This document shows positions 1 through 64,000 of a stretch of 64,000 nt of DNA, piece by piece. The notes below the pieces were generated by a model. It worked only from the letters and a program-made list of their open reading frames with translations, did no database searches and was not told where the DNA came from. How positions within the stretch are numbered: position 1 is the first letter of the stretch; each line of letters opens with the position of its first letter. Location: positions 1,116,001 through 1,180,000 of the forward strand of contig CM073204.1 of the NCBI GenBank assembly GCA_037042915.1, written 5' to 3'. Both the position numbers and the translations under genes were made by a program. This stretch comes from Auricularia sp. M13. Lineage: Eukaryota; Basidiomycota; Agaricomycetes; Auriculariales; Auriculariaceae.

Positions 1-317
1 GTGGATGCCATGGCGCGGATGATGTCGACAAGGGGTCTTCACATTTTGCTTCCGGGATATCACGTTGGTTAGTTAGTCCAGCCGGTGGCTTACCAAAAAA
101 ATACTTGAGCTGAAAATCAGCGAAATTAAGACACTTAGAAGTGCAGGCAGGAGTTTGAGATACTCCTGTGAGCAGAAACTCACTCAGGGGCCCAGCCAAG
201 CACCTGAACATTATAGTTTACTGACCTCAGCCTCGGGACTGAGTCCTTCAGGTCCGGATCTGTCGGGATATAGATCCGGATATGCCAAATCAGGAAATCC
301 GGAAGCAAATCAGTTAG
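1..317. other. non-coding flank with a diverged direct repeat
   Basis: No gene is visible here. Two similar stretches, about 67-103 and 311-347, both begin GTTAGTTAGTCC and continue through GGCTTAC into an A-run, roughly 245 bp apart. Short palindromes built on ATCCGGAT lie between them. This could be a small insertion that cut off the 3' end of the neighbouring relic gene, but no clean target duplication is seen. Confidence 0.3.
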
Positions 318-1602
318 TTAGTCCTGGCTCAGAGGGCTTACAAGAAAAAACGACGTAATATCCATAATTTTAAACGTGGTGACCCCTTGGATGTCGAGTC
401 TGATGACCGCGCGCTGCAACGGAAGCCACTGCCGCGATTGCGAAGAGAGACGGTCCGCTGCCAGTGGGTACCGATCGCCGCACCGCGCGCCGGGTTCGCA
501 ATTGCACGCAGCGCCGGCATCGTGCCTGCGCTCGACCAGGGCCTTGATGATGTCCACGCTCTCGCTCCGCCGCGGTCCGCCCATCCCGATGAGAACCTGC
601 CATTGGTCGAACGCCCGCTCTTTGAAGAAGCAGCACTGGACCCGTTGCGAGTGCATCGCAACAAACTCCCCAAGGGCGCTGTACAGCGCGATCCTGCCAG
701 TGAGATGCGCGATCAGCTTGAACATTCATTCGCCAGGCAGACGCAGCCCTGTAGTGATCCCCAACGCTGACCTTTGTGTCGCGACGTGTTGGGATTTTAC
801 TGGGTCCAGCACGAAGTCCTCGGGGTAATCGTCATCATATGGGATGTAGGAGCCGGCGAAGAGCGATTGTTGCAATGTTCGGTATTTCTATAGACAAATA
901 TCAGATAGCTATGAGCCGGGTTCTGACAGATGATCACGTACTTGGAGGGACGTGCGAACGAATGGATGATAGTATTCCCGCGTCGTTTCATCATAGAACT
1001 GAAACGAGGGTATGCCGACGTCGAAGCGCAGTTGGATGTCCTGCACAACACTGTAAATCCTACCCAACGTAGTTCCCTGATGGCTGACGACCTCCAGGAC
1101 GGCAGCCTGATCGTTTCTGGCAGTCAGGTCAGGTCAGCAATTGTCCAGCTGTCCGCGCGGGAACGCACGACTGCGAGAGCGCCAGGTACGTCTGGATGAC
1201 ATTGATCTGCTCCAAAAGCCGCGCGCGCAGCCCGTCGACGTCCTTCTTCCCGCCGAGGATACTCCACGCCGCCATAGCCCAGTACTGCCGCCACGCCCCA
1301 GCGCCGACCTTGCGCGTCATCCGGGTCTTGAACGCGGCTATCTTGTCGAGCATAAGAGAAAGGACCCGGTGGCACACGCCGATTGCGTGTTCTATCCCAT
1401 TCTCAACGGCAGGCTGCAGCGTTCCGCGCTGCTCCAACGAAGACTTGATATTTTGCAGCGCCTGTGTGAACGAGTCGATGTCGATCACGAGCTCCCGTAT
1501 CTCGGCCGACGCGCCAGTCGCCTCGCTTAAAGCGGCGCGCAGCTGCCATGCAAGCTGCAGCACGGCGATAAAGTCACCGACAGCGTTGAAGGTGATGAGC
1601 AT
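318..1602 (-). pseudogene. decayed copy A of a STAND/NLR-N-terminal-like gene family
   Basis: This is a relic of the family whose intact member lies at 18999-20619. Exon 1 (1602-1169) starts MLITFNAVGDFIAVLQLAWQ and keeps the helical WRQYWAMAAWSILGGKKDVD block. Exon 2 (1116-942) encodes VVQDIQLRFDVGIPSFQFYD. Both exons have the same phases and lengths (434 and 175 nt) as the intact copy. Exon 3, from about 887, has strongly diverged. The last segment (about 690-480) keeps FFKERAFDQWQVLIGM and ERRHDAGAACNCE, then loses all similarity, so about 150 C-terminal residues are missing. The copy is head to head with copy B at 3167. N-terminal blocks of the type MPIxFxSxGDIxAxxxLxxxL are known from fungal STAND/NLR proteins and related agaricomycete proteins. 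The function is unknown. Confidence 0.6.
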
Positions 1603-3166
1603 CGAGCACCAGGGGCGGGAGCTCAACTCACACAGGAGTATTAATACTATCACCGGCGATGGGCCATTTTTGATTTTAACCGTGACCGCGCCTCCGATGC
1701 TGTGTTTCCGTAGGCGCCGCGGTAATTGTGAGGCCCTAGCGGATTTTGTGACCGCGACCCCTCCTCAACGCTCCGGGGTTCTTGAATTTGGCAGCAGTCA
1801 TCCAGTGAAGACCGCCGTTGGCGACATAGTCCACATCGTCCACGACGGCTTTAGCCTCCGCCGCGCGCTCATTACGCGCGCCAAGGTCGCCATGAGTTCA
1901 AATTCCGTCGACGGCGTGGGCGGCGGCGAGTCCAGTATCTGCCTGCCCGCTGCACCAGCGGCGAGCTGGGCTGCCAGGGACGCACAGAGTTTATATTGAA
2001 AATATTTGCTGGTTCCATGAGCTATGTTCATCGAGTAGGCTGGGGGACATGGCCCATCTTTCATCGAGGCCGGACGCCAGGGTGGGTTGCGCAGAGGGGG
2101 AAGGGGCTAGTCTCGTAACCAGCCGTTCGTTGCGTCGGAGTTGGAAACTCCGTTCGGCTTCTTGACGAAGGCATCTGTCGGAGTTTGAAAGTTGCGGCTG
2201 GTTACGAGCCTAGGAAGGGGCGTGAGCAGGAGAAGTGCGGAGTCGGAATCTGCCTCCGCTACTTGTCCTCCTGCCACGACAACGGGTTCGGCTTTTATTC
2301 TGTGACCGCTGGACGAGATCTATTCATTCCCTAAAAACTGTGTCAGTTATTAGAGGTTCTGGCACTCCATCCTACCCTGCTCATCTTCATCGTGTGCGTC
2401 TGGAATCTGGATGTTTCTCTCACCTGTCTTTGTATGTCGCTTCCACCGAAGTCAAGCACCGTAAAATCGTCCATCGCCAGTTTGTACGGAACGCGTTGCC
2501 CGCAGGCCGCAGCAGGCCCAACGCTCATAACTGCGCATAAAATCACTGGCTTACTCAGCCTGTCTAATTGCTAGACTACTCGTGGTTCTCGCGACGCTGC
2601 CGCGCATCGTATCCGCGTCGCGCGCTCCCCGTGGGCTGCTTCATTGAGCCTGGGTCGCTCGACGTCGGCGTCACTGCCGTATGCCCCGGCGCGCGTGGCG
2701 CACACTCATGCCCCCGCACATCGACGCTGGCGTTGCGCTCACATGCATGGTTCCCGTCGCCGCGCGAACGGGTTCTGCGCCACAAACACAATCCTGGGCA
2801 CGTATAATAGATCCGCCTCCTGCAGCTGTCCCGAACGGGAGCCACTGGTCCCTTTTTGCGGGCCCTCTCCCCAATTCACCTACAGCTCCGATGTTATCTC
2901 GCGTCTGTGTCCGGGGAGAACGTGCAGTGAGCGGTGCTCACTGCTTCTCTCGAACCAAATATACCTCATCGAGAGCAGACTGGCGCCATATACTGTACTT
3001 GTACTGAACCCGCCCTCCGCACAAACCGGGACACTGCTCGATATCCTGTGGTTTCCCGACACTTCCGCTGCAGCTTCTAGTGCAATGCAGCGGGTAAGGG
3101 ATTCGTGGCACATATATGAGCCAGCCGTCGAGGTCGCTGCGTCCGCATCTCCGTTGACTCACTAGC
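1603..3166. other. intergenic region between two divergent relics
   Basis: No supported gene. It holds the MITE at 2107-2213. A stretch near 2226-2285 carries a CTCCGCT-xxx-CTTGTCCTCC motif resembling the 5' signature of the AHLL gene family. Confidence 0.4.
2107..2213. mobile_element. 107-bp MITE with 19-bp TIRs and 7-bp target duplication
   Basis: The left end CTAGTCTCGTAACCAGCCG (2107-2125) is an inverted match, with one mismatch, to the right end 2195-2213. The element is flanked on both sides by GAAGGGG (2100-2106 and 2214-2220), which is a target-site duplication. It has no coding capacity. The superfamily is not assignable from the ends alone. Confidence 0.75.
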
Positions 3167-4355
3167 ATGCCCATCTCCTTCAGCTCGTTCGGAGACATCG
3201 TCGCCGTGCTACAGCTCGCATGGCAGCTCCGCGCTGCGCTGAGCGAGGCGACCGGCGCCTCCGCTGAAATCCGCGAACTCATCATCATTCGATATCGACT
3301 CGTTCACGCGCGCGCTACAGCGCATTAAGGCCTCGATCGAAAAACGCCGGACGCCGCTCGAGCCGTCCGTCGAATATGGGATCAAGCATGCTCTCATTGC
3401 GTGCAATGCCGTCCTACGTGCTATTCTCAGCAAGTTGGCCGCGTTCAAGGTGCGGATGACAAGTAAGGTTGGCGCGGTCGCGTGGCGTCAGTACTGGGCG
3501 GTAACAGCATGGAGTATCCTCGGCGGGAGGAAGGAGGTCGACGGGCTGCGTACGAGGCTCTCGGAGCAACTCAGCGTCATTCAGACATATCTCTCCCTTT
3601 CTCATGCGTAAGCCGAAGAGTTCAGTTAGACGGGGTGGATGAATCTGACGCTTGCTGCATTTAGGAATGATCAATCTGCCGTTCACGACGCGGTTGAGCG
3701 TCAGGCGACAACGCTCGAGCGGGTGTACGGCGTTATGCAGGACATCCAGCTGAGGTTCGACATCATGATCGGCTTACCCACATTTCAGCTCTACGATAGA
3801 TACGAAGGCGAGTACTACCAGCCATGTGCACGTACATCCCTCACCGTATGTCTTCCTGCATCACGACCCTTCCAACCTCATGCTTTCATTATAGCGGTTT
3901 ATGCGGCTGCTTGAAGTGACCTTCGACGATCAATACGCGGTGGGCGACGCATACTACCGTGCAACCAACGACCCAGTTATCATCCAACAGGCCTTGCAAA
4001 AAACTCAAACTCAGTATATTGTGAAACGTTTGTGAGATGAATTATTTCCAGAATGTTGGCTGAAGTATGCTAATCCCACCTCAGTTTGGGGTTTGAATAT
4101 AAGCCTGATGTATGCTTCGGTTTGTGTGTGGACTGTTGCTATTTTAGGGAACGCGCATTTGATCAGTGGCAAGTTCGCATCGGCATGCCTTCTTACTCTT
4201 CTGACACACAACGCATCATCAAACACTTGGTCGAGCGCAAGCACGCGCTCAACACCGCGTGCAACTGCGATGGGCCCCGCTGCAAACTTTTGTGTCGAGA
4301 TGAGATCCGGCGCGCTGTAACAAGACCACCTGTACTTTACCCAAATAACCTATAG
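3167..4355 (+). pseudogene. decayed copy B of the STAND/NLR-N-terminal-like family
   Basis: Four exons are recognisable by comparison with the intact copy C: 3167-3607, 3665-3845, 3895-4031 and 4085-4355, with GT-AG introns of about 50 bp. The start MPISFSSFGDIVAVLQLAWQ is intact. Exon 1 carries a 4-nt insertion near 3283-3290 (after the GASAEIREL block) that throws it out of frame; downstream of it the frame and all splice phases match copy C. Exon 4 keeps CCYFRERAFDQWQVRIGM and ERKHALNTACNCDG, but the reading frame ends about 150 residues earlier than in copy C. This is a host gene copy, probably dead unless the insertion is an assembly error. Confidence 0.65.
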
Positions 4356-5776
4356 TGATAGGTCGGATCCGAATGAGACCCGGCCTACAGGCCTTGGGAG
4401 ATATTACAGAACTTACCCATGAACCACTACCTTCCTAATTGGGACGGCAGCAGCTGAGCGCTCTGGTGCACGGGCTTGGGCAGCAAAGGTCGACTTTGAT
4501 AGTCGGACGGTCTGCTGAGAGTGCAGAGGCTCGCCGTTTGCGTCGCCGTTGGGCGGTGGTTCGCGTTGTCATGCGTTACGTCGGGCAACTCGTGCCGCAA
4601 GCGATCCAACGTCACCCGTATGGACTCAGGCAGCTAGGGTTGACTGTGGTAGCCAGACGTGCTGCTGAGCGTACGGAGGGAGCTCCATGCGAACGCTGCG
4701 CGATGTTGGTGCCACTGATTCAAACTGTGCCCCTTGGGAACGACCTTCACGCTGTGACCGCGCTCATCGGCCTGTGACCAGGCGAGTTCATCCAGCAGCC
4801 TCCAGTCCGTAATTATCAGTTCCCAAGGATCGACAACGGTTGCGCGCCCCCCAACGTGTCACTGACGAGCAAATCGCGTAGAAGATCTCACGCGCGCCGA
4901 TATAGCGACTAAACGGGCCAGGGGGGAAATTCAGGAGCTGGTTAATAGGCGCCGGTAGCGGCGTCGCCAAGATGCTGGTGCCGTTGGACTGCAGCGGGCG
5001 GCCGCCAGAGGCGGAGGCGGAGGTTGACGTCGACGCCGAGCGCTGCAGACGGTGGTCGAAGTCCAGCCGTCGGCGAGTTCGACGGGCGGCGGGTCGCTGT
5101 TAGCCGCACGCGGTCTTCGACGTCGAGGCCGGCGCTGGCCGGAGCCACTCTTCGTAGCTGTTTGTGGAAGAAACCCTTCGAGTGCCAGCCGCACCCGCTG
5201 CTGGTCGACAGGCAGATCAACAGACCGCAGCAAGCGATTGCGAACGTACACTGGGTGCTTAGTCGTCGCATCAACAGCGCGCGCTCTCTAAGCCGCATAG
5301 AGCTGCGTCGGATGTCGCAAGGGATGGTCGCGTAAATACAGTACAGTATAGCACGGAAGACGCGGACAATCAGCAGCGCGGGCAGGTGGACCAATGGCAA
5401 TGGACTGGACAAAACATGCAGACTGAGATTCAGCATCGTAAAAGGCGGCGCGCAGCCTTCTGGGAAGGAGGACGCGAGGGGACAGCGGGCAGTAGTAGCC
5501 AGGGCATAGGAACAGCGGCGCAGGTTGCGTCAGGACTGCACGCGCAGTAAGGACATCCACGAAGCATCCGTGGAGCTCTGGCATAGCACATAGCACAGGC
5601 GCGGAAAGGAGCAACGACGAGAGGCACTGGGCCGCACCCAATGGAGATCGGCACATCAGAGGGCCAATCAAAGAGATTTGTGCCGGCGCTGAATCAACGG
5701 CGAGAGGATCGCGGCGCTGGCCATGCAATCGGTGAGCACGTCAAGTACCAGACAATACCGTGCGCGCTGCGATGTC
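4356..5776. other. GC-rich stretch without a supported gene
   Basis: Several open frames exist on both strands, but none shows a family motif or splice structure. The base composition and neighbourhood suggest old gene relics related to those at 5.8-6.5 kb. Confidence 0.3.
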
Positions 5777-6110
5777 CTAAAGCAGGACGGCGAGTAGTGC
5801 GCAGGTTGACAAGTAGAGCACGGTGATCCTGCGTGCGTACAAAGGAGCGGGCGTGGCCGCGCAGTCGAACTGGCCGCGTCGTCGATTCACAGCGCGCACG
5901 AGCTCCGGAGGCATTTGATTCGCGTCGCTGCCCAGCAGATGCGCGTTTCCGACGTTACTGACATTACGATGGTTTCGTCCAGCGGAACGCGTGGACATAG
6001 CGGAAGACGGACGGGACGTTGCGGGCGGAAGACAAGCGGCGCGAGCGGAGTTCGACCGCGTTACGCTCTTTGGCCGCCGACTCGACGCGACCGCGCAGGT
6101 CGGCCCTCAA
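5777..6110 (-). pseudogene. relic of the AHLL gene family (copy 1)
   Basis: Reading leftward, a 5' signature near 6070-6030 (AACTCCGCTCGCGCCGCTTG) is followed by a start-like MSTRSAGR, then AHLLGSDAN, PELVRAV, NRRRGQFDCAATPA. These align in order with the N-terminus of the better-preserved gene at 25721 (MTTRRRSI, AHLLSSDSE, EDLVRIG, RRRGALRLDTAATSTA). The rest of the gene is missing. The function is unknown. Confidence 0.5.
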
Positions 6111-6189
6111 AACACTGGACTGCAAATTCCTGCCGCGTCCACTTTCAATGCGCGCTGTGCCTTGTTCTGAAATCTGCGCCCGCCACCGT

Positions 6190-6460
6190 GTTCATTATTT
6201 TACAGCTGCAAGCTTGATGCCGGCGCACTGGTTCCGCGACGCCCACGTTCCGTCAGCTCCAGATGGTCTCTGCTGCCGCTCTTCGCCAGGATGAGCATTT
6301 CCGCCTGTCGCGCGCGCGTCGAAGGTGCCCGAACGGCGCGTCGGCATGGCGGCGGGATCGTTGCCCATAGTCCTAACGCAGAACGTTAACAGCGAGCGCT
6401 TGTAGCGAAGAAGGCCGGGCCGCCCAGGATCGGAGGTGCGGAACGGAGGTCAAGCGCGCG
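6190..6460 (-). pseudogene. relic of the AHLL gene family (copy 2)
   Basis: The family 5' signature occurs near 6460-6420 (CAACTCCGCTCGCGCGCTTG). It is followed downstream by MPTRRSG and a short, otherwise degenerate frame. Only the promoter-proximal part is recognisable. It lies directly upstream of copy 1 in the same orientation, suggesting tandem duplication followed by decay. Confidence 0.4.
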
Positions 6461-6735
6461 AGCGGAGTTGAGTTGTCACACTCGGCTGCAATTGCGTCTT
6501 TTCCTGTTGCCCTCCCGCGCGTTTTCATTGGCGTATTTGGGTTGTGGCGTAGTTCGGTTGATATGGTGGTATTCAGAGCTTACCCGAGCGGGAGCGCAGC
6601 GTGCACACCCAGTACCGGCCCTGCATCAAGTGGACCAATATCTTCACTGCGTCCGGGCGTCCCGCAGGTACGAGCTCTCAGTCAACGCATCTTCCGTCCG
6701 CGGCGCAGCTCATAAAATCTGAGTGCTTCACCCTG

Positions 6736-7408
6736 ATGGAAGGGAGCCCTTTCTCTTCCTCTCCACGGTATCCAGACAACATAAACGGCGTCCCGGTCCT
6801 CGTCACCGAGGAATTTCTGCACCGGGGCCCCGAAGCAGTGACATATCTCGTCCGGAGACCGCCCGGGACGCCTGAGGACACACGGCGCCTTGTCGTCAAG
6901 CTCTTCGAGCCGGTGTGGGATTCCTGCGCGGGAGAGGAGATCCCCCTGGACGAGCAGGGCATCGACGCCGAGGCCGACGCAATCGACATCGTCCGCGCGC
7001 GCTGCGGCAACGTCACGCCGGCGCTTCTGGGCCGCTATGTGAGCGACGCTATTGATGGAAGGGTGCTCCTGCAGGAGTACGGCGGCACGCGGCTGGAGGG
7101 TCACTACGACGCCCTCCCCCTTGCCGATCGGTACGTCTCGTTCTCTTCACAAATTCCCATGATTCGCGAAAAAAGAAATAATACTGTGATGTCGCAGCGA
7201 AAGCGTGTGGTCCCTGACGCGCAAGCTCCACGCCGCCCGCATTCTGCACGGCGATCTCGCGGAGCGCAACTTCCTCCGCGGGTCCGACGGCGAAATTCGC
7301 GTCATAGACTTCGGACACTGCGATGTGGAGCACGAGTGTCCCGGCGAGGACGAGTGTAGCGAGCTGCGCAATCTCATGTACGTCCTATTTCCGGAGAAGA
7401 GGAAATAG
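6736..7408 (+). CDS. small protein-kinase-like protein
   Basis: Two exons, 6736-7130 and 7198-7408, give 201 residues. The intron is GTACGT...GCAG in phase 2. The N-lobe part has LVVKLFEP (candidate ATP lysine). After the intron comes HGDLAERNFL, a variant of the catalytic-loop HRDxxxxN motif, and IDFG, the metal-binding DFG motif. The protein lacks most of the C-lobe, as do many short fungal kinase-like proteins of this type, so true kinase activity is uncertain. Upstream in-frame ATGs exist, but the chosen start gives the first compact domain. About 80 bp past the stop remain similar to the relic at 24.6 kb, so the ancestral C-terminus was longer. The next gene (BTB gene 1) is in the same orientation, and the same pair recurs inverted at 23.6-24.8 kb. 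Confidence 0.65.
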
Positions 7409-7665
7409 CTATGATGGCCTATGATGCGAGCAGTCCTTACCATACTCCGTTTTCCTAAGGATCTACGTTGCGGTCGCTCAAGAGCCGTCTCACAGGCCTG
7501 TATGCCACATTCATAGCGCATTCTGATTCATTCCATCTCCCCGGCTACTGTCACGGTATCAATCTACACTGTACAGCAATGAATGAACTCGGCGATACCT
7601 GGCACGGCCGGGCCCGACGCCTCGTGTTCTTCTTAACTTCTTAACCCGGTACCGTCACCGCCGCC
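7409..7665 (+). promoter_or_regulatory. upstream region of BTB gene 1 with shared 5' motif
   Basis: The first part (about 7455-7530) is leftover 3' kinase sequence. CCTCGTGTTCTTCTT at 7620-7634, about 30 bp before the ATG, recurs with small changes just upstream of three other BTB genes in the window (24491-24505, 31166-31180, 38477-38491). A pyrimidine-rich motif so near the start codon is plausible as a transcription-start element; this is inference. Confidence 0.45.
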
Positions 7666-8586
7666 ATGAGCCACAACGCCACATCTAAAGCCCACGCTGC
7701 CTTTCCAGGCCCAGCAAATACGACGCTCGTCTCTGCCGACGGCGTCGAGTTCCACATCGAGTCGTCGCAGCTAGCTCGCGCGTCAGGCTGGTTCCGCACG
7801 CTGTTCACGCTGCCACAGGGAGAAACCAAGCAGGACGCAATCGCTGTATCGGAGGACGCGCTGACGCTGGAGGTCCTTCTTCACCTGTGCTGCGGCACGG
7901 GGCTCGCGCCTGGTCTCTCGCGTCTCGCCAACCTCGGCGATCTCGAGCTGTGTCTCCGCGCGGCGGAGAAATACGAGATGGCCGAGGCGCTCGAGATACT
8001 GCCCCTAGTCCTGCACAAGGCCGATATGCAAGAGGACGCTCTGCACCTCTACGCTTTGGCCTCGAAATACGGCCAGGAATGCGTTGCGGCGAACGCGCTG
8101 AAGGAGCTCCAGACGCTGCGTCTCGATTTCGACGGCATGCCACACCTCGACTACGCGCAGTTGACCCGGCTGGTCGCCCGCCGCCAGGAGCGCATTGAGA
8201 AATTCTGTTTGTTGCTCGTTAACAACAACGCTGACGCGCCGTTCTACCTCGAAAACACCAATTACTGCACGCGCAGGAACAGTCAGAAGAGTCACCCCAG
8301 GACCAATGCGCAAGCATGGAACTCCCTGGCGATCGCGCTGCAGACCTCTTTCATCCTATGGCCGTCAATCGAAGCTCTCGAGTCGAACGGATGGGTGAAA
8401 GAGAAACTCGATGCAGTCAAGGATGTAACGTGTGGGTGGAGTGGCTGCCATTTTCCGCAGTACGAGTGGCGGGATATTCGCTTCCGGCTTCTGGAGGCGA
8501 TGGACGAAGAACATCAGCAAAGTTGGTTTTTGCTCGAGCTGGCTCGGGCTGGCTTTCCCGTGCTCAAGGCATTTGAGCAAGTTTGA
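7666..8586 (+). CDS. BTB/POZ domain protein 1 (C-terminus extended by a transposable element)
   Basis: Single exon, 306 residues. The N-terminal BTB/POZ fold reads TTLVSADGVEFHIESSQLAR, SGWFRTLFTLPQ, LTLEVLLHLCCG and AAEKYEM (residues about 18-130). A helical middle and a C-terminal block with YCTR and QYEWRDIRFRLLEAMDEE follow. Paralogs end right after this block. Here the frame runs on for about 24 residues because a TIR element starts at 8512, exactly at the ancestral stop; the stop is regained beyond the element's right end at 9652 (AATGAG). BTB proteins commonly serve as cullin-3 adaptors or transcription cofactors; the substrate is unknown. The gene pairs with the kinase-like gene upstream. 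Confidence 0.8.
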   Translation: MSHNATSKAHAAFPGPANTTLVSADGVEFHIESSQLARASGWFRTLFTLPQGETKQDAIAVSEDALTLEVLLHLCCGTGLAPGLSRLANLGDLELCLRAAEKYEMAEALEILPLVLHKADMQEDALHLYALASKYGQECVAANALKELQTLRLDFDGMPHLDYAQLTRLVARRQERIEKFCLLLVNNNADAPFYLENTNYCTRRNSQKSHPRTNAQAWNSLAIALQTSFILWPSIEALESNGWVKEKLDAVKDVTCGWSGCHFPQYEWRDIRFRLLEAMDEEHQQSWFLLELARAGFPVLKAFEQV

Positions 8587-9651
8587 GCTCCTCCGTCGAG
8601 TAAGAGCTCCTTGGGAAACGGTAAGAAGCAAGTCGGAGCTCAGCAATCCTCGCCGAGCTTCGTCGAGCTCCACCAAGCACGATCAAGCTTGCCAAACGGC
8701 TCAAGCCGGTCAAGCTCCTCAAGCAGCTCAAGCACCTGGTCTCGCTGTGAAAGGTCGTACGATTTTTTTGACCTCGAAAGGTCGCTGGCGGGTGATTCCT
8801 GCAGCGCGGTGTGCGGTCGCCGAAATTCACTAAGTCTCTTCCTTCTCCCAACATCTGCTGCCCGGTTCTTTGCACTGGCGCCGCGCTGGCCTCCCTCTCC
8901 CGCAGTGCTTATATGGGACTTGAACACTGGCTCTAGATTATGGCTGTACGGGACTTGCTCTACTCTGGGGACTCTGTCTTAGGCTCTTAGCTGCAGTGGC
9001 TGTTCTCTGTGGTCTACTCTGTGCTCGGTGGTCTGCTGTGTTGTCTGCTATCTGTCCCGGCTTCTGCGCTGTGTTCTAGATCTGCTCCGCTGGTGCTTTA
9101 CTAACCCTTCCGTCGTCTATAGGTGTCACAACTCACGATGCAAAGGTGCGGGCGCTCAGCTGCGCAGTTTGCACGTCACTGACTCCAGTGCTTATTTCGG
9201 CTGTGCACGCCGTCGTACACGCGCGTCGGTTCCCAGACCGCTTGTAGGTCCAGCTTCTCACCTTTCCAGCGTCCTTGCCTTGCCAGCTTGTATATACTAT
9301 AATCGTGAAGCATAATCTGAACCACTGAATTCTAAACTATGATTTCTACTGCATTATGGCCTGGAGAACAAATAACGGGGCCCGATGAATCGGAAATGAC
9401 CGCGAGGAGAGGCCGGAGACGCGCGAGCTCACGAAGCTTTGATTGTTTGTCAAGCTCGGCCGAGCTCGGCTGAGCTCGTCAAGCTGCTCAAGCACTCAAG
9501 CTCGTCAAGCTCGGCAAAGCTTGAGACGCTTGACGAGCTCGCCCGAACAAAATTAGGCGGACCTTTTGTGTACGAGCTTGAGTCGCTTGAGTGCTCACGA
9601 GGCTCGACGAGGCTTGACGAGCCTCGTGAGCAAAAACCAACTTTGCTGATG
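8512..9651. mobile_element. 1.14-kb non-autonomous DNA element with 24-bp perfect TIRs
   Basis: The left end 8512-8535, beginning CATCAGCAAAGTTGG, is perfectly inverted at 9628-9651. Both ends continue inward into dense sub-terminal repeats of AAGCTC/GAGCTTG type (about 8536-8740 and 9410-9625). The flanks read GAAGAA on the left and AATGAG on the right, so joining them with a 2-bp AA duplication restores GAA GAA TGA, the stop seen in the paralog at 23634. No transposase-like frame is visible inside. Sub-terminal repeat arrays occur in several DNA transposon groups; the superfamily is not decided. Confidence 0.75.
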
Positions 9652-10456
9652 AATGAGCGCACTCAGGCGGCCTGTGTAGTTCGATCAATCGGTCTTTCTG
9701 GATAATTCATATCCGCGGTGCAGCAATAATTGAGCTCGCCTAATGTCCTTCGCGCCGCAACGGAGGTCGAGAAGCTTTTTAAAAGATATCTCTTGCCAGG
9801 AAAATCGACTAGCCATGTTCAACTGTGTGACGCGGAACTGAGAGACGAGAGGTGATCTAGAACGCAACTTCCTGATGGAATGTTGTTTGATAATAAATTT
9901 ATTACGTGTGTCAGCTCGCGTTTCGACCTGAATTCAGACGAAGCGCATCCAACGCCAACCATCCAAGTACCAATTACCAACCTACGTCAAGTACGCAACA
10001 AAAGAAAACCAAGCGGGATGTGATACTATACGCGACAGCGACGGGGCAAAACTAACGACAAGCGAAACGAACGTGGATCCATGCAGTGTGTGTCTGAGGG
10101 TCATGTGCGATGTATGTATGTAGGTAAGTGTGCATGCGTGCGAGAAACGGGGACATGGACATGTGAGCAGAGACTATGGATGCGGAGGGATGAACGTTGC
10201 TTAGACGTTGTTGCCCTTCTGTTCTCTGCGAAAGCGGACGGGCGTCAGCAAGAGATAGACGCGCAGCACTTGGAAGGGTGAGACTGCGCGAGGACAAGAG
10301 GGAACGTCGAAGGTGCAGTATTGCGCCGAACTGGACGAGCAAGGCGTGATGGAGCATGAGGAGTGAAAGCAGGTGGTGAGGAGGAATGGACGAGAGTGCG
10401 CTGGCGCGCGGCAGAAGGGAAATGAGAACGTCACAGCGACGGCGCCAACGTCAACG
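9652..10456. other. intergenic, no gene seen
   Basis: Contains the 3' flank of BTB gene 1 and the 3' flank of the SLATT gene. Short TGTATG-type repeats lie near 10110-10130. Confidence 0.3.
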
Positions 10457-11928
10457 TCACCGCACCGCATATGGCGAGCTAAGCGGAGAAAGCAAAAAGC
10501 AAGAAAGATGAAGAGATAAAGAGGACAGGAACGAAGAAATAAAAGACACGCACGCGTTCGCGCTGCCCTCGAGCTCCTCGAACTCCTGGCGGAACCCATT
10601 GATCTTGTCAATATGCTCTCGCGCCGGTTCCTCGCCAAAGTCCACGAGGAACGCCTCGCACGCGCGCAGGAAGCGGTCGTACCCCTTCGCCCTGGATTTT
10701 GAGAGGTCGGGCTCGGAGGTGCCGCGCATGCGCGCGAGAAACGATCCGATGATCGTGGAGAACGCGCCTGTGGGGAGGATGCAGAAGACAAAGCCAATGT
10801 GCAATTAGCGCGGTAGTTCGTGGGATTTGCAGGGATGGAAAGCGCACCAAGCACCGAAGTCATGATGGACGTCTGTTCATGCACATGAGCAAGATTTGCG
10901 GGGCAGTTTGGCGCTAACCGGTAACGCACCTGCCGCCCTGTAGTAACCGCCGCGAGGCCCGTGATGAGCGCGCCAACGACGATCTGCAGGCCGATAGCAG
11001 CATTGAGCGAGCGGCCGAAGAGCTTGGCTGGCGAGGCGTTAGCAGCGAGCGCGACAAGGAGGGTAGAGCGGCGCGCACCTTTCGCCTCCAGCGCGACGTG
11101 CCGTTTTCTTGCGACTTCGATGGTCGGCTGCAAACGCCGCGCCACCGTGTCCCGTGTCTGCGCGAGGGGCTCTGTTAGCGGGGGCGCTGCGCAGATACAG
11201 TAGAACGAGACCACGGCGCACCCGGTCGTCCGGCCGCGTCGGCACGATCCAGTCGACCTGGCTCGCGCGGCGCATGGTCGGCGGGCGCGAGAGTGGAACC
11301 TGCGGGTACGGCCCCTGGTCGCGGTACGCGACGGACGGGTGGCGCGACGGCTGGTAGGCCGCGGCGGGCTGCGGCACGGGCATCATGCGCGAGTCCGTCA
11401 CGTCCTTCTCGCTCATCGACACCACGCGCTCCTTCGCCGGCGTCGGCGGCGGCGGAGATCCCCGGGACGGGTCGTGCTGTGGCGGGCGCTGGTCCGCAGC
11501 GTAGCCCGACGTCGAGGGCGGCGCGAGGAGCGGCTGCAGCGTCGTGCTGCCCGTGGCCGTCGTCCTGTGGTCGTCCATCGAGGCGTGTGGCGAGTCGTGG
11601 AGCTGTGGCTGCTGGTGTTGGTGATGCTGTTGCTGTGGGGCCCCGTACGGATGTTGGTGCTGCTGCTGCGACGCGGGCTGCTCCTGTGGCGCGTGTGACG
11701 GCGGCAGAGCGGACGACGACGGCGCGTTCGCGTTCGGGTTTGGCGTGACGGCGCGCTCGACGGCGGACAGCAGGCGGTTCTCCAGCGCGCTGACGACGGC
11801 GGGGAACAGCTCGCGTACCGCAGGCTGTTGCGGGTGCTTGGCCTGCGGAAAGGAAGAAAAGAATCCAGCGGCTAGAATGAGCACGCTGCAGGCACGCGGC
11901 AGAATTCGAAGCGCACCTCGCCGCTCAT
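10457..11928 (-). CDS. SLATT-domain (SMODS/SLOG-associating 2TM effector-like) membrane protein
   Basis: Seven exons: 11928-11917, 11842-11222, 11157-11079, 11027-10930, 10872-10848, 10767-10554 and 10478-10457, giving 356 residues; all phases fit. The tiny first exon encodes MSGE. Residues about 5-210 are low-complexity (Gln/His/Pro/Ser). The SLATT core follows: a helix ending ARKRHVALEAKAKLFGRSLN, TM1 AAIGLQIVVGALITGLAAV, a short loop, TM2 SVLGAFSTIIGSFLARM, then RGTSEPDLSKSRAKGYDRF and a helical tail. SLATT domains are predicted pore-forming effectors in prokaryotic nucleotide-signalling conflict systems. The fungal version is widespread in Agaricomycetes with unknown function. The last exon (SPYAVR) and the first exon are the least certain parts. 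Confidence 0.75.
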
Positions 11929-13633
11929 GCCCAGCTACGCTACGCTCTGCACGACGCGCGCGCGAAGTTGGAGAAAGAGGACAAGCTGGAGAATGGGATC
12001 GCCGGACGACGGATATCAATCCGCCGGTCGCTGATGGCGACGGCGCTTCCCAACCCGTGCTTCGGTCGCTGTCGGCTACCTAGCGCACCACCGACATCTT
12101 CGCTTCCATACAAAGCTAGCTGCTGACACAAATGCGCTGTAAGTTCATCCTCGGTAGCTGTGAGCGTATTTCCGTCAGCGAACCCACGAAAATCCGTTGT
12201 ACAGACAAAGTTCCGTACCGTTGCCACGCAGTTAGCGTGCCTTGAGTTTCGAGCCAGTCGCCGGGATGATAACGGGAGGTTGCAAATCGTCCCCAATGCC
12301 TGCGTAAAGGTGCAGATCCAAACAGACTGTCGATCATATTGACACTGTCGCCGAGGTGGCACTGCGTCGGGACCACAAGGGTCGGGCTCAATCCGGATTG
12401 GAAGCAGACGCGGCATGTGTGCAGATGTCTCACCCTTCACGGAGCTGTTGACGCGGTCAAGCGCAGAAGAGCTGCAGGAGGTCATATGGGCGCTCGCGAT
12501 TGTGCGTGCATCGTTGCCGCCTACAATGTTGAGGCCTGTAGAGGCGCTGAGAATCTGGTCATAAGGGTATGCGTCAGGATTTCAGTCTAGTTTCAAGACG
12601 CTCATACCATATTGAAATAAGGGAGCTCGGCCATTCCATTGACTTCGAGGTGAGCGCCCAGTCCTAGTCTCCTTTGCAGACTTTACGATGGAAGATGATC
12701 GTTCCAATGGCCCAGTCCGCCCTACGCGGTAGACTCGATGCAGCGCGACACGGCGGCCTGTAGTCCAGGGATTGTGGAGGCTACGTCCGTGAGGGTGTAA
12801 TGAGGGTGCGCAAGTTTATCTCGTGTTGAGCATCATTTCACCTGCTCAAGTGGAGCGACCATATGTCGCGTGGATGAAGTCCAGGATGGAGTCCAGTAGT
12901 CCAGGGCCTGCTTGATCCATAGTATGAGGAGACAGACCGCACTGCTATCCATCTAAGACTCACCCGTGTCCAATATCATCATTCCGCATGCTGAAGTGGA
13001 GCAAGCACACGTTGGGCGCAGGGCTGTAAGTTGGCTCAGGTCAGGAACTGTATAACAGCGGAACCACTTCACTTACAAAATAATCCAAAGTTTGAATAGG
13101 GTAGGTAGAAATTATCAAGCCAGTGAATAGAGCCGCAGGCTGCGTCAAGTCGTTCAAACCCTGAGCGGCGTTCATGCATATGGCGCAAAGCATTCCTAAC
13201 AGGAGATGGGTATAAACACAATCAGTGGAGGCCGCAAGCTCCGCCCGCGCGCGCACGTTGAGCTGACACGTTTGAACCTTTTGGTACCTGCGCCGGGAGC
13301 GCATGACCAGCCTTGCGGCAACCTTGCGGTAGCGCCAGCGCTGCTGGCGGATAGCTCAAACGCATATAACGGATATATGCGTGACCACTCTTGGACAGCA
13401 CCTAGGTGGGATGGAACGGAGAAGGCGCGAGGAGAGAGGCGTTTAGGCGGAGTTGACACGTCACGTCCAACTCCGGCGCAAGTTAGCCGTTATGTCCGCC
13501 AGACGCGACGGTGGAAGGCTATTCTACAACGGGCCTTCTGCTTGATCGGAATATCAAAGATTGGTATAGAAATGGGGCATAAGTACGGCGATTACACATT
13601 GACGCAGACAGGGATGAATCGAGTCGCTCAAGT
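11929..13633. other. intergenic, no supported gene
   Basis: A frame of 181 codons on the minus strand (12485-11940) and overlapping frames near 12116-12433 show no family motif. They could be the 5' region of the SLATT gene. Nothing else is seen between 12600 and 13630. Confidence 0.3.
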
Positions 13634-14470
13634 TCATCCAGTGAATGGACGCGGGCCAGGCACGACGTAGTCCGGCGCCGGGACGTTATAGATGTCGACG
13701 GTGAGGCCGGGGTCGGTCGCCTTGTACGGCGGGAAGGCGACCGTGGCCGGGCTCGCGGAGCCGCCGCCCGTGACGCTGATCTGCGCGCAGGAGATGTACC
13801 ACTGCGGCGCGTTGACGACGTGCAGGCCGATCTGCTCAATGCGGACCAGGTACTGCGGAATGTCAACAATTTGAGCGGGCCTCTTGAGCTGCATGGAAAC
13901 ACCGTACCTCGCCGTTGGGGATGCTCTTTGGCAGCGTCGTGGTTAGCTGGCTAGCGTTGAAGTCCGCGAAGGACATGGCCGAGTTGCGCCCATTGGGGTA
14001 CGTCGCCCCCCACTCAGCAATCTACAACACGACACAAGTCAGCAGTTAAATGAACTACATCACAATTCGCACACACCTTGAACCAGTCCGCGCCCGAGCC
14101 GTCCCAGCTCGCAGCAGTCTGCCCGCTGGGCACCTTGCCGAGGTAGATCGCAGCAGGACCAAGGTGGTACAAGGTGTTGTCCAGCTTGAAGCCGATGGTC
14201 GAGCCCGCAGTCACTGGGAGCGTTTGTGTCGCGGGCGTGCCGACGGTGTTGCACAGGAAGTTGGACGCCGTGGGCGACGTCACGGGCGAGTTGTTCGCCG
14301 GCACGCGCACGGCCGCCGTGGACGTCGTGCTTCCCGCGATGAGCGTCGTCCAGATGTCTATAACAGCGCGTCAGCATGCGCTCGTGGATGTATGATATGG
14401 CTAAGGACGTACAGTGCGCGGACGCGCACTGCGCAAGTGCGGAAAAAGCGGCGAGGGCGGCGAACTTCAT
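13634..14470 (-). CDS. AA9 lytic polysaccharide monooxygenase (secreted)
   Basis: Four exons: 14470-14413, 14357-14077, 14021-13908 and 13852-13634, giving 223 residues; every intron is GT-AG and phases fit. The signal peptide MKFAALAAFSALAQCASA is followed directly by His (HYIWTTL), which would be the N-terminal copper-brace histidine. The second copper His lies in LDNTLYHLGP and the axial Tyr in QWYISCAQIS. AGST, SWDGSGADWFKI and the LVRIEQIGLH block are typical of the family. The length fits a single catalytic domain without a cellulose-binding module. AA9 enzymes oxidatively cleave cellulose and some hemicelluloses outside the cell using copper and an oxidant. The first intron sits just after the catalytic His codon. 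Confidence 0.93.
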
Positions 14471-16074
14471 CGTCTGGGTGGAGAGGGCTGATGACTCTGT
14501 CGCTGCCTTACGAAGCCGTCCTGCATTTATACGCGTCCAGGCGGCATCGACCTGGCCAGGAACGGAAACTCGAAGGCACGAGTGGCGACCAGCATGTATG
14601 TAAGAAGTAGACACAATACCGGGATTTCACCGTGCCACGCGCGCAGACGTAAATAGTAGCCGCCAGGGAATTCGGGGAAGTCGCGCCGGAAACCGCATGG
14701 CTACTTTATACACGTTGCATGAGCTGCCTCGCATGAGAGTCAAACTAGTGGAAAGGATGGAAGCGCACATATCATTATCACACGAAATAACTCAGATCCT
14801 GTGTGTCGACCTGGAAATAGCATTGAGCAACGTTCAGCCATTCCCGGAGTGGAGCTTTCACCCGACCTTCAGCCGTCCGCCTGGCTGGAGGCGTAGCTAC
14901 GGTCCACGAGTGCGAGAAGACCGTCGTTGAAAGCGCGTCATTTTGCGCATTGCAGCGCTTCTGTTGGTATGGTAGATAAACATAGCAAGGGGACTGAATC
15001 ACGAGCGTCCGTGCAGGTTAAGTCGGGATTAGACGGCGAAACATATCAACACGAGACTCACTGTCTAAATTAATGTTTCCTGCACAGTCAGGTGATCCCA
15101 AGAGGTCGCGCCGTAGAGAATTGGAGAACTGAGTACTGGCCCGTCGTATCCACGGGGCTGATCGGGGCGATAAGGCAGGGGATTCCAGGTAATGAGCTCG
15201 CTTTGTGCACAACAGTGACTGTGACGCGAAGGCGCGCAAGCGTTCCAGTTTCTGCTTGGCCGGATTCAACTGCAGGGCCTGATACACGGGGCGCGGAGAG
15301 TCCAAGTAGCGGCCATCGTACCAAAGAGTTGCACCGATGACAACAAAGGCGAGCCACGTGTTCGAGGAGAAAAGGAATGTTGCTGGATGGAGCAGCACAC
15401 AACAGCCATCGCTGTAGCTTAGGACCAATTAGATAAGTTTGGCGCGGTGCGAAAGGATCGCGGGTCCATGAAATCGATAACAGGTCATCACAGAGTTCGT
15501 CCCCAACGCAACGTGCCAGCGAGCGCAACCGTCCGCTAGTGCCGACAGACCAAATGAAGGAAAATAGCACGTTGCAACAAATACAGCATCGTTGAAGCTA
15601 GGATTTAAGCCGAAGAACGAGCATACGGGAGCCCTTCAAATCACGCGGTCTGAGCATTCTGCATAGCCAGTGCATGAGCCGCGGTAAGAGCAAGCTCTAA
15701 ACGAGCAATGAATCCGGTTCATATATTCAACAAGAGTAGCCGTAGAGTGCAGCCGGCATCAGTGCTAGTCTTCGAGGCGAACGTGGTCGAGGTCGGGGTC
15801 AAGAAGCGGCAATTCAGTTGGCCCTCCGGCGCAGTCGCTGACTGCCAATGGCCTGAAGGCATAGCTTTCTCGAGACGGACATAAAGCGTTGCGCAGGCGC
15901 CATGGCGGTCAATCGCGAAGAGTGTGCTGGGCAAGGAGCGGAACGGAGCTTCAATCCTTTGATCCTGAACAGTTCGCTCGTTTTTTTTTAGCTATTGGCA
16001 CATTGTTCATCACAAAGTCAATATAGTGCGCTACTGTAACGGTAGCTTGTGGTAGAATTACCCAGCCGCTGACA
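14471..16074. other. intergenic with an unassigned minus-strand coding-like stretch
   Basis: Overlapping minus-strand frames at 15570-15018 (for example DELCDDLLSISWTRDPFAP and WYDGRYLDSPRPVYQ) could be exons of a diverged gene, and a short frame at 15934-15719 lies upstream of it. I cannot join them convincingly or name a family. Confidence 0.25.
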
Positions 16075-16997
16075 CTACCAGGGTAGTTCATTTCCTTCGT
16101 GACCAAAAAACCTCCCAGAATGTGTCGCCAGCGTCGCCTGCTCGTAGAGCGCAATGTGCTTCGACACCGCATAGTCGACTTCAAGGAACGCGCCCGGTCC
16201 ACCCATATCTACGGCGTCGTGGTAAGTGGCGTGAAAGACTTGCGCACGAGCGACAATTCGAGGCTAACTTACCAGTTTTGATCCAGCCAGGATCGAGCAG
16301 GAATATCGTCAGGTCGGGGTGTTGCTTCGACATCTTGTAGGTCTAGCACAAAGTTTTCAGCATCTTTCACTGACGACAGCTGCAGGATGCGACGTACGAG
16401 CATGTTCATGCCGGCCTTAGCGATGCTGTAACTCGCATTCTTTGGGCCGAGGTCGAGCCCGATACTCGCGAGGCCGCTCGTGACGTTCACCACGACCTTG
16501 CGCTCCCCCTTCTCCACGATCGGGCGGAAGGTGCGAAAGACGCGCAGCGGGCCGATGACGTGCGTCGCGAACTGGCGCTGCAGCTCTTCCGGCGTCGCGT
16601 CGTCGACCGAATCGTTGCCGCCCTGCAGCATCTCTGAGTGAGACCAGCAACTCTTCGCAAATACTAAATCACCCACGATTCCAGCGTTGTTAATAAGATA
16701 GTCGATGCCCTTGTCCGTCCCCAGAATCTCGTTGGTCTTCTCAAACGCGGCCTTGACAGACTCATCAGACGTGATATCGAGCGGCAATACGTGCACGCCC
16801 GCGATCTGAGAGAGCGCGGTCGCGCTGGACGGGTTGCGGCACGTCGCGATGACGGTGTTGGCCTTGTTGGCTGCGAGCTGGCGCGCGAGCTCGATGCCGA
16901 TACCGCGCGATGTTCTGCGGCGCACCAGACGTCAGCAAACGACGTTCGAAATGGGCAAGACGGAGAAGACGTACCCTGTAACGAGCCAGACGGGCAT
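16075..16997 (-). CDS. short-chain dehydrogenase/reductase (SDR)
   Basis: Five exons: 16997-16975, 16914-16673, 16633-16371, 16333-16273 and 16208-16075, giving 240 residues. MPVWLVTGTSRGIG holds the classical TGxxxGIG nucleotide-binding motif; NNAG follows, and the catalytic YxxxK is in ASYSIAKAG. The C-terminal LLDPGWIKTDMGGPGA is the usual SDR ending, confirming exons 4-5. The protein is the size of single-domain classical SDRs of the C-factor/sniffer-like kind; the cofactor (NAD or NADP) and substrate are not inferable. Introns 2 and 3 are very short, 39 and 37 nt. The 39-nt intron is open in frame, so its retention would simply add 13 residues. Confidence 0.88.
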
Positions 16998-18998
16998 TCT
17001 GTCTTGGGGGGTAGAGGGAGGGGACTGGGCGGGAGTTTTACTGCTGCCAGCAAGCACGGCTGCGCGGTTTATAGGTCGCGCGCGATCTGATGACTCAGCT
17101 GGCGTGGTAGGGGGCGATTAGAAACGGTCGCTCAGGGAAGCGCAGGTGTCCTGTGCGCTACTTTGCATGCGAAAAAAGGATTGTGCAACTCTTGCGCCGC
17201 TATGTGCTTCAATAAGCAAAGTTTGGTACCAGAATGTGACGCGATGCATACCTTTCGTTGTAATTTGTGATTGGTGGCCTCCGAGTACGCCCTCGCGGTT
17301 GATGCAGATAATTGCGCGCCAGCAGGATGATTGCTGCCTGTCATTCTCATCGGCGGATGCGCGATGCGGTCAACTGGCTCCAGGGAAAGACAGCATCCAC
17401 GCTTGCGGAAAGACTGGCGGATATCGAAGTTTTACGCGCCCAAGCAGATAAGAATGCATAAAATAAGCACCAAGTAGAGGCTGAGCGCATGATAACCCAG
17501 GTCAGAATATAAGTTAGAAGCTGGACAGACGCGCAGTGCCATTCCGGTCACAGATCAGTTCGACAGAGAACCCACAAGCGACGTAGCGTCTTTATATTGC
17601 GAAAAGCGTGACTCAAATCATCTAGAGTTTGTGAATGTGACTTATCGGAGCTCATAGCGTCAACGCGACATGGAAGTTTGGAGCCAGCGGGAGGATGGCG
17701 GACCTTCAATCTACCTCCGCTTCTTGTCATCCTCCCTCGATGGTTTGCCTCGCATCTATCGCCCACACCGGGTTGCGCACTAACAGGCTGCTTAACTCTT
17801 GTTGGACTTTGCTATTTCATGCTCCGGGCGCCGGGCTCACACTCAGACTTCCAGCAGTGCTTTTCTCTAGGCTTCATTCGGAACGATTACACTTCGAACT
17901 TCACTTTCAAGGAAGTGCAAGCCGTACTCTTGCGTACCAAGCACATGAATCTGCAAATCTGCTTGTTTATTTCTCGTTCCCGTTCAGCAACCCAGACTTG
18001 ACCATCGTGTTCTGTGCTGCCTCAGCCGGCCTGGCTCTCGTCGTGCAAACACAGCGAGACTGTTTCCCCTGCTCATTTGGAATCTTATCGTTAACTCAAA
18101 TCCCTCTGGCCTGCGAGCACCGTCTTTTTTCGTAGCTCACCGAGTCCCTGCCCATCCTCCAGACTCTGGCACGCCGGGACGCCTCTCGTTGTGCCGCCTC
18201 TCGCGCAGCCGCTCGCCTTCCGGCGCCCTCTCCACCGGCTGCAGTCTACCAATAGCGCGAGCAAGATGTCCAGCCGGCTGAATGTACGAGCATTTCCCGC
18301 CGCTTTAGGTTCTGAGACACAACCGCAGCCCGGCGGATCAGCCTCAACGTTTGGGCCGGCGCGCCGCCCAGCTCTGTTCAGCGGCTCCACCAGCAGATTT
18401 TCCACGCTTGCTGTTGTCCTGGAGGCGCGTGCAGGGGCTCACGCACCACTGACCGACGCCCATCTGCTCTTGTCCGGCGTTCTTGTACCTCTCGCACGAG
18501 ATTTCTCTGGCGATGGACTTTGCTGCGCACTACGCGATGGCGATATGGGTCCATTTGCACACGTTGCATTTAGTTTCGATTGGCGGATACTATCTATGGC
18601 CCTGCTGGTAAACTTGGGGGCCCCGCTGCACGTTGCCGGGCAGATCTTGAGGGCGTCTCGATATCAATACACTTGGTTGGTATCCATGAATTCTCCGCAC
18701 CCATTTACAAAGCTGTTGCCTATCAGCCTGAGAGCGTTGAATCGCCTTGCTAACCCCCGGGGCTGTGGCTTTGCTCAAGTTAAATTGCTGGCGCGCGGGC
18801 AGGGTCACGTGAGCTCCGCATTCCTATCGACAATCAACTGGTTCGAGCTCGTAAACGGATCACCAAGATCATTTTGCTCTGCCAATGCTATATACACCTC
18901 TACCGATGCGATTCAAAAGTGCGCCGCCCATAGTAAGTACATGTGATCCGCTGTGTCAGTGGGGCAACCTTTTCAGCTTGGCCTGGCTCATTGAAATC
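16998..18998. other. intergenic, no supported gene
   Basis: Near 17685-17740 a GGATGGC...CTCCGCTTCTTGTCATCC stretch resembles the AHLL-family 5' signature. A 251-codon plus-strand frame (18191-18946) has no recognisable motif and uneven codon use, so I do not call it. Confidence 0.3.
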
Positions 18999-20619
18999 TC
19001 ATACATAGCGAAGAAATTGGTGTACCACGAACGGGTAAAGAGCAAAGTACGGTCTACGGGGTGCGGTTGCAAACGACGCTGATAGCCATTGGGGGACGGA
19101 TACCGACGGATTCCATGGTAGGAAGTCTTCAACAGCGTCTTCCCCAGAGAACCCGAGAACGTGGAGCCGATTGTGTGTACGGTGACCCGGGCCGTTGCGC
19201 AACAACCTGGCAATGCAGGCACCACTGGGTCTCTGGTGCTCTGTGTGAAGTTTAAGTAGTGGGATGATTGTGTTTCTGAGATAATCTCTAAACGTGATCG
19301 TCAATAGGTCTGAGGTCATCGTGGCAAAGACGACGCACCCGTCGGGACGCCGATAAAGCTCTGCAAAAATACCTTTGCACGCCTTGTAATGTTCGCGGGC
19401 GGCGTGGTCGTTCATAACCAGCCCGAGGGCTGCCATTTGATTCAACATCAATAAAGTGCGCTCCATCTCGTGCCTGTACTGTGCGCGCTGGATCTCCTCT
19501 CGGAGCAAAATTCTGCACCCTGGCCCCTCGCAGTTGCACATGGTGTTGGGTGCGTGCTTGCGCTCGAGCAGGTGTTTGATGATGAGCAACACGTCGTCCA
19601 CCGGCTTGGGGAACCCGATGAGAACTTGCCACTGGTCGAAAGCGCGTTCTCTGAAATAGCAGCAGTCCACAGTTTGAATCCAGGGTCGCACGTGTGGTGG
19701 GTATTTATACTCATACATCAGGCTGAAGTGACATTAGCATACTCAAGCAAGCATTCAGAAAACCGCATATCTCACAGGTGTTGCATGACACGCTGAGTTT
19801 GCGCCTTTTGCAAGATCTGATGGATGCCAGCTGGGTCGTTGCTTTGATGGTAGGATAAAGCAAGCTGTTCCTCATCGTCGCAGGATAGTTCGAGCAGCTG
19901 CATGAACCGCTATAATCAAAGAATGAGTCCGGAAAGCGCAGGATGCAGTTAGACGTACTGTGAGGGACGTGCGAGTACACGGATGGAAGTATTCTCCTGT
20001 CCATTCATTGTAGAACTGAAACGTCGGCACACCGACATCAAAGCGCAGCTGGATATCTTGTACGACGCCGTATACGCGCTCTAGGGTAGTCGCCTGTTGC
20101 TCTACTGCATCCAGAACAGCACATTGATCGTTCCTAGATATCTCGATGAATATTAAACCGCTAGTTAAATCCACTGGCGTACGCATGAGAGAGGGTGAGG
20201 TATGTCTGAATGACACCAAGTTGCTCTGAAAGCTGTGTTCTGAGCGCGTCGACTTCCTTCCTCCCGCCAAGGATGCTCCACGCCGCAACTGCCCAGTACT
20301 GACGCCAGGCGACCGCGCCAACCCTGGTGGTCATTTGTTCCCTGAATACAGCAATCTTGCCGAGGATGAGGTGGAGTACGGAGTGGCACGCAATAAGAGC
20401 ATGCGTAATGCCATGTTCCACGGACGCCTCGAGCGGTATGCGCCGTTTGTCGATTGCAGCCTTGATATGCTGCAACGTGTGCGCGAACGAGTCGATTTCG
20501 ATAATGAGCTCGCGGATATCGGCAGAGGCGCCAGTCGTGTCGCTCAACGCGGCGCGCAGTTGCCACACGAGCTTCAGCACAGCGACGATATCCCCGAAGG
20601 AGTTGAAGGCGATGGGCAT
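18999..20619 (-). CDS. STAND/NLR-N-terminal-like family protein, intact copy C
   Basis: Four exons: 20619-20183, 20133-19959, 19909-19776 and 19722-18999, giving 489 residues, with GT-AG introns of 49-53 bp and matching phases. The N-terminal domain begins MPIAFNSFGDIVAVLKLVWQ, with predicted long helices and the block WRQYWAVAAWSILGGRKEVD. The middle has QDIQLRFDVGVPTFQFYNEW. A C-terminal part has VDCCYFRERAFDQWQVLIGF, a CNCEGPGC cysteine cluster and about 200 further residues. The N-terminus resembles a helical domain common in agaricomycete proteins and found at the front of fungal STAND/NLR proteins; the C-terminal part is unrecognised. It is the only intact member of three in the window (relics at 318-1602 and 3167-4355). 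The function is unknown. Confidence 0.75.
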
Positions 20620-23095
20620 GAGTCACTTGTTCGCGGCGCGGTAGCGACAGCGGGCTCATATACATACATACAGTGTTCCCGGTCAAAGAAGTCCAGATGC
20701 TGTCACGGCGCAGCGCAGATGTTAGCAGTAGTGGAGTCACGAGCAATTCCCTGTATATTCACGGACAGGGCGGGATCCAGGCACATTAAATGTCGCAGGT
20801 TCTAGGCTGCCGTGGCCGGATTGTGTCTGCTACGGTAACTGTACGGCGAGCAAGATGTTTGTGACAAGCCAAGCTGTGCACCGCCGCCTTGATGTCGCCC
20901 CCGGCCGCGAGCGCAGTATGCGACTACACTCTCTGTGAGCCTGGGTGGGGTGTTTCCTATCCTCGCGCTGGCACTCTCGCGCTCCGAGCAGTACTGCTTG
21001 AATCTGCATTTTGCGCAGGTTGGCAAGGGCTCCTTCGAGTGACTTTGACTGCTGACAGACTGGGGCAGATGAAATGCATAGCACAGCATAAGGAGCTTCG
21101 AAGCCTTGGTTTGGTGGGGAGGGTTCTTTATCATCTCACGATGGGCTACGGCGGTGAAACGTCGATCGCAGGGTTTCCAAGGTGTTTCGGAACAAAGCTT
21201 GAGAAGGCCACGGGACCGTGTATGAAGTAGACAGCACCCGAGAGATTAGGAAGTCCAAGACCACAGTCAGACCAGGCAGCCCAGAAACTCGTGAACGCGG
21301 ACGCAACAACGGCCCAGATACGGAGAACTTTTTGCTTCGTTCGTAGAAAGAGGTCTTATAAGGTAGTAGAGTCCCAGTCATAGAAAGCCCGTGAGTTCTC
21401 GAGCGCCGCAGATGGCGGTGTTGACGTCAGCAGACAAGCAGCGGGAGTTAAAGTTCAACTCCGCTCTTCCGTTCCTTTTCTTGCTCCGTTCGACGACCCG
21501 CTGGCTCTGCACCACAGTCACAGGCACCGCACAGGCTAGCAACATATCCCGGAGTTCACTTCCACTGGCGCTTTGTTCCCTACGCTCGCCAGCCTTCCCC
21601 AGCAATATACAATCACCGAATAGGCTCACTGGCAACACTTGGACGCCGCACCGGCCGCCGCGACCGTTACTGCCCTCGCAATCCTAATTTACAGCTCGGG
21701 CATCGTTGCTCGGCATTTTTCTACCATTGATCATGCTCGGGCTGTGCGTGGGTTCGTTGGACGGCTTGTTTCACTGGGCCTGTCAATCGTGGCGGAAGTT
21801 TGAGATGCGGTCTGTGCTCTTCACCGGGTCATATACAAGCACCCCTATTGTGGAACTACCCGGGTTTACTTGCTGGGGCTGCGAAGGGCGACAGCTGTTC
21901 CCGCAACTCGTCTGAGATGCCGCGTCTGCAGTTCTCCTGCTTTCCCACACATGTGGAGATAAAGAATCACACGGATGCGGTGTGCAGTCGCGCAACCGAC
22001 AGGCCTGGTCTCTTTTTCCCACGCGACACTACTGCTCCTAAGTCGGATTCCAAATTCTTGCGGCGGAGTCGTCGCACTTGGCACTGAATATCTGCTGGTT
22101 TCTTCAAAGCATGACATAGGCTGTTCATCGCTCCACACCAATTGGTTACTGACACATACCCTCCTTTTACAATTCTATATAGGCTGCCGGGTCAAGGGAA
22201 CGCATATCCCGCCGTGAACATACCGTCACCGAGCCATGGGGCGCGCCCAACGGCGCGGTCGACAACCAGCATGGATCGCTCCTTGTGCCGCGCCTCGCGA
22301 GGCATCGCGAGCATCTCTTTCCTGTGTCCAGTGTCCATCAACGTAGACGCCTGGACGGTTGCACGTGTTCGGCGCCCAGTAGCCAGCCCCCTTGGTATTC
22401 TCGTGCCCGTCTTCGCGAATCCGGCCTCGACAACCGATGGGCCGCGTTTCTCGGCCTGCTCGCCCGCTGTATCGGCCAGAAAATCCCATGCAACCCTACT
22501 TCTGTACATCTCGAGTCGCTCATCTTGCTTGCAGAAACGTGCGACGAGCAGCCAGATTCTGGACCAAACTCATTACCGCAGCCTCTCTCGATAACCACGC
22601 CCGCCCAGCGGCGCTATCGTGTAGACTGGGCGCATCGCGAACGCGACTAATACGACGAGTCTGCTTTGGACGTATTCAACGGCGCTGCGCCACCGAGGCC
22701 CCGGGCGAGTCGCGGTGCATCGCTTGCTTCTCAGCGGATTCTAGCGGTTCTTAGCGGTTTAAACCGGTTCATATTGACGATATACGGGCATAGATATAAT
22801 TTGCTAGAAAGCGGTCCGCAGCTGTGAATGACCACTTCTGCGGGTTCCGCTGAAGCGGATTACTGGCACAAAGTGCGGCATCCGGTTCACCGGAATCCCT
22901 CGGCACACTGCATCAGCCGACTCCTATGAGTCTTATCTGCACCGCGGCGGCCGCCCTGAGCTCCTCCTCGTTCCTATGGCCTCTTACCCTCGTCCCTTAC
23001 CCCTAATCATATATATCGTTCGACTCGCGCTCCGAATTTCCGCGTATTCCGTTTATCTAATTCCACCGGACTCTATCTCTCTCTACTACAGTCGA
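20620..23095. other. intergenic, no supported gene
   Basis: Several open frames up to 150 codons occur (for example 22142-22594), but none shows motifs, paralogs or splice structure. A CAACTCCGCTCTTCCGTTCC stretch near 21450 weakly resembles the AHLL 5' signature. Confidence 0.3.
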
Positions 23096-23259
23096 CTCCC
23101 TCGTAACCTATAGGTTTTGGTTCCACCCAAAACATATGGGTTATTGCGGGTATGGGTTAAGAGGATGGGAATTTGTATGTAAATCTCGATTTGGGAGGCG
23201 GCCAAAGGCCACGGCCGAGTATGGGTTATCGGTTATGAGGACTATGGGTTACGAGGGAG
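23096..23259. mobile_element. 164-bp MITE-like inverted-repeat element
   Basis: The ends CTCCCTCGTAACCTATAG (23096-23113) and its inverted copy at 23242-23259 differ at one position. The interior is AT-richer than the surroundings and full of TATGGGTTA-like short repeats and small palindromes. No clear target duplication is visible. The CTCGTAACC core is shared with the ends of the MITE at 2107-2213, which hints at a related family. Confidence 0.55.
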
Positions 23260-23633
23260 GCAACTGTACATGTGCTCACATCCCCGCTCTCTCCCTTTCT
23301 CTGGATCGATTATCAGCGCATCATCTCGTGTCCATCATTTGTATATATTCCTCTGTGCTCGTCCGAGTCATACAGTTTAGTTTTCCCCTTCTCTGGCTCG
23401 AGTTTTGAGCACGGAGCCCGAGTTCTACCCCAGCAATCAAGAAATCACTCACTCAGACCTGAGAGGCGGCCAACCTCTTCAGCTCTAGTCATTCCGTCGT
23501 TCTCAGCGTCTATATTCGCTATCTACGGGATCTCCGAGTCGTTCGTAGCGACGTGGACTAGTATTCCTACCGGGTCCCACCCGAGCTGCTAGCGCTACCG
23601 CCGAACCTGTGCGTCAATATCACGACAGCGCAA

Positions 23634-24479
23634 TCATTCTTCGCCCATCGCATTTGAAAGGCGACGACGTATGTCTTTCCAGTCGTACTGCAGCCTATTG
23701 CAGTTTCTGAACTCGCACGTCATAATTTCCATGGTCTCAAGCTGCTCTTGCACGCGCTCGTCCGACTTGAGATCGTCGAGGGACAATGACTTGATGAAGG
23801 CGGTCTGCAGCGCGAGCGCGAAGGAGGTCCACACGTGCGGATTGTCCCTGTAGTGCACGTTGTCCGTCCGGGTCTCGCGTGTGCAATAGCTCGTGTTTTC
23901 CAAATAGAAAGGCGCGTCGACGTCATCCTGGACGAGCAGCGCGCAGAACCGCTCAACGCGCTCCTGGCGGCGCGCGACCAGCCACCGCAGCTGCGCAAAG
24001 TCGAGGTGCTCGATTGTGTCGAAGTCGAGACGCATGGTCTGCAGGCGCTGCAGTGCGCTCGCTGCGACGTCTTCCTGGACGTAGCGAGCGGCCAGCGCGT
24101 ACAGATGCACTGCGTCGTCCTGCATGTCCGGCTTGCGGAGGAGCAGAGGCAGCACCTCGAGCGCGCCGGCCATCTCGTACTTTTCCGCGGCGCGCAGACA
24201 CAGCTCGAGATCGCCGAGATTTGCGAGACGCGCGAGACCGGGCTCCGTGCCGGAACAAAGGTGAAGAAGGACTTCCAGCGTCAGCGAGTCTTCCGATACC
24301 GCGATCTTTTCCGGCTTTCGTTCGCCCTGTGGCAGCGTGAACAGCGTGCGGAACCAGCCTGACGCGCGGGCTAGTTGCGACGACGCGATGTGGAACTCGA
24401 CGCCATCGGCAGAGACGAGCGTCGTATCTGCTGGGCCTGGAAAGGAGGCGTGGGCTTTCGATGTGGCGGTGTGGCTCAT
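23634..24479 (-). CDS. BTB/POZ domain protein 2
   Basis: Single exon, 281 residues, starting MSHTATSKAHASFPGPADTT. The BTB core (VSADGVEFHIASSQLAR, SGWFRTLFTLPQ, LTLEVLLHLCSG, LRAAEKYEM) matches BTB gene 1 almost residue for residue. The C-terminus YCTR...CEFRNCNRLQYDWKDIRRRL ends with MGEE and TGA. An in-frame ATG 18 codons upstream (24533) is less likely because the conserved start is MSH. CCTCGTGTTCTGCTT lies at 24505-24491. Together with the kinase relic upstream it forms an inverted copy of the 7.2-8.5 kb block. It is likely an E3-ligase adaptor or nuclear protein by family; the target is unknown. Confidence 0.85.
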   Translation of the reverse strand: MSHTATSKAHASFPGPADTTLVSADGVEFHIASSQLARASGWFRTLFTLPQGERKPEKIAVSEDSLTLEVLLHLCSGTEPGLARLANLGDLELCLRAAEKYEMAGALEVLPLLLRKPDMQDDAVHLYALAARYVQEDVAASALQRLQTMRLDFDTIEHLDFAQLRWLVARRQERVERFCALLVQDDVDAPFYLENTSYCTRETRTDNVHYRDNPHVWTSFALALQTAFIKSLSLDDLKSDERVQEQLETMEIMTCEFRNCNRLQYDWKDIRRRLSNAMGEE

Positions 24480-24572
24480 GGTGCCGGGTGAAGCAGAACA
24501 CGAGGCGTCGGGCTCAGCCGTGCCCCAGTCCATTCAATGCTGCCGTGACAGCAGCCGGAAAAATGGAATGAA

Positions 24573-24790
24573 TCGGAATGTGCTATGAGTATGATGCCGA
24601 TATGTGGCATATGTGGCATACAGGCCTGTGAGACGGCTCTTGAGCGACCGCGGGAAGAGGACGTACTTGAGATCGCGCAGCCGTCCTCGCCGGAACGCTC
24701 GTGTGTCCGAAGTCAATATAGTATGATGCGGATTTCTCCGACAGGCCCGCGGAGGAAGTTGCGCTCTGCGAGGTCGCCATGGGGCGCACC
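24573..24790 (-). pseudogene. 3' remnant of a protein-kinase-like gene
   Basis: Reading leftward from 24790 the sequence keeps, in scattered frames, the catalytic-loop to DFG part of the gene at 6736-7408 (GDLAERNFLRG-like, then DFGH, then YVLFP and SLKSRLTGLYAT). The N-lobe exon is absent. It stands upstream of BTB gene 2 exactly as the intact kinase stands upstream of BTB gene 1. Confidence 0.65.
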
Positions 24791-24799
24791 GTGACACGA

Positions 24800-25720
24800 A
24801 GGTGGAGTAGGAATCGATGGCGGCGGGTCGGAGTCGGGCGAGTTCGATTTTGCTGAGCGAGAGTTCGGTTTCAGCGGCGGGAGATTTGGCGTACGAAGCC
24901 CGTCTCCGATGGCGGAAGATAATTATAAGAGCCGAGTCGTGCAGCCGCCAGCGCGGAGCACAACGGCAGTTCTACAACGGTGACCGAACGACGATGATAT
25001 ACTGTGATGCACCTTGAGTGGCAGGAGTTGATTCGCGCGGCTCGGCGCTTTGGGAAATGCAGTACCTGTTATGGCGCGCGTTGAACGTAGAGCCGGTGTA
25101 GGCATTCGTGGATTAGTAGAAGTAATGAGTGGATTGGGCGCACAACGCACCAGCGGGGGACAGACTACTGCTCCTGTCGTGATGTTTCTGTGGGGCAGCA
25201 TGCCGTATATAGGCACTGTGCAACCGGAGTGTGAACAATCTGGCCATGAAATGCTGGGCTGTGCTTCTGTAAAACCATGGGTCGCTACCGACGGCTCCCG
25301 TCAGCTTGGTCGGTTGATGGGGAGGACGAATTTCTGCGCGCGGTCTGGATGAAAATGAAAACAAACATAGTAAGGAATTACGATATGGGACACCTACGTG
25401 CTTTAAGCCTCATTACCGCGTTCGGAAACATCCAATAAACGAGAATGGTGTCAGATGAAAGCGAGCGCATGATTGAAGCGAGCGTGCGAATTTGCAGTAA
25501 TGAATGTCCGGCAAGCCTGCAGACAGATTATACTATCAAGTTCAATTTCATTGAGCCAGTTTCCTGTGCGAACTGCGGGCGCGGCGAGTCAACGGATGGT
25601 AAGAATCCAGGAGGCTGGCGGTCCAACTCCGCTCGCGCAGCTTGCCTTCCGCTCCGCACCATCGACGTTCACCATCTCGCCCATTCTTGCTTACACGCCG
25701 CGCTGAACGACTCCTTCGCC
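24800..25720. other. intergenic; 5' signature of the AHLL gene at its right end
   Basis: No gene is supported from 24800 to 25570. At about 25619-25660, 60-100 bp before the ATG at 25721, lies GGTCCAACTCCGCTCGCGCAGCTTGCCTTCCG, broken here as GGTCCAACTCCGCTCGCGC followed by AGCTTGCCTTCCG. This is the element also found before the relics at 6.1, 6.4, 28.6, 41.5, 44.5 and 48.5 kb. Confidence 0.45.
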
Positions 25721-26568
25721 ATGACGACCCGGCGCCGGTCGATAACGCCCGAACTGGCGCATCTGCTGAGCAGCGACAGCGAGAGCGCCAGCGACACGTC
25801 GCTCGTGCTCGAGGACCTCGTGCGCATCGGCGAGGCCTCGCGCCTGCGCCGCCGCGGTGCGCTCAGACTCGACACCGCCGCCACATCCACCGCCGTCGGC
25901 AATGCGGGTGATGTTGCGCCGGCGGACAGCTTGCTCGCCAACCTCGTCGCGGCCGCGCACGGCGCTGTATCGGGCGGTGCTGGAGGATACCGCGTCTTCT
26001 GCGGCGCGCGCGATTGGGCGCACGACCGCGCGCTGCGGCCCAGTCCTCTGCCTGGCTTTGGCGTGGATGAAGATGATGACGACGAGTCGGCGCCAGCGTT
26101 GGAGCAGCCGTGGACCGGGTGCCGCGCGCTCGTTCACTCAGCCGCGGCGCCCAGCGCGCGCGACGGCACCTGGTTCGCGCGCGGGCCCGCGACGGGCACC
26201 GTCGTACGGCTCAGCGCGGCGTTCTTTGCGCGTGGCGGGCGGAAGTTGCGTCGGCCGTGCGGGTGCGCGTCGGATGGTGTTGGGTGTCGCGTTTGGTGCG
26301 CCTTTCTCCTTTTCTCTTGGGCTTTTGACGGATTGCTGAGCGAAGTTGTAGCGGAAATGCGCTGGGCATCGTCTACCGCCCGTGCGCGCGCCATCTGCGC
26401 CTCTTCCCGAACCCGGACGGCGCGCGCCCGTTCTACTCGTTCTTCGCGGGCGCGACGGACGCCGACCCGCCGTATGCGTTCCCGCCGCCCACTGTTGCTC
26501 CGCCGCCGCTCAACTCGCCCGTGGACGAGTTCGAGCCGGACGACGCGCTCGAGTCGCCCAAGTTCTGA
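25721..26568 (+). CDS. AHLL-family protein (lineage-specific, zinc-binding-like C-terminus)
   Basis: Two exons, 25721-26295 and 26352-26568, give 263 residues. The start MTTRRRSITPELAHLLSSDS leads into LVLEDLVRIGEASRLRRRG. A middle block follows: DSLLANLVAAAHGAVS, YRVFCGARDWAHDRALRPSP, an acidic DEDDDDE run, and PWTGCRALVHSAAAPSARD with GTWFARGPATGTVV. The Cys-rich part RRPCGCASDGVGC-RVC-GNALG and then YRPCARHL looks like a zinc-binding knuckle. The phase-2 intron (GTGCGC...TAG) splits the last Cys codon of CxxC, which fixes the splice site. It ends PPPLNSPVDEFEPDDALESPKF. I recognise no named family. It is the only near-complete copy among many relics in the window. Confidence 0.7.
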
Positions 26569-27054
26569 GGCCCAAACGCCCAACTCCATATCCCTCATCT
26601 CCCAGTCGTCCACACCCGCTGTATCACTGCAACACCTCTCGCGCACCTACTATGGAATGTTCCCCTTGTATTATGACTGTCTTGCCCGCTCACCCTGCTA
26701 ATTACCATCCTACCGCGTGTATACTAGGAATCGTGCGACATGGACGCTATCCAATCTCATTGTATATCTACAGTACGAGCGATACCTCTGTCGACGTCCC
26801 ATCCCATCCGACCCGTCGCTTCCTCGGAGCTCGCACAAAGGTGCGCGCTCTGCTTTCGACCACCTCCGTCTTGCGCCGGCACTCCATTAGAGTATGCCTG
26901 CCAGTGCGGGCACGTGTTCGCGAGGTCTTGGCTGCGGCTCCGCGCTGCAGTTATGTAATAAGGTTCTTGCACTGCTGTGTGCCTTCGCCCGTAGATTTTA
27001 TCTGCCGCCCGGTTTGCTCTACACATTGTTGACAGAGCCGCTTGTTTGATGAAC
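26569..27054. other. intergenic, no gene seen
   Basis: 3' flanks of the convergent AHLL gene and the F-box-like pseudogene; no motif is recognised. Confidence 0.3.
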
Positions 27055-27960
27055 TTATCTGCGAGATGGACGTTTCCCTGCATGGTCGACGGCGCGTCTT
27101 CTCCAATCCCGTGCGCTGGCCTGTTCAATCCGAGCCGTCGCCAGCTCACCCGTGCGCGTCTCGCGAGGGCTTGCTGCGCGTGTGAAACCCCAGTGCGCCG
27201 TGAGGAGAATGAGCACTTTGCGCGTCGACGGGAGCGCGCAGAAGAACTGGACGAGCTCGATGGCGCGCTCGGTGGTTGGACCTTCCTCGTGCTGCTGCGG
27301 GTCGCTCCATTCGACTGATACGAGCGTGAGGGCGTCGAAGGCGTGGCGGCGCGGCGCAGGCGCTGGTGCCGCGGTGTCTTGCTGGGACATGGGAGCGGGA
27401 TCATCGGGCGGTCCGAAGAGCGCGTGGAAGAAGTTGAAGTCGCGCACGAGCGTGCGCAGGTCGAGCAGATTGAGGTGCTCGATCGCATCGTGCGAACACG
27501 GCTTGGTACATCTCAACGCTCTGTGCCCCGACCGAAAGGCGCTTCAGCGAGCCCCACGGCACCGCGTCGACAACGTCCTCTGTCATCGGCACGAACTCCA
27601 ACGACACCAGCCGCCCACACGCCTTGAGCACCTCGCGCTGCGCGTCACGCAGCCTCTGCCACTCCTCCGAGCCGGCGACCTGCGCCGCGATGCTGCGATG
27701 GCGCGGAGGACGAGCTGGCGCACATGCTGCGCCTTGGCGGGATCGCGCGCGAGGGCCGCCCGTATGGAGAAGAATGCGCTCGTCGTCCGCGACGACGGTG
27801 TGCTCAAAAACATGGTTTCGCGACGGCGTTGAGGTAGGAGGACGCGAGCGCGATGCGCGCCAGCTTCTCGCGCGTGCAGCGCCAGCGCGCGTGCAGAGGA
27901 TGAGCCCGACGAGCTCGGGCGGGATTTTGTTCGCTCGGGGCGCTGTCCAGTTTGCTCGCC
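27055..27960 (-). pseudogene. F-box-like gene, broken copy of 42120-43070
   Basis: Scattered minus-strand frames match the intact gene at 42120: KAQHVRQLVLRAIAAS-type, RRLSVGAQSVEMYQAVFARC, IEHLNLLDLRTLVRDFNFFH, FDALTLVSVEWSDPQQHEEG and FCALPSTRKVLILLTAHWGF. They lie in at least three frames, so several small indels separate them, and the C-terminal LKSAKVFVALHARVYEL part is replaced. The 5' side (27960-28220) also matches the upstream region of the intact gene. Confidence 0.75.
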
Positions 27961-28582
27961 GCTGCCTGAGATGCTGGGATGGTCAGGAAGGGAAGGGGCG
28001 AGCGGCGTTTGAACGGTACCGTCACAGTACCCTTTAAGAACGGCGATGGGCAGCTGTCAGACCCCGTGTGGCTGTCCGATCGGAATTTCAGGCCTGAGAA
28101 AGACTTGATGCATGCCGCCTGGGCGGGATATCCATCTGGGCGCGGTGTTGCCGTTCTGAGCGAACGCGTCAGTCGCATGAAAAACTAGGAGCAAAACTGG
28201 AACACGCACGCCGTTAGCAGATAGAACCCGCGCATCTTTGATTGGAGCGTAGGACTGGCAGCAGTACAGAGCGTCCAGAGCAGACGCATGCACTCAGGGC
28301 TCGGCAAACCAAATTATTGATCAGTCGAGCAGACATTACTGGATATCTGGATGAGTAAGGAGTCGTCTGATCAGAAATAAGGCGCAAGCGCACCTGCATG
28401 TGAATTGAAAATAATCTGTCGTGATGTTGCGTGCGCGAGAATGGAGCTGGAACACGGCGCGTACGAAGTTGTTACCCATGTTGGTGCAAAATTCGATACG
28501 AGACCCAGTGAGCGAAGTAAATCAAAATATCCACTCGGAAAATCGTTGGAAGGGTCTGTCTGCGCGTTTCAAGCGCTGCCGT

Positions 28583-29480
28583 GGCGAGTCAGCGGGATGG
28601 CGAGAGCCAAGGAGCGTGACGCAGTCCAACTCCGCTCGCGCCCCTTGTCTTCCGTTTCGGCGTTTGGCAACATCCCAGCCGTCTTCGGCTGCGCCTGGAA
28701 CTACGCACGGGCCTCGCACGACCACTTCATGCCCATGGCGACGCGCACCGGATATTACGGTCGATAGTATCGCCCTGGTTCACCTGTTGTGCAACGGCGC
28801 CGACAACTCGCTCGCGCTCGAAGGCATCGTCGAACGCTCGGGCCTGTATCGTATCATCAGCAATGTCACCCGCAGAGATCAACACCTGCAATTCGACTGC
28901 AGTCGCGATTCTGAGGCTACACGATGGCGGCGACGGCCTGCTTGCCAACCTCGCCGCCGCCGCGCACGAATCAGTATCAGACAGCGGCTATGACACGGTC
29001 TGGAGCTCGTAGCATTCTACACGATCACGCGCTGCAGCTCAAACCGCCACCTGCTTTCTACGCCGACGATGATCAGGAGCCGCCCTTGGAGATGCAACAG
29101 TCGTGGGCCGAACGGCGCCCAGCACACGCGTCTGGGCGTTGCTTGCGCGGTCGTGCGGCCCAGCATGGCCTTCTTCGCGCGCTAATGTTTTCTGTCAGCT
29201 GCGCCGCCCGTGCGGTTCGATGCCGTCGGCTACCGTCGCGTTTGTGCGTTCTTTCCATCGGATCTAGATTTTGCGGTGATTCTCTGACGTCAAATGCAGA
29301 CCTTGCGCATCTTGGGGGACGCTCGCGGACCTCGTACGACTCAGACTCGATACCTGGTCAGCTCGATTGCATGTACAATCGAATGTGCGGCCGGGATTTC
29401 TTCCCGGGCACCCAACGGTTACGCCGTTTGCGTTCCCTTTGCCCGCCGCCTCACCACCGTAACGGAGCTCTCTGCTTGGC
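28583..29480 (+). pseudogene. relic of the AHLL gene family
   Basis: The 5' signature (GCAGTCCAACTCCGCTCGCG, about 28619-28638) is followed by fragments aligning with the 25721 gene and, even better, with the relic at 41.5-40.5 kb: ALVHLLCNGADNSLALEGIV, a stretch reading MAATACLPTSPPPRTNQYQ, and WAERRPAHASG. A long open frame runs through 28924-29946, but in a non-family frame in part, so no functional protein is claimed. Confidence 0.55.
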
Positions 29481-30269
29481 CTTGCCTATTTATCGTGCGT
29501 TTTTCCCATTTTATCTGTCTTTTCCGACCATTCTCCGACTGAAATCGCATGAATTGCACGCATATGATGAGCAGCATTCGACAGCGACACACCGCTTGTT
29601 CTCGACGGCCTTGTACGACCAGGAAATCGACATGGCAGGCTGCTCAACTACACGGCTCCAGCCTGCTCGTACTCTGTTCACCAATCTCTTCGCCATGAGC
29701 ACGACGCACTGGCTCGGGTCCCATGATCCATGCGCCGCTAGGCACATGAACGCCCACTGCGGCCCTGTCTGGATACTTCACCCTACCATGTGCTCGCAAC
29801 GGCATGATGCGCGCGGACTCGCGCAGGGCCGTCGGGCCCGTCTGCGGCATCGGGTACAACATCTGGTGTGTTCTGTCTGTTTTTTTTGCTTCCCTGTCGA
29901 TAGGCTATCCAGATGTACATCAGCGTCGCGCTGGGCATCATCTTGACGATGAGAATGGATACCGAGTAGTACGGCCCGCGTTTTTCCACTGCTCGCTTCT
30001 CGCCCGCCCATATGTTTGAGTTGTGCGGCGCACTCAGGTCGTCCAAGTTGTCGTCCGTCACTGCGGTCGAGGCTTTCCAGTGCAATGCTCGCTACTTGGT
30101 GGCTCTTGGATCTCGCGCTTCTGGCCTGACATGACTAGACTAAGGTGCGAACTGGCTCGACGATCAGCATTTGGACGACATGCCACCGAAAAATGGGGAA
30201 CAGAAGAACGAGAACGACGCGCGATGACTGAGAAAATACGACACAGTGATCAAGAACCTGTGCGTGCGT
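29480..30269. other. no supported gene
   Basis: Sequence between the AHLL relic and BTB gene 3. Open frames here lack motifs; some may be further decayed family sequence. Confidence 0.25.
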
Positions 30270-31139
30270 TCATACCCCATCCACTGCCTTCAATAGACGC
30301 AAGCGAATGTCCCTCCATTCATACTGCAGCACGTTGCAGCCGCCATAACCGCACTTTGCACTCTCCAGGCTAGCAAGTCGCGCTTTCACACCTTCGTCGG
30401 TTTCGAGAGCGTCAACGGACGGCTGTTTGATGAATGCTGCCTGAAGCACCACCACGAGCGAGGTCCAGGTCTGTGGATTGACTCTATTGTGATAGTTGTT
30501 TCCAGTCTGGCGAAGACTGCGCGTGCAGAAGGTCGTGTTTTCCGCGTAGAACGGCGCCGCTACGTCTTCCTGAACGAGCAGAGAGCAGAACTTCTCGATG
30601 CGCTCCTGTCTCTGCGCGAACAACGCTCTCAGCTGCCAGGATTCGAGGACGTTCATCTTGTTGAAATTGAGGCGCATCGTCATCAGACGATGCAGCGCGC
30701 TCGCTGCAACGTCGTCCTGAGCGTATCGACCGGCCAACGCGTACAGACGCAGCGGGTCCTTCTGCATACGAGCTTTGTGCAGGAGCAAGGGAAGCAGCTC
30801 GAGTGCAGCTGCAACCTCGTATTTCTCGGCGGCCCTCAAACAGCGATCGAGAGCGCTGACGTTGTCGAGCTTGGCGAGACCCGGCGCGCGCCCGCAGCAG
30901 ATCTTCAGCAGGATCTCCAGGGTTAAGGTATCCTCGGACAGAGCAACGCACTGAGCATGCTCTTCCAGATGCTCATCTCCTTGTGGGACGGAGAAGAGCG
31001 TGCGGAACCAGGCCGAGGCGCTGGCCAGGTGCGAGGACGCAACATGGAACGCTGTGCCGTCGCAGGAGACGAGGGTCACATCTGCTGGACCTGCAAAATC
31101 GGGATGTGCTACAAGCTCCTTGGCATCTGAATCGGCCAT
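30270..31139 (-). CDS. BTB/POZ domain protein 3
   Basis: Single exon, 289 residues. BTB core: DVTLVSCDGTAFHVASSHLA, SAWFRTLFSVPQ, TLTLEILLKICCG and LRAAEKYEV (about residues 20-135). The C-terminal half keeps AQRQERIEKFCSLL, FCTR and CGYGGCNVLQYEWRDIRLRL, the block shared by all six BTB genes here. It is divergent with BTB gene 4, the start codons being 258 bp apart, which suggests a shared promoter. CCTCGTGTTCTCCTC lies at 31180-31166. By family it is probably a protein-interaction adaptor; the substrate is unknown. Confidence 0.85.
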   Translation of the reverse strand: MADSDAKELVAHPDFAGPADVTLVSCDGTAFHVASSHLASASAWFRTLFSVPQGDEHLEEHAQCVALSEDTLTLEILLKICCGRAPGLAKLDNVSALDRCLRAAEKYEVAAALELLPLLLHKARMQKDPLRLYALAGRYAQDDVAASALHRLMTMRLNFNKMNVLESWQLRALFAQRQERIEKFCSLLVQEDVAAPFYAENTTFCTRSLRQTGNNYHNRVNPQTWTSLVVVLQAAFIKQPSVDALETDEGVKARLASLESAKCGYGGCNVLQYEWRDIRLRLLKAVDGV

Positions 31140-31397
31140 GGTGATGGTCGTGGTGGTCGTGGCTGGAGGAGAACACGAGGTTGTTGGGTGCGGAATGCCG
31201 CTTGCAATCTGAGAGCTTCTTCGGGACGGAGAACATGCGGCAGCGGCAAGCCTTGAGTCAGGGAATGCGGGTTCTATTATTCAGCTCCCATGAAGCGGAT
31301 TTAACATGTAAGCAGTCCGTCTTTTGTGCCACGAACTTCGAGGGTCGGGTGGGCCGAGCCCTCGGACACCTCTTGTCCTGTAACCGCCACCACCGCC
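31140..31397. promoter_or_regulatory. bidirectional promoter region between BTB genes 3 and 4
   Basis: A 258-bp gap between two divergent ATGs. It contains the BTB 5' motif on the minus strand (31166-31180) and a C-rich CACCACCGCC leader directly before the ATG at 31398. Confidence 0.45.
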
Positions 31398-32266
31398 ATG
31401 ACCGACGCTAAAGAGCAAAAAGTCCATCCCTCTTTCTCTGACCCTCAAGACGTCACGCTTATATCGTCCGACGGCACCCAATTTCACATCGCCTCAGCGC
31501 AGCTTGCTCGCGCGTCCGGCTGGTTTCGCACGATGTTTACGCTCCCGCAGTCGGATGTCTCAGATGGACAGCAGGCAAAAAATCAAGCGCATATCACTGT
31601 CTCAGAGGACGCATTGACGCTCGAAGTTCTACTGAACATATCCTGCGGCACCGGCCTTTCGCTTGGTCTCTCGCGACTATCGAACCTTAAAGATCTGGAG
31701 CTCTGCCTGCGCGCCGCCGAAAAGTACGAAATAACGGCTGCAACAGAGGTTCTCCCGCTGCTGCTTTACAGCTCCGCCATGCAGAAGGATGCTCTGCATC
31801 TTTATGCGCTGGCTGGTCGATACGGTCCAAAGGACGTCGCCGCCACCGCCCTCAAACGCCTTGTGACGACGCGCCTCGACTTCCAAAAGCTTCTGCATAT
31901 CGACCATCTGCAGCTGGGCGCCTCTTCGCTGAAAGGCAGGCGCGCATCGAAAAGTTCTGCTCCCTGCTGGCTCAATCGGACGCCACTGCGCCCTTCTTTC
32001 GCGAGAACGTAGACAATTGTACTACGCGTGGCGCTGTGCAAGCGCACTACTCACAGAGCTCCCAACCGCGCACGTGGAGCAATCTTCTGTTTGCGCTGCA
32101 GACGGCGTTCATCAAGCATCCGTCCGTTGAGAGTCTTGATTCTGACGAGAAGGTGAAAGTCCAGATCGCTGGCTTGACCAAGGTCACGTGCACGTTCTGC
32201 GGGCAGCAGCAATACGTATGGAATGATATTCGCCGTCGCCTTTTTGAAGCCATGGATGACAAGTAA
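31398..32266 (+). CDS. BTB/POZ domain protein 4, interrupted by a one-base frameshift
   Basis: The frame from MTDAKEQKVHPSFSDPQDVT runs through the BTB core (LISSDGTQFHIASAQLARAS, GWFRTMFTLPQ, LTLEVLLNISCG, LRAAEKYEI) to HIDHLQLG near 31919, then leaves frame. The next frame resumes the family sequence at once (RLFAERQARIEKFCSLL... YVWNDIRRRLFEAMDDK, stop 32266). One missing base in CTGGGCGCCTC explains it. With that base the product would be about 289 residues, the family's normal size, and codon use is sound on both sides. It is either a very young pseudogene or an assembly error. Confidence 0.7.
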
Positions 32267-32554
32267 TGTACATACCAATACTTGCCGTCGTCTTTTAGAT
32301 GAACGGTACAACGAATCCGCTAGCTGTAAAATCAACGAGTCCCAAATTGAGAGGAACCTCGTTCCTCGAGGTCCAAAATACTTCATCCATTCTATTCCCC
32401 CCAGTTATCAGTATCAATGCACGCTCGGGTTTTTCCCAACAATGTGCGAGATGCTCATAGTTGACATTGGACCACGAGCTGCGAGTGTGAACGGTCAAAG
32501 AGAAGGAAAGCCGTGCATAATTCCTCGTATACACATACACGCTACGAATCCACC

Positions 32555-33391
32555 TCAAGCGACGAGCTGGAGCAAGCGAGGATAGATACTGGTCCAGGTA
32601 TAGATCTTCTGCCCGCATCGCTCACAGTTCCAACCTTCCATCACGCCGAACAACTTGCGGATCTCGGCGTCGTTCATGACGGTGTCCACAGACGGCGTAA
32701 ATGTGAATGCAAGGGTAAATGCGCCGGAAAACGCTTTCCAGGCCTGCGTGATGCGATCGCCCCGTTTACACCCCGCCTCGCAGAACCCGCTGTTTTCGCG
32801 ATAGAAGAGTGCGCCAGAGCTGGTCGCCTTGAAGCCCGTGATGAATTTCTTGACGCGATCCTGCCGCGCCGCGAGCAGGCGCGCGAGCATCTGCCCGTTC
32901 ACCGGCGGCATGTCTTTAAAGTCGAGCTCCATGCCGACCAGACGCTGAAGCAACTCCTCCGCGATGTCGTTCAGCCCGCAGCACGAGGCGATGGCGAATT
33001 GGTGCAGCGGCGGCACGCTGAGCGTCGTCAGGTGCCCCCGCACGAATAGGCGCAGAATCTCGCTGACGCCGGGCATATCGTATTTCGCGGCGGCCTGCAC
33101 GACGATGTCGATGGCGGCCAGCGAGGTGAGACGGGCGAACGGCGCGGGTAGACCGAGGGCGAGCTTGAGCAGGATCTCGAGCGTCAGCGAGTCCTCGAGA
33201 ACAGCAAGCATGTGCGGCCCGTCGGAAATGGGAGACGGCTGCGGCAGCGTGAACATGCCGGCGAAGAACGCGGATGTGCGCGTAAGATGGCTGGACGCGA
33301 CGTTGAACTGCACGCCGTCCGAGGATACTAGGCAGACGTCTGCGTTGTCTGTGAAGTCGGGATGCAGCGCTGTCTCGGGCGGCGGGCTCAT
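32555..33391 (-). CDS. BTB/POZ domain protein 5 (diverged)
   Basis: Single exon, 278 residues. VCLVSSDGVQFNVASSHLTR and FFAGMFTLPQP mark the BTB start, with SLTLEILLKLALG and QAAAKYDMPGVSEI following. The C-terminus has CEAGCKRGDR and WNCERCGQKIYTWTSIYPRL, a CxxC version of the cysteine pattern seen in the other members. It is the most diverged BTB paralog in the window and forms a tandem cluster with genes 3 and 4. No breaks are seen. The cellular role is unknown beyond the usual protein-protein interaction function of BTB folds. Confidence 0.85.
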   Translation of the reverse strand: MSPPPETALHPDFTDNADVCLVSSDGVQFNVASSHLTRTSAFFAGMFTLPQPSPISDGPHMLAVLEDSLTLEILLKLALGLPAPFARLTSLAAIDIVVQAAAKYDMPGVSEILRLFVRGHLTTLSVPPLHQFAIASCCGLNDIAEELLQRLVGMELDFKDMPPVNGQMLARLLAARQDRVKKFITGFKATSSGALFYRENSGFCEAGCKRGDRITQAWKAFSGAFTLAFTFTPSVDTVMNDAEIRKLFGVMEGWNCERCGQKIYTWTSIYPRLLQLVA

Positions 33392-33926
33392 CTCGTAGGT
33401 TGACGCGAAAGGCGATGGATGTGGTGTTTAACGAACAAAGGATGTTCGGCCGGAGCGTGAACTGCCACAAGGCCTGCATAGCACCCGGAAAATGTGGCGC
33501 GAGGCAACGACTCTGGTAGCCGGCGATCGGATAACACGATGAAGGCCAGCAAAAAGAAAGTAGTCAGCAGAAGGATCATTATTGTATGTACCATGCAAGC
33601 ATCGATACAAGTCAGACGCAACGCAAGCTCCAGCCTGCGGGCCCAAAGAAGAAGAGAGAACAAGCTAGGCGAAAGAGTGAGGTAAGATATAAAGCAAGCA
33701 GAAGATAGCTTAAAATGACGAACAATGACAAGTGGGCGACGGAACGGTGAAGGAAGCGACAGCAATAATTGATTGGATGCAAAGGGAAGTGGGTGGGGAT
33801 GGGGGGATGAATCGTAGATGGTATGTGCACATGTATTCACAAATGCGGAAGAGAACAACAAAACAACAACCTGCTCGGTCGCGTCAGACGAGACGGAAGA
33901 TGACGAGAAATAGACTGGACACACCG
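33392..33926. other. intergenic, no gene seen
   Basis: AT-richer than the neighbours, likely the 5' flank of BTB gene 5 and the 3' flank of the Ser/Pro-rich gene. Confidence 0.3.
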
Positions 33927-36900
33927 CTACTCCGCCGTGCGCGGCACGAGCTTGGACGCAGCCCGCAAACCAGACGGCGCGGCCAGCATCTCGCCAGATC
34001 CTGACCCAAAGCTGCGCGCCGACGCCGGGCTGGACGCGAACACGCTGCTCGAGCGCCCGCTCGCGGTCGAGCGGGCGGGCGAGAGGAAATCCATCGGGCC
34101 GCTCATCGACGAGAATAGCGAACGCGGCGAGTCGCCAAACGACACCGTAAGCGGCGAGCCGAAATTGAGGCTGGGCAGCGCAGGCGACGACAGCGGCCCG
34201 CCCGGCACCTGCGCAAGGTCGAGCTGCTGCTTTGCCAGCGCGGCGGCGGCGGGCAGCATGGGCACGGGCGGCGGCGACGGCGGCATGGGGAACGCGCTGA
34301 GCGACGGCACGCTTGAGAGCGTGCTCAGCGTCGAGTTGCGGTGCGAGTTGGGCGGCGCGGAGCCGAGCGTCGAGCTGCGCGACGGCGCGGCCGGCAGTGC
34401 GTGCGCGTGCGCGGGCGCCGTCGCCAGACTCGTGGGCAGCGGCGGGAGCGGCATCCCGGGCGACGCGGGCGAGTCAAACGGCACCGAGTGCACGTCGTGC
34501 CACAGCTCGGTCCACAGCGTCGTCACCGTGCGCGTCTTGGGGCGCGACTTCTTCTCCGGCGCGTCGGTCGTCTCCTGGCTTTCTGTCGGCGGTACGGTCG
34601 CGGGCGCTGGGTCGGAATTGGCGTGCTTGGACGGCGGCGGTGGTGGATGCTGCCGCTTGGGTCTGCTGGGCGGCGCGCCGAACTCGAAGTTTGTGTCGAT
34701 GCTGAGCCCGCGGTTGTGCAGCTCCCAGGACGGCACCTTGCCGCCGTCGCGCACGGGCTGGCGCGTGTCGACGAGCGCCGGGTCGAGCTTGACGTCGCCG
34801 CGCAGCATCGCGTTGACGAAGTCGCGCGCGTCTGTGTCGCGCGGGCTGATGATGAAGGACCTCGAGCGAGCGGACCGCGGCTGCTCGGGCGCGGGCTCCT
34901 CGCCGACGTTGTCGAGCTGGGCGGCAGATGAAGTGGGCGGCATGAACAGCGCGGGCGGGTCGTAGAAGCGCGTGCGGGCGGGAGTCGCAAGACGGTAATG
35001 CGAGTCCAGGCTGGACGCGCGCCGGCGCATCTTGGGGCGCGCTGCTGCATCCTTAGGCTTTGCTGCCGCAGATGTATCGGGCGACAGCACAGACTCGAGC
35101 GCCGACCGTAGCTGCTCGTCGTCCGATCCAGCGTCGGAGCGCGGCGCCCAGCGGCTGCGCATCGCGGGCCGCACGGGCTCGGGCTTCTGCGCGCTGGGCG
35201 ACGCGGCGTCGACGAGCGACGGCGGTGGGCCGAGCGGCGAGTCTTCCCACATGCTCAGCGCGCTGGCGCCCGACAGCGGCGTGCCGGCGCTCGTGGGTCC
35301 GCCCGCGGTCATCGGGCTCAGCATCGTGTCGTCCTGCCTGGGCAGCGCGTTGAACTTCTGCGCGGCGACGCGGTCATGCCGACGAACGCGGGCGTCAGCG
35401 GCGTGCCGTCGCTGTTGACCGCGGGCGAGAACGGCGTCTTGGTGGCGGGCGTCAGCGGCGTCTTGCCCTTCGCGCGGCCGGCCAGACGCTCGATGGCCGC
35501 GGGCGTGATCTCCAAGATGAGCTCCGGCGGTTGGGGGTCGACGGCGCTGCCGGGCGCACTCTGCGGCACGGGCGGCAGCGGCTTGGGCGGCTCGTTCGCG
35601 CGCTTGCGCGATACGCCCTCGCGCGAGCTCGTGCGCGCGATGCTGAAGTTGAACGTCGCGGGCCCGGGCGAGGCGGACGAGCCGTGCACGTTGCCCAGCG
35701 CGTACACGAACTCGTGCTCGCCCTGCGCCTGCTGCGACTGCGACGCCGACGCCGAGCGCTGGCGCGGCACGCCCGTGAGGCTCGTATCCGTCACCGCGCG
35801 GTTCGTGCGCGGCTTGGCGGGGAAGGTGGACGGTAGGCCCATACCCATCGGCGCGGCTGCGAAGCCGGAGAACACGCCTGATGAGGCGGATTTCTGGTGC
35901 GTCTTGGGCTGCTTTGGCGCGGGTCGTTGCTCCTGCACGGGTGCGGGGGTTGGTGCTGGTCGCGGTTGCTCGTATTCAGCTGCGGTCGGCGCGGGCGCAG
36001 GTGCAGGCAGGGACGAAGAGGACGTGGACGCGTTGGATGGGATGTATGCGGGCGCCTTGCCCTTGTCCTTGCGCGCGCTGGACGACGTCGTGATCTTTGC
36101 GGGCGCGGGGCCAGACCGCGGCTGTGGCGCGCCGTTCTCGCGCAGCGAATTTCTCCGGGACCGAGATTGCGAGTGCGAGTGGGATTTGGAGTGGTGCTCG
36201 ACCTGGTCGCGGGCGGCAAACGGATCGCGGCGGATGGTGTCGCTGAACGAGGCGCTGAACGGATCTGCTGACCGCGCGCCGGACGCGTGCGGCGCCGGCA
36301 CGGCGAGCGAGGCGGCCTGCGCGTGCTGCGGGCGGAACGACGACGCGGTGGCCGTGTGCGGCGGCGCGCGGTACTGTTGGTGGTGGCCGTGGCCGGACGA
36401 CGACGGCGGGGTGTTGGGGCGGATGGCGGTGAAGGACGTGACGTTGTGCGGCGGCGTGCGCGAGCGGTTGCCGAACGAGAGCGCCATCGCCGGCGCCGAC
36501 GCCGTCGGGTTGAACGCCTCGACCTGGCGGTGGGCATACGACGGCGCGCGGTCCTTGTCCTTTTCCTTCTCCTTGCTGGACCGGCCCATCGAGCGCAGCT
36601 TGCGCAGGCCGCTCTCGAGCAGATGCGACGTCTGATGGTGCTGCTGCGTGTGCGCCTGGCCGGCCTCGGGGCGCGGCGACGGCGAGCGGCTGCGCGCGAC
36701 GTCGAACGCGCGGAGCAGGTGCCCTTCGCGCGCCGGCGCGGGGAACGTGCCCGTCGTACTGTCTGCGGAATTGGCAATCAATTTGCACTGCGTCAGCCAC
36801 CGGTGCACACGCGGGCACGAACAAAGGCCGGGCAGACTGACCGGCGGTGGACGGACGGTGCGCGTGGCCCGAGCTGGACGCTGCGCTGCCAGGCAGCGGG

Positions 36901-37022
36901 CTGCGCGCGCGCGAGGCGGGGGCGTGCTTCGTCTGGATCGCGGGCGGCACGCGCGCGCGCGAAATGGAGGAAGAAACGGGGAACGACGGCACGGACTGCG
37001 TGCCAAAGTCGTACGAAGGCAT
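33927..37022 (-). CDS. long Ser/Pro-rich, mostly disordered protein (one apparent frameshift)
   Basis: Exon 1 is 37022-36842 (start MPSYDFGTQSVPSFPVSSSI); exon 2 runs from 36762 to the stop at 33927; the intron is GTCAGT...GCAG in phase 1. The frame changes once, between about 35361 and 35375, just after LTPAFVGMT. Adding one base there gives a continuous protein of about 1005 residues, and the sequence reads sensibly on both sides (KFNALPRQDDTMLSPM follows). Most of it is Ser/Pro/Ala-rich with repeated PLTPA and SRSRSP-type stretches. A few blocks look ordered and conserved-like: MGRSSKEKEKDKDRAPSYA, LILEITPAAIERLAGRAKGK, SFIISPRDTDARDFVNAMLR and VPSWELHNRGLSIDTNFEFG. No named domain is recognised. 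A signalling or scaffold role is conceivable but unproven. Confidence 0.7.
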
Positions 37023-38517
37023 AGCGTCGGGGGTAGGTGCGGCCGCGAAGGAAGGAAGGAGGAAGCGGGACCTGTAAGGGCTGGCCTGAACGGCGAAAAG
37101 AAATGGGCAAAGGCGAACGCAAGGAGCGGGGGTGACGGGATCAAGGTTGGCTGACGCTGATGGCGATGCACAGCCGCCCATGTTGGCGCCTGCGCTCCCG
37201 ACGGCGGCCCGGCCCTAACCACATGAGGACTGCGGTGAATTGACATCAAACAGCCGTATGGGGCGAGCTTGCTTTCGTTTTTATGTTGTTGGCTGCAGTA
37301 CAAGAGCAAGAGGCGGGAAAGGTGCGATTTTTCCGCGGCTGGTCACGTAATAATTGAACAGTCAAATGACAATCCACGCGAAACGAGCTCACATTCATCG
37401 TGGGACTATTTGGTCTTGGGCCACAGTTGCAGGTTCACGTTCGAGCTTCCGGTCTTGGTGAGCATGCCAGGGCACCAAATAAGCACCGTGTGCGGTACCA
37501 GGGTCCAGCGACGTCGGGTCGCGGTGGTAACAACAATAGGGGTTTCAGCCGCGGACGTCTCTGGAAGCGAGATCTGGACACTGAGCACTGTTTGCCCATA
37601 GTCGCGACCGGCGAGCCCGGGTCCAGGTGATTTTGGCAGGATCCGCAGCAGTAGCGAGACGACGGCGTTTGAGCAGGAACAGGAGGTCCGACAGAGCAGA
37701 GCCTGTTTCGACAGTGGAGCTCGCGAGTCCCGGTATCTGCGTTACAACCGCTGATTAGATAGGAATCTGAAATCAGAGTTGGAATAGGCAGATGCGAAAA
37801 GGTTACGTTACGAACTGTCAGTGCAACCGTCGCCACTAACATTGACTCTTCAGAATACGCAGTACGCAGCAGCCCTCGGGCCTGGCGCAATCAGGAACGA
37901 GCTGCCAGTGTTCAGACACGTCCAGCCCAACCAGTGCAAGTACGATGCCGCGGCTGAGGTCGGGGATGCGCGCGCGGGTGGGACGACCAGCTGCAGGTCA
38001 CGATGCCTAGCAGCGCTTTTGCGGTAGCCGCGAGAAACCACCGATGCTGGGCCAGTGCAGAGCAGCGGGAACGGTGTATTGCAGCCGGTCCATGGAAGAA
38101 ACGCGCTCCGGCTGTTGCGGCTCCGCGGCCTCTCTTTCACCTCAACCGCCACCACACCCGGTCAGAAAATTTATCTGGATTAATGTCTTCACATTTCTTG
38201 GGTAATCTCAGCTGGTTATACGTCTCGAGAAGGACGGAGTCCGTGCGTGCGCAATGATAGAGTACAGTTTTGGGTCCTCGACCGTACCTCAACTGCGAGA
38301 CAGGCTATTTCCCACAACTTTTCAGCCATCCATTCCTGCAGTTCGATTTTATCCACGCATTTACATTCTCTCTGAGATTGCTTCGTGTCACAGGAGCGGC
38401 GAGTCGATACGTCACGGATGCAATGAGTTTGAGCGCTCAGGCGACGGCTACATTCATTTTGCACCGCTCCCGTCTGCCTCGTGTTCTCCTTGACGCAGTA
38501 CCATCAGCACCTGCACC
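37023..38517. other. intergenic, no supported gene
   Basis: 5' flank of the Ser/Pro-rich gene (to about 37300), then no recognisable feature until the BTB 5' motif CCTCGTGTTCTCCTT at 38477-38491, about 27 bp before the next ATG. Confidence 0.35.
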
Positions 38518-39395
38518 ATGTCCGACACTAGCTCAATCGTCGAGTATCCTATTTCATCACATGATCACTCCGACTTCCTCGGCCCAGGCGACGTGACGCT
38601 CGTCGCTAACGACGACACCGCGTTCCATATTTCGTCCTCGCAGCTGGCCGATGCATCGGGCTGGTTCCGCACGCTCTTCTCTGTACCACAAGGCAACGCA
38701 AAGGAGCACACCGAAAAACATCGCATCGTTCTTCCCGAGGACGAATTGACCGTCGAGATCCTGCTCAAAATCTGCTTTGGCCGCCCTCCCGGGCTCTCGC
38801 GGCTCGACTCTCTCGACTCTCTCGAGCTCTGCCTGCTCGCCGCGGAGAAATACGAGATGCCAGGCGCGACGGAGGTGCTTCTGCTCGTTTTGCATGCGCC
38901 CCGGATGCAGCTCGACGCTTTGCGTTCCTACGCGCTCGCAGGCCGTTACGGCGAGGAAGACGTCGCGGCGAGCGCGCTCCGGCGCCTTATCCGCATGCGC
39001 CTCGACTTCGGAAGATATCTCTGTCTCTCGACGCGCCATTAATGGGCCGCCTCATCTCTCGCCGGCAGGAACGCATCGAGAAGTTCTGCGCGCTCTTTCT
39101 TGCAAAGGATAAAGCTGCGCCATTCTACCTCGAGAACTCACGTTACTGCACCCGCTCGAGGTCTTACAGCATCCACAACAGGAATGGCCCGGACGTCTGG
39201 ACTTCTTTGGCGCTCGCCCTGCAGACTGCATTCGTCAAACAGCCAGCAGTCGAGACTCTTGGATCCGATGCGCAGGTGAAAGCAAAGATCGAGGAGCTCA
39301 GCTTTATTACGTGCGGGCAAAAGGACTGCGAACAGCGACAATACGAATGGAGGGACATACGTACGCGGCTGCAGGACGCAATGGATGGGGAATGA
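38518..39395 (+). CDS. BTB/POZ domain protein 6, interrupted by a one-base frameshift
   Basis: The start MSDTSSIVEYPISSHDHSDF leads into the BTB core DVTLVANDDTAFHISSSQLA, SGWFRTLFSVPQ, LTVEILLKICFG and LAAEKYEMPGATEV. The frame fails near 39010, after RLDFG. The following frame supplies SLDAPLMGRLISRRQERIEK...CGQKDCEQRQYEWRDIRTRL and ends MDGE with the stop at 39395. One missing base in GACTTCGGAAG accounts for the shift; the restored length would be about 292 residues. The damage lies in the same part of the protein as in BTB gene 4, but at a different codon. It is either a recent pseudogene or a sequencing error. Confidence 0.7.
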
Positions 39396-39861
39396 AAGCG
39401 TTCGCGGGTCACGATCATGTACTCAGTAGGGCTTCTAGTCCTCCCAAGTCGTTCTCGTTGTCCTCTCGGCCGCGCATATACCGAGTTCCGCGCAGATGAC
39501 ATTAGCCTCAGTTATTTTCATTTGCAGCCCCGATATTACCCGCTCCTGGACAATCAGACAAATCGGAACAGCATACCGCGGGCGACTGGGCGCAGCAAAA
39601 GCCGCCGTCACACGTGGATCTTGCGACGCGAGAAATGGCTCGTGAGATGCGTGAAGCATGTCCCGCTCCGTGCGCGGGCGCCGTGATCGTCACTGTAAAA
39701 CCAGAACCGCTCCAGTCGTCGCACGGCAAGCTCATTATCGTTGTCGGTTTCGAGACCGAGCAGTGAACGGAAGACATGGGCTAGCCTGGAAGGAGGTGAA
39801 GGCAGCAGTTTGTTACGATGGAATACCGAAATACGGTGCAAACGGCTGACCGGAAGGAACA
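39396..39861. other. intergenic, no gene seen
   Basis: 3' flank of BTB gene 6; nothing is recognised. Confidence 0.3.
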
Positions 39862-40131
39862 TCAGATGCTGTCAGACGCGCACCTGCACAGCCGCAATGC
39901 ACAGGAGCACCAAATCCACGACTTTAGGCGACCGCTGTTCGTAGTCGGACGCAGTGGGAAGCAGCCAGCGGCGCAGTCGTTTCGACAGCTCCTGCTGCTC
40001 ATCACCGAGGAAGCCGGCAGAGGATCAGGCGCCTGTGAGTGGTCTTGCGTCGTGAGTTGGAGCCAGAGTACGAGCAGGGCGACGTCGTGTAGTGGAGCTG
40101 GCTGCGGTGCCGAGTCTGGGTCATACGGCAT
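39862..40131 (-). pseudogene. tail fragment similar to 40.5-40.7 kb relic
   Basis: A minus-strand frame shows DPLPASSVMSSRSCRNDCAAG and a following Cys-containing stretch that align in order with NPLPAIVASATSCRNEGAAR and its sequel at 40.7-40.5 kb. The two look like tandem copies of one decayed 3' exon of the AHLL relic. Confidence 0.4.
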
Positions 40132-40499
40132 CGTCGGCCAGTGACGAGAGGCGCCTCGCTATCACCGCTCGCCCGATGCGAAATTCCTGCGAGTTCATTT
40201 AACGAATTGTCGGATAAGCCAGATCAGATGGGAAGAACACACGAGGCGTCGGCGAGACCGAGCAGAGGACTTTATTGGGGTGGTGAGGCGGCGGTCATAG
40301 AGACCGCAAACGGCGTGTAGAATTTGTTGCGCGCCGGAGAAGAACGAGTCGAGCCGGCGTCGCTGGTTTCCGGGAGGACGTGAAGGCATCACGTGCAACG
40401 GCATGGGTAAAGACCACGCCCAGTCCCTTACTAACGCGCAGTCGTTAAGTCTATCGAATGAGAAATGACAAAAGGATGCAGACGCACCAGACGTTGCGT

Positions 40500-41520
40500 C
40501 TTATGCCGTCAGATACGTGCCCACACGGCCCCTGCGCACGTCTGCGCTCCGCAACCAGTACACGGCTTCAGAAGGCCGCGTTCCGTAGTCGTATCCAGAT
40601 GGAAGCAGCGAGCGGCCCCCTCGTTTCTGCAGCTCGTCGCCGACGCGACGATGGCAGGCAGAGGATTGGTCCGCGGTAAGCCCAGTGGCGAGTTGTAGTC
40701 GAAGTCGACGAGGCGCATCGTGCGCGCGCGGCTACAGGCTTGATGAGTCGAGCACGCGGACGCTGTTGCGCGGAGCCGTGCAATAGAGCTGGCCGGGTGT
40801 CGAGTCTGAGTCGTACGAGGTACTCGAGCGTGCCCCGAGATGCGGCTGCAGTTTCTGTCAGCGAATAATCGACAATGTAGAGGGATGGAAAGAACGTACA
40901 AACGCGACAGAACCAAGCGCGCAAAAAGGCGTAGGCCACACGAGGGTGCTCTGCTCGACCGGCGGGCTACTTCTAGACGCGTGCGCTGGGCGCCGTGCAT
41001 GAGTGTCGTTCCCGGCCGATGACTGCTCCAGACTTCTCGCTACACTGGCACTTGGTCGTCGCTTGTGGAGAAAGCTGGCGAATGTTAGCGCTGCAGCGCG
41101 TGGTCGTGTCCAGCCTGGTGCGTGCTGCAGACTGCGCGATGGCCACGCCTGATACGGATTCGTGCGCGCTGGCGGCGCGGTTGACCAGCAGGCCGTTGCC
41201 GCCATCGTGTAGCGTCGACAAAATGACTCAAGTCAACTTGCAGGTGTTGAGCTCTGCTGAAGCGATGACGGCACAGGCGCGAATGTTCGACGATGCGCTC
41301 GAGGTCATCGAGCGCGAGCGCGAGCGAGTTGTCGGTGCAGCTGCTCAGCAAGTGAGCCAGGTCGGGCGTTATCGATCGTAAGAGCCGGCGCGCGTCGCCA
41401 TAGAGCTGAGCGCGCGCGGTACCAGGCGCATCTGAAGACGGATGGGATGTTGCGGAACGGACGACAAGCGGCACGAGCGGAGTTAGACCGCGTCACGCTC
41501 CTTGGCTCTCGCCATCCCTC
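40500..41520 (-). pseudogene. relic of the AHLL gene family
   Basis: The 5' signature at about 41500-41460 (CTAACTCCGCTCGTGCCGCT) is followed by fragments ITPDLAHLLSSCTDNSLALA, LERIVEHSRLCRHR, then MAATACWSTAPPARTNPYQ and, further on, DYNSPLGLPRTNPLPA and SCRNEGAARCFHLD. The order matches the 25721 gene and the 28.6 kb relic. Frames are mixed, so it is not functional. Confidence 0.55.
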
Positions 41521-42119
41521 TGACCCGCCACCGACCCGCTTGAAAAGCGCGCATGAACGCGTGAAAATCTTTGATGCATTGCGATCTTAATGCACTTTGC
41601 TCACCGGCCCGTATCGAATTCTGCTCCAACATGTGTTCCAACTTCGCACGATTGTTTCCACGTTGCATGCAGGTGCGCTTGTGCCTTATTTTAGATCATA
41701 CGACCACTTACTCATCCAGGTATTCAGTACAGTCTGCTCGAGTGATCGAGAATTTGGTTTGCCGAGCCTTGGGTGCATGCGTCTGCTCTGGACGCTCTGT
41801 ACTGCTGCCAGTCCTACGCTCCGAACAAACGTGCGCGGGTTCTGCCAACGGTGTGCGTGTTCCAGTTTTGCTCATAGTTTTTCATGCGACTGACGGCGTC
41901 CGCTCAAAACGGCAGCACCCGCCCGGGTGGATATCCCGCCCAGGCGGCATGCATCAAGTCTTTCTCAGGTCTGAAATTCCGATCGGACAGCCACACGGGG
42001 TCTGACAGCTGCCCATCGCCACTCAGATGCCATTCTTGAAGGATACCGTGACGGTACCGTTCAAACGCCACTCGCCCCTCTCTCTTCCTGACCATCCCAA
42101 CATCTCAGGCAGCGCGAGC

Positions 42120-43070
42120 ATGGACAGCGTCCCGAGCTTGAACACCGTCCCGCCCGAGCTCGTCGGGCTCATCCTCTCGCACGCGCGCTGGCGCTGCACG
42201 CGCGAGGAGCTGGCGCGCATCGCGCTCGCGTCCTCCTACCTCAACGCCGTCGCGACGCCCGCGCTCTACCACACCGTCGTCGCGGACGACGAGCGCTTCC
42301 TCTTCTCCATACGGGCGGCGCTCGCGCGCGATCCCGCCAAGGCGCAGTATGTGCGCCACCTCGTCCTCCCGCGCCATCGCAGCGTCGCGGCGCAGGTCGT
42401 TGGCTCGGAGGAGTGGCAGAGGCTGCGCGATGTACAGCGCGAGGTGCTCAGGGCTTGTGGGCGGCTGGTGTCGCTCGAGTTTGTGCCCATGACGGAGGAC
42501 GTTGTCGACGCGGTGCCGTGGGGCTCGCTGAGGCGGCTCTCAGTAGGCGCGCAGAGCGTCGAGATGTACCAGGCCGTGTTTGAGCGGTGCAGACGAATTG
42601 AGCACCTCAACTTACTCGATTTGCGCACGCTAGTACGCGACTTCAATTTCTTCCACACGCTCTTCGGGCCGCGTGATCCCACTCCCAGCTCTCAGCCCGA
42701 TACCGCGGCACCAGCGCCTGCGCCGCGCTGCCACGCCTTCGACGCCCTCACGCTCGTATCAGTCGAATGGAGCGACCCGCAGCAGCACGAGGAAGGTCCA
42801 ACCACCGAGCGCGCCATCGAGCTCGTCCAGTTCTTCTGCGCGCTCCCGTCGACGCGCAAAGTGCTCATTCTCCTCACGGCGCACTGGGGTTTCACACGCG
42901 CAGCAGGCCCTCGCGAGACGCGCACGTGGGAGCTCGTGCGCCCGCTGAAGAGCGCGAAGGTGTTCGTTGCGCTGCATGCGCGCGTGTATGAGCTGTGGGT
43001 GCTGGATTTGGATCAGAGGGACTCGTATGAAGTGCTCGGGGAGCAGGTGTGGTCCGAGTCGGATTCTTAA
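42120..43070 (+). CDS. F-box-like protein
   Basis: Single exon, 316 residues. The N-terminal VPPELVGLILSHARWRCTRE leads into ELARIALASSYLNAVATPAL and YHTVV, an F-box-like arrangement typical of basidiomycete families. It continues with LRRLSVGAQSVEMYQAVFER, IEHLNLLDLRTLVRDFNFFH and LVSVEWSDPQQHEEG, a degenerate leucine-rich pattern, and ends LWVLDLDQRDSYEVLGEQVW. An upstream in-frame ATG at 42027 is possible, but MDSVPSLNTVPPEL is the natural start. F-box proteins join substrates to SCF ubiquitin ligases; the substrate is unknown. The only other copy (27055-27960) is broken. Confidence 0.75.
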   Translation: MDSVPSLNTVPPELVGLILSHARWRCTREELARIALASSYLNAVATPALYHTVVADDERFLFSIRAALARDPAKAQYVRHLVLPRHRSVAAQVVGSEEWQRLRDVQREVLRACGRLVSLEFVPMTEDVVDAVPWGSLRRLSVGAQSVEMYQAVFERCRRIEHLNLLDLRTLVRDFNFFHTLFGPRDPTPSSQPDTAAPAPAPRCHAFDALTLVSVEWSDPQQHEEGPTTERAIELVQFFCALPSTRKVLILLTAHWGFTRAAGPRETRTWELVRPLKSAKVFVALHARVYELWVLDLDQRDSYEVLGEQVWSESDS

Positions 43071-43289
43071 CGGCGTATAGGAGGGATGTCCAGAACACTG
43101 CTGCAGTTTTTAGAGCAGATAGGCCAGGGATACGATGAGATGGAAGCTTGTAGTCATATGCCGCATCTAGAATACACGGATGAAAGAGCCCACGCGTGTT
43201 AGGACTAGCAGATGGCGCGCGCACAGGCCGTAAACGGATTCCAAGGTGCTGCTTCCGCCAATGATGAACGGAGTGTCAGAAAGCAAGTG

Positions 43290-44600
43290 ACGAGTAAAAA
43301 AGTAAGAAGAACGAGCGCGCCAGACTCGACAGACAGCGCCATCGAAGGCCCACCGACTCGGCGGCGCTGCTTACACTAGCCGCGCGCAAAGAAGACTGCG
43401 CTGGGTCGCACAAAGGTCCGCTGAGGGGGTCCGCACGCGAACCTGGTCCCGACGCGCGCCGCGCAGCGCGAGGGCGTGCACCAGCGCGCGACGACAGATA
43501 CACGGCTGCTGCAGCCCGACGCCCACCCGGTCGAACGGGGGAGGCGCCGATGACGTGTGCGCGGCCACGAGACGATACCCAAAAGGTCTCCACTGCAAGT
43601 TGGATAAGCAAACTGACAAAAGCTCAAATAAAAAGAGTAAAAACGCACCGGACTCGACGGCTAGCCGCCCACTTGCACGGCCGGCGCAGCTTGCGCCCGC
43701 CTGCGCGCGAAGAAGGCTGCTCTGAGCCAGATGACTATCCCTTCCGCGGGCCCGCGCGAGAACCAGGTCACGTCGCGCGCGCTGGGCGCGGCCGACGCGC
43801 GCACGAGCACGCGGCACCCGACCCACGGCTGCGCGGACGCGCGCGCCAGCTCGTCCTCGTCGTTGAAGCCGGGCAGAGGGCCGCGCTGCGGCGCACGCTC
43901 GTGCGCCGAGTCGCGCGTGCCGCAGCAGAAGCGAAAGCCACTGCTGCTGCAGGATACGGAGGCGTGAGCGGTGGCGGCGACGTTAGCGTGCAAATTGTCA
44001 GCCAGCGCGCCGTTGTGTAGCGCCGCGGTGTCAGCCCCGGCGCCCGCTCGTCGTCTAAGCCCGGAACCGGGATGGGCCACGGCGCGCGTTCGTCGGTCCA
44101 GTTGTGCGTGCCGCAGAAGACGCGGTAGCTGCTGCCGCTGTTCGATACGGAGTCGGCGAGGTTGGCGAGCAAATCGTCAGCCGCGGCGGCGGCGTTGTGC
44201 AGCGTCGAGGTGCCCACGGCCGTCGATGTTCTGGTGGTGTCGATTATGAGCGTGCCGCGGCGGCGCAGGTGTGAGGCCTCGCCGATGCAGAACGAGCGAC
44301 AAGTCGCTGGCTTTGCCGCTGTCGCTGCGCAGCAGGTGCGCCGGTTCCAGGGTTATCGACCAGCGACGCGTCGTCGTGGGTTTACGGTCGTCCAGCGAGG
44401 TGTGCAGTCGAAGACGGACGATATACAGGATATCGATCGCACAGAACGGAAGACAAGCTGCACGGGCGGAGTTGTCCGACGCAGTTGGATCGCGCCGCGC
44501 TCCTTGCCAATTCGTCCCTGCCGCTGACGCCTTGTGCCCCCGAAACGCGCTGATTGGCTCTGCGCTTTGGAGAATGAACGCCCAGACTGTCAAAACGGTT
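43290..44600 (-). pseudogene. tandem AHLL-family relics with internally duplicated modules
   Basis: Reading leftward: the 5' signature near 44500-44440 (ACAACTCCGCCCGTGCAGCT), then WSITLEPAHLLRSDSGKASD, then DLLANLADSVSNSGSSYRVF and CGTHNWTDERAPWP. A second copy of the same module follows at once (ADNLHANVAATAHASVS, FCCGTRDSAHERAPQRGPLP, PWVGCRVLVRASAAPSARD). A third, more decayed copy of the GCRALVH to FFARG part lies at 43560-43370. The Cys-rich C-terminal exon is not found. This is a decaying tandem array. Confidence 0.6.
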
Positions 44601-45367
44601 AGTTTACTGCTGTAAATCGAGAGTCGTCATCGGAACGCACTGCGGCGCAGAACAAAAGCCCAGACCATGCGGCCGTCATCTGGTGTTTTCAAAACATATA
44701 AATAAACCAGCGCAGCAAGGTGGTTTCTGAAAATGCCCACCATATCCCCTCTCTCATCATCTGCTACCTTCTGCGGCCTGCATGGTGTCCAGTCCGCCTG
44801 GCTATCGTCCTCTCTACCGTTCTCATGCTTCAGCTACATTATGCGTCCAGAACCGCATCTTGTTCTGCCGGACCTCATCCACTCCCGTTCGCTCGTGAAG
44901 GAGTAAATGACAGTCGAGGATAAGACGCTCACTGGCACAGTGCACCGATAATCTGCACAGTCATTTGCGCTCGGAGGGTCCTCGCGATTGGCGCCAAAAC
45001 TTTCTCTCGCGCGAACGGAATACCGGCGTCGAGGCTGGCTGCGCAGTGGACTTTCGTCACGCCTGGACGGATGCCGAGGATGGCTTGGCGATGGATACTT
45101 GGTTTACGGGGTCGAATGAGGACTTTCGAGCTGGCGCGAGATGAGCAGCGTGCAGGCCGTGCGTTAGATGAGCAGGACCGACCGGTAAGAGCACTCCCCG
45201 TCGCGCGCGCTACAGCTGTAACATGCTTGAAGTGACGGCGCTGCACCTATTCCGATGGCTCCTGTACAGCCAGCGCCTAGCCGCGGGCCGGCGTTCGGTA
45301 TCGAAACGCGAGTGGCGCCGTCGTTCAGGGAACTACAAATGAACGATCAGCTCGTGTCAGGCGCTGT
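44600..45367. other. no supported gene
   Basis: Frames on the minus strand near 44929-45246 contain possible old family fragments, but alignment to the intact gene is not convincing. Confidence 0.25.
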
Positions 45368-45521
45368 TAGTGTAGCCGGAGTCCGGTTCGTGAACCTCCG
45401 AACTCCCGAACCGAACCCGAACCGAACCCCAGGTTCGGGTTTGATGGTTCGGGACCAGGTTCGGTTCGAGGTTCGGAAAAATTGCCGCCGAACCGCACCG
45501 AACCGAACATCGGCTACACTA
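45368..45521. mobile_element. 154-bp hAT-type MITE with 8-bp target duplication
   Basis: The ends TAGTGTAGCCG (45368-45378) and CGGCTACACTA (45511-45521) are perfectly inverted, extending imperfectly into GGTTCG. The element is flanked by GGCGCTGT at 45360-45367 and 45522-45529, an 8-bp target duplication. The interior is built of GGTTCGGTTCGG / CCGAACCGAA repeats in both orientations that would fold into a long hairpin. An 8-bp TSD and TAG/CAGTG-type ends fit the hAT superfamily. Confidence 0.8.
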
Positions 45522-45529
45522 GGCGCTGT

Positions 45530-48141
45530 AGACAGGCGGCGCACCTTCAACGTATGCGCATGGTGCACATCACGTCGCTACAGGCAGGATAGCGAAGGCG
45601 CGGTATCCGTGCAATGAACGGCGCGTCGGTTGCATCTACGGGCGAGCAGGGCGTCAGCGCAAGGAGGAGAGCCTTCAGAATCACAGTACACACATTTTCA
45701 GTCAGTTAAAAACCGTCAAGAGCAGCGCGCAGACCGTCAGCGCGCTCAACGCGAGACAGCATAGCTCAAGCTGCTCGAAAGCCGTCAGCTGCGGTGCTGC
45801 GCCAAAAACGGGCGCAAACGTACGGGCGGACATAATGGAGCTCCGAGTAGGTCCACAAGGTGCTCAAAGAGCGCGCGCGCGAGACGGGCGGCGGATGGTG
45901 CGCGCGTGTGTCGTGGTCGAAAGCAGAAACGCGGCGTCGGACCGCTCCGATCCCGCTTGCGGTCGCCCGCCTCTTTCAGATGGTATTTTGCTACTCTTTC
46001 TGAGTAATGCGAGTCCTTCCATCCGCCCCCTCCCCCCCTCCTGCAGCTGTAAGTCATATGGCTACCAGTATAAAACTCGCCGAAGGGAATCCAGCATACA
46101 GCACCGCTCTCATCATCTGCTACACTCCCTCTCACGCCTTCTATTGGTGTACAAAATCACAGACGTCGTAGCCGCAATACTTGACCTACCCTCAGCCCCT
46201 GCGTCAGAGATGGCCATTTACTTAGACGCCGCCAGCGATGACCTGCCAATGGTGTCTCAGGTGGAAAGTTGAGAGTTCGTGTCGTCAATTCGCAATCTGG
46301 ATGGCATGGACGCGCGGTACGCGGCAACCGCGACCTCTCTTTGCCCCCAATCGATAACGGACATCAGACGCAGACCAGGGACTCGGGCGTGGGCTCTAGG
46401 GACGTTTGTGGCATTATCGGTCGCCGGTGCGTCTCGTCATCACATTACGGACTCAAGGTCACACAGGGCCGTCCAATCTGACGGCGGTACTCTGCTAGCG
46501 GGATACGGCGCGTGCAAAACCCGAAACCAGATGCGGGCGTCGCGGTGGATAGAACTCGTATCGCGCGCTGGCGGTGCGAGTGATAGCGGCTAACTTGAGG
46601 CACGACCCATGCTCGAGTGGCACCGTGCGGGCGCGACGCGAGCCGCGAAGGGCGGCAAGGGTGTCAAGAATGCGTGGTTCTAGCGCTCACCATCGAGAGA
46701 TATACGCCGGGCGACCTCATCGTCGCTGGGGGTCCCAATCTTGAGGGAAAGCAATCATACACTATCCCAGTCTGCGAAGGCGTACGAGCATCGCGCAAAC
46801 TTGCGGCTCCAGCGCAGTTTGTGGCCCAGCACACATGTCCGCGGATTGGCACTGGTTCTACGGACAGAGCGAGCGCAAGACTCGCAATTGCAGTACACAC
46901 CGTAAGAAAGCCTCGCCGCGAGCGGCCAGTCTAGAGGAAGAATTCTGAACCAATACTGCTCAGCATCGACTCTGAATGCAGAACTATGCGCGCAGGCGTA
47001 CCGGGGCTCATGAACATGCTAGATATCGAGATCCTGGAGGTCTGGAGAGCGTGGCGGCCCGGCGAACGCGATCTGTCTTATGGTCGAGAGCAGAAACGCT
47101 GTTCCATGCTCACGCGCACGGCGCACGCGTTCGAACGCAAAGCCGGATGACTGCGCGGCGCGCCGCCCAAACTCCTTTGCAGTGTCTGTGTCGTAGTGGA
47201 AGATGGGCCGTGGGCGCGGCGCGCGCCCCGCAGAAAACGCGTGCTGCCGGATGCTGCCATGAGCACCAGACCGTCGAGGTTGGCAGTGTTTGGTGCCCAG
47301 AGACGTCGAGGAGCGCGCCGCGTCAAGCCTGACTGCGTTGCACTGTCAGCCGATTGTCGAAAAGGACAAACAGGCGCACATGACTTCGCCTCGATGCCAG
47401 CGCTGCTTGCGCCTGCCGCGCGTCGAGAGTCGCGCAGAACCCCGCGGCGGTGCTTTGCGCGTTGTGTGCGAGCGCCGCGGTGGTGTGCTTCAGCGCGCCG
47501 TGTACGGTCCGCCATGGTGACCGGCGCGTCTCGAGCGCAGACGGACGTGACTGAGCGCACCGCTGCACGCGAGCGCGGTCCTGCGCGCGCGCCGCGATGG
47601 CGCGCGGAGCGCTTCGCTGTGACAGGCGCTGTCAGTTAGTGAGCAGACCGTCAAAAAATGCGGCAAAACGGACCGGGCTCGCAGTCAGACGCTGTCTGAC
47701 GTGCGCCCGTACGGCCGACGTCTGCTGCGCCCGCCGCGCGCCCAGAAAACCGCTCCGACCCGTCTTGCCGCGTGTGGGCGGAGGCGCGGGCTGAAACGCG
47801 GCACCCAGCACGCGAATCCTCGAGCTCGTTGGCCGCCGATGCAGTGATGGGCACTTGGGGGTGGTCGTTTAGGAGGATCCGAGTGCCGCAGAAGCAATCG
47901 GCGGACCGGGCATCGTTCGGGGTGGCGGCGAGGGTCCCAGGCCGCGTACGAGCTTCCGTGGTCGAAAATATGCCTGCAGTGTAGAGTCTTAGCGTTGGTT
48001 ACGGCTGGCGCGCGGGGCTTTGCATACGCGCACCTGGTCTTCGCATGAGCGCGTGTCCGCGTCAATGTTGTTGTTGGCATGGTCGTCGCTGGAGCTGGCC
48101 GCGTCGGGTCCGCGAGCATATCCGGCACCACCGCGCAGTCG
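45530..48141. other. GC-rich relic zone without a supported gene
   Basis: Many overlapping open frames result from high GC. Short stretches echo the AHLL family, but none is continuous enough to call. Confidence 0.3.
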
Positions 48142-48610
48142 TCAGCGCTTATGAGCAATGTATGCGGGCCGGAGCGGGTAAGCGCGCCATTTGTCGAACA
48201 GCAGAAAGCGTGATAGCGCGGGTGGACTGAGGCTCGTGCGCGGCATCGAGGTTCTGAGCCCATTGGCGGTTCGCGCATTGGTATCACGGTCTTGGGACAG
48301 CATCTTGTAGCCCATTGCGACGCGAGCGCGAAGCGTCGTTGGGGCGGGCGGGTTCCTTGAGTACGACCGCGGGTTGATCTGCCTGTCGCCGCTGAATAGA
48401 TGCGCGAATTCTAGCGCAAGCGGCCAGCGCTGGGTCGTCATGGAGATGAAGTCGTCGAGTCAGGCGTACAGGCAGAGCCCGGGCGGTGCGCTGACGGCAG
48501 ACGGTTGGAAACGGAAGGCAAGGAGCGCGGCGAGCGGAGTTGATACACGCGACGGTCCTTGGCTCTTGCCATCTCCGACGACTGGTTGTAGCTGCAATGC
48601 GCGCTGACAA
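48142..48610 (-). pseudogene. relic of the AHLL gene family
   Basis: The 5' signature (TCAACTCCGCTCGCCGCGCT, about 48545-48525) lies about 100 bp before MTTQRWPLALEFAHLFSGDR, which aligns with the start of the 25721 protein, MTTRRRSITPELAHLLSSDS. Downstream similarity fades after about 60 codons. Confidence 0.55.
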
Positions 48611-50617
48611 CGCTCCGACCCGCGCTGCAATTCGGCGAAACTATTTGCTATTTGAGGCCCGGCCAGCTATTTCGCCCTCAATATGAACATTGCGCCGTCC
48701 CGCGCTATCCTCGCCCCAGCCTGTACTGTACCGCAAGAACACGGCCAGATCGTTATGTGGGTACCGCTGAATTCATAATTCCGCTTCAAATGTACGTCCT
48801 ACGCCCCATCCAGAATTATACTGCTTAAACACGTGTCCGTGCCTCGCTTTCGCAGATGTCGGGTGCCATACGGTTGCAGGGTTTCCGCGTCTGCTGATGC
48901 GTTCTGCCTTACCCACCTCGCGATGATATTGATTAGATCCGTGCTTTGCACGTATAGAGCGCGCAGGCGGCAAGACTGGATTGGCGAGCGCCTCGCCTGG
49001 TGCGCCGCGCGTGCGCGAACTCCTGCTCGAATGCGGCCGCAGTGGCTCCCGTTTCCGCGCCGCAGATGAGCGCAAGGATCGGGATACTCGCCGTCGGGAC
49101 GGGTGACAAGACCGCGAAGCAGAGTCGCCGTCGAGGGCGCCCAACATTCCACCCGTGCGTGTCCAATCTAGCGTCAGGGCCACCGCTAACGCGACGTTAA
49201 TCGCGCCTTCAGGGACAAGGTGTTTTTTGATCTTGTGCGCGGTTTCGCAGTATGATCCCAGGGGCACGCGACCAACTTCCGCGCCGATCTACGCTCGCGC
49301 CTCGCAGTCCCTCGTGCGTCGCCGTCAACACTATTTGCCTTGGCTGACGACCTGAATCCCATTCATCTTCCAGGAGTCTACACCGCTGCTTCGCGAGTCG
49401 GCGATCTTGCGCGGCGCCTCGTTTCCGCGCCGCAGAGGATAGGCTCGCCCAGGTTCGCGCGCGCGACGGATGGCCGCGCACGGCTTGCGCGCGACGAAGC
49501 CCGTGAAAATGCTAGGTAATGGCGGCTTCAGGGGCGGCAGGGGCCCCAGCTCTGCGCTGCGCGCGCACGTGTGGAACGCTCGCGGATGTAGCCAGCTGGG
49601 CCGGCGCCGCGCCAGACGTGACTGATCACGACGGGTAACGCGCGTGCGCTCGGCGTCCGATGTTCATAAGATACGGAGGGCCACGCCCGTTCCGGATGTG
49701 TGCGCTGCACTGCGAGAAGACCGTGTTCGGTCGTCTGTTGGCAGTCGATGCCAAACCTGTTAATGACAGGCTCCTCCACGACGCGCGCAACAGCGGAGAG
49801 GTGGCGGGAGGATGGTGTTCAGCGGCGGACGCGCGCCGCAAGAAGAGTAGCGGATGGCCGTCGTGTCGCCGTCGCGCCCGCAAGCAGTTGATGGGCGAGG
49901 AGCGCGGTGTTCGCGATGCGCGGTTCCGTCTCGCGGTCCCGATGGTGGCTGCAGGCCCGCCTTCATTAGGCTGCGCGCGTCGACTGCGCATTCGGTGTCG
50001 GTAATTATGCGGCTGCTGGCGCTGCAGTGTGGTCAAATGAGCTGTTCACGCTTGCGCGCGCTGCGCGGTGTCATTATGCTTATTTTTGTGACTTCGGATG
50101 CTGTCTGCCCACAGTTGCGTGTGTCGCATCTTGTTGGTGTTGTCCAGTGTGAGAATGCGGGGTATTGTGGGTCCGTGCCAGCACAAAGAATGCACCCGCC
50201 GGTATACGTTTCGGTCCGGCTGAAGCCAACGCACCGGGCCGAGTTGGTTGCCGACACACGTTGCCCTCGTACCACCACCATCAACACCGCCGCTGCACTC
50301 CCAGGCGCTCCCAGACAAGATAACATGATGCATATGCAGTGAGTTTGCCATTGCTGCACTGTGAGCATAGCGGACAGCTCAGAAAGTATCATGTAATCTG
50401 TAGAGCAAGCCATCCACTGACCTTGGACCATCGGTGCACATTGAGCTGTTGGGCAGCCGTCCCTCGTATTCCGGGATTTGCTTCACATGCCACAACTACT
50501 GCTGCCCCACTGCTGCCTTGCTCTGTGGCTCCGTGGTGTCTCCGTTCCATTGTTCAGGTATCGGCCATTGTAGGTGCACTGCATCTACATAAGGTCAGTA
50601 GTAACTCGTTCAGCCCC
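48611..50617. other. relic zone / intergenic, no supported gene
   Basis: Frames at 49626-50036 and 50046-50431 (minus) contain isolated family-like pieces, but no start, splice sites or motif order can be supported. Confidence 0.25.
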
Positions 50618-51199
50618 ATGCAACTAATTGACTTGATGCATCATAGGCCTCCTGCATCGCAAACGACCCAAACCGTGACGCCCAGCTTTGAGACCTTGGC
50701 CACTGCAGCGATGGCTCTGGACGAGAAGGTGGTGTCCAGCCCTGTGGTATTCCCGACGTCCCTTCGGAACATTAGTGTCCGAGGATACAAGCTGGCGGCA
50801 GATGCCCTGGAAAAATGGTATCAGGAGCAAACCAAGACGGATGACCTCTTCGACTTCAACAACATGGCGATGTTCATCCACCAGCACATCAATGACAGCA
50901 TTATGCTGGTCCACAACACCCGTTCCCTCGACCTGTATCTCTCACTGGGTCACCCAGGCAAACCGTTAGGCCTAATCGCTGAATTGACGGTCGACCGCAA
51001 GGCAAAGAATCTGCTGAAGCAGATCGGGGACAGCAGTGTAAACGCAACAGATCATCGGGTCGAGGAGGCCGATACCTACCCTGCTCCAGTTCCTCCCCCG
51101 CCTGTGTCCGAAAATGGTTATGAGCAGCTGGTTGCATCAGAGTTTGGACAGGTATATTCCATGCTGTATTCTGGGCATCCCTTCTCATTTTATATTTAG
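50618..51199 (+). CDS. unrecognised protein or terminal exon
   Basis: A 193-codon frame from MQLIDLMHHRPPASQ. From about residue 30 the codon use is clean (strong third-position C/G preference): TSLRNISVRGYKLAADALEK, WYQEQTKTDDLFDFNNM, FIHQHINDSIMLVHNTRSLD. It is soluble and helical in character, with no signal peptide or membrane segment; the last 50 residues are Pro/Val-rich and less convincing. The frame stays open upstream to about 50339, so an earlier exon or start is possible. I do not recognise the family. It borders the structured repeat zone on its right. Confidence 0.5.
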   Translation: MQLIDLMHHRPPASQTTQTVTPSFETLATAAMALDEKVVSSPVVFPTSLRNISVRGYKLAADALEKWYQEQTKTDDLFDFNNMAMFIHQHINDSIMLVHNTRSLDLYLSLGHPGKPLGLIAELTVDRKAKNLLKQIGDSSVNATDHRVEEADTYPAPVPPPPVSENGYEQLVASEFGQVYSMLYSGHPFSFYI

Positions 51200-51368
51200 A
51201 AGATGAAGGCTCTCATGGGTAGGTTCCAGGTGATGCCTGAAGATACTGTCTGTATCAACTTTATGAACAGTATTCGGATCTGAAAACTTACTTGAAAATC
51301 ACAGCCCGGCACACTGCTCTGGGACGGGATGCCGGACAGCTTCAGTATGTGTCCAGGGAACAATCCTC

Positions 51369-52145
51369 TTAATATGTCGCCCGAGCCTGATGGTATCAGG
51401 ATGAAAAGCTTCCAGGGGACGCAATATCGGAGATAGCCGGTCGGCGGAACATCAGAAAATTATCGACGCCCTCAGAAAACATTTGTAGCGGAATCGTTCG
51501 TATGTACGCACATGTCCTCGATCCTATTAATATGTCGCCCGGATCTCATGGTATGAGATCCAAAAGGTTCCTGCGCCACGGAAACGAGGAAGGGGGGCTT
51601 GGCGCTGAGTCGCAAAATTGTGTTGGGCCCGGCAGTTCGATTGAGGGTTGGTGCCGGAATTTTGCGAGCCCCACGGCACTCTGCGTGCAAAGCGCGTTTT
51701 GGCCTTGTCCATCACTTGCCCATCATTTGTCCATCACTTGTCCGTGATTTGTCCATCATTTGTCCGACAAGAGACCGTCAAGAGCTTCCAGGGACTCCAA
51801 ATGAGAGCAGACACCCCGACAGCCATATATCTCCGGAAGGCTGACGATCGTGGCTACCTACGCAATGGTGTCGCTACCTCGGCCGTCCGTTGCCAAAGCG
51901 ACCCGGAATACCTGCCGATGTCACGAAACCCGGACAAGGAGCCGTATCTCCGCGAGGGGTGCAGCTAAACTCGCGGGACGACGAGCGCACGCATTCTGGA
52001 CGAGAGCCCAACAAATCCCCGACAAATGATGGACAAATGACGGACAAGGCGTCGACAAGGAGCCGTATCTCGACGAGGAGTGCAGCCGAAACCGCGGGAC
52101 GAAGACCTATTAATATGTCGCCTTTCTTTGATGACATCAAAGAAA
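51369..52145 (+). repeat. three TTAATATGTCGCC-hairpin cassettes
   Basis: The 13-mer TTAATATGTCGCC occurs at 51369-51381, 51527-51539 and 52110-52122. Each copy is followed by a different perfect hairpin: CCTGAT-GGT-ATCAGG (51386-51400), GGATCTCAT-GGT-ATGAGATCC (51541-51561) and TTTCTTTGAT-GAC-ATCAAAGAAA (52123-52145). An A-rich tract follows each hairpin. Arm sequences differ completely while pairing is kept. Confidence 0.7.
51932..52106 (+). repeat. diverged direct repeat, about 54 bp, two copies
   Basis: GACAAGGAGCCGTATCTCCG... at 51933-51986 recurs as GACAAGGAGCCGTATCTCGA... at 52054-52106, both containing GTGCAGC and CGCGGGACGA. The interval contains TTGTCCATCA-type words (here as GATGGACAAA) related to the satellite further right. 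Confidence 0.6.
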
Positions 52146-52304
52146 ATCGCTGCTGGAGGGGGGGTATCACACGCTATGACCTAGAATAAAAAGTTCCCAT
52201 ATAGCGCAAGGTCTTAAGAAACTTCTGTAGTTGGTCCGAGAATTTTCTGATGAATATATATCTCAGGGGAAAATGGCGAAAATAATGGTGTATTCTGGCC
52301 AGCT

Positions 52305-52360
52305 CCAGCAAACCAGCAAACCAGCAAACCAGCAAACCAGCAAACCAGCAAACCAGCAAA
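52305..52360 (+). repeat. 8-bp microsatellite (CCAGCAAA)7
   Basis: Seven perfect CCAGCAAA units end directly before the tandem array. Confidence 0.9.
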
Positions 52361-52396
52361 TTTTGGTGATGGACAAACTTTTGCGATGGGCTCTGG

Positions 52397-54385
52397 TCTG
52401 CTGAAGCCACAGAGTCGCCACCATCAAGGAGATTTGTCCATCACGAAAATTTGTCCATCACGAAAATTTGCTGAAGCCACAGAGTCGCGGCCATCACGGA
52501 GATTTGTCCATCACGAAAGTTTGTCCATCACAAAAATTTGTCCATCACGAAAATTTGCTGAGGCCACAGAGTCGCGGCCATCACGAAGATTTGTCCATCA
52601 CGAAAATTTGCTGAAGACACAGAGTCGCGGCCATCACGGAGATTTGTCCATCACGAAAGTTTGTCCATCACAAAAATTTGTCCATCACGAAAATTTGCTG
52701 AAGCCACAGAGTCGCGGCCATCACGGAGATTTGTCCATCACGAAAGTTTGTCCATCACAAAAATTTGTCCATCACGAAAATTTGCTGAAGCCACAGAGTC
52801 GCGGCCATCACGGAGATTTATCCATCACGAAAGTTTGTCCATCACAAAAATTTGTCCATCACGAAAATTTGCTGAGGCCACAGAGTCGCGGCCATTACGG
52901 AGATTTGTCCATCACGAAGATTTGTCCATCACGAAAATTTGCTGAAGACACAGAGTCGCGGCCATCACGGAGATTTGTCCATCACGAAAGTTTGTCCATC
53001 ACAAAAATTTGTCCATCACGAAAATTTGCTGAAGCCACAGAGTCGCGGCCATCACGGAGATTTGTCCATCACGAAAGTTTGTCCATCACAAAAATTTGTC
53101 CATCACGAAAATTTGCTGAGGCCACAGAGTCGCGGCCATTACGGAGATTTGTCCATCACGAAGATTTGTCCATCACGAAAATTTGCTGAAGCCACAGAGT
53201 CGCGGCCATCACGGAGATTTGTCCATCACGAAAGTTTGTCCATCACAAAAATTTGTCCATCACGAAAATTTGCTGAGGCCACAGAGTCGCGGCCATTACG
53301 GAGATTTGTCCATCACGAAGATTTGTCCATCACGAAAATTTGCTGAAGCCACAGAGTCGCGGCCATCACGGAGATTTGTCCATCACGAAAGTTTGTCCAT
53401 CACAAAAATTTGTCCATCACGAAAATTTGCTGAGGCCACAGAGTCGCGGCCATTACGGAGATTTGTCCATCACGAAGATTTGTCCATCACGAAAATTTGC
53501 TGAAGACACAGAGTCGCGGCCATCACGGAGATTTGTCCATCACGAAAGTTTGTCCATCACAAAAATTTGTCCATCACGAAAATTTGCTGAAGCCACAGAG
53601 TCGCGGCCATCACGGAGATTTGTCCATCACGAAAGTTTGTCCATCACAAAAATTTGTCCATCACGAAAATTTGCTGAAGCCACAGAGTCGCGGCCATCAC
53701 GGAGATTTGTCCATCACGAAAGTTTGTCCATCACAAAAATTTGTCCATCACGAAAATTTGCTGAAGCCACAGAGTCGCGGCCATCACGGAGATTTGTCCA
53801 TCACGAAAGTTTGTCCATCACGAAAATTTGCTGAAGACACAGAGTCGCGGCCATCACGGAGATTTGTCCATCACGAAAGTTTGTCCATCACAAAAATTTG
53901 TCCATCACGAAAATTTGCTGAAGCCACAGAGTCGCGGCCATCACGGAGATTTGTCCATCACGAAAGTTTGTCCATCACAAAAATTTGTCCATCACGAAAA
54001 TTTGCTGAAGCCACAGAGTCGCGGCCATCACGGAGATTTGTCCATCACGAAAGTTTGTCCATCACAAAAATTTGTCCATCACGAAAATTTGCTGAAGCCA
54101 CAGAGGCGCGGCCATCACAGAGATTTGTCCATCACGAAAATTTGCTGAAGCCACAGAGTCGCACCCATCACGGAGATTTGTCCATCACGAAAGTTTGTCC
54201 ATCACAAAAATTTGTCCATCACGAAAATTTGCTGAGGCCACAGAGTCGCGGCCATTACGGAGATTTGTCCATCACGAAAATTTGTCCATCACGAAAATTT
54301 GCTGAAGCCACAGAGGTGCGGCCATCACGAAAATTTGCTGAAGCCCCAGAGGCGCCGCCATCACGGAGATTTGTCCATCATTACA
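52397..54385 (+). repeat. 2-kb tandem array with higher-order repeat structure
   Basis: About 26 units each begin TTTGCTGA(A/G)G(C/A)CACAGAG, continue with TCGCGGCCATCACGGAG, and end in one to three copies of a 17-18 bp word ATTTGTCCATCACGAAA. Two main unit types occur: 87 bp (three words; CCATCACGG) and 70 bp (two words; GAGGCC and CCATTACGG). They alternate as a 157-bp dimer in the centre (about 53025-53496). Edge units are more diverged (54328 GAAGCCCCAGAGGCGCC). Long plus-strand open frames are a by-product of the 87-bp (3 x 29) period. Confidence 0.95.
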
Positions 54386-54839
54386 ATCGGTGACTGTCGA
54401 GCCAATTGAGCTCCGCCTCTACGGCTTTCTTCCACTCCCCCAGAACCTGCTGCGTTGAGCATGCTGCATCAAACACGGTATAATTAATGCTGCAAACGCG
54501 TGCTGTGCGTGGCCAGACTCTGGGGTGTTGGGCACCTGGAGAATGCGCATATATATTGCCGGTTGGTGCCGCTCCTCACCTCCCCCGCATGCAGACGCCG
54601 CAGGTAAGTAACCGGACTCCAGCGCTTTTTTGCTCATTTTCCGCCAACACAGGCGCAGAACCGGGATGTGCGCGCGTTATCGGGAATCGTCTCGGTGTAC
54701 CGCCCAAGTTTGTCACCGCGGCCGTGCGTTCAGCGTCACTGATCGTCGATCTTTGCTGACCGTTGCTGTTAGCTGCTAGTTCCGGGGCGACAACACCGCC
54801 GGCGGGCACATCCTCGCCAAATGAGGTTCCAAAGGGGTC
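54386..54839. other. intergenic, no gene seen
   Basis: Nothing recognised between the satellite and the copia fossil. Confidence 0.3.
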
Positions 54840-55716
54840 TCATTGCTGGGCCCAATCCAAACAGCTTCTTCGGCGCGCGGGACCGGCTTCCTGACGTCGT
54901 GTACCCGCACAGACCTTGCAGCCGAATGGGTGAGCACACAAATGGTGCGATGCGCCCGTGTCGATGAGTTGAAGGCTTTGCTGCCCGTTTGCCTGGAGTG
55001 GATTTGCCGGCGCTGTGCTGAGGTATGTGTGGTCCTTGATTGCATGCATCTCGGTCTTCTTTTCCATCTGGGTCTCCTCTTTCAGTACTGCCTCAGCCTT
55101 GCCTTTCGTCCCCTTTGCAAACTTTGAGTACTTGCGCTCTGATCCACCGCCCTTGCCCCAGCACTTCTTGGCTGTATGGCCTGTCTTCTTGCAGTTTGAG
55201 CAAGTTACGGGGTTGGACAATGGCTGTGGATTCGACTGGAGGTGACGCTGATAACACGCCGCCATATTGGCTTCTTCACGGTCACGCCATGCTAATGCCT
55301 CGTCAAATTTGATGGCCTCCGTGAGCAATGCATGGATGCTATCGAAATTGAGAAAGACCTTCGCCGACACGTGGCGGTCTGGGCGACGTAGCGGTACTGC
55401 TTCAGCATCGCCTTGATGAGGAACACAGTATACATATCCTCATGGAGCATGCCGCCCGCGGCGAGGTACTCATTGCACTTTGCAATGATGCGTTGAATGA
55501 CCTCGAGAACAACCTCTTCGTCACGTCCGATGCAGCGAATGTCCATGAGCTGCATGAGCAAATTGGATTTTGCCAGCACGCTCTGATTCTCGAACTTTAC
55601 AACGAGTGCGTTTAGCGTACAGGGACGAGCGTACAGAGATAGGCAATAGGTGGATGAAGAAAATCTTACAGAGATGTAAGCACAAATGTAAGTTGACCTA
55701 AAACCTTTCTTTTGCC
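54840..55716 (-). mobile_element. Ty1/copia LTR-retrotransposon fossil (gag and start of protease)
   Basis: A minus-strand stretch with a gag-type helical region, a CCHC zinc knuckle (CSNCKKTGHTAKKCWGKGG) and the beginning of a retropepsin with the DTGAS active-site motif, the order usual for copia elements. Integrase, reverse transcriptase and RNase H are absent, and no LTRs are recognised. It is broken, with at least two breaks; the readability suggests moderate rather than great age. It abuts the start of the gene at 55719. Confidence 0.75.
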
Positions 55717-55718
55717 AC

Positions 55719-57076
55719 ATGGGCGCCCAAGGGCTCGAGGCCTATCGCTACCGCCGCCGCTACTATACAGGATCTCACTGCAGCGACTCGTACTTTGATG
55801 GCCTCGGCGCTGGAATCGTGCTCTCCGTCCCCACCGATCCTACTCAGTTCATGCAATGGACCGAAAAACTGAAAAAGAAGCTTGAGAAAAAATATCAGAA
55901 ATGGATTGCCGAGATGAAGAGTATCGAGGCCAAGGAAGAAGGTACAGCAGGTTGGTCACCCAAGGGTCCGTTCACCATGCGGGCTCCAATACCGGGCCAC
56001 TCCATACCTTACACCTACGTCGTCGACCTTGACCGCAACGTATTCACCGTCAACGGCGTTGCGCACTTCCCCCTGGATGCCATTCTGCGCAATGATGAAT
56101 GGATTGCGGCAGTAGAGGATGACGGACATCCTGCTAGAATCCTTTCGCTCAACCCGACAGTGCCACCGCCCGATCCTCGTCTCCTGGCTCTATACGACGA
56201 TTGTCGCGCAACTCTATCTCGAATCATGCTCAAGGAGAATGGCCACTTTCCATTCCGCACCTGCGGCGTCCTCATGGACTACTTCTTCCACCAGTTTCGC
56301 TTCGTTTATTTGTCTCTGATCGACTGCATCGAGCAGTATGAGCCCAATCACCCGACTTTCTGGCTTTGGTCCAAGGCGTATTGGTTCTTGCGACTTGGGG
56401 CCAGTTTCACATTTCCGCCGACTCGTACTACGCCTACGACGCCTCCGACTACCCAATCCAAAGATTTGAGCCAGAATGGGCTGATCCCGCGCTTCACGAT
56501 GCAGATACATACTTCTGGTACTTCTTGACTCTGATCGTTCTCGACATCGGGCTTGATGATGAACAGCGCCTTCGCTCGGCCGTCGGAAAAGCGATTGACC
56601 TCTGGCGCACGTCGTCCAGGCCTTGCAAGAATGCTACTGCGTTCATCATCTCTCTCACATCGTTCATTGCGGTGTGCGTGTCGAATGAGACTGTTTCTCA
56701 TTCTCCACCCATCGATCTCCTTGGAACCGTGACCGTATCTCAACCGCAATTCTTGACATCTGCGCACACGCCAGGCTTCGAGCTCTTGAAGCAGCATTTT
56801 ACCCCGTCGCTGCCCGCTCCTGGGAGATACCAGCCGCTCAAGCTCCCTTACGACGTCCTCGAGCACGTTTTCAATATGTGTGACGGCGCGACTCTATCCG
56901 CCTTGACCCATACGTGCAAGGCGGTGGGCACGCTACTACTAGCCCGTCCGTGGTTTCGAATCTGGCAGTACCATCTCCTTTCCCACGTCGCCAAGAACGA
57001 ATTCACTGCGCTTGACAAGTCTGGCCGCTCAGTTAGTTGCAACTCCTGCATAATTCAAGTGTATCCGGACAAGTGA
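55719..57076 (+). CDS. F-box-containing protein of a large basidiomycete family (one apparent frameshift)
   Basis: The N-terminus MGAQGLEAYRYRRRYYTGSH and the block YVVDLDRNVFTVNGVAHFPL are characteristic of a big, unnamed basidiomycete family. A coiled-coil-like KLKKKLEKKYQKWIAEM lies at about residues 51-67. The frame breaks near 56384 (after SKAYWFL), and the next frame continues at once with ATWGQFHISADSYYAYDASD. One missing base explains it, giving about 452 residues. The C-terminal LKLPYDVLEHVFNMCDGATL plus ALTHTCKAV is a clear F-box, unusually placed near the C-terminus. The protein is likely an SCF ubiquitin-ligase adaptor. Either the gene is newly broken or the assembly lost a base. 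Confidence 0.75.
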
Positions 57077-57734
57077 AGAGTATACTGTATTAGCGACCAT
57101 ATCTACGAGGCTGATAAAGGGTATTTCGTCACAGACATCATCTCGACGCGTATCTATGCTCAGACCGGGGACCAATACAGCACGGCGCGCTGAGAATGGA
57201 GACCCTGCTTGAATAAGGTCTTCAGCTCGTCGTCGTCAGATTGCATTTCGTTTGCATTGCACTTGCAAGAAGAGAGACAAAGAGGTTTCAGCGGTGTGCT
57301 GCTCCCGAAACACCGGACACTCAACTGCAAGCTTTCATGTTGTCCGGCTTCCAGGAGAACTCGTATTTAAGAGCTTTCACGTGTCCTCTATCCGTATTTC
57401 GGGTTGTTGAACCTTATTAATTCATCACATGAGATCAATGTGGATTACAAGCCTCACCAGCGGACGCTCTGCAGTTACGCTCCGTTGCACAACCTAGTGC
57501 TCAATATCAACAAACCCAATGGAGATGTTTAGCTCTATTCTGTCACAGTGAGAGATTCGAGCTCTTACTCTCGCATCTCAATCGGTGTAAGACCTGAGGT
57601 CCCATCCGGGAGCGACCCGTCAGAGACATAGTGTGTCTGCGCATCAGACGCCGGCGTCGCGCAGAGGGTGACAAAGTGCTCGTTATTACAGCCCTACAGT
57701 GCTCGCAAGCGCATCGCAACACCACAGCTCAATA
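57077..57734. other. intergenic, no gene seen
   Basis: Convergent 3' flanks of the F-box gene and the zinc-module gene; no feature is recognised. Confidence 0.35.
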
Positions 57735-59432
57735 TCAATCGCCAAACACATGGAACTTCCTATACCGCCGGTTCGCCTTTCTTCCCTGCGGGTTCGGTTT
57801 TCCTTGCACACAGTCCTTGCACCTCCATTCGAGCCTGAGGAAACACTTGGCAAGATGAGCCGCATTCAATGCGCACTACATGGTGGCAGCTTACCTGTGG
57901 CTGGTTGTCCCTCTTTGCACATTCTGGTCCCATTTCAGTAAGACATTGACAGACAATGACGCAGTCAACCACACTGACCTTTATGCCAAGAAGCCAGGCA
58001 CTCTGCACAGATCAGTGTCTTGGGCTCGTCCCGAGCAACAGATCCACATGACATGCAGCTCGCAATGGGGCAGTTGTCACATCTGAAGCTCGAGTCGTTG
58101 CCCGTCACTTGCTTTTGCCAGTAATTTGCAACACAGACTGCGTTGTATTAGCGATGTGAGCGGGGCAAGATATGCCGACTCACGCGCATGGTAGTGCCAG
58201 TCGCAGCAGCTACACTTCACGACCTGCCGTGAAGCCATAGCGCTGGTGCAGAGCCCACAGCGCCGCGGCCTGCACGCATCACAGCGCCAGATGCGAGGGA
58301 GGACTGCCTCCTTACGCTGCGCTGATCTTACGGCTGAGAGGATATCTGTTCCCGGTTTCGAAGGAAGGCAGTCTTTGGTAGGATCAGTCCTTGCGCGTCG
58401 AAAGCAGGGCGCTGCGTACTTGGATGTGCACAACGCTCACACGTATCGCAATGCAGCAGCATGGGCACCCCGTCCTGGAGGCAGACGTCGCACGAAGAGC
58501 ACCGGTCGCAGACCCAGTCGTAAAGGATGTTGTGGGCCTCCCCCAGCTTCTGGCGCTCACGGCGCTGGTCGTAGTCCTCTTGATTCATGCCGCGCGGCAT
58601 TATCGGACAGTCTGCAAATATTATTGGTGCGAGCGCTGGACATATGTGCACGACGAACCCTGGTGGTATCCTCGGCGACAGCAGCGGCAATATACAAACA
58701 TACTCTTGCGGTCGCCGCCCGCCTCGTGGCAAATCAGGCATCCATCGGCGTCACACATATGGCAGATCCAGGCGGCTCCAGTGGCGCCCGTGCTCGCATG
58801 CGCGTAGCGCTTCTTGCAGTCTTCCCATAATGAGTTCAGAGAATACGAGGCTGGTTCGCATGTACGCACCCCGACAATACTTGTCGTCGCAGACGAGGCA
58901 CGTCTCGACGGCGTTCTCGTACTTGCGTCCACAACCAGCACATCGGTCGTCCTGACAGCTGTTGCAGAACCAGCGCTCGGCGTCGATGACGGCTGTTCCT
59001 TCGCTGTTGAGTCGCACGGCATCCGGACGCGGAAGTCTGTAGGCACAGTCTAATGCTCGTCAGCGCGGTACACCAGAGGCCATGGCGCATACCAAGATGA
59101 AATGCTATCCTGCACTCGGCGCAATGAAGAAGGAATCCCGTTGGGCGCCTGCAAGCCTGGCAGCGGCAGTCGCAACAGAAATAGGTCTCGCCCTGGAAGT
59201 ACGCGCCACTGCATTCTGCAGGTGCCATGTGAGTCCTTGGCGCGTCCTGGAGACATGCACCAAAGTGCGCACCTGCTTCCAGGTGGTATGAGTTCTTGCA
59301 GCGCAGGCACTTTACGCCGGCACCCGGTGCAATGAAGCGATTGCAGCAGCGACAGAACTCGGCAGGTGGTTCTGGAAGCTGGATTGCGGGTGGGCCTTTG
59401 TGGGCTGCGACATCAGCGCCGTCGCTGCTCAT
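57735..59432 (-). CDS. tandem PHD-like zinc-module protein, one module per exon
   Basis: Eight exons: 59432-59093, 59049-58870, 58820-58659, 58611-58420, 58372-58184, 58137-57979, 57923-57895 and 57845-57735, giving 453 residues. Each module reads W/F-x-C-xx-C ... C-xx-C ... L-x-x-C-xx-C ... H-xx-C. Examples are YFCCDCRCQACRR with LLHCAECRIAFHLDC; WFCNSCQDDRCAGC; WICHMCDADGCLIC with VYCRCCRRGYHQDC; WVCDRCSSCDVC with LLHCDTCERCAHPNC; WRCDACRPRRCGLC with KCSCCDWHYHALC; FRCDNCPIASCMSC with ICAECLASWHKEC; and WRCKDCVQGK. The first six introns are phase 1 and cut at the same place, two residues after His (or its equivalent) and just before the final Cys. This resembles PHD/extended-PHD zinc fingers, which often read histone tails; a chromatin role is inferred only. 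Confidence 0.8.
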
Positions 59433-59547
59433 GCCGATGTGGTAGGAAGCGAGGTCTGAACCAATTCGAAGCCCGACACCATGTTGCGTTAGTACGATGA
59501 TTCCGATGTTGCTGTGGCAAAATCAATTACGCTATCGACACAGCTGA

Positions 59548-60381
59548 TTAAGACATGAAGTCGATCTCGCCAAGCGCGTGTCTAAGCCAAAAGCTAGGCA
59601 ATCGATTAGCCCCACTGGGCCCAAGTGCCCACCTCTCCGGATCTGCAGCAATAATAGAGCAGGAGGTCGTGGTGATGCCGTGTTGCTCGATATGACGCAG
59701 TAGGATCGACTCGAGACGGTCGCAGCTGCGTAATGTATCCCAGTGCGTTTCGTCCTGCACGACGAAGATGATCTCTGCGATGCTATGCGCTGCGCTCGCA
59801 TCTAAAATGCGGCACGCAGCGATCGGGTAACAGCGCTTGAATGCTAAGGCCAGGCACCGGAGGTTGGGCATTCTGGAAACCATCTGGCCAAAGCGCTGCA
59901 TATTCTCCGGAAATGGTGCTAGCCACAGACGCCTGATCGTGGGTCGTGGTTGGGCTGGAACGATGAGCGGCATAAACCAACCGCCGGCATATTCGTCCAA
60001 GTATAGGTCTGAGACGCTGGCGTTGTTCACGGCGAGTGAGGTGTAGCCCGGTCCAGCTTGCAGCATGGTGAGGTCTGGTGCCAAGAGTCGCAGAAGATCG
60101 AGGAACAGATCCTCGTGAAACACAATAGCCCCGTGGGCAGAGACCGACAGCGCGCGCACTCTGAGGCGCCGGTGATCGCGGGCACGCTCCGCGACGAGCC
60201 GGTGAAACTGTCTCAGCTGGTGGGAAGCTATGATGTTCACCGTATCGAAGAGGATGGTCTCGATTCCATGGCGATGCTCGCTCCCGACTTGGCACAGAAG
60301 GTCGATAATCTTTGTCGGCCTACGGCCCGCGAAATGCCATGCCCAGTGCTTCAGCACCTCGCCCACGAGTTCCACAGGCAT
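59548..60381 (-). CDS. F-box-like protein
   Basis: Single exon, 277 residues. MPVELVGEVLKHWAWHFAGR at the very start is the F-box-like helix (P-x-E-L-V-x-E-V-L) of basidiomycete families. Then come ETILFDTVNIIASHQLRQFH and a leucine-rich body: LRLLAPDLTMLQAG, NLRCLALAFKRCYP, IAEIIFVVQDETHWDTLRSC. No breaks are seen. It lies in the same orientation as the next F-box-like gene (start 61324 or 61531), with which it shares its organisation; they are probably old paralogs. The expected role is SCF adaptor; the target is unknown. Confidence 0.75.
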   Translation of the reverse strand: MPVELVGEVLKHWAWHFAGRRPTKIIDLLCQVGSEHRHGIETILFDTVNIIASHQLRQFHRLVAERARDHRRLRVRALSVSAHGAIVFHEDLFLDLLRLLAPDLTMLQAGPGYTSLAVNNASVSDLYLDEYAGGWFMPLIVPAQPRPTIRRLWLAPFPENMQRFGQMVSRMPNLRCLALAFKRCYPIAACRILDASAAHSIAEIIFVVQDETHWDTLRSCDRLESILLRHIEQHGITTTSCSIIAADPERWALGPSGANRLPSFWLRHALGEIDFMS

Positions 60382-60559
60382 GAAGACCCTCTATTTTCCC
60401 GTCAATAGCTCCACATGTCTGCACATCTTCATGCGCACCTGCGAAATCTCAATTGTTGTGCTGGAATCCGTGGACATCACTGCGGTCATTACCCGAGGGT
60501 TAAACCGTGGTTCTTATATTATCCCAATGACAACGATTACAGGCACAGTCGTCAATGAC

Positions 60560-61531
60560 CTACAATGTTCCGTGTTTCCCCATCTGCCATGCGTCCGTCG
60601 CAGTTGTAATCCGGATTTCCAAATCCCTCTCCGCAATGCATCTCCCAACCTCACGTGCGGATGGGGCGCACACGTCCCAGCAAGCCACGATAAGCATAGT
60701 GTGTCGTATTCCGCCTTGGGTGCACCGCCTGAGGAACTGGCGAATTGTGTTGTATATCATTCCATTGAGTGGAGAAGCAGCGCTGACGTGCACTACGAGT
60801 GTGAGGCGCCGGAGGTTCTGGGCATTCAGGAGCAAGGCAGATGCTGTAATTGTGCGCGTTGGGAAGGGGTCCAGAACCACATCCGTAATGCTCCGGTTGA
60901 CGCCATACGCAGGCACCGGGGACAAGCTCCTGGGCAGCGCACCTGTGAGGTACAGGAGGCGCTGATAGCCCACGAAAAACGCCGCTGGCGCGTATGGCGG
61001 TGTTATACGTAGCAGTACGAGGTCACGCAAGTTGGCAAGGATGACCGACGCCATTGCACCTCCGATATTGCCGTGGTCGGGGACTAGGATAGATAGCGTA
61101 TGCACCTTTGCTGGATTTCGTGCAGTTCTGCGCGCCTTCGTAATGCGCCAGAGAGCAATCACATCCTGGGCGGTCAGGAGCTCCAACTCTGTATACAACA
61201 GAGGTTCGACAGTTGCATGCACATCCCGTGCCGCCTGCATGAGCGCCATTGCACCGCAGTCTTGTATGCGTAGAAATGCGATAACCCGAGTCAGGATGAG
61301 CAATAGCTCCTGGCGAGTAAGCATTTCGACGGTGGATGCGGGGAGCACAAGGCGATTGAATCTCGACTTTACTGTTTCCGGAGCATTTGTAACCCCGACC
61401 TTGCACGTGCTCCGCGGGGAACAAACTCTGCGATGCAACAGACTGCTAGATGCAGGCCGACAAAGTAGCTTCTTCACTGCCTTTGTTTCAACTGAAGGGT
61501 AGAAGACGTATGGCGCTGGCAATGAATCCAT
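60560..61531 (-). CDS. F-box-like protein
   Basis: Single exon, 323 residues from 61531, or 254 from the ATG at 61324 (MLTRQELLLILTRVIAFLRI), which I prefer because the first 69 residues are basic and low in structure. LMQAARDVHATVEPLLYTEL followed by LLTAQDVIALWRITKARR has the layout of the F-box-like gene at 42120 (ELARIALASSYLNAVATPAL then YHTVV). LRDLVLLRITPPY, ITDVVLDPFPT and NLRRLTLVVHVSA form a degenerate leucine-rich part. It is intact and of unknown target. Confidence 0.65.
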   Translation of the reverse strand: MDSLPAPYVFYPSVETKAVKKLLCRPASSSLLHRRVCSPRSTCKVGVTNAPETVKSRFNRLVLPASTVEMLTRQELLLILTRVIAFLRIQDCGAMALMQAARDVHATVEPLLYTELELLTAQDVIALWRITKARRTARNPAKVHTLSILVPDHGNIGGAMASVILANLRDLVLLRITPPYAPAAFFVGYQRLLYLTGALPRSLSPVPAYGVNRSITDVVLDPFPTRTITASALLLNAQNLRRLTLVVHVSAASPLNGMIYNTIRQFLRRCTQGGIRHTMLIVACWDVCAPSAREVGRCIAERDLEIRITTATDAWQMGKHGTL

Positions 61532-61819
61532 AGTGTCCGATGACTTGTATTGCTTTTCGCACGTAGAGGTGGAGAGAGCCTAAGCCAGAAAGACAGAGAT
61601 AAACACACCAACATGTGAGCTGCCACAGAGTAAAAAATAAGGTGAAGAACGGCGCGGAGGTCACATGGAGTAGGTGGTAATGTGAGCAAAGGAGAAAGCC
61701 ATCCACTGATCGCAAAGTGAGTGCGACGAAATCGCGGAGTCTGTTGTAAACCAGCAACAATTATGGGGCGAGAGGGAGGCGAGAGGGTGAGAGAGGAAAA
61801 GAGTAGGAAACTAGCCGAG

Positions 61820-63962
61820 CTATTCGTCGAGCATGAGATCTACAATGGAAACGAATGCATGGACGAAATTAGCGTGCGTCTCGTCAGAGTTCCGTGTAAA
61901 TAACCACGCCCAGTAAGAGTCAAACGTTGTCTGCGCGGTGATACTGGGGAAGAGCGGCGAGTCCACAAGCATGGATCGACGGAGGAGCCAGGCCCCCAGA
62001 CACACCTGCGGTATGATGTCCTCGTAGGTGCACTGGCTCCCATGTGTTGAGGTGTGGGGATGCAATGTGGGGGTGCGGGGGACCCAGCACCAGATACACG
62101 CAAGAGCGCCGTCGATTTTGACTTGCGCCTTAATCTGGGCATATGTCGCAGGTCCATGCGCTGTTTCGACGCTCGTGTGGACGATGTTGCACAGGCGAAT
62201 ACAGCTGGCTGTACCATGGTCGTCGTGTCTGGACCGATCGGCGAGCCAGCACCCGCGGCAGATATTCCTACTCCCATCAACATTTTGTCAAGACTCGCAG
62301 ACGTACGAACCTGAGCATCTCAAGGCGGACTTTGAGGTAGTCGTCCGCATTGCGTCTCACCACGGCCTCGGTGTTGAGGAGCTCGGCGCTCACGCGCAGC
62401 ACTGCATCGCACGCAGGATATGGCGTTGGCAGGGCAGCCGTTTGAACGATTTGAGAGCGAATGGGTGCCGCACGTGGAGAGATCGCAGCTCCGGGTGCAG
62501 GCGCGGAATAGTTTGGCACGCACCGTGAGCATGGCACGTAAAACGTCGGCAGATCGTCACAGCGCTCGCTGCAACCGTCGATATATCGTCCAGAGCCCTG
62601 GCGCAAACACGCGCGGTCGTCCTTTAGACACACCATCATCTCACGATGACCGAACATCCCAGGATTCGCAACAGAGTACGTTTTTGTCGGATCCAGGAGC
62701 GTGTGAGCCTCGCAATATGTATCTCCGCGCCCGCCACGCCCTGTGCCTTGCACATGCGTGATGTAGTTCCAGCTCGCACCGTACTCGACCACGAGACGCA
62801 CGCCCGGAAGATGGTAGCCAGTCGAGAGAAGTGTTGTCGCCACAATGAGCCGGTGGTGCCCCTGCTCCCATCGTCCGAGGGTCGCGGTGCGGTCTTCGGG
62901 TGGCAATTTGCCATGAAACGCCTCGCATCCCAGCTGCTGTGCGACCGCGACGGCCTCATCGATCTGCCTCACAAACACAATGCCGCGGTCTGTGCTGCTT
63001 GTGAGTAGACGATCTGCCGTGGTCGCGATGTGGGCGATGAAGTCAGATGTACGCATGCGGAAAACACAGTAGCGGATTGACGCCCGAAGCGACCGCTCGC
63101 GGAACGTCTGAGGCATTGCGATGTCTGCGATGCGGAGTTGCGTCAGAGCCTGATGATAGATATCGACAGGAACGGTGGCCGAGAGGAGGTGGATTGGGAC
63201 CGCGTACGAAGTCAGTTGAGAAGCATCCAGCATAGCAGGACGGTACGACCGATCCATCACCCACGAATGCATCTCGTCGAGGAAGAACCGCCGCAGACGG
63301 TCAGTTGCAGCTAGCTCTCGAACGCAGGCATGAAATTCGTCGGTACTGCCGGTCTCTGGGAGCACAAACGTCAGCTGCTGGAACTGGGAATCCCCGCGCT
63401 TCCAAATGCAGGATGGAACGCCAGCATCGCGGCTTGCGCGGAGGTGCGACTCGGCGAGAACAACCCAGGGTACGTAGACAATCGTGACGGAATGTGGCTG
63501 GTCGAAGTGCTTGCATGGTAGTAGCCACAGCATTGACTTTCCTCCGGCGGTAGGTAGGAAGGTGGCCGTGTGCACGTGCTGTCGCACGATAGCCTCCATG
63601 GCATCACGCTGCGCTGGCGATCGAAACGTGGCCCCGGGGTCGTCGAGAAAGGCGCGTAGAGACGTTAAAAGATCGCGGCCTTTCAAGTCCAGGACGGCGG
63701 CGGGCTGAACTGGAGCACGGGCGGGCGAACCAGCATACATTGGTACATAGCCATGACGCCTGAGTTCGTCGACCACCGCCGCCGCTGTTTGCGCATTTAG
63801 AGATGCAGCCAGTGCGCGCAAGCGAGGCTCTAGTAGAGGCATGAGGTTTGAGGCCAGCGTGGCCTCGTCGACGGCGAGAGCTCTCAAATGCGGAGCCAAA
63901 GCATTCACCACAGCGACTTCGAGTTTGGGATCGTCTGTTCGAGATACGCCGTCCTGCGACAT
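61820..63962 (-). CDS. RecQ-like superfamily 2 helicase (5' end probably beyond window)
   Basis: Exon 63962-62311 and exon 62267-61820, joined by a GTTCGT...GTAG intron, give at least 699 residues. Walker A is TAGGKS (residues 138-143), the DExH box is DEMH (229-232), motif III is SAT (261-263), STGYHLPGVRLVVEYG is the motif IV/V area, and QGTGRGGRGD (from 405) is motif VI. A C-terminal Cys-rich zinc region follows (ACLRQGSGRYIDGCSERCDD, PCSRC), and the second exon adds CRGC and ACIWCW cysteines. The frame stays open upstream of the ATG at 63962 (SSAAEAVPALD precedes it) up to the edge, so more N-terminus or an exon may lie outside. Such helicases form large families in Agaricomycetes, some subtelomeric. 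The expected activity is ATP-driven 3'-5' DNA unwinding. Confidence 0.8.
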
Positions 63963-64000
63963 ATCCAGAGCTGGTACTGCCTCTGCAGCAGAAGAGAGTG

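Follow-up and report, generated by a model that had tools for sequence, protein, structure and literature searches.

A six-copy fungal gene family encoding seven overlapping PHD fingers, with an intron inside each finger and a suggested link to RecQ-like helicases

We describe a nine-exon gene, hereafter W, whose predicted protein consists almost wholly of seven PHD fingers that overlap in a single chain, and which belongs to a family of at least six genes in the genome of Auricularia sp. M13. In every one of the six genes found there are seven fingers and seven phase-1 introns, and the introns lie at the same internal point of each finger (42/42). This gene layout suggests an old history of exon duplication together with a role in binding chromatin. 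The four genes of subfamily A, to which W belongs, each lie close to a RecQ-like helicase gene. We consider it moderately probable that the seven-finger chain arose by exon duplication before the split between subfamilies A and B and that it acts as a multivalent chromatin binder tied to the helicase. Clustered PHD fingers are known from animals; as far as the literature searched shows, what is new in the array described here is its size, its lineage, its exon register and its linkage to a helicase.

The window analysed is a stretch of 64,000 bp (C12:1116001-1180000) from an assembly of 52.1 Mb in 14 contigs, in which W runs on the minus strand from an ATG at position 59432 to a stop codon that ends at 57735 (Table 1). 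The nine exons measure 160, 123, 180, 162, 192, 189, 159, 29 and 111 nt and are separated by eight introns of 43-57 nt, of which seven are phase 1 and stand just before zinc ligand 6, and the eighth is phase 0. A first-pass annotation of this DNA had named six junctions (HL|DC, CR|DC, HQ|DC, HP|NC, HA|LC and HK|EC), all of which are found again on the minus strand, in phase 1 and bordered by GT-AG. The exons that they enclose, five in all and described as similar in size (159-192 nt), indeed measure 180, 162, 192, 189 and 159 nt. Its total of seven introns was one too few, given that the model has eight. The overlooked intron (59272-59216) splits what had been read as exon 1 at HLEA|EC, the same structural point as the other six. 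Its length in W is a multiple of three, yet it is needed in L010, L011 and L009, in which the frame changes there.

Table 1. Features of the PHD-array locus and of its relatives (positions without a contig name are those of the window)
Feature	Position	Strand	Description	Evidence or remark
PHD-array gene W	57735..59432	-	434 aa, nine exons, seven PHD fingers	gene model, PF00628, dN/dS against near copy
Exon 1	59273..59432	-	start and first half of finger 1	
Intron 1	59216..59272	-	phase 1, 57 nt	frame changes there in L010, L011, L009
Exon 2	59093..59215	-	second half of finger 1, first half of finger 2	
Exon 3	58870..59049	-	second half of finger 2, first half of finger 3	
Exon 4	58659..58820	-	second half of finger 3, first half of finger 4	
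Exon 5	58420..58611	-	second half of finger 4, first half of finger 5	
Exon 6	58184..58372	-	second half of finger 5, first half of finger 6	
Exon 7	57979..58137	-	second half of finger 6, first half of finger 7	
Exon 8	57895..57923	-	second half of finger 7 begins; stops at phase-0 intron 8	layout same in L010, L011, L009
Exon 9	57735..57845	-	end of finger 7, basic tail, stop	
ORF b	59551..60390	-	280 aa, F-box-like start by eye	no Pfam family at E 0.1
ORF a	60563..61579	-	339 aa	no Pfam match
RecQ-like helicase gene, 3' part	62280..63998	-	continues past the window	PF00271, PF00270; RecQ models best, under NCBIfam cut-off
OrsD domain	C12:1182189-1182485	-	about 2 kb upstream of helicase part	
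L010	C2:69.7-71.4 kb		array gene, subfamily A	
L011	C2:2605.7-2607.4 kb		array gene, subfamily A	
L009	C12:1197.5-1199.3 kb		array gene, subfamily A	
L044	C12:1187.6-1189.2 kb		array gene, subfamily B	
L045	C2:56.8-58.4 kb		array gene, subfamily B	
Array remnant	C12:1206.1-1206.4 kb		two B-type exons	

The zinc ligands of a PHD finger follow the order C-C-C-C-H-C-C-C, usually with an aromatic residue two before the seventh. All eight ligands are in place in 39 of the 42 family fingers (C4-H-C3 pattern, with Cys permitted at ligand 5), ligand 5 is His in 38 and Cys in 4, and the aromatic residue two before ligand 7 is found in 41. The earlier assignment of W to PHD-type zinc fingers is upheld by PF00628, which matches the whole protein in five stretches at 58.4 bits against a cut-off of 24, and a Pfam scan of the protein returned PHD models only, with no SET methyltransferase or other domain. 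Adjoining fingers overlap in the chain, the closing C-x2-C of one being followed within 1-4 residues by the opening C-x2-C of the next.

The introns of W sit between ligand 5 (H) and ligand 6 (C) of each finger; hence every internal exon encodes half of each of two fingers, completing one and beginning the next. Scored against PF00628, six of the seven units that straddle an intron match over the full length (profile 1-47), with 12.0 bits for finger 1, a weak match, and 32.0, 26.7, 22.9, 21.0 and 20.0 bits for the others, finger 3 giving none; two of the seven exceed the cut-off of 24 as single fingers. Units cut at the exon borders instead (exons 2-7) gave no full-length match in six attempts, and three half matches only (profile 1-25, 1-25 and 1-24). 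The title under which the gene was first described, with each exon as one PHD-like module, is wrong in register, though a repeated exon does exist.

Searches of the genome with pieces of the family yielded at least five further array genes (L010, L011, L009, L044 and L045), and further distant members are possible because these searches scored best candidates only. Subfamily A comprises W, L010, L011 and L009, and subfamily B comprises L044 and L045, whose genes seem to have an additional exon upstream at the start; L044 is 30% identical to W. Borders are GT-AG in 41 of the 42 phase-1 introns and GC-AG in one, their lengths are 43-75 nt, and branch-point-like motifs occur in 35 of them, compared with 500 shuffles that gave 11.4 on average and 21 at most. 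An additional phase-0 intron in finger 7 is present in the A genes and absent from the B genes. W and its near copy L010 are 88-99% identical in their exons, with no exon gaps and five intron gap positions, and the near copies L044 and L045 likewise have no exon gaps and 18 intron gap positions. Comparison between copies establishes the exon layout modelled for the array genes. An intronless or unrelated layout in relatives, the finding that had been named as speaking against the proposed structure, is absent from the paralogues in this genome. The loci at C2:57 kb and C12:1188 kb were taken up as candidate intronless relatives on account of multi-exon stop-free matches and rejected, their introns being identical in position. 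The sole GC-AG border belongs to intron 3 of L045, where the near copy L044 has GT. Short tandem repeats adjoin a B-type array (L044, from about 3800 on) and also the array remnant (L048, about 6800 to 8000).

Both near-copy pairs are under purifying selection. Differences are greatest at third positions, and dN/dS is 0.21 (NG86) or 0.32 (YN00) for W against L010 and 0.14 (NG86) or 0.22 (YN00) for L044 against L045; comparisons of W and of L010 with L011 are saturated and give no dN/dS. These values, well below 1, together with the confinement of gaps to introns and the open reading through every modelled exon in W, L010, L011, L044 and L045, make it highly improbable that the array gene and its copies are decaying, functionless subtelomeric duplicates. 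Decay is seen at individual loci: two neighbouring ORFs are broken in the L010 block, and L009 has a frame change in exon 3, which at 179 nt is not a multiple of three; L009 may thus be a pseudogene, or its sequence may contain an error.

The shared intron position is exceptional among the PHD fingers of this genome. PF00628 gave 17 matches at E 0.01, of which one is a family member and 16 served as controls. An intron at the array point and in the array phase interrupts 42 of 42 family fingers and 1 of the 16 others (Fisher 5e-13), or 7 of 7 against 1 of 16 when W is taken alone (Fisher 3e-5), the 1/16 being a low estimate because an exon-by-exon profile search tends to overlook split fingers (it found 1/42 of the family). 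Three control fingers (L020, L023 and L027) are split at other points and 12 others are uninterrupted at the array point. Across the six genes, 35 of 36 internal exons have a length that is a multiple of three. Two nearly identical PHD-finger loci, L016 (C10:3459927) and L017 (C10:3489152), lie on opposite strands 29 kb apart. At C6:3207796-3207876 (L028) a PHD finger that we take from its motif to be of NTO1/BRPF type is interrupted by a phase-1 intron at precisely the array point (HQ|DC), and it differs from the family in having no array in the stretch read.

The tandem exon duplication proposed for W is borne out by shared intron position and phase, but not by residual similarity between fingers. 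Outside the ligands, identity is 10.2% within the W array (36 columns, 21 pairs) and 10.0% between W and ten other PHD fingers (70 pairs); three other arrays give 10.1 versus 10.3, 9.5 versus 9.2 and 12.3 versus 10.7%, and the ten control fingers share 17.3% among themselves. Given that similarity among fingers of the same array does not exceed their similarity to unrelated PHD fingers, intron position by itself carries the case for duplication. Between A and B genes, fingers at the same position are 14-17% identical and those at other positions 9-11%; over three exons W aligns collinearly with the B genes at 33-36% identity. The same-position finger of L044 is the best match of four of the seven W fingers (fingers 3-6), and for W fingers 2 and 5 a control finger outscores every finger of L044. 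A tree of the fingers (47 columns) leaves 29 of 47 inner branches open, with bootstrap not settled, and intermixes controls with array fingers. Positions 3, 4 and 6 form single groups in this tree and positions 1, 2, 5 and 7 do not; position labels change 11 times compared with a shuffled mean of 36.6, a contrast that is helped by the near copies, and the tree lends weak support to clustering by position.

We infer that the array was made by exon duplication, probably before the A-B split, and most simply by tandem copying of one phase 1-1 exon with its borders inside the finger, between ligands 5 and 6. The copies would have diverged long ago, and the number of seven fingers would have been kept since the subfamilies parted; the suggestion that module number evolves in this protein finds no counterpart here, with seven in 6/6 genes of this genome. 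Alternatively, introns could have been inserted repeatedly and independently at a preferred point of an existing seven-finger gene, with no exon duplication, which would agree with the lack of special similarity between fingers of one array and with the intron at the exact point and phase in the NTO1-like gene, a different protein. Such repeated insertion is quite improbable in view of an intron in 7/7 fingers of each of six genes against 1/16 elsewhere (the 1/16 being biased low), and of the split fingers L020, L023 and L027, which are cut at other points. Searches for relatives outside this genome, with two peptide patterns each, gave 139 pattern matches in viral contigs and 36 in bacterial and archaeal contigs, none of them confirmed.

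All four A-type arrays lie downstream of a helicase gene. The helicase at the W locus matches the DEAD and Helicase_C families, and its best family models and solved relatives are RecQ-like, though the scores are under the NCBIfam cut-off. The four helicase loci found in the genome are the four A-type array loci, and the arrays follow at 1.3-2.8 kb (2848, 2088, 2477 and 1305 bp from the array start to the end of the helicase match). The fifth match, on C7 (28% identity, E 3e-4), probably represents a different helicase. The pair at four loci implies at least three duplications. An OrsD domain lies on the same strand approximately 2 kb upstream of the helicase at the W and L010 loci and is also present near the L009 helicase; at the L011 locus none was seen in the part of the region scanned. 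Comparison of the W and L010 helicases gives a dN of 0.018 and a dS of 0.215, the helicase being more strongly constrained than the array. The helicase at the L009 locus carries a stop.

ORFs a and b, which lie between helicase and array, have matches only at the W, L011 and L010 loci, and neither was found at the L009 locus. The order helicase, a, b, array is intact at W and L011 and decayed at L010, where a is a two-piece remnant and b is in three pieces with one stop; L009 has helicase and array alone. Array and helicase are the parts kept at all four loci, and a and b are not. Beyond the array, an ORF with a weak F-box match below the cut-off (window 56342-57073, plus strand) is convergent with the PHD gene and lies outside the homology between W and L010.

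The distance to the contig end is approximately 71 kb for the W block, approximately 70 kb for the L010 block and 47 kb for L009 (end of C12), and the L011 block lies 2.6 Mb inside the 5.18-Mb contig C2. No TTAGGG run was found in the stretches examined, which do not include contig ends. The W and L010 blocks fall in a segment that the final part of C12 and the first part of C2 have in common at approximately 90% identity. This inverted segmental duplication of approximately 17 kb (C12:1173353-1190530 and C2:about 55.5-71.8 kb, ~90% identity) covers window positions 57353-64000, L043 and L044 on one side and L010, L045 and L046 on the other, with a gap at window positions 60816-61644.

This arrangement raises the question of whether a selfish or mobile subtelomeric block (helicase, a, b and array) carries the array as cargo, with the array serving the spread or upkeep of that block rather than host chromatin. 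The recurrent four-gene order at W and L011, its decayed form at L010 and the helicase and array alone at L009 are in keeping with such a block, as are the failure to find a and b at any other place and the position of two loci 70-71 kb from contig ends in a segment duplicated at ~90% identity. However, no terminal repeats or target-site duplication are seen at the edge of the W-L010 homology (one edge, by eye), the W-L010 duplication extends past the block, one block is internal to its contig, and the W and L010 arrays are still under purifying selection. We regard the mobile-block reading as somewhat unlikely. The linkage at 4/4 loci, from which we infer a partnership of array and helicase, suggests that the array serves the linked RecQ-like helicase or the chromatin around it.

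Elsewhere in the window, an ORF at 54843-55439 (minus strand) has a CCHC knuckle and by eye resembles a piece of a Copia-type retrotransposon polyprotein. Window positions 51523-54390 hold long ORFs made of a short repeated peptide, and a 0.6-kb stretch of that region has five matches in L049 at 84-95% identity. The genome contains 16 matches to PF11895, which we take to be the extension domain of class II fungal peroxidases, and on these matches it is probably that of a white-rot Agaricomycete.

As to function, the earlier suggestion of a multi-reader chromatin protein is a plausible prediction. Several weak fingers acting on H3 tails or on neighbouring surfaces would add up to multivalent chromatin binding. 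A tryptophan two before ligand 5 is typical of H3K4me3 readers; none of the 42 family fingers has it, compared with 4 of the 10 controls. Hence the ligands are likelier to be protein partners or tails that are unmodified or carry other marks. The nearest solved chains by profile are KMT2D (9atn, E 2.7e-5) and KMT2C (2ysm, E 5.8e-5), both over W fingers 6-7, followed by MTF2, DPF3 and KDM5. We propose that the array is a multivalent chromatin binder that does not chiefly read H3K4me3 and works with or for the linked helicase.

The fingers could instead be protein-protein or ubiquitin-ligase-like modules without a chromatin role. C4HC3 zinc ligands are also found in RING variants, the H3K4me3-type tryptophan is missing, and the profile assignment of single fingers is mixed: finger 3, with Cys instead of His at ligand 5, has no PHD match and weak B-box and FYVE matches, and for fingers 1, 6 and 7 another model ranks above PHD, all of these being under the cut-off. 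However, PHD is the best model for three fingers of W and matches six of seven over the full length, the aromatic residue before ligand 7 stands in 41/42, and most of the nearest solved chains are chromatin readers (KMT2, DPF, KDM5 and MTF2), so a role away from chromatin appears distinctly unlikely.

Several consecutive PHD fingers, as in W, are known from KMT2C and KMT2D and from Drosophila Lpt/Cmi, the first two of which also supply the nearest structures (9atn and 2ysm). W differs from these in having seven fingers in one chain, half-finger exons and a linked helicase, and in being fungal, not animal. It shares with KMT2 (MLL) proteins a cluster of at least three PHD fingers, whereas the SET methyltransferase domain of the latter was not found in W. 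DPF2 and DPF3 contain two adjoining PHD fingers, with profile matches over the end of W finger 4 and the first half of finger 5; only two fingers are present there, compared with seven in W and no non-PHD domain found. According to the available part of a 2023 paper (PMC9813062), H3 binding by clustered KMT2 PHD fingers strengthens as fingers are added, Drosophila Lpt is a separate protein with a PHD quartet and triplet apart from the SET protein, and, to the knowledge of its authors, PHD triplets and quartets are confined to the KMT2A-D proteins of animals.

The helicases of the array loci share the RecQ-like core and, at three of the four loci, a nearby OrsD domain with known subtelomeric RecQ-like helicases of fungi (TLH, UTASa and UTASb of Ustilago, and the set of A. 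bisporus var. burnettii), and two of the four loci lie approximately 70 kb from contig ends. They differ from the known ones in that a PHD array follows each of them. The term 'PHD' does not occur in the available parts of two papers on subtelomeric RecQ-like helicases (PMC7473861 and PMC10532341). In the same parts, the A. bisporus paper leaves the role of these helicases open and the U. maydis paper cites a proposed role in telomere maintenance. The accessible part of PMC9692433 holds nothing on arrays. Fungal multi-PHD arrays, or PHD genes beside subtelomeric helicases, were not among the matches listed in a literature search whose scope leaves out most subscription journals.

With all introns at one and the same point inside the fingers, a chain that has lost or skipped an internal exon would still be made of complete, if hybrid, fingers. 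Single-exon skips made in silico kept all eight ligands in 33 of 36 cases, and the three that failed (L009 exon 2, L044 exon 4 and L045 exon 4) did so because the halves there already lack a ligand. Exon loss, gain or skipping would thus leave the ligand set unharmed, which may be the reason that the layout was kept. A more far-reaching reading, which we hold to be rather unlikely, is that the seven-PHD protein and the RecQ-like helicase with its linked OrsD make up a single heritable unit, which spreads among the ends and the interior of chromosomes, with the array binding nucleosomes for the helicase and varying in length and specificity by splicing or recombination.

A seven-finger chain in six fungal copies contradicts the statement that such clusters are confined to animals, and it offers an independent case for studying the function of clustered PHD fingers. 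Its half-finger exons illustrate clearly how, in a natural repeat protein, exon borders can lie inside the fold, and the pairing with a helicase provides a handle on a subtelomeric helicase class whose role is still discussed. If the heritable-unit reading is true, array length and specificity could vary by splicing or recombination while the fingers are left unbroken.
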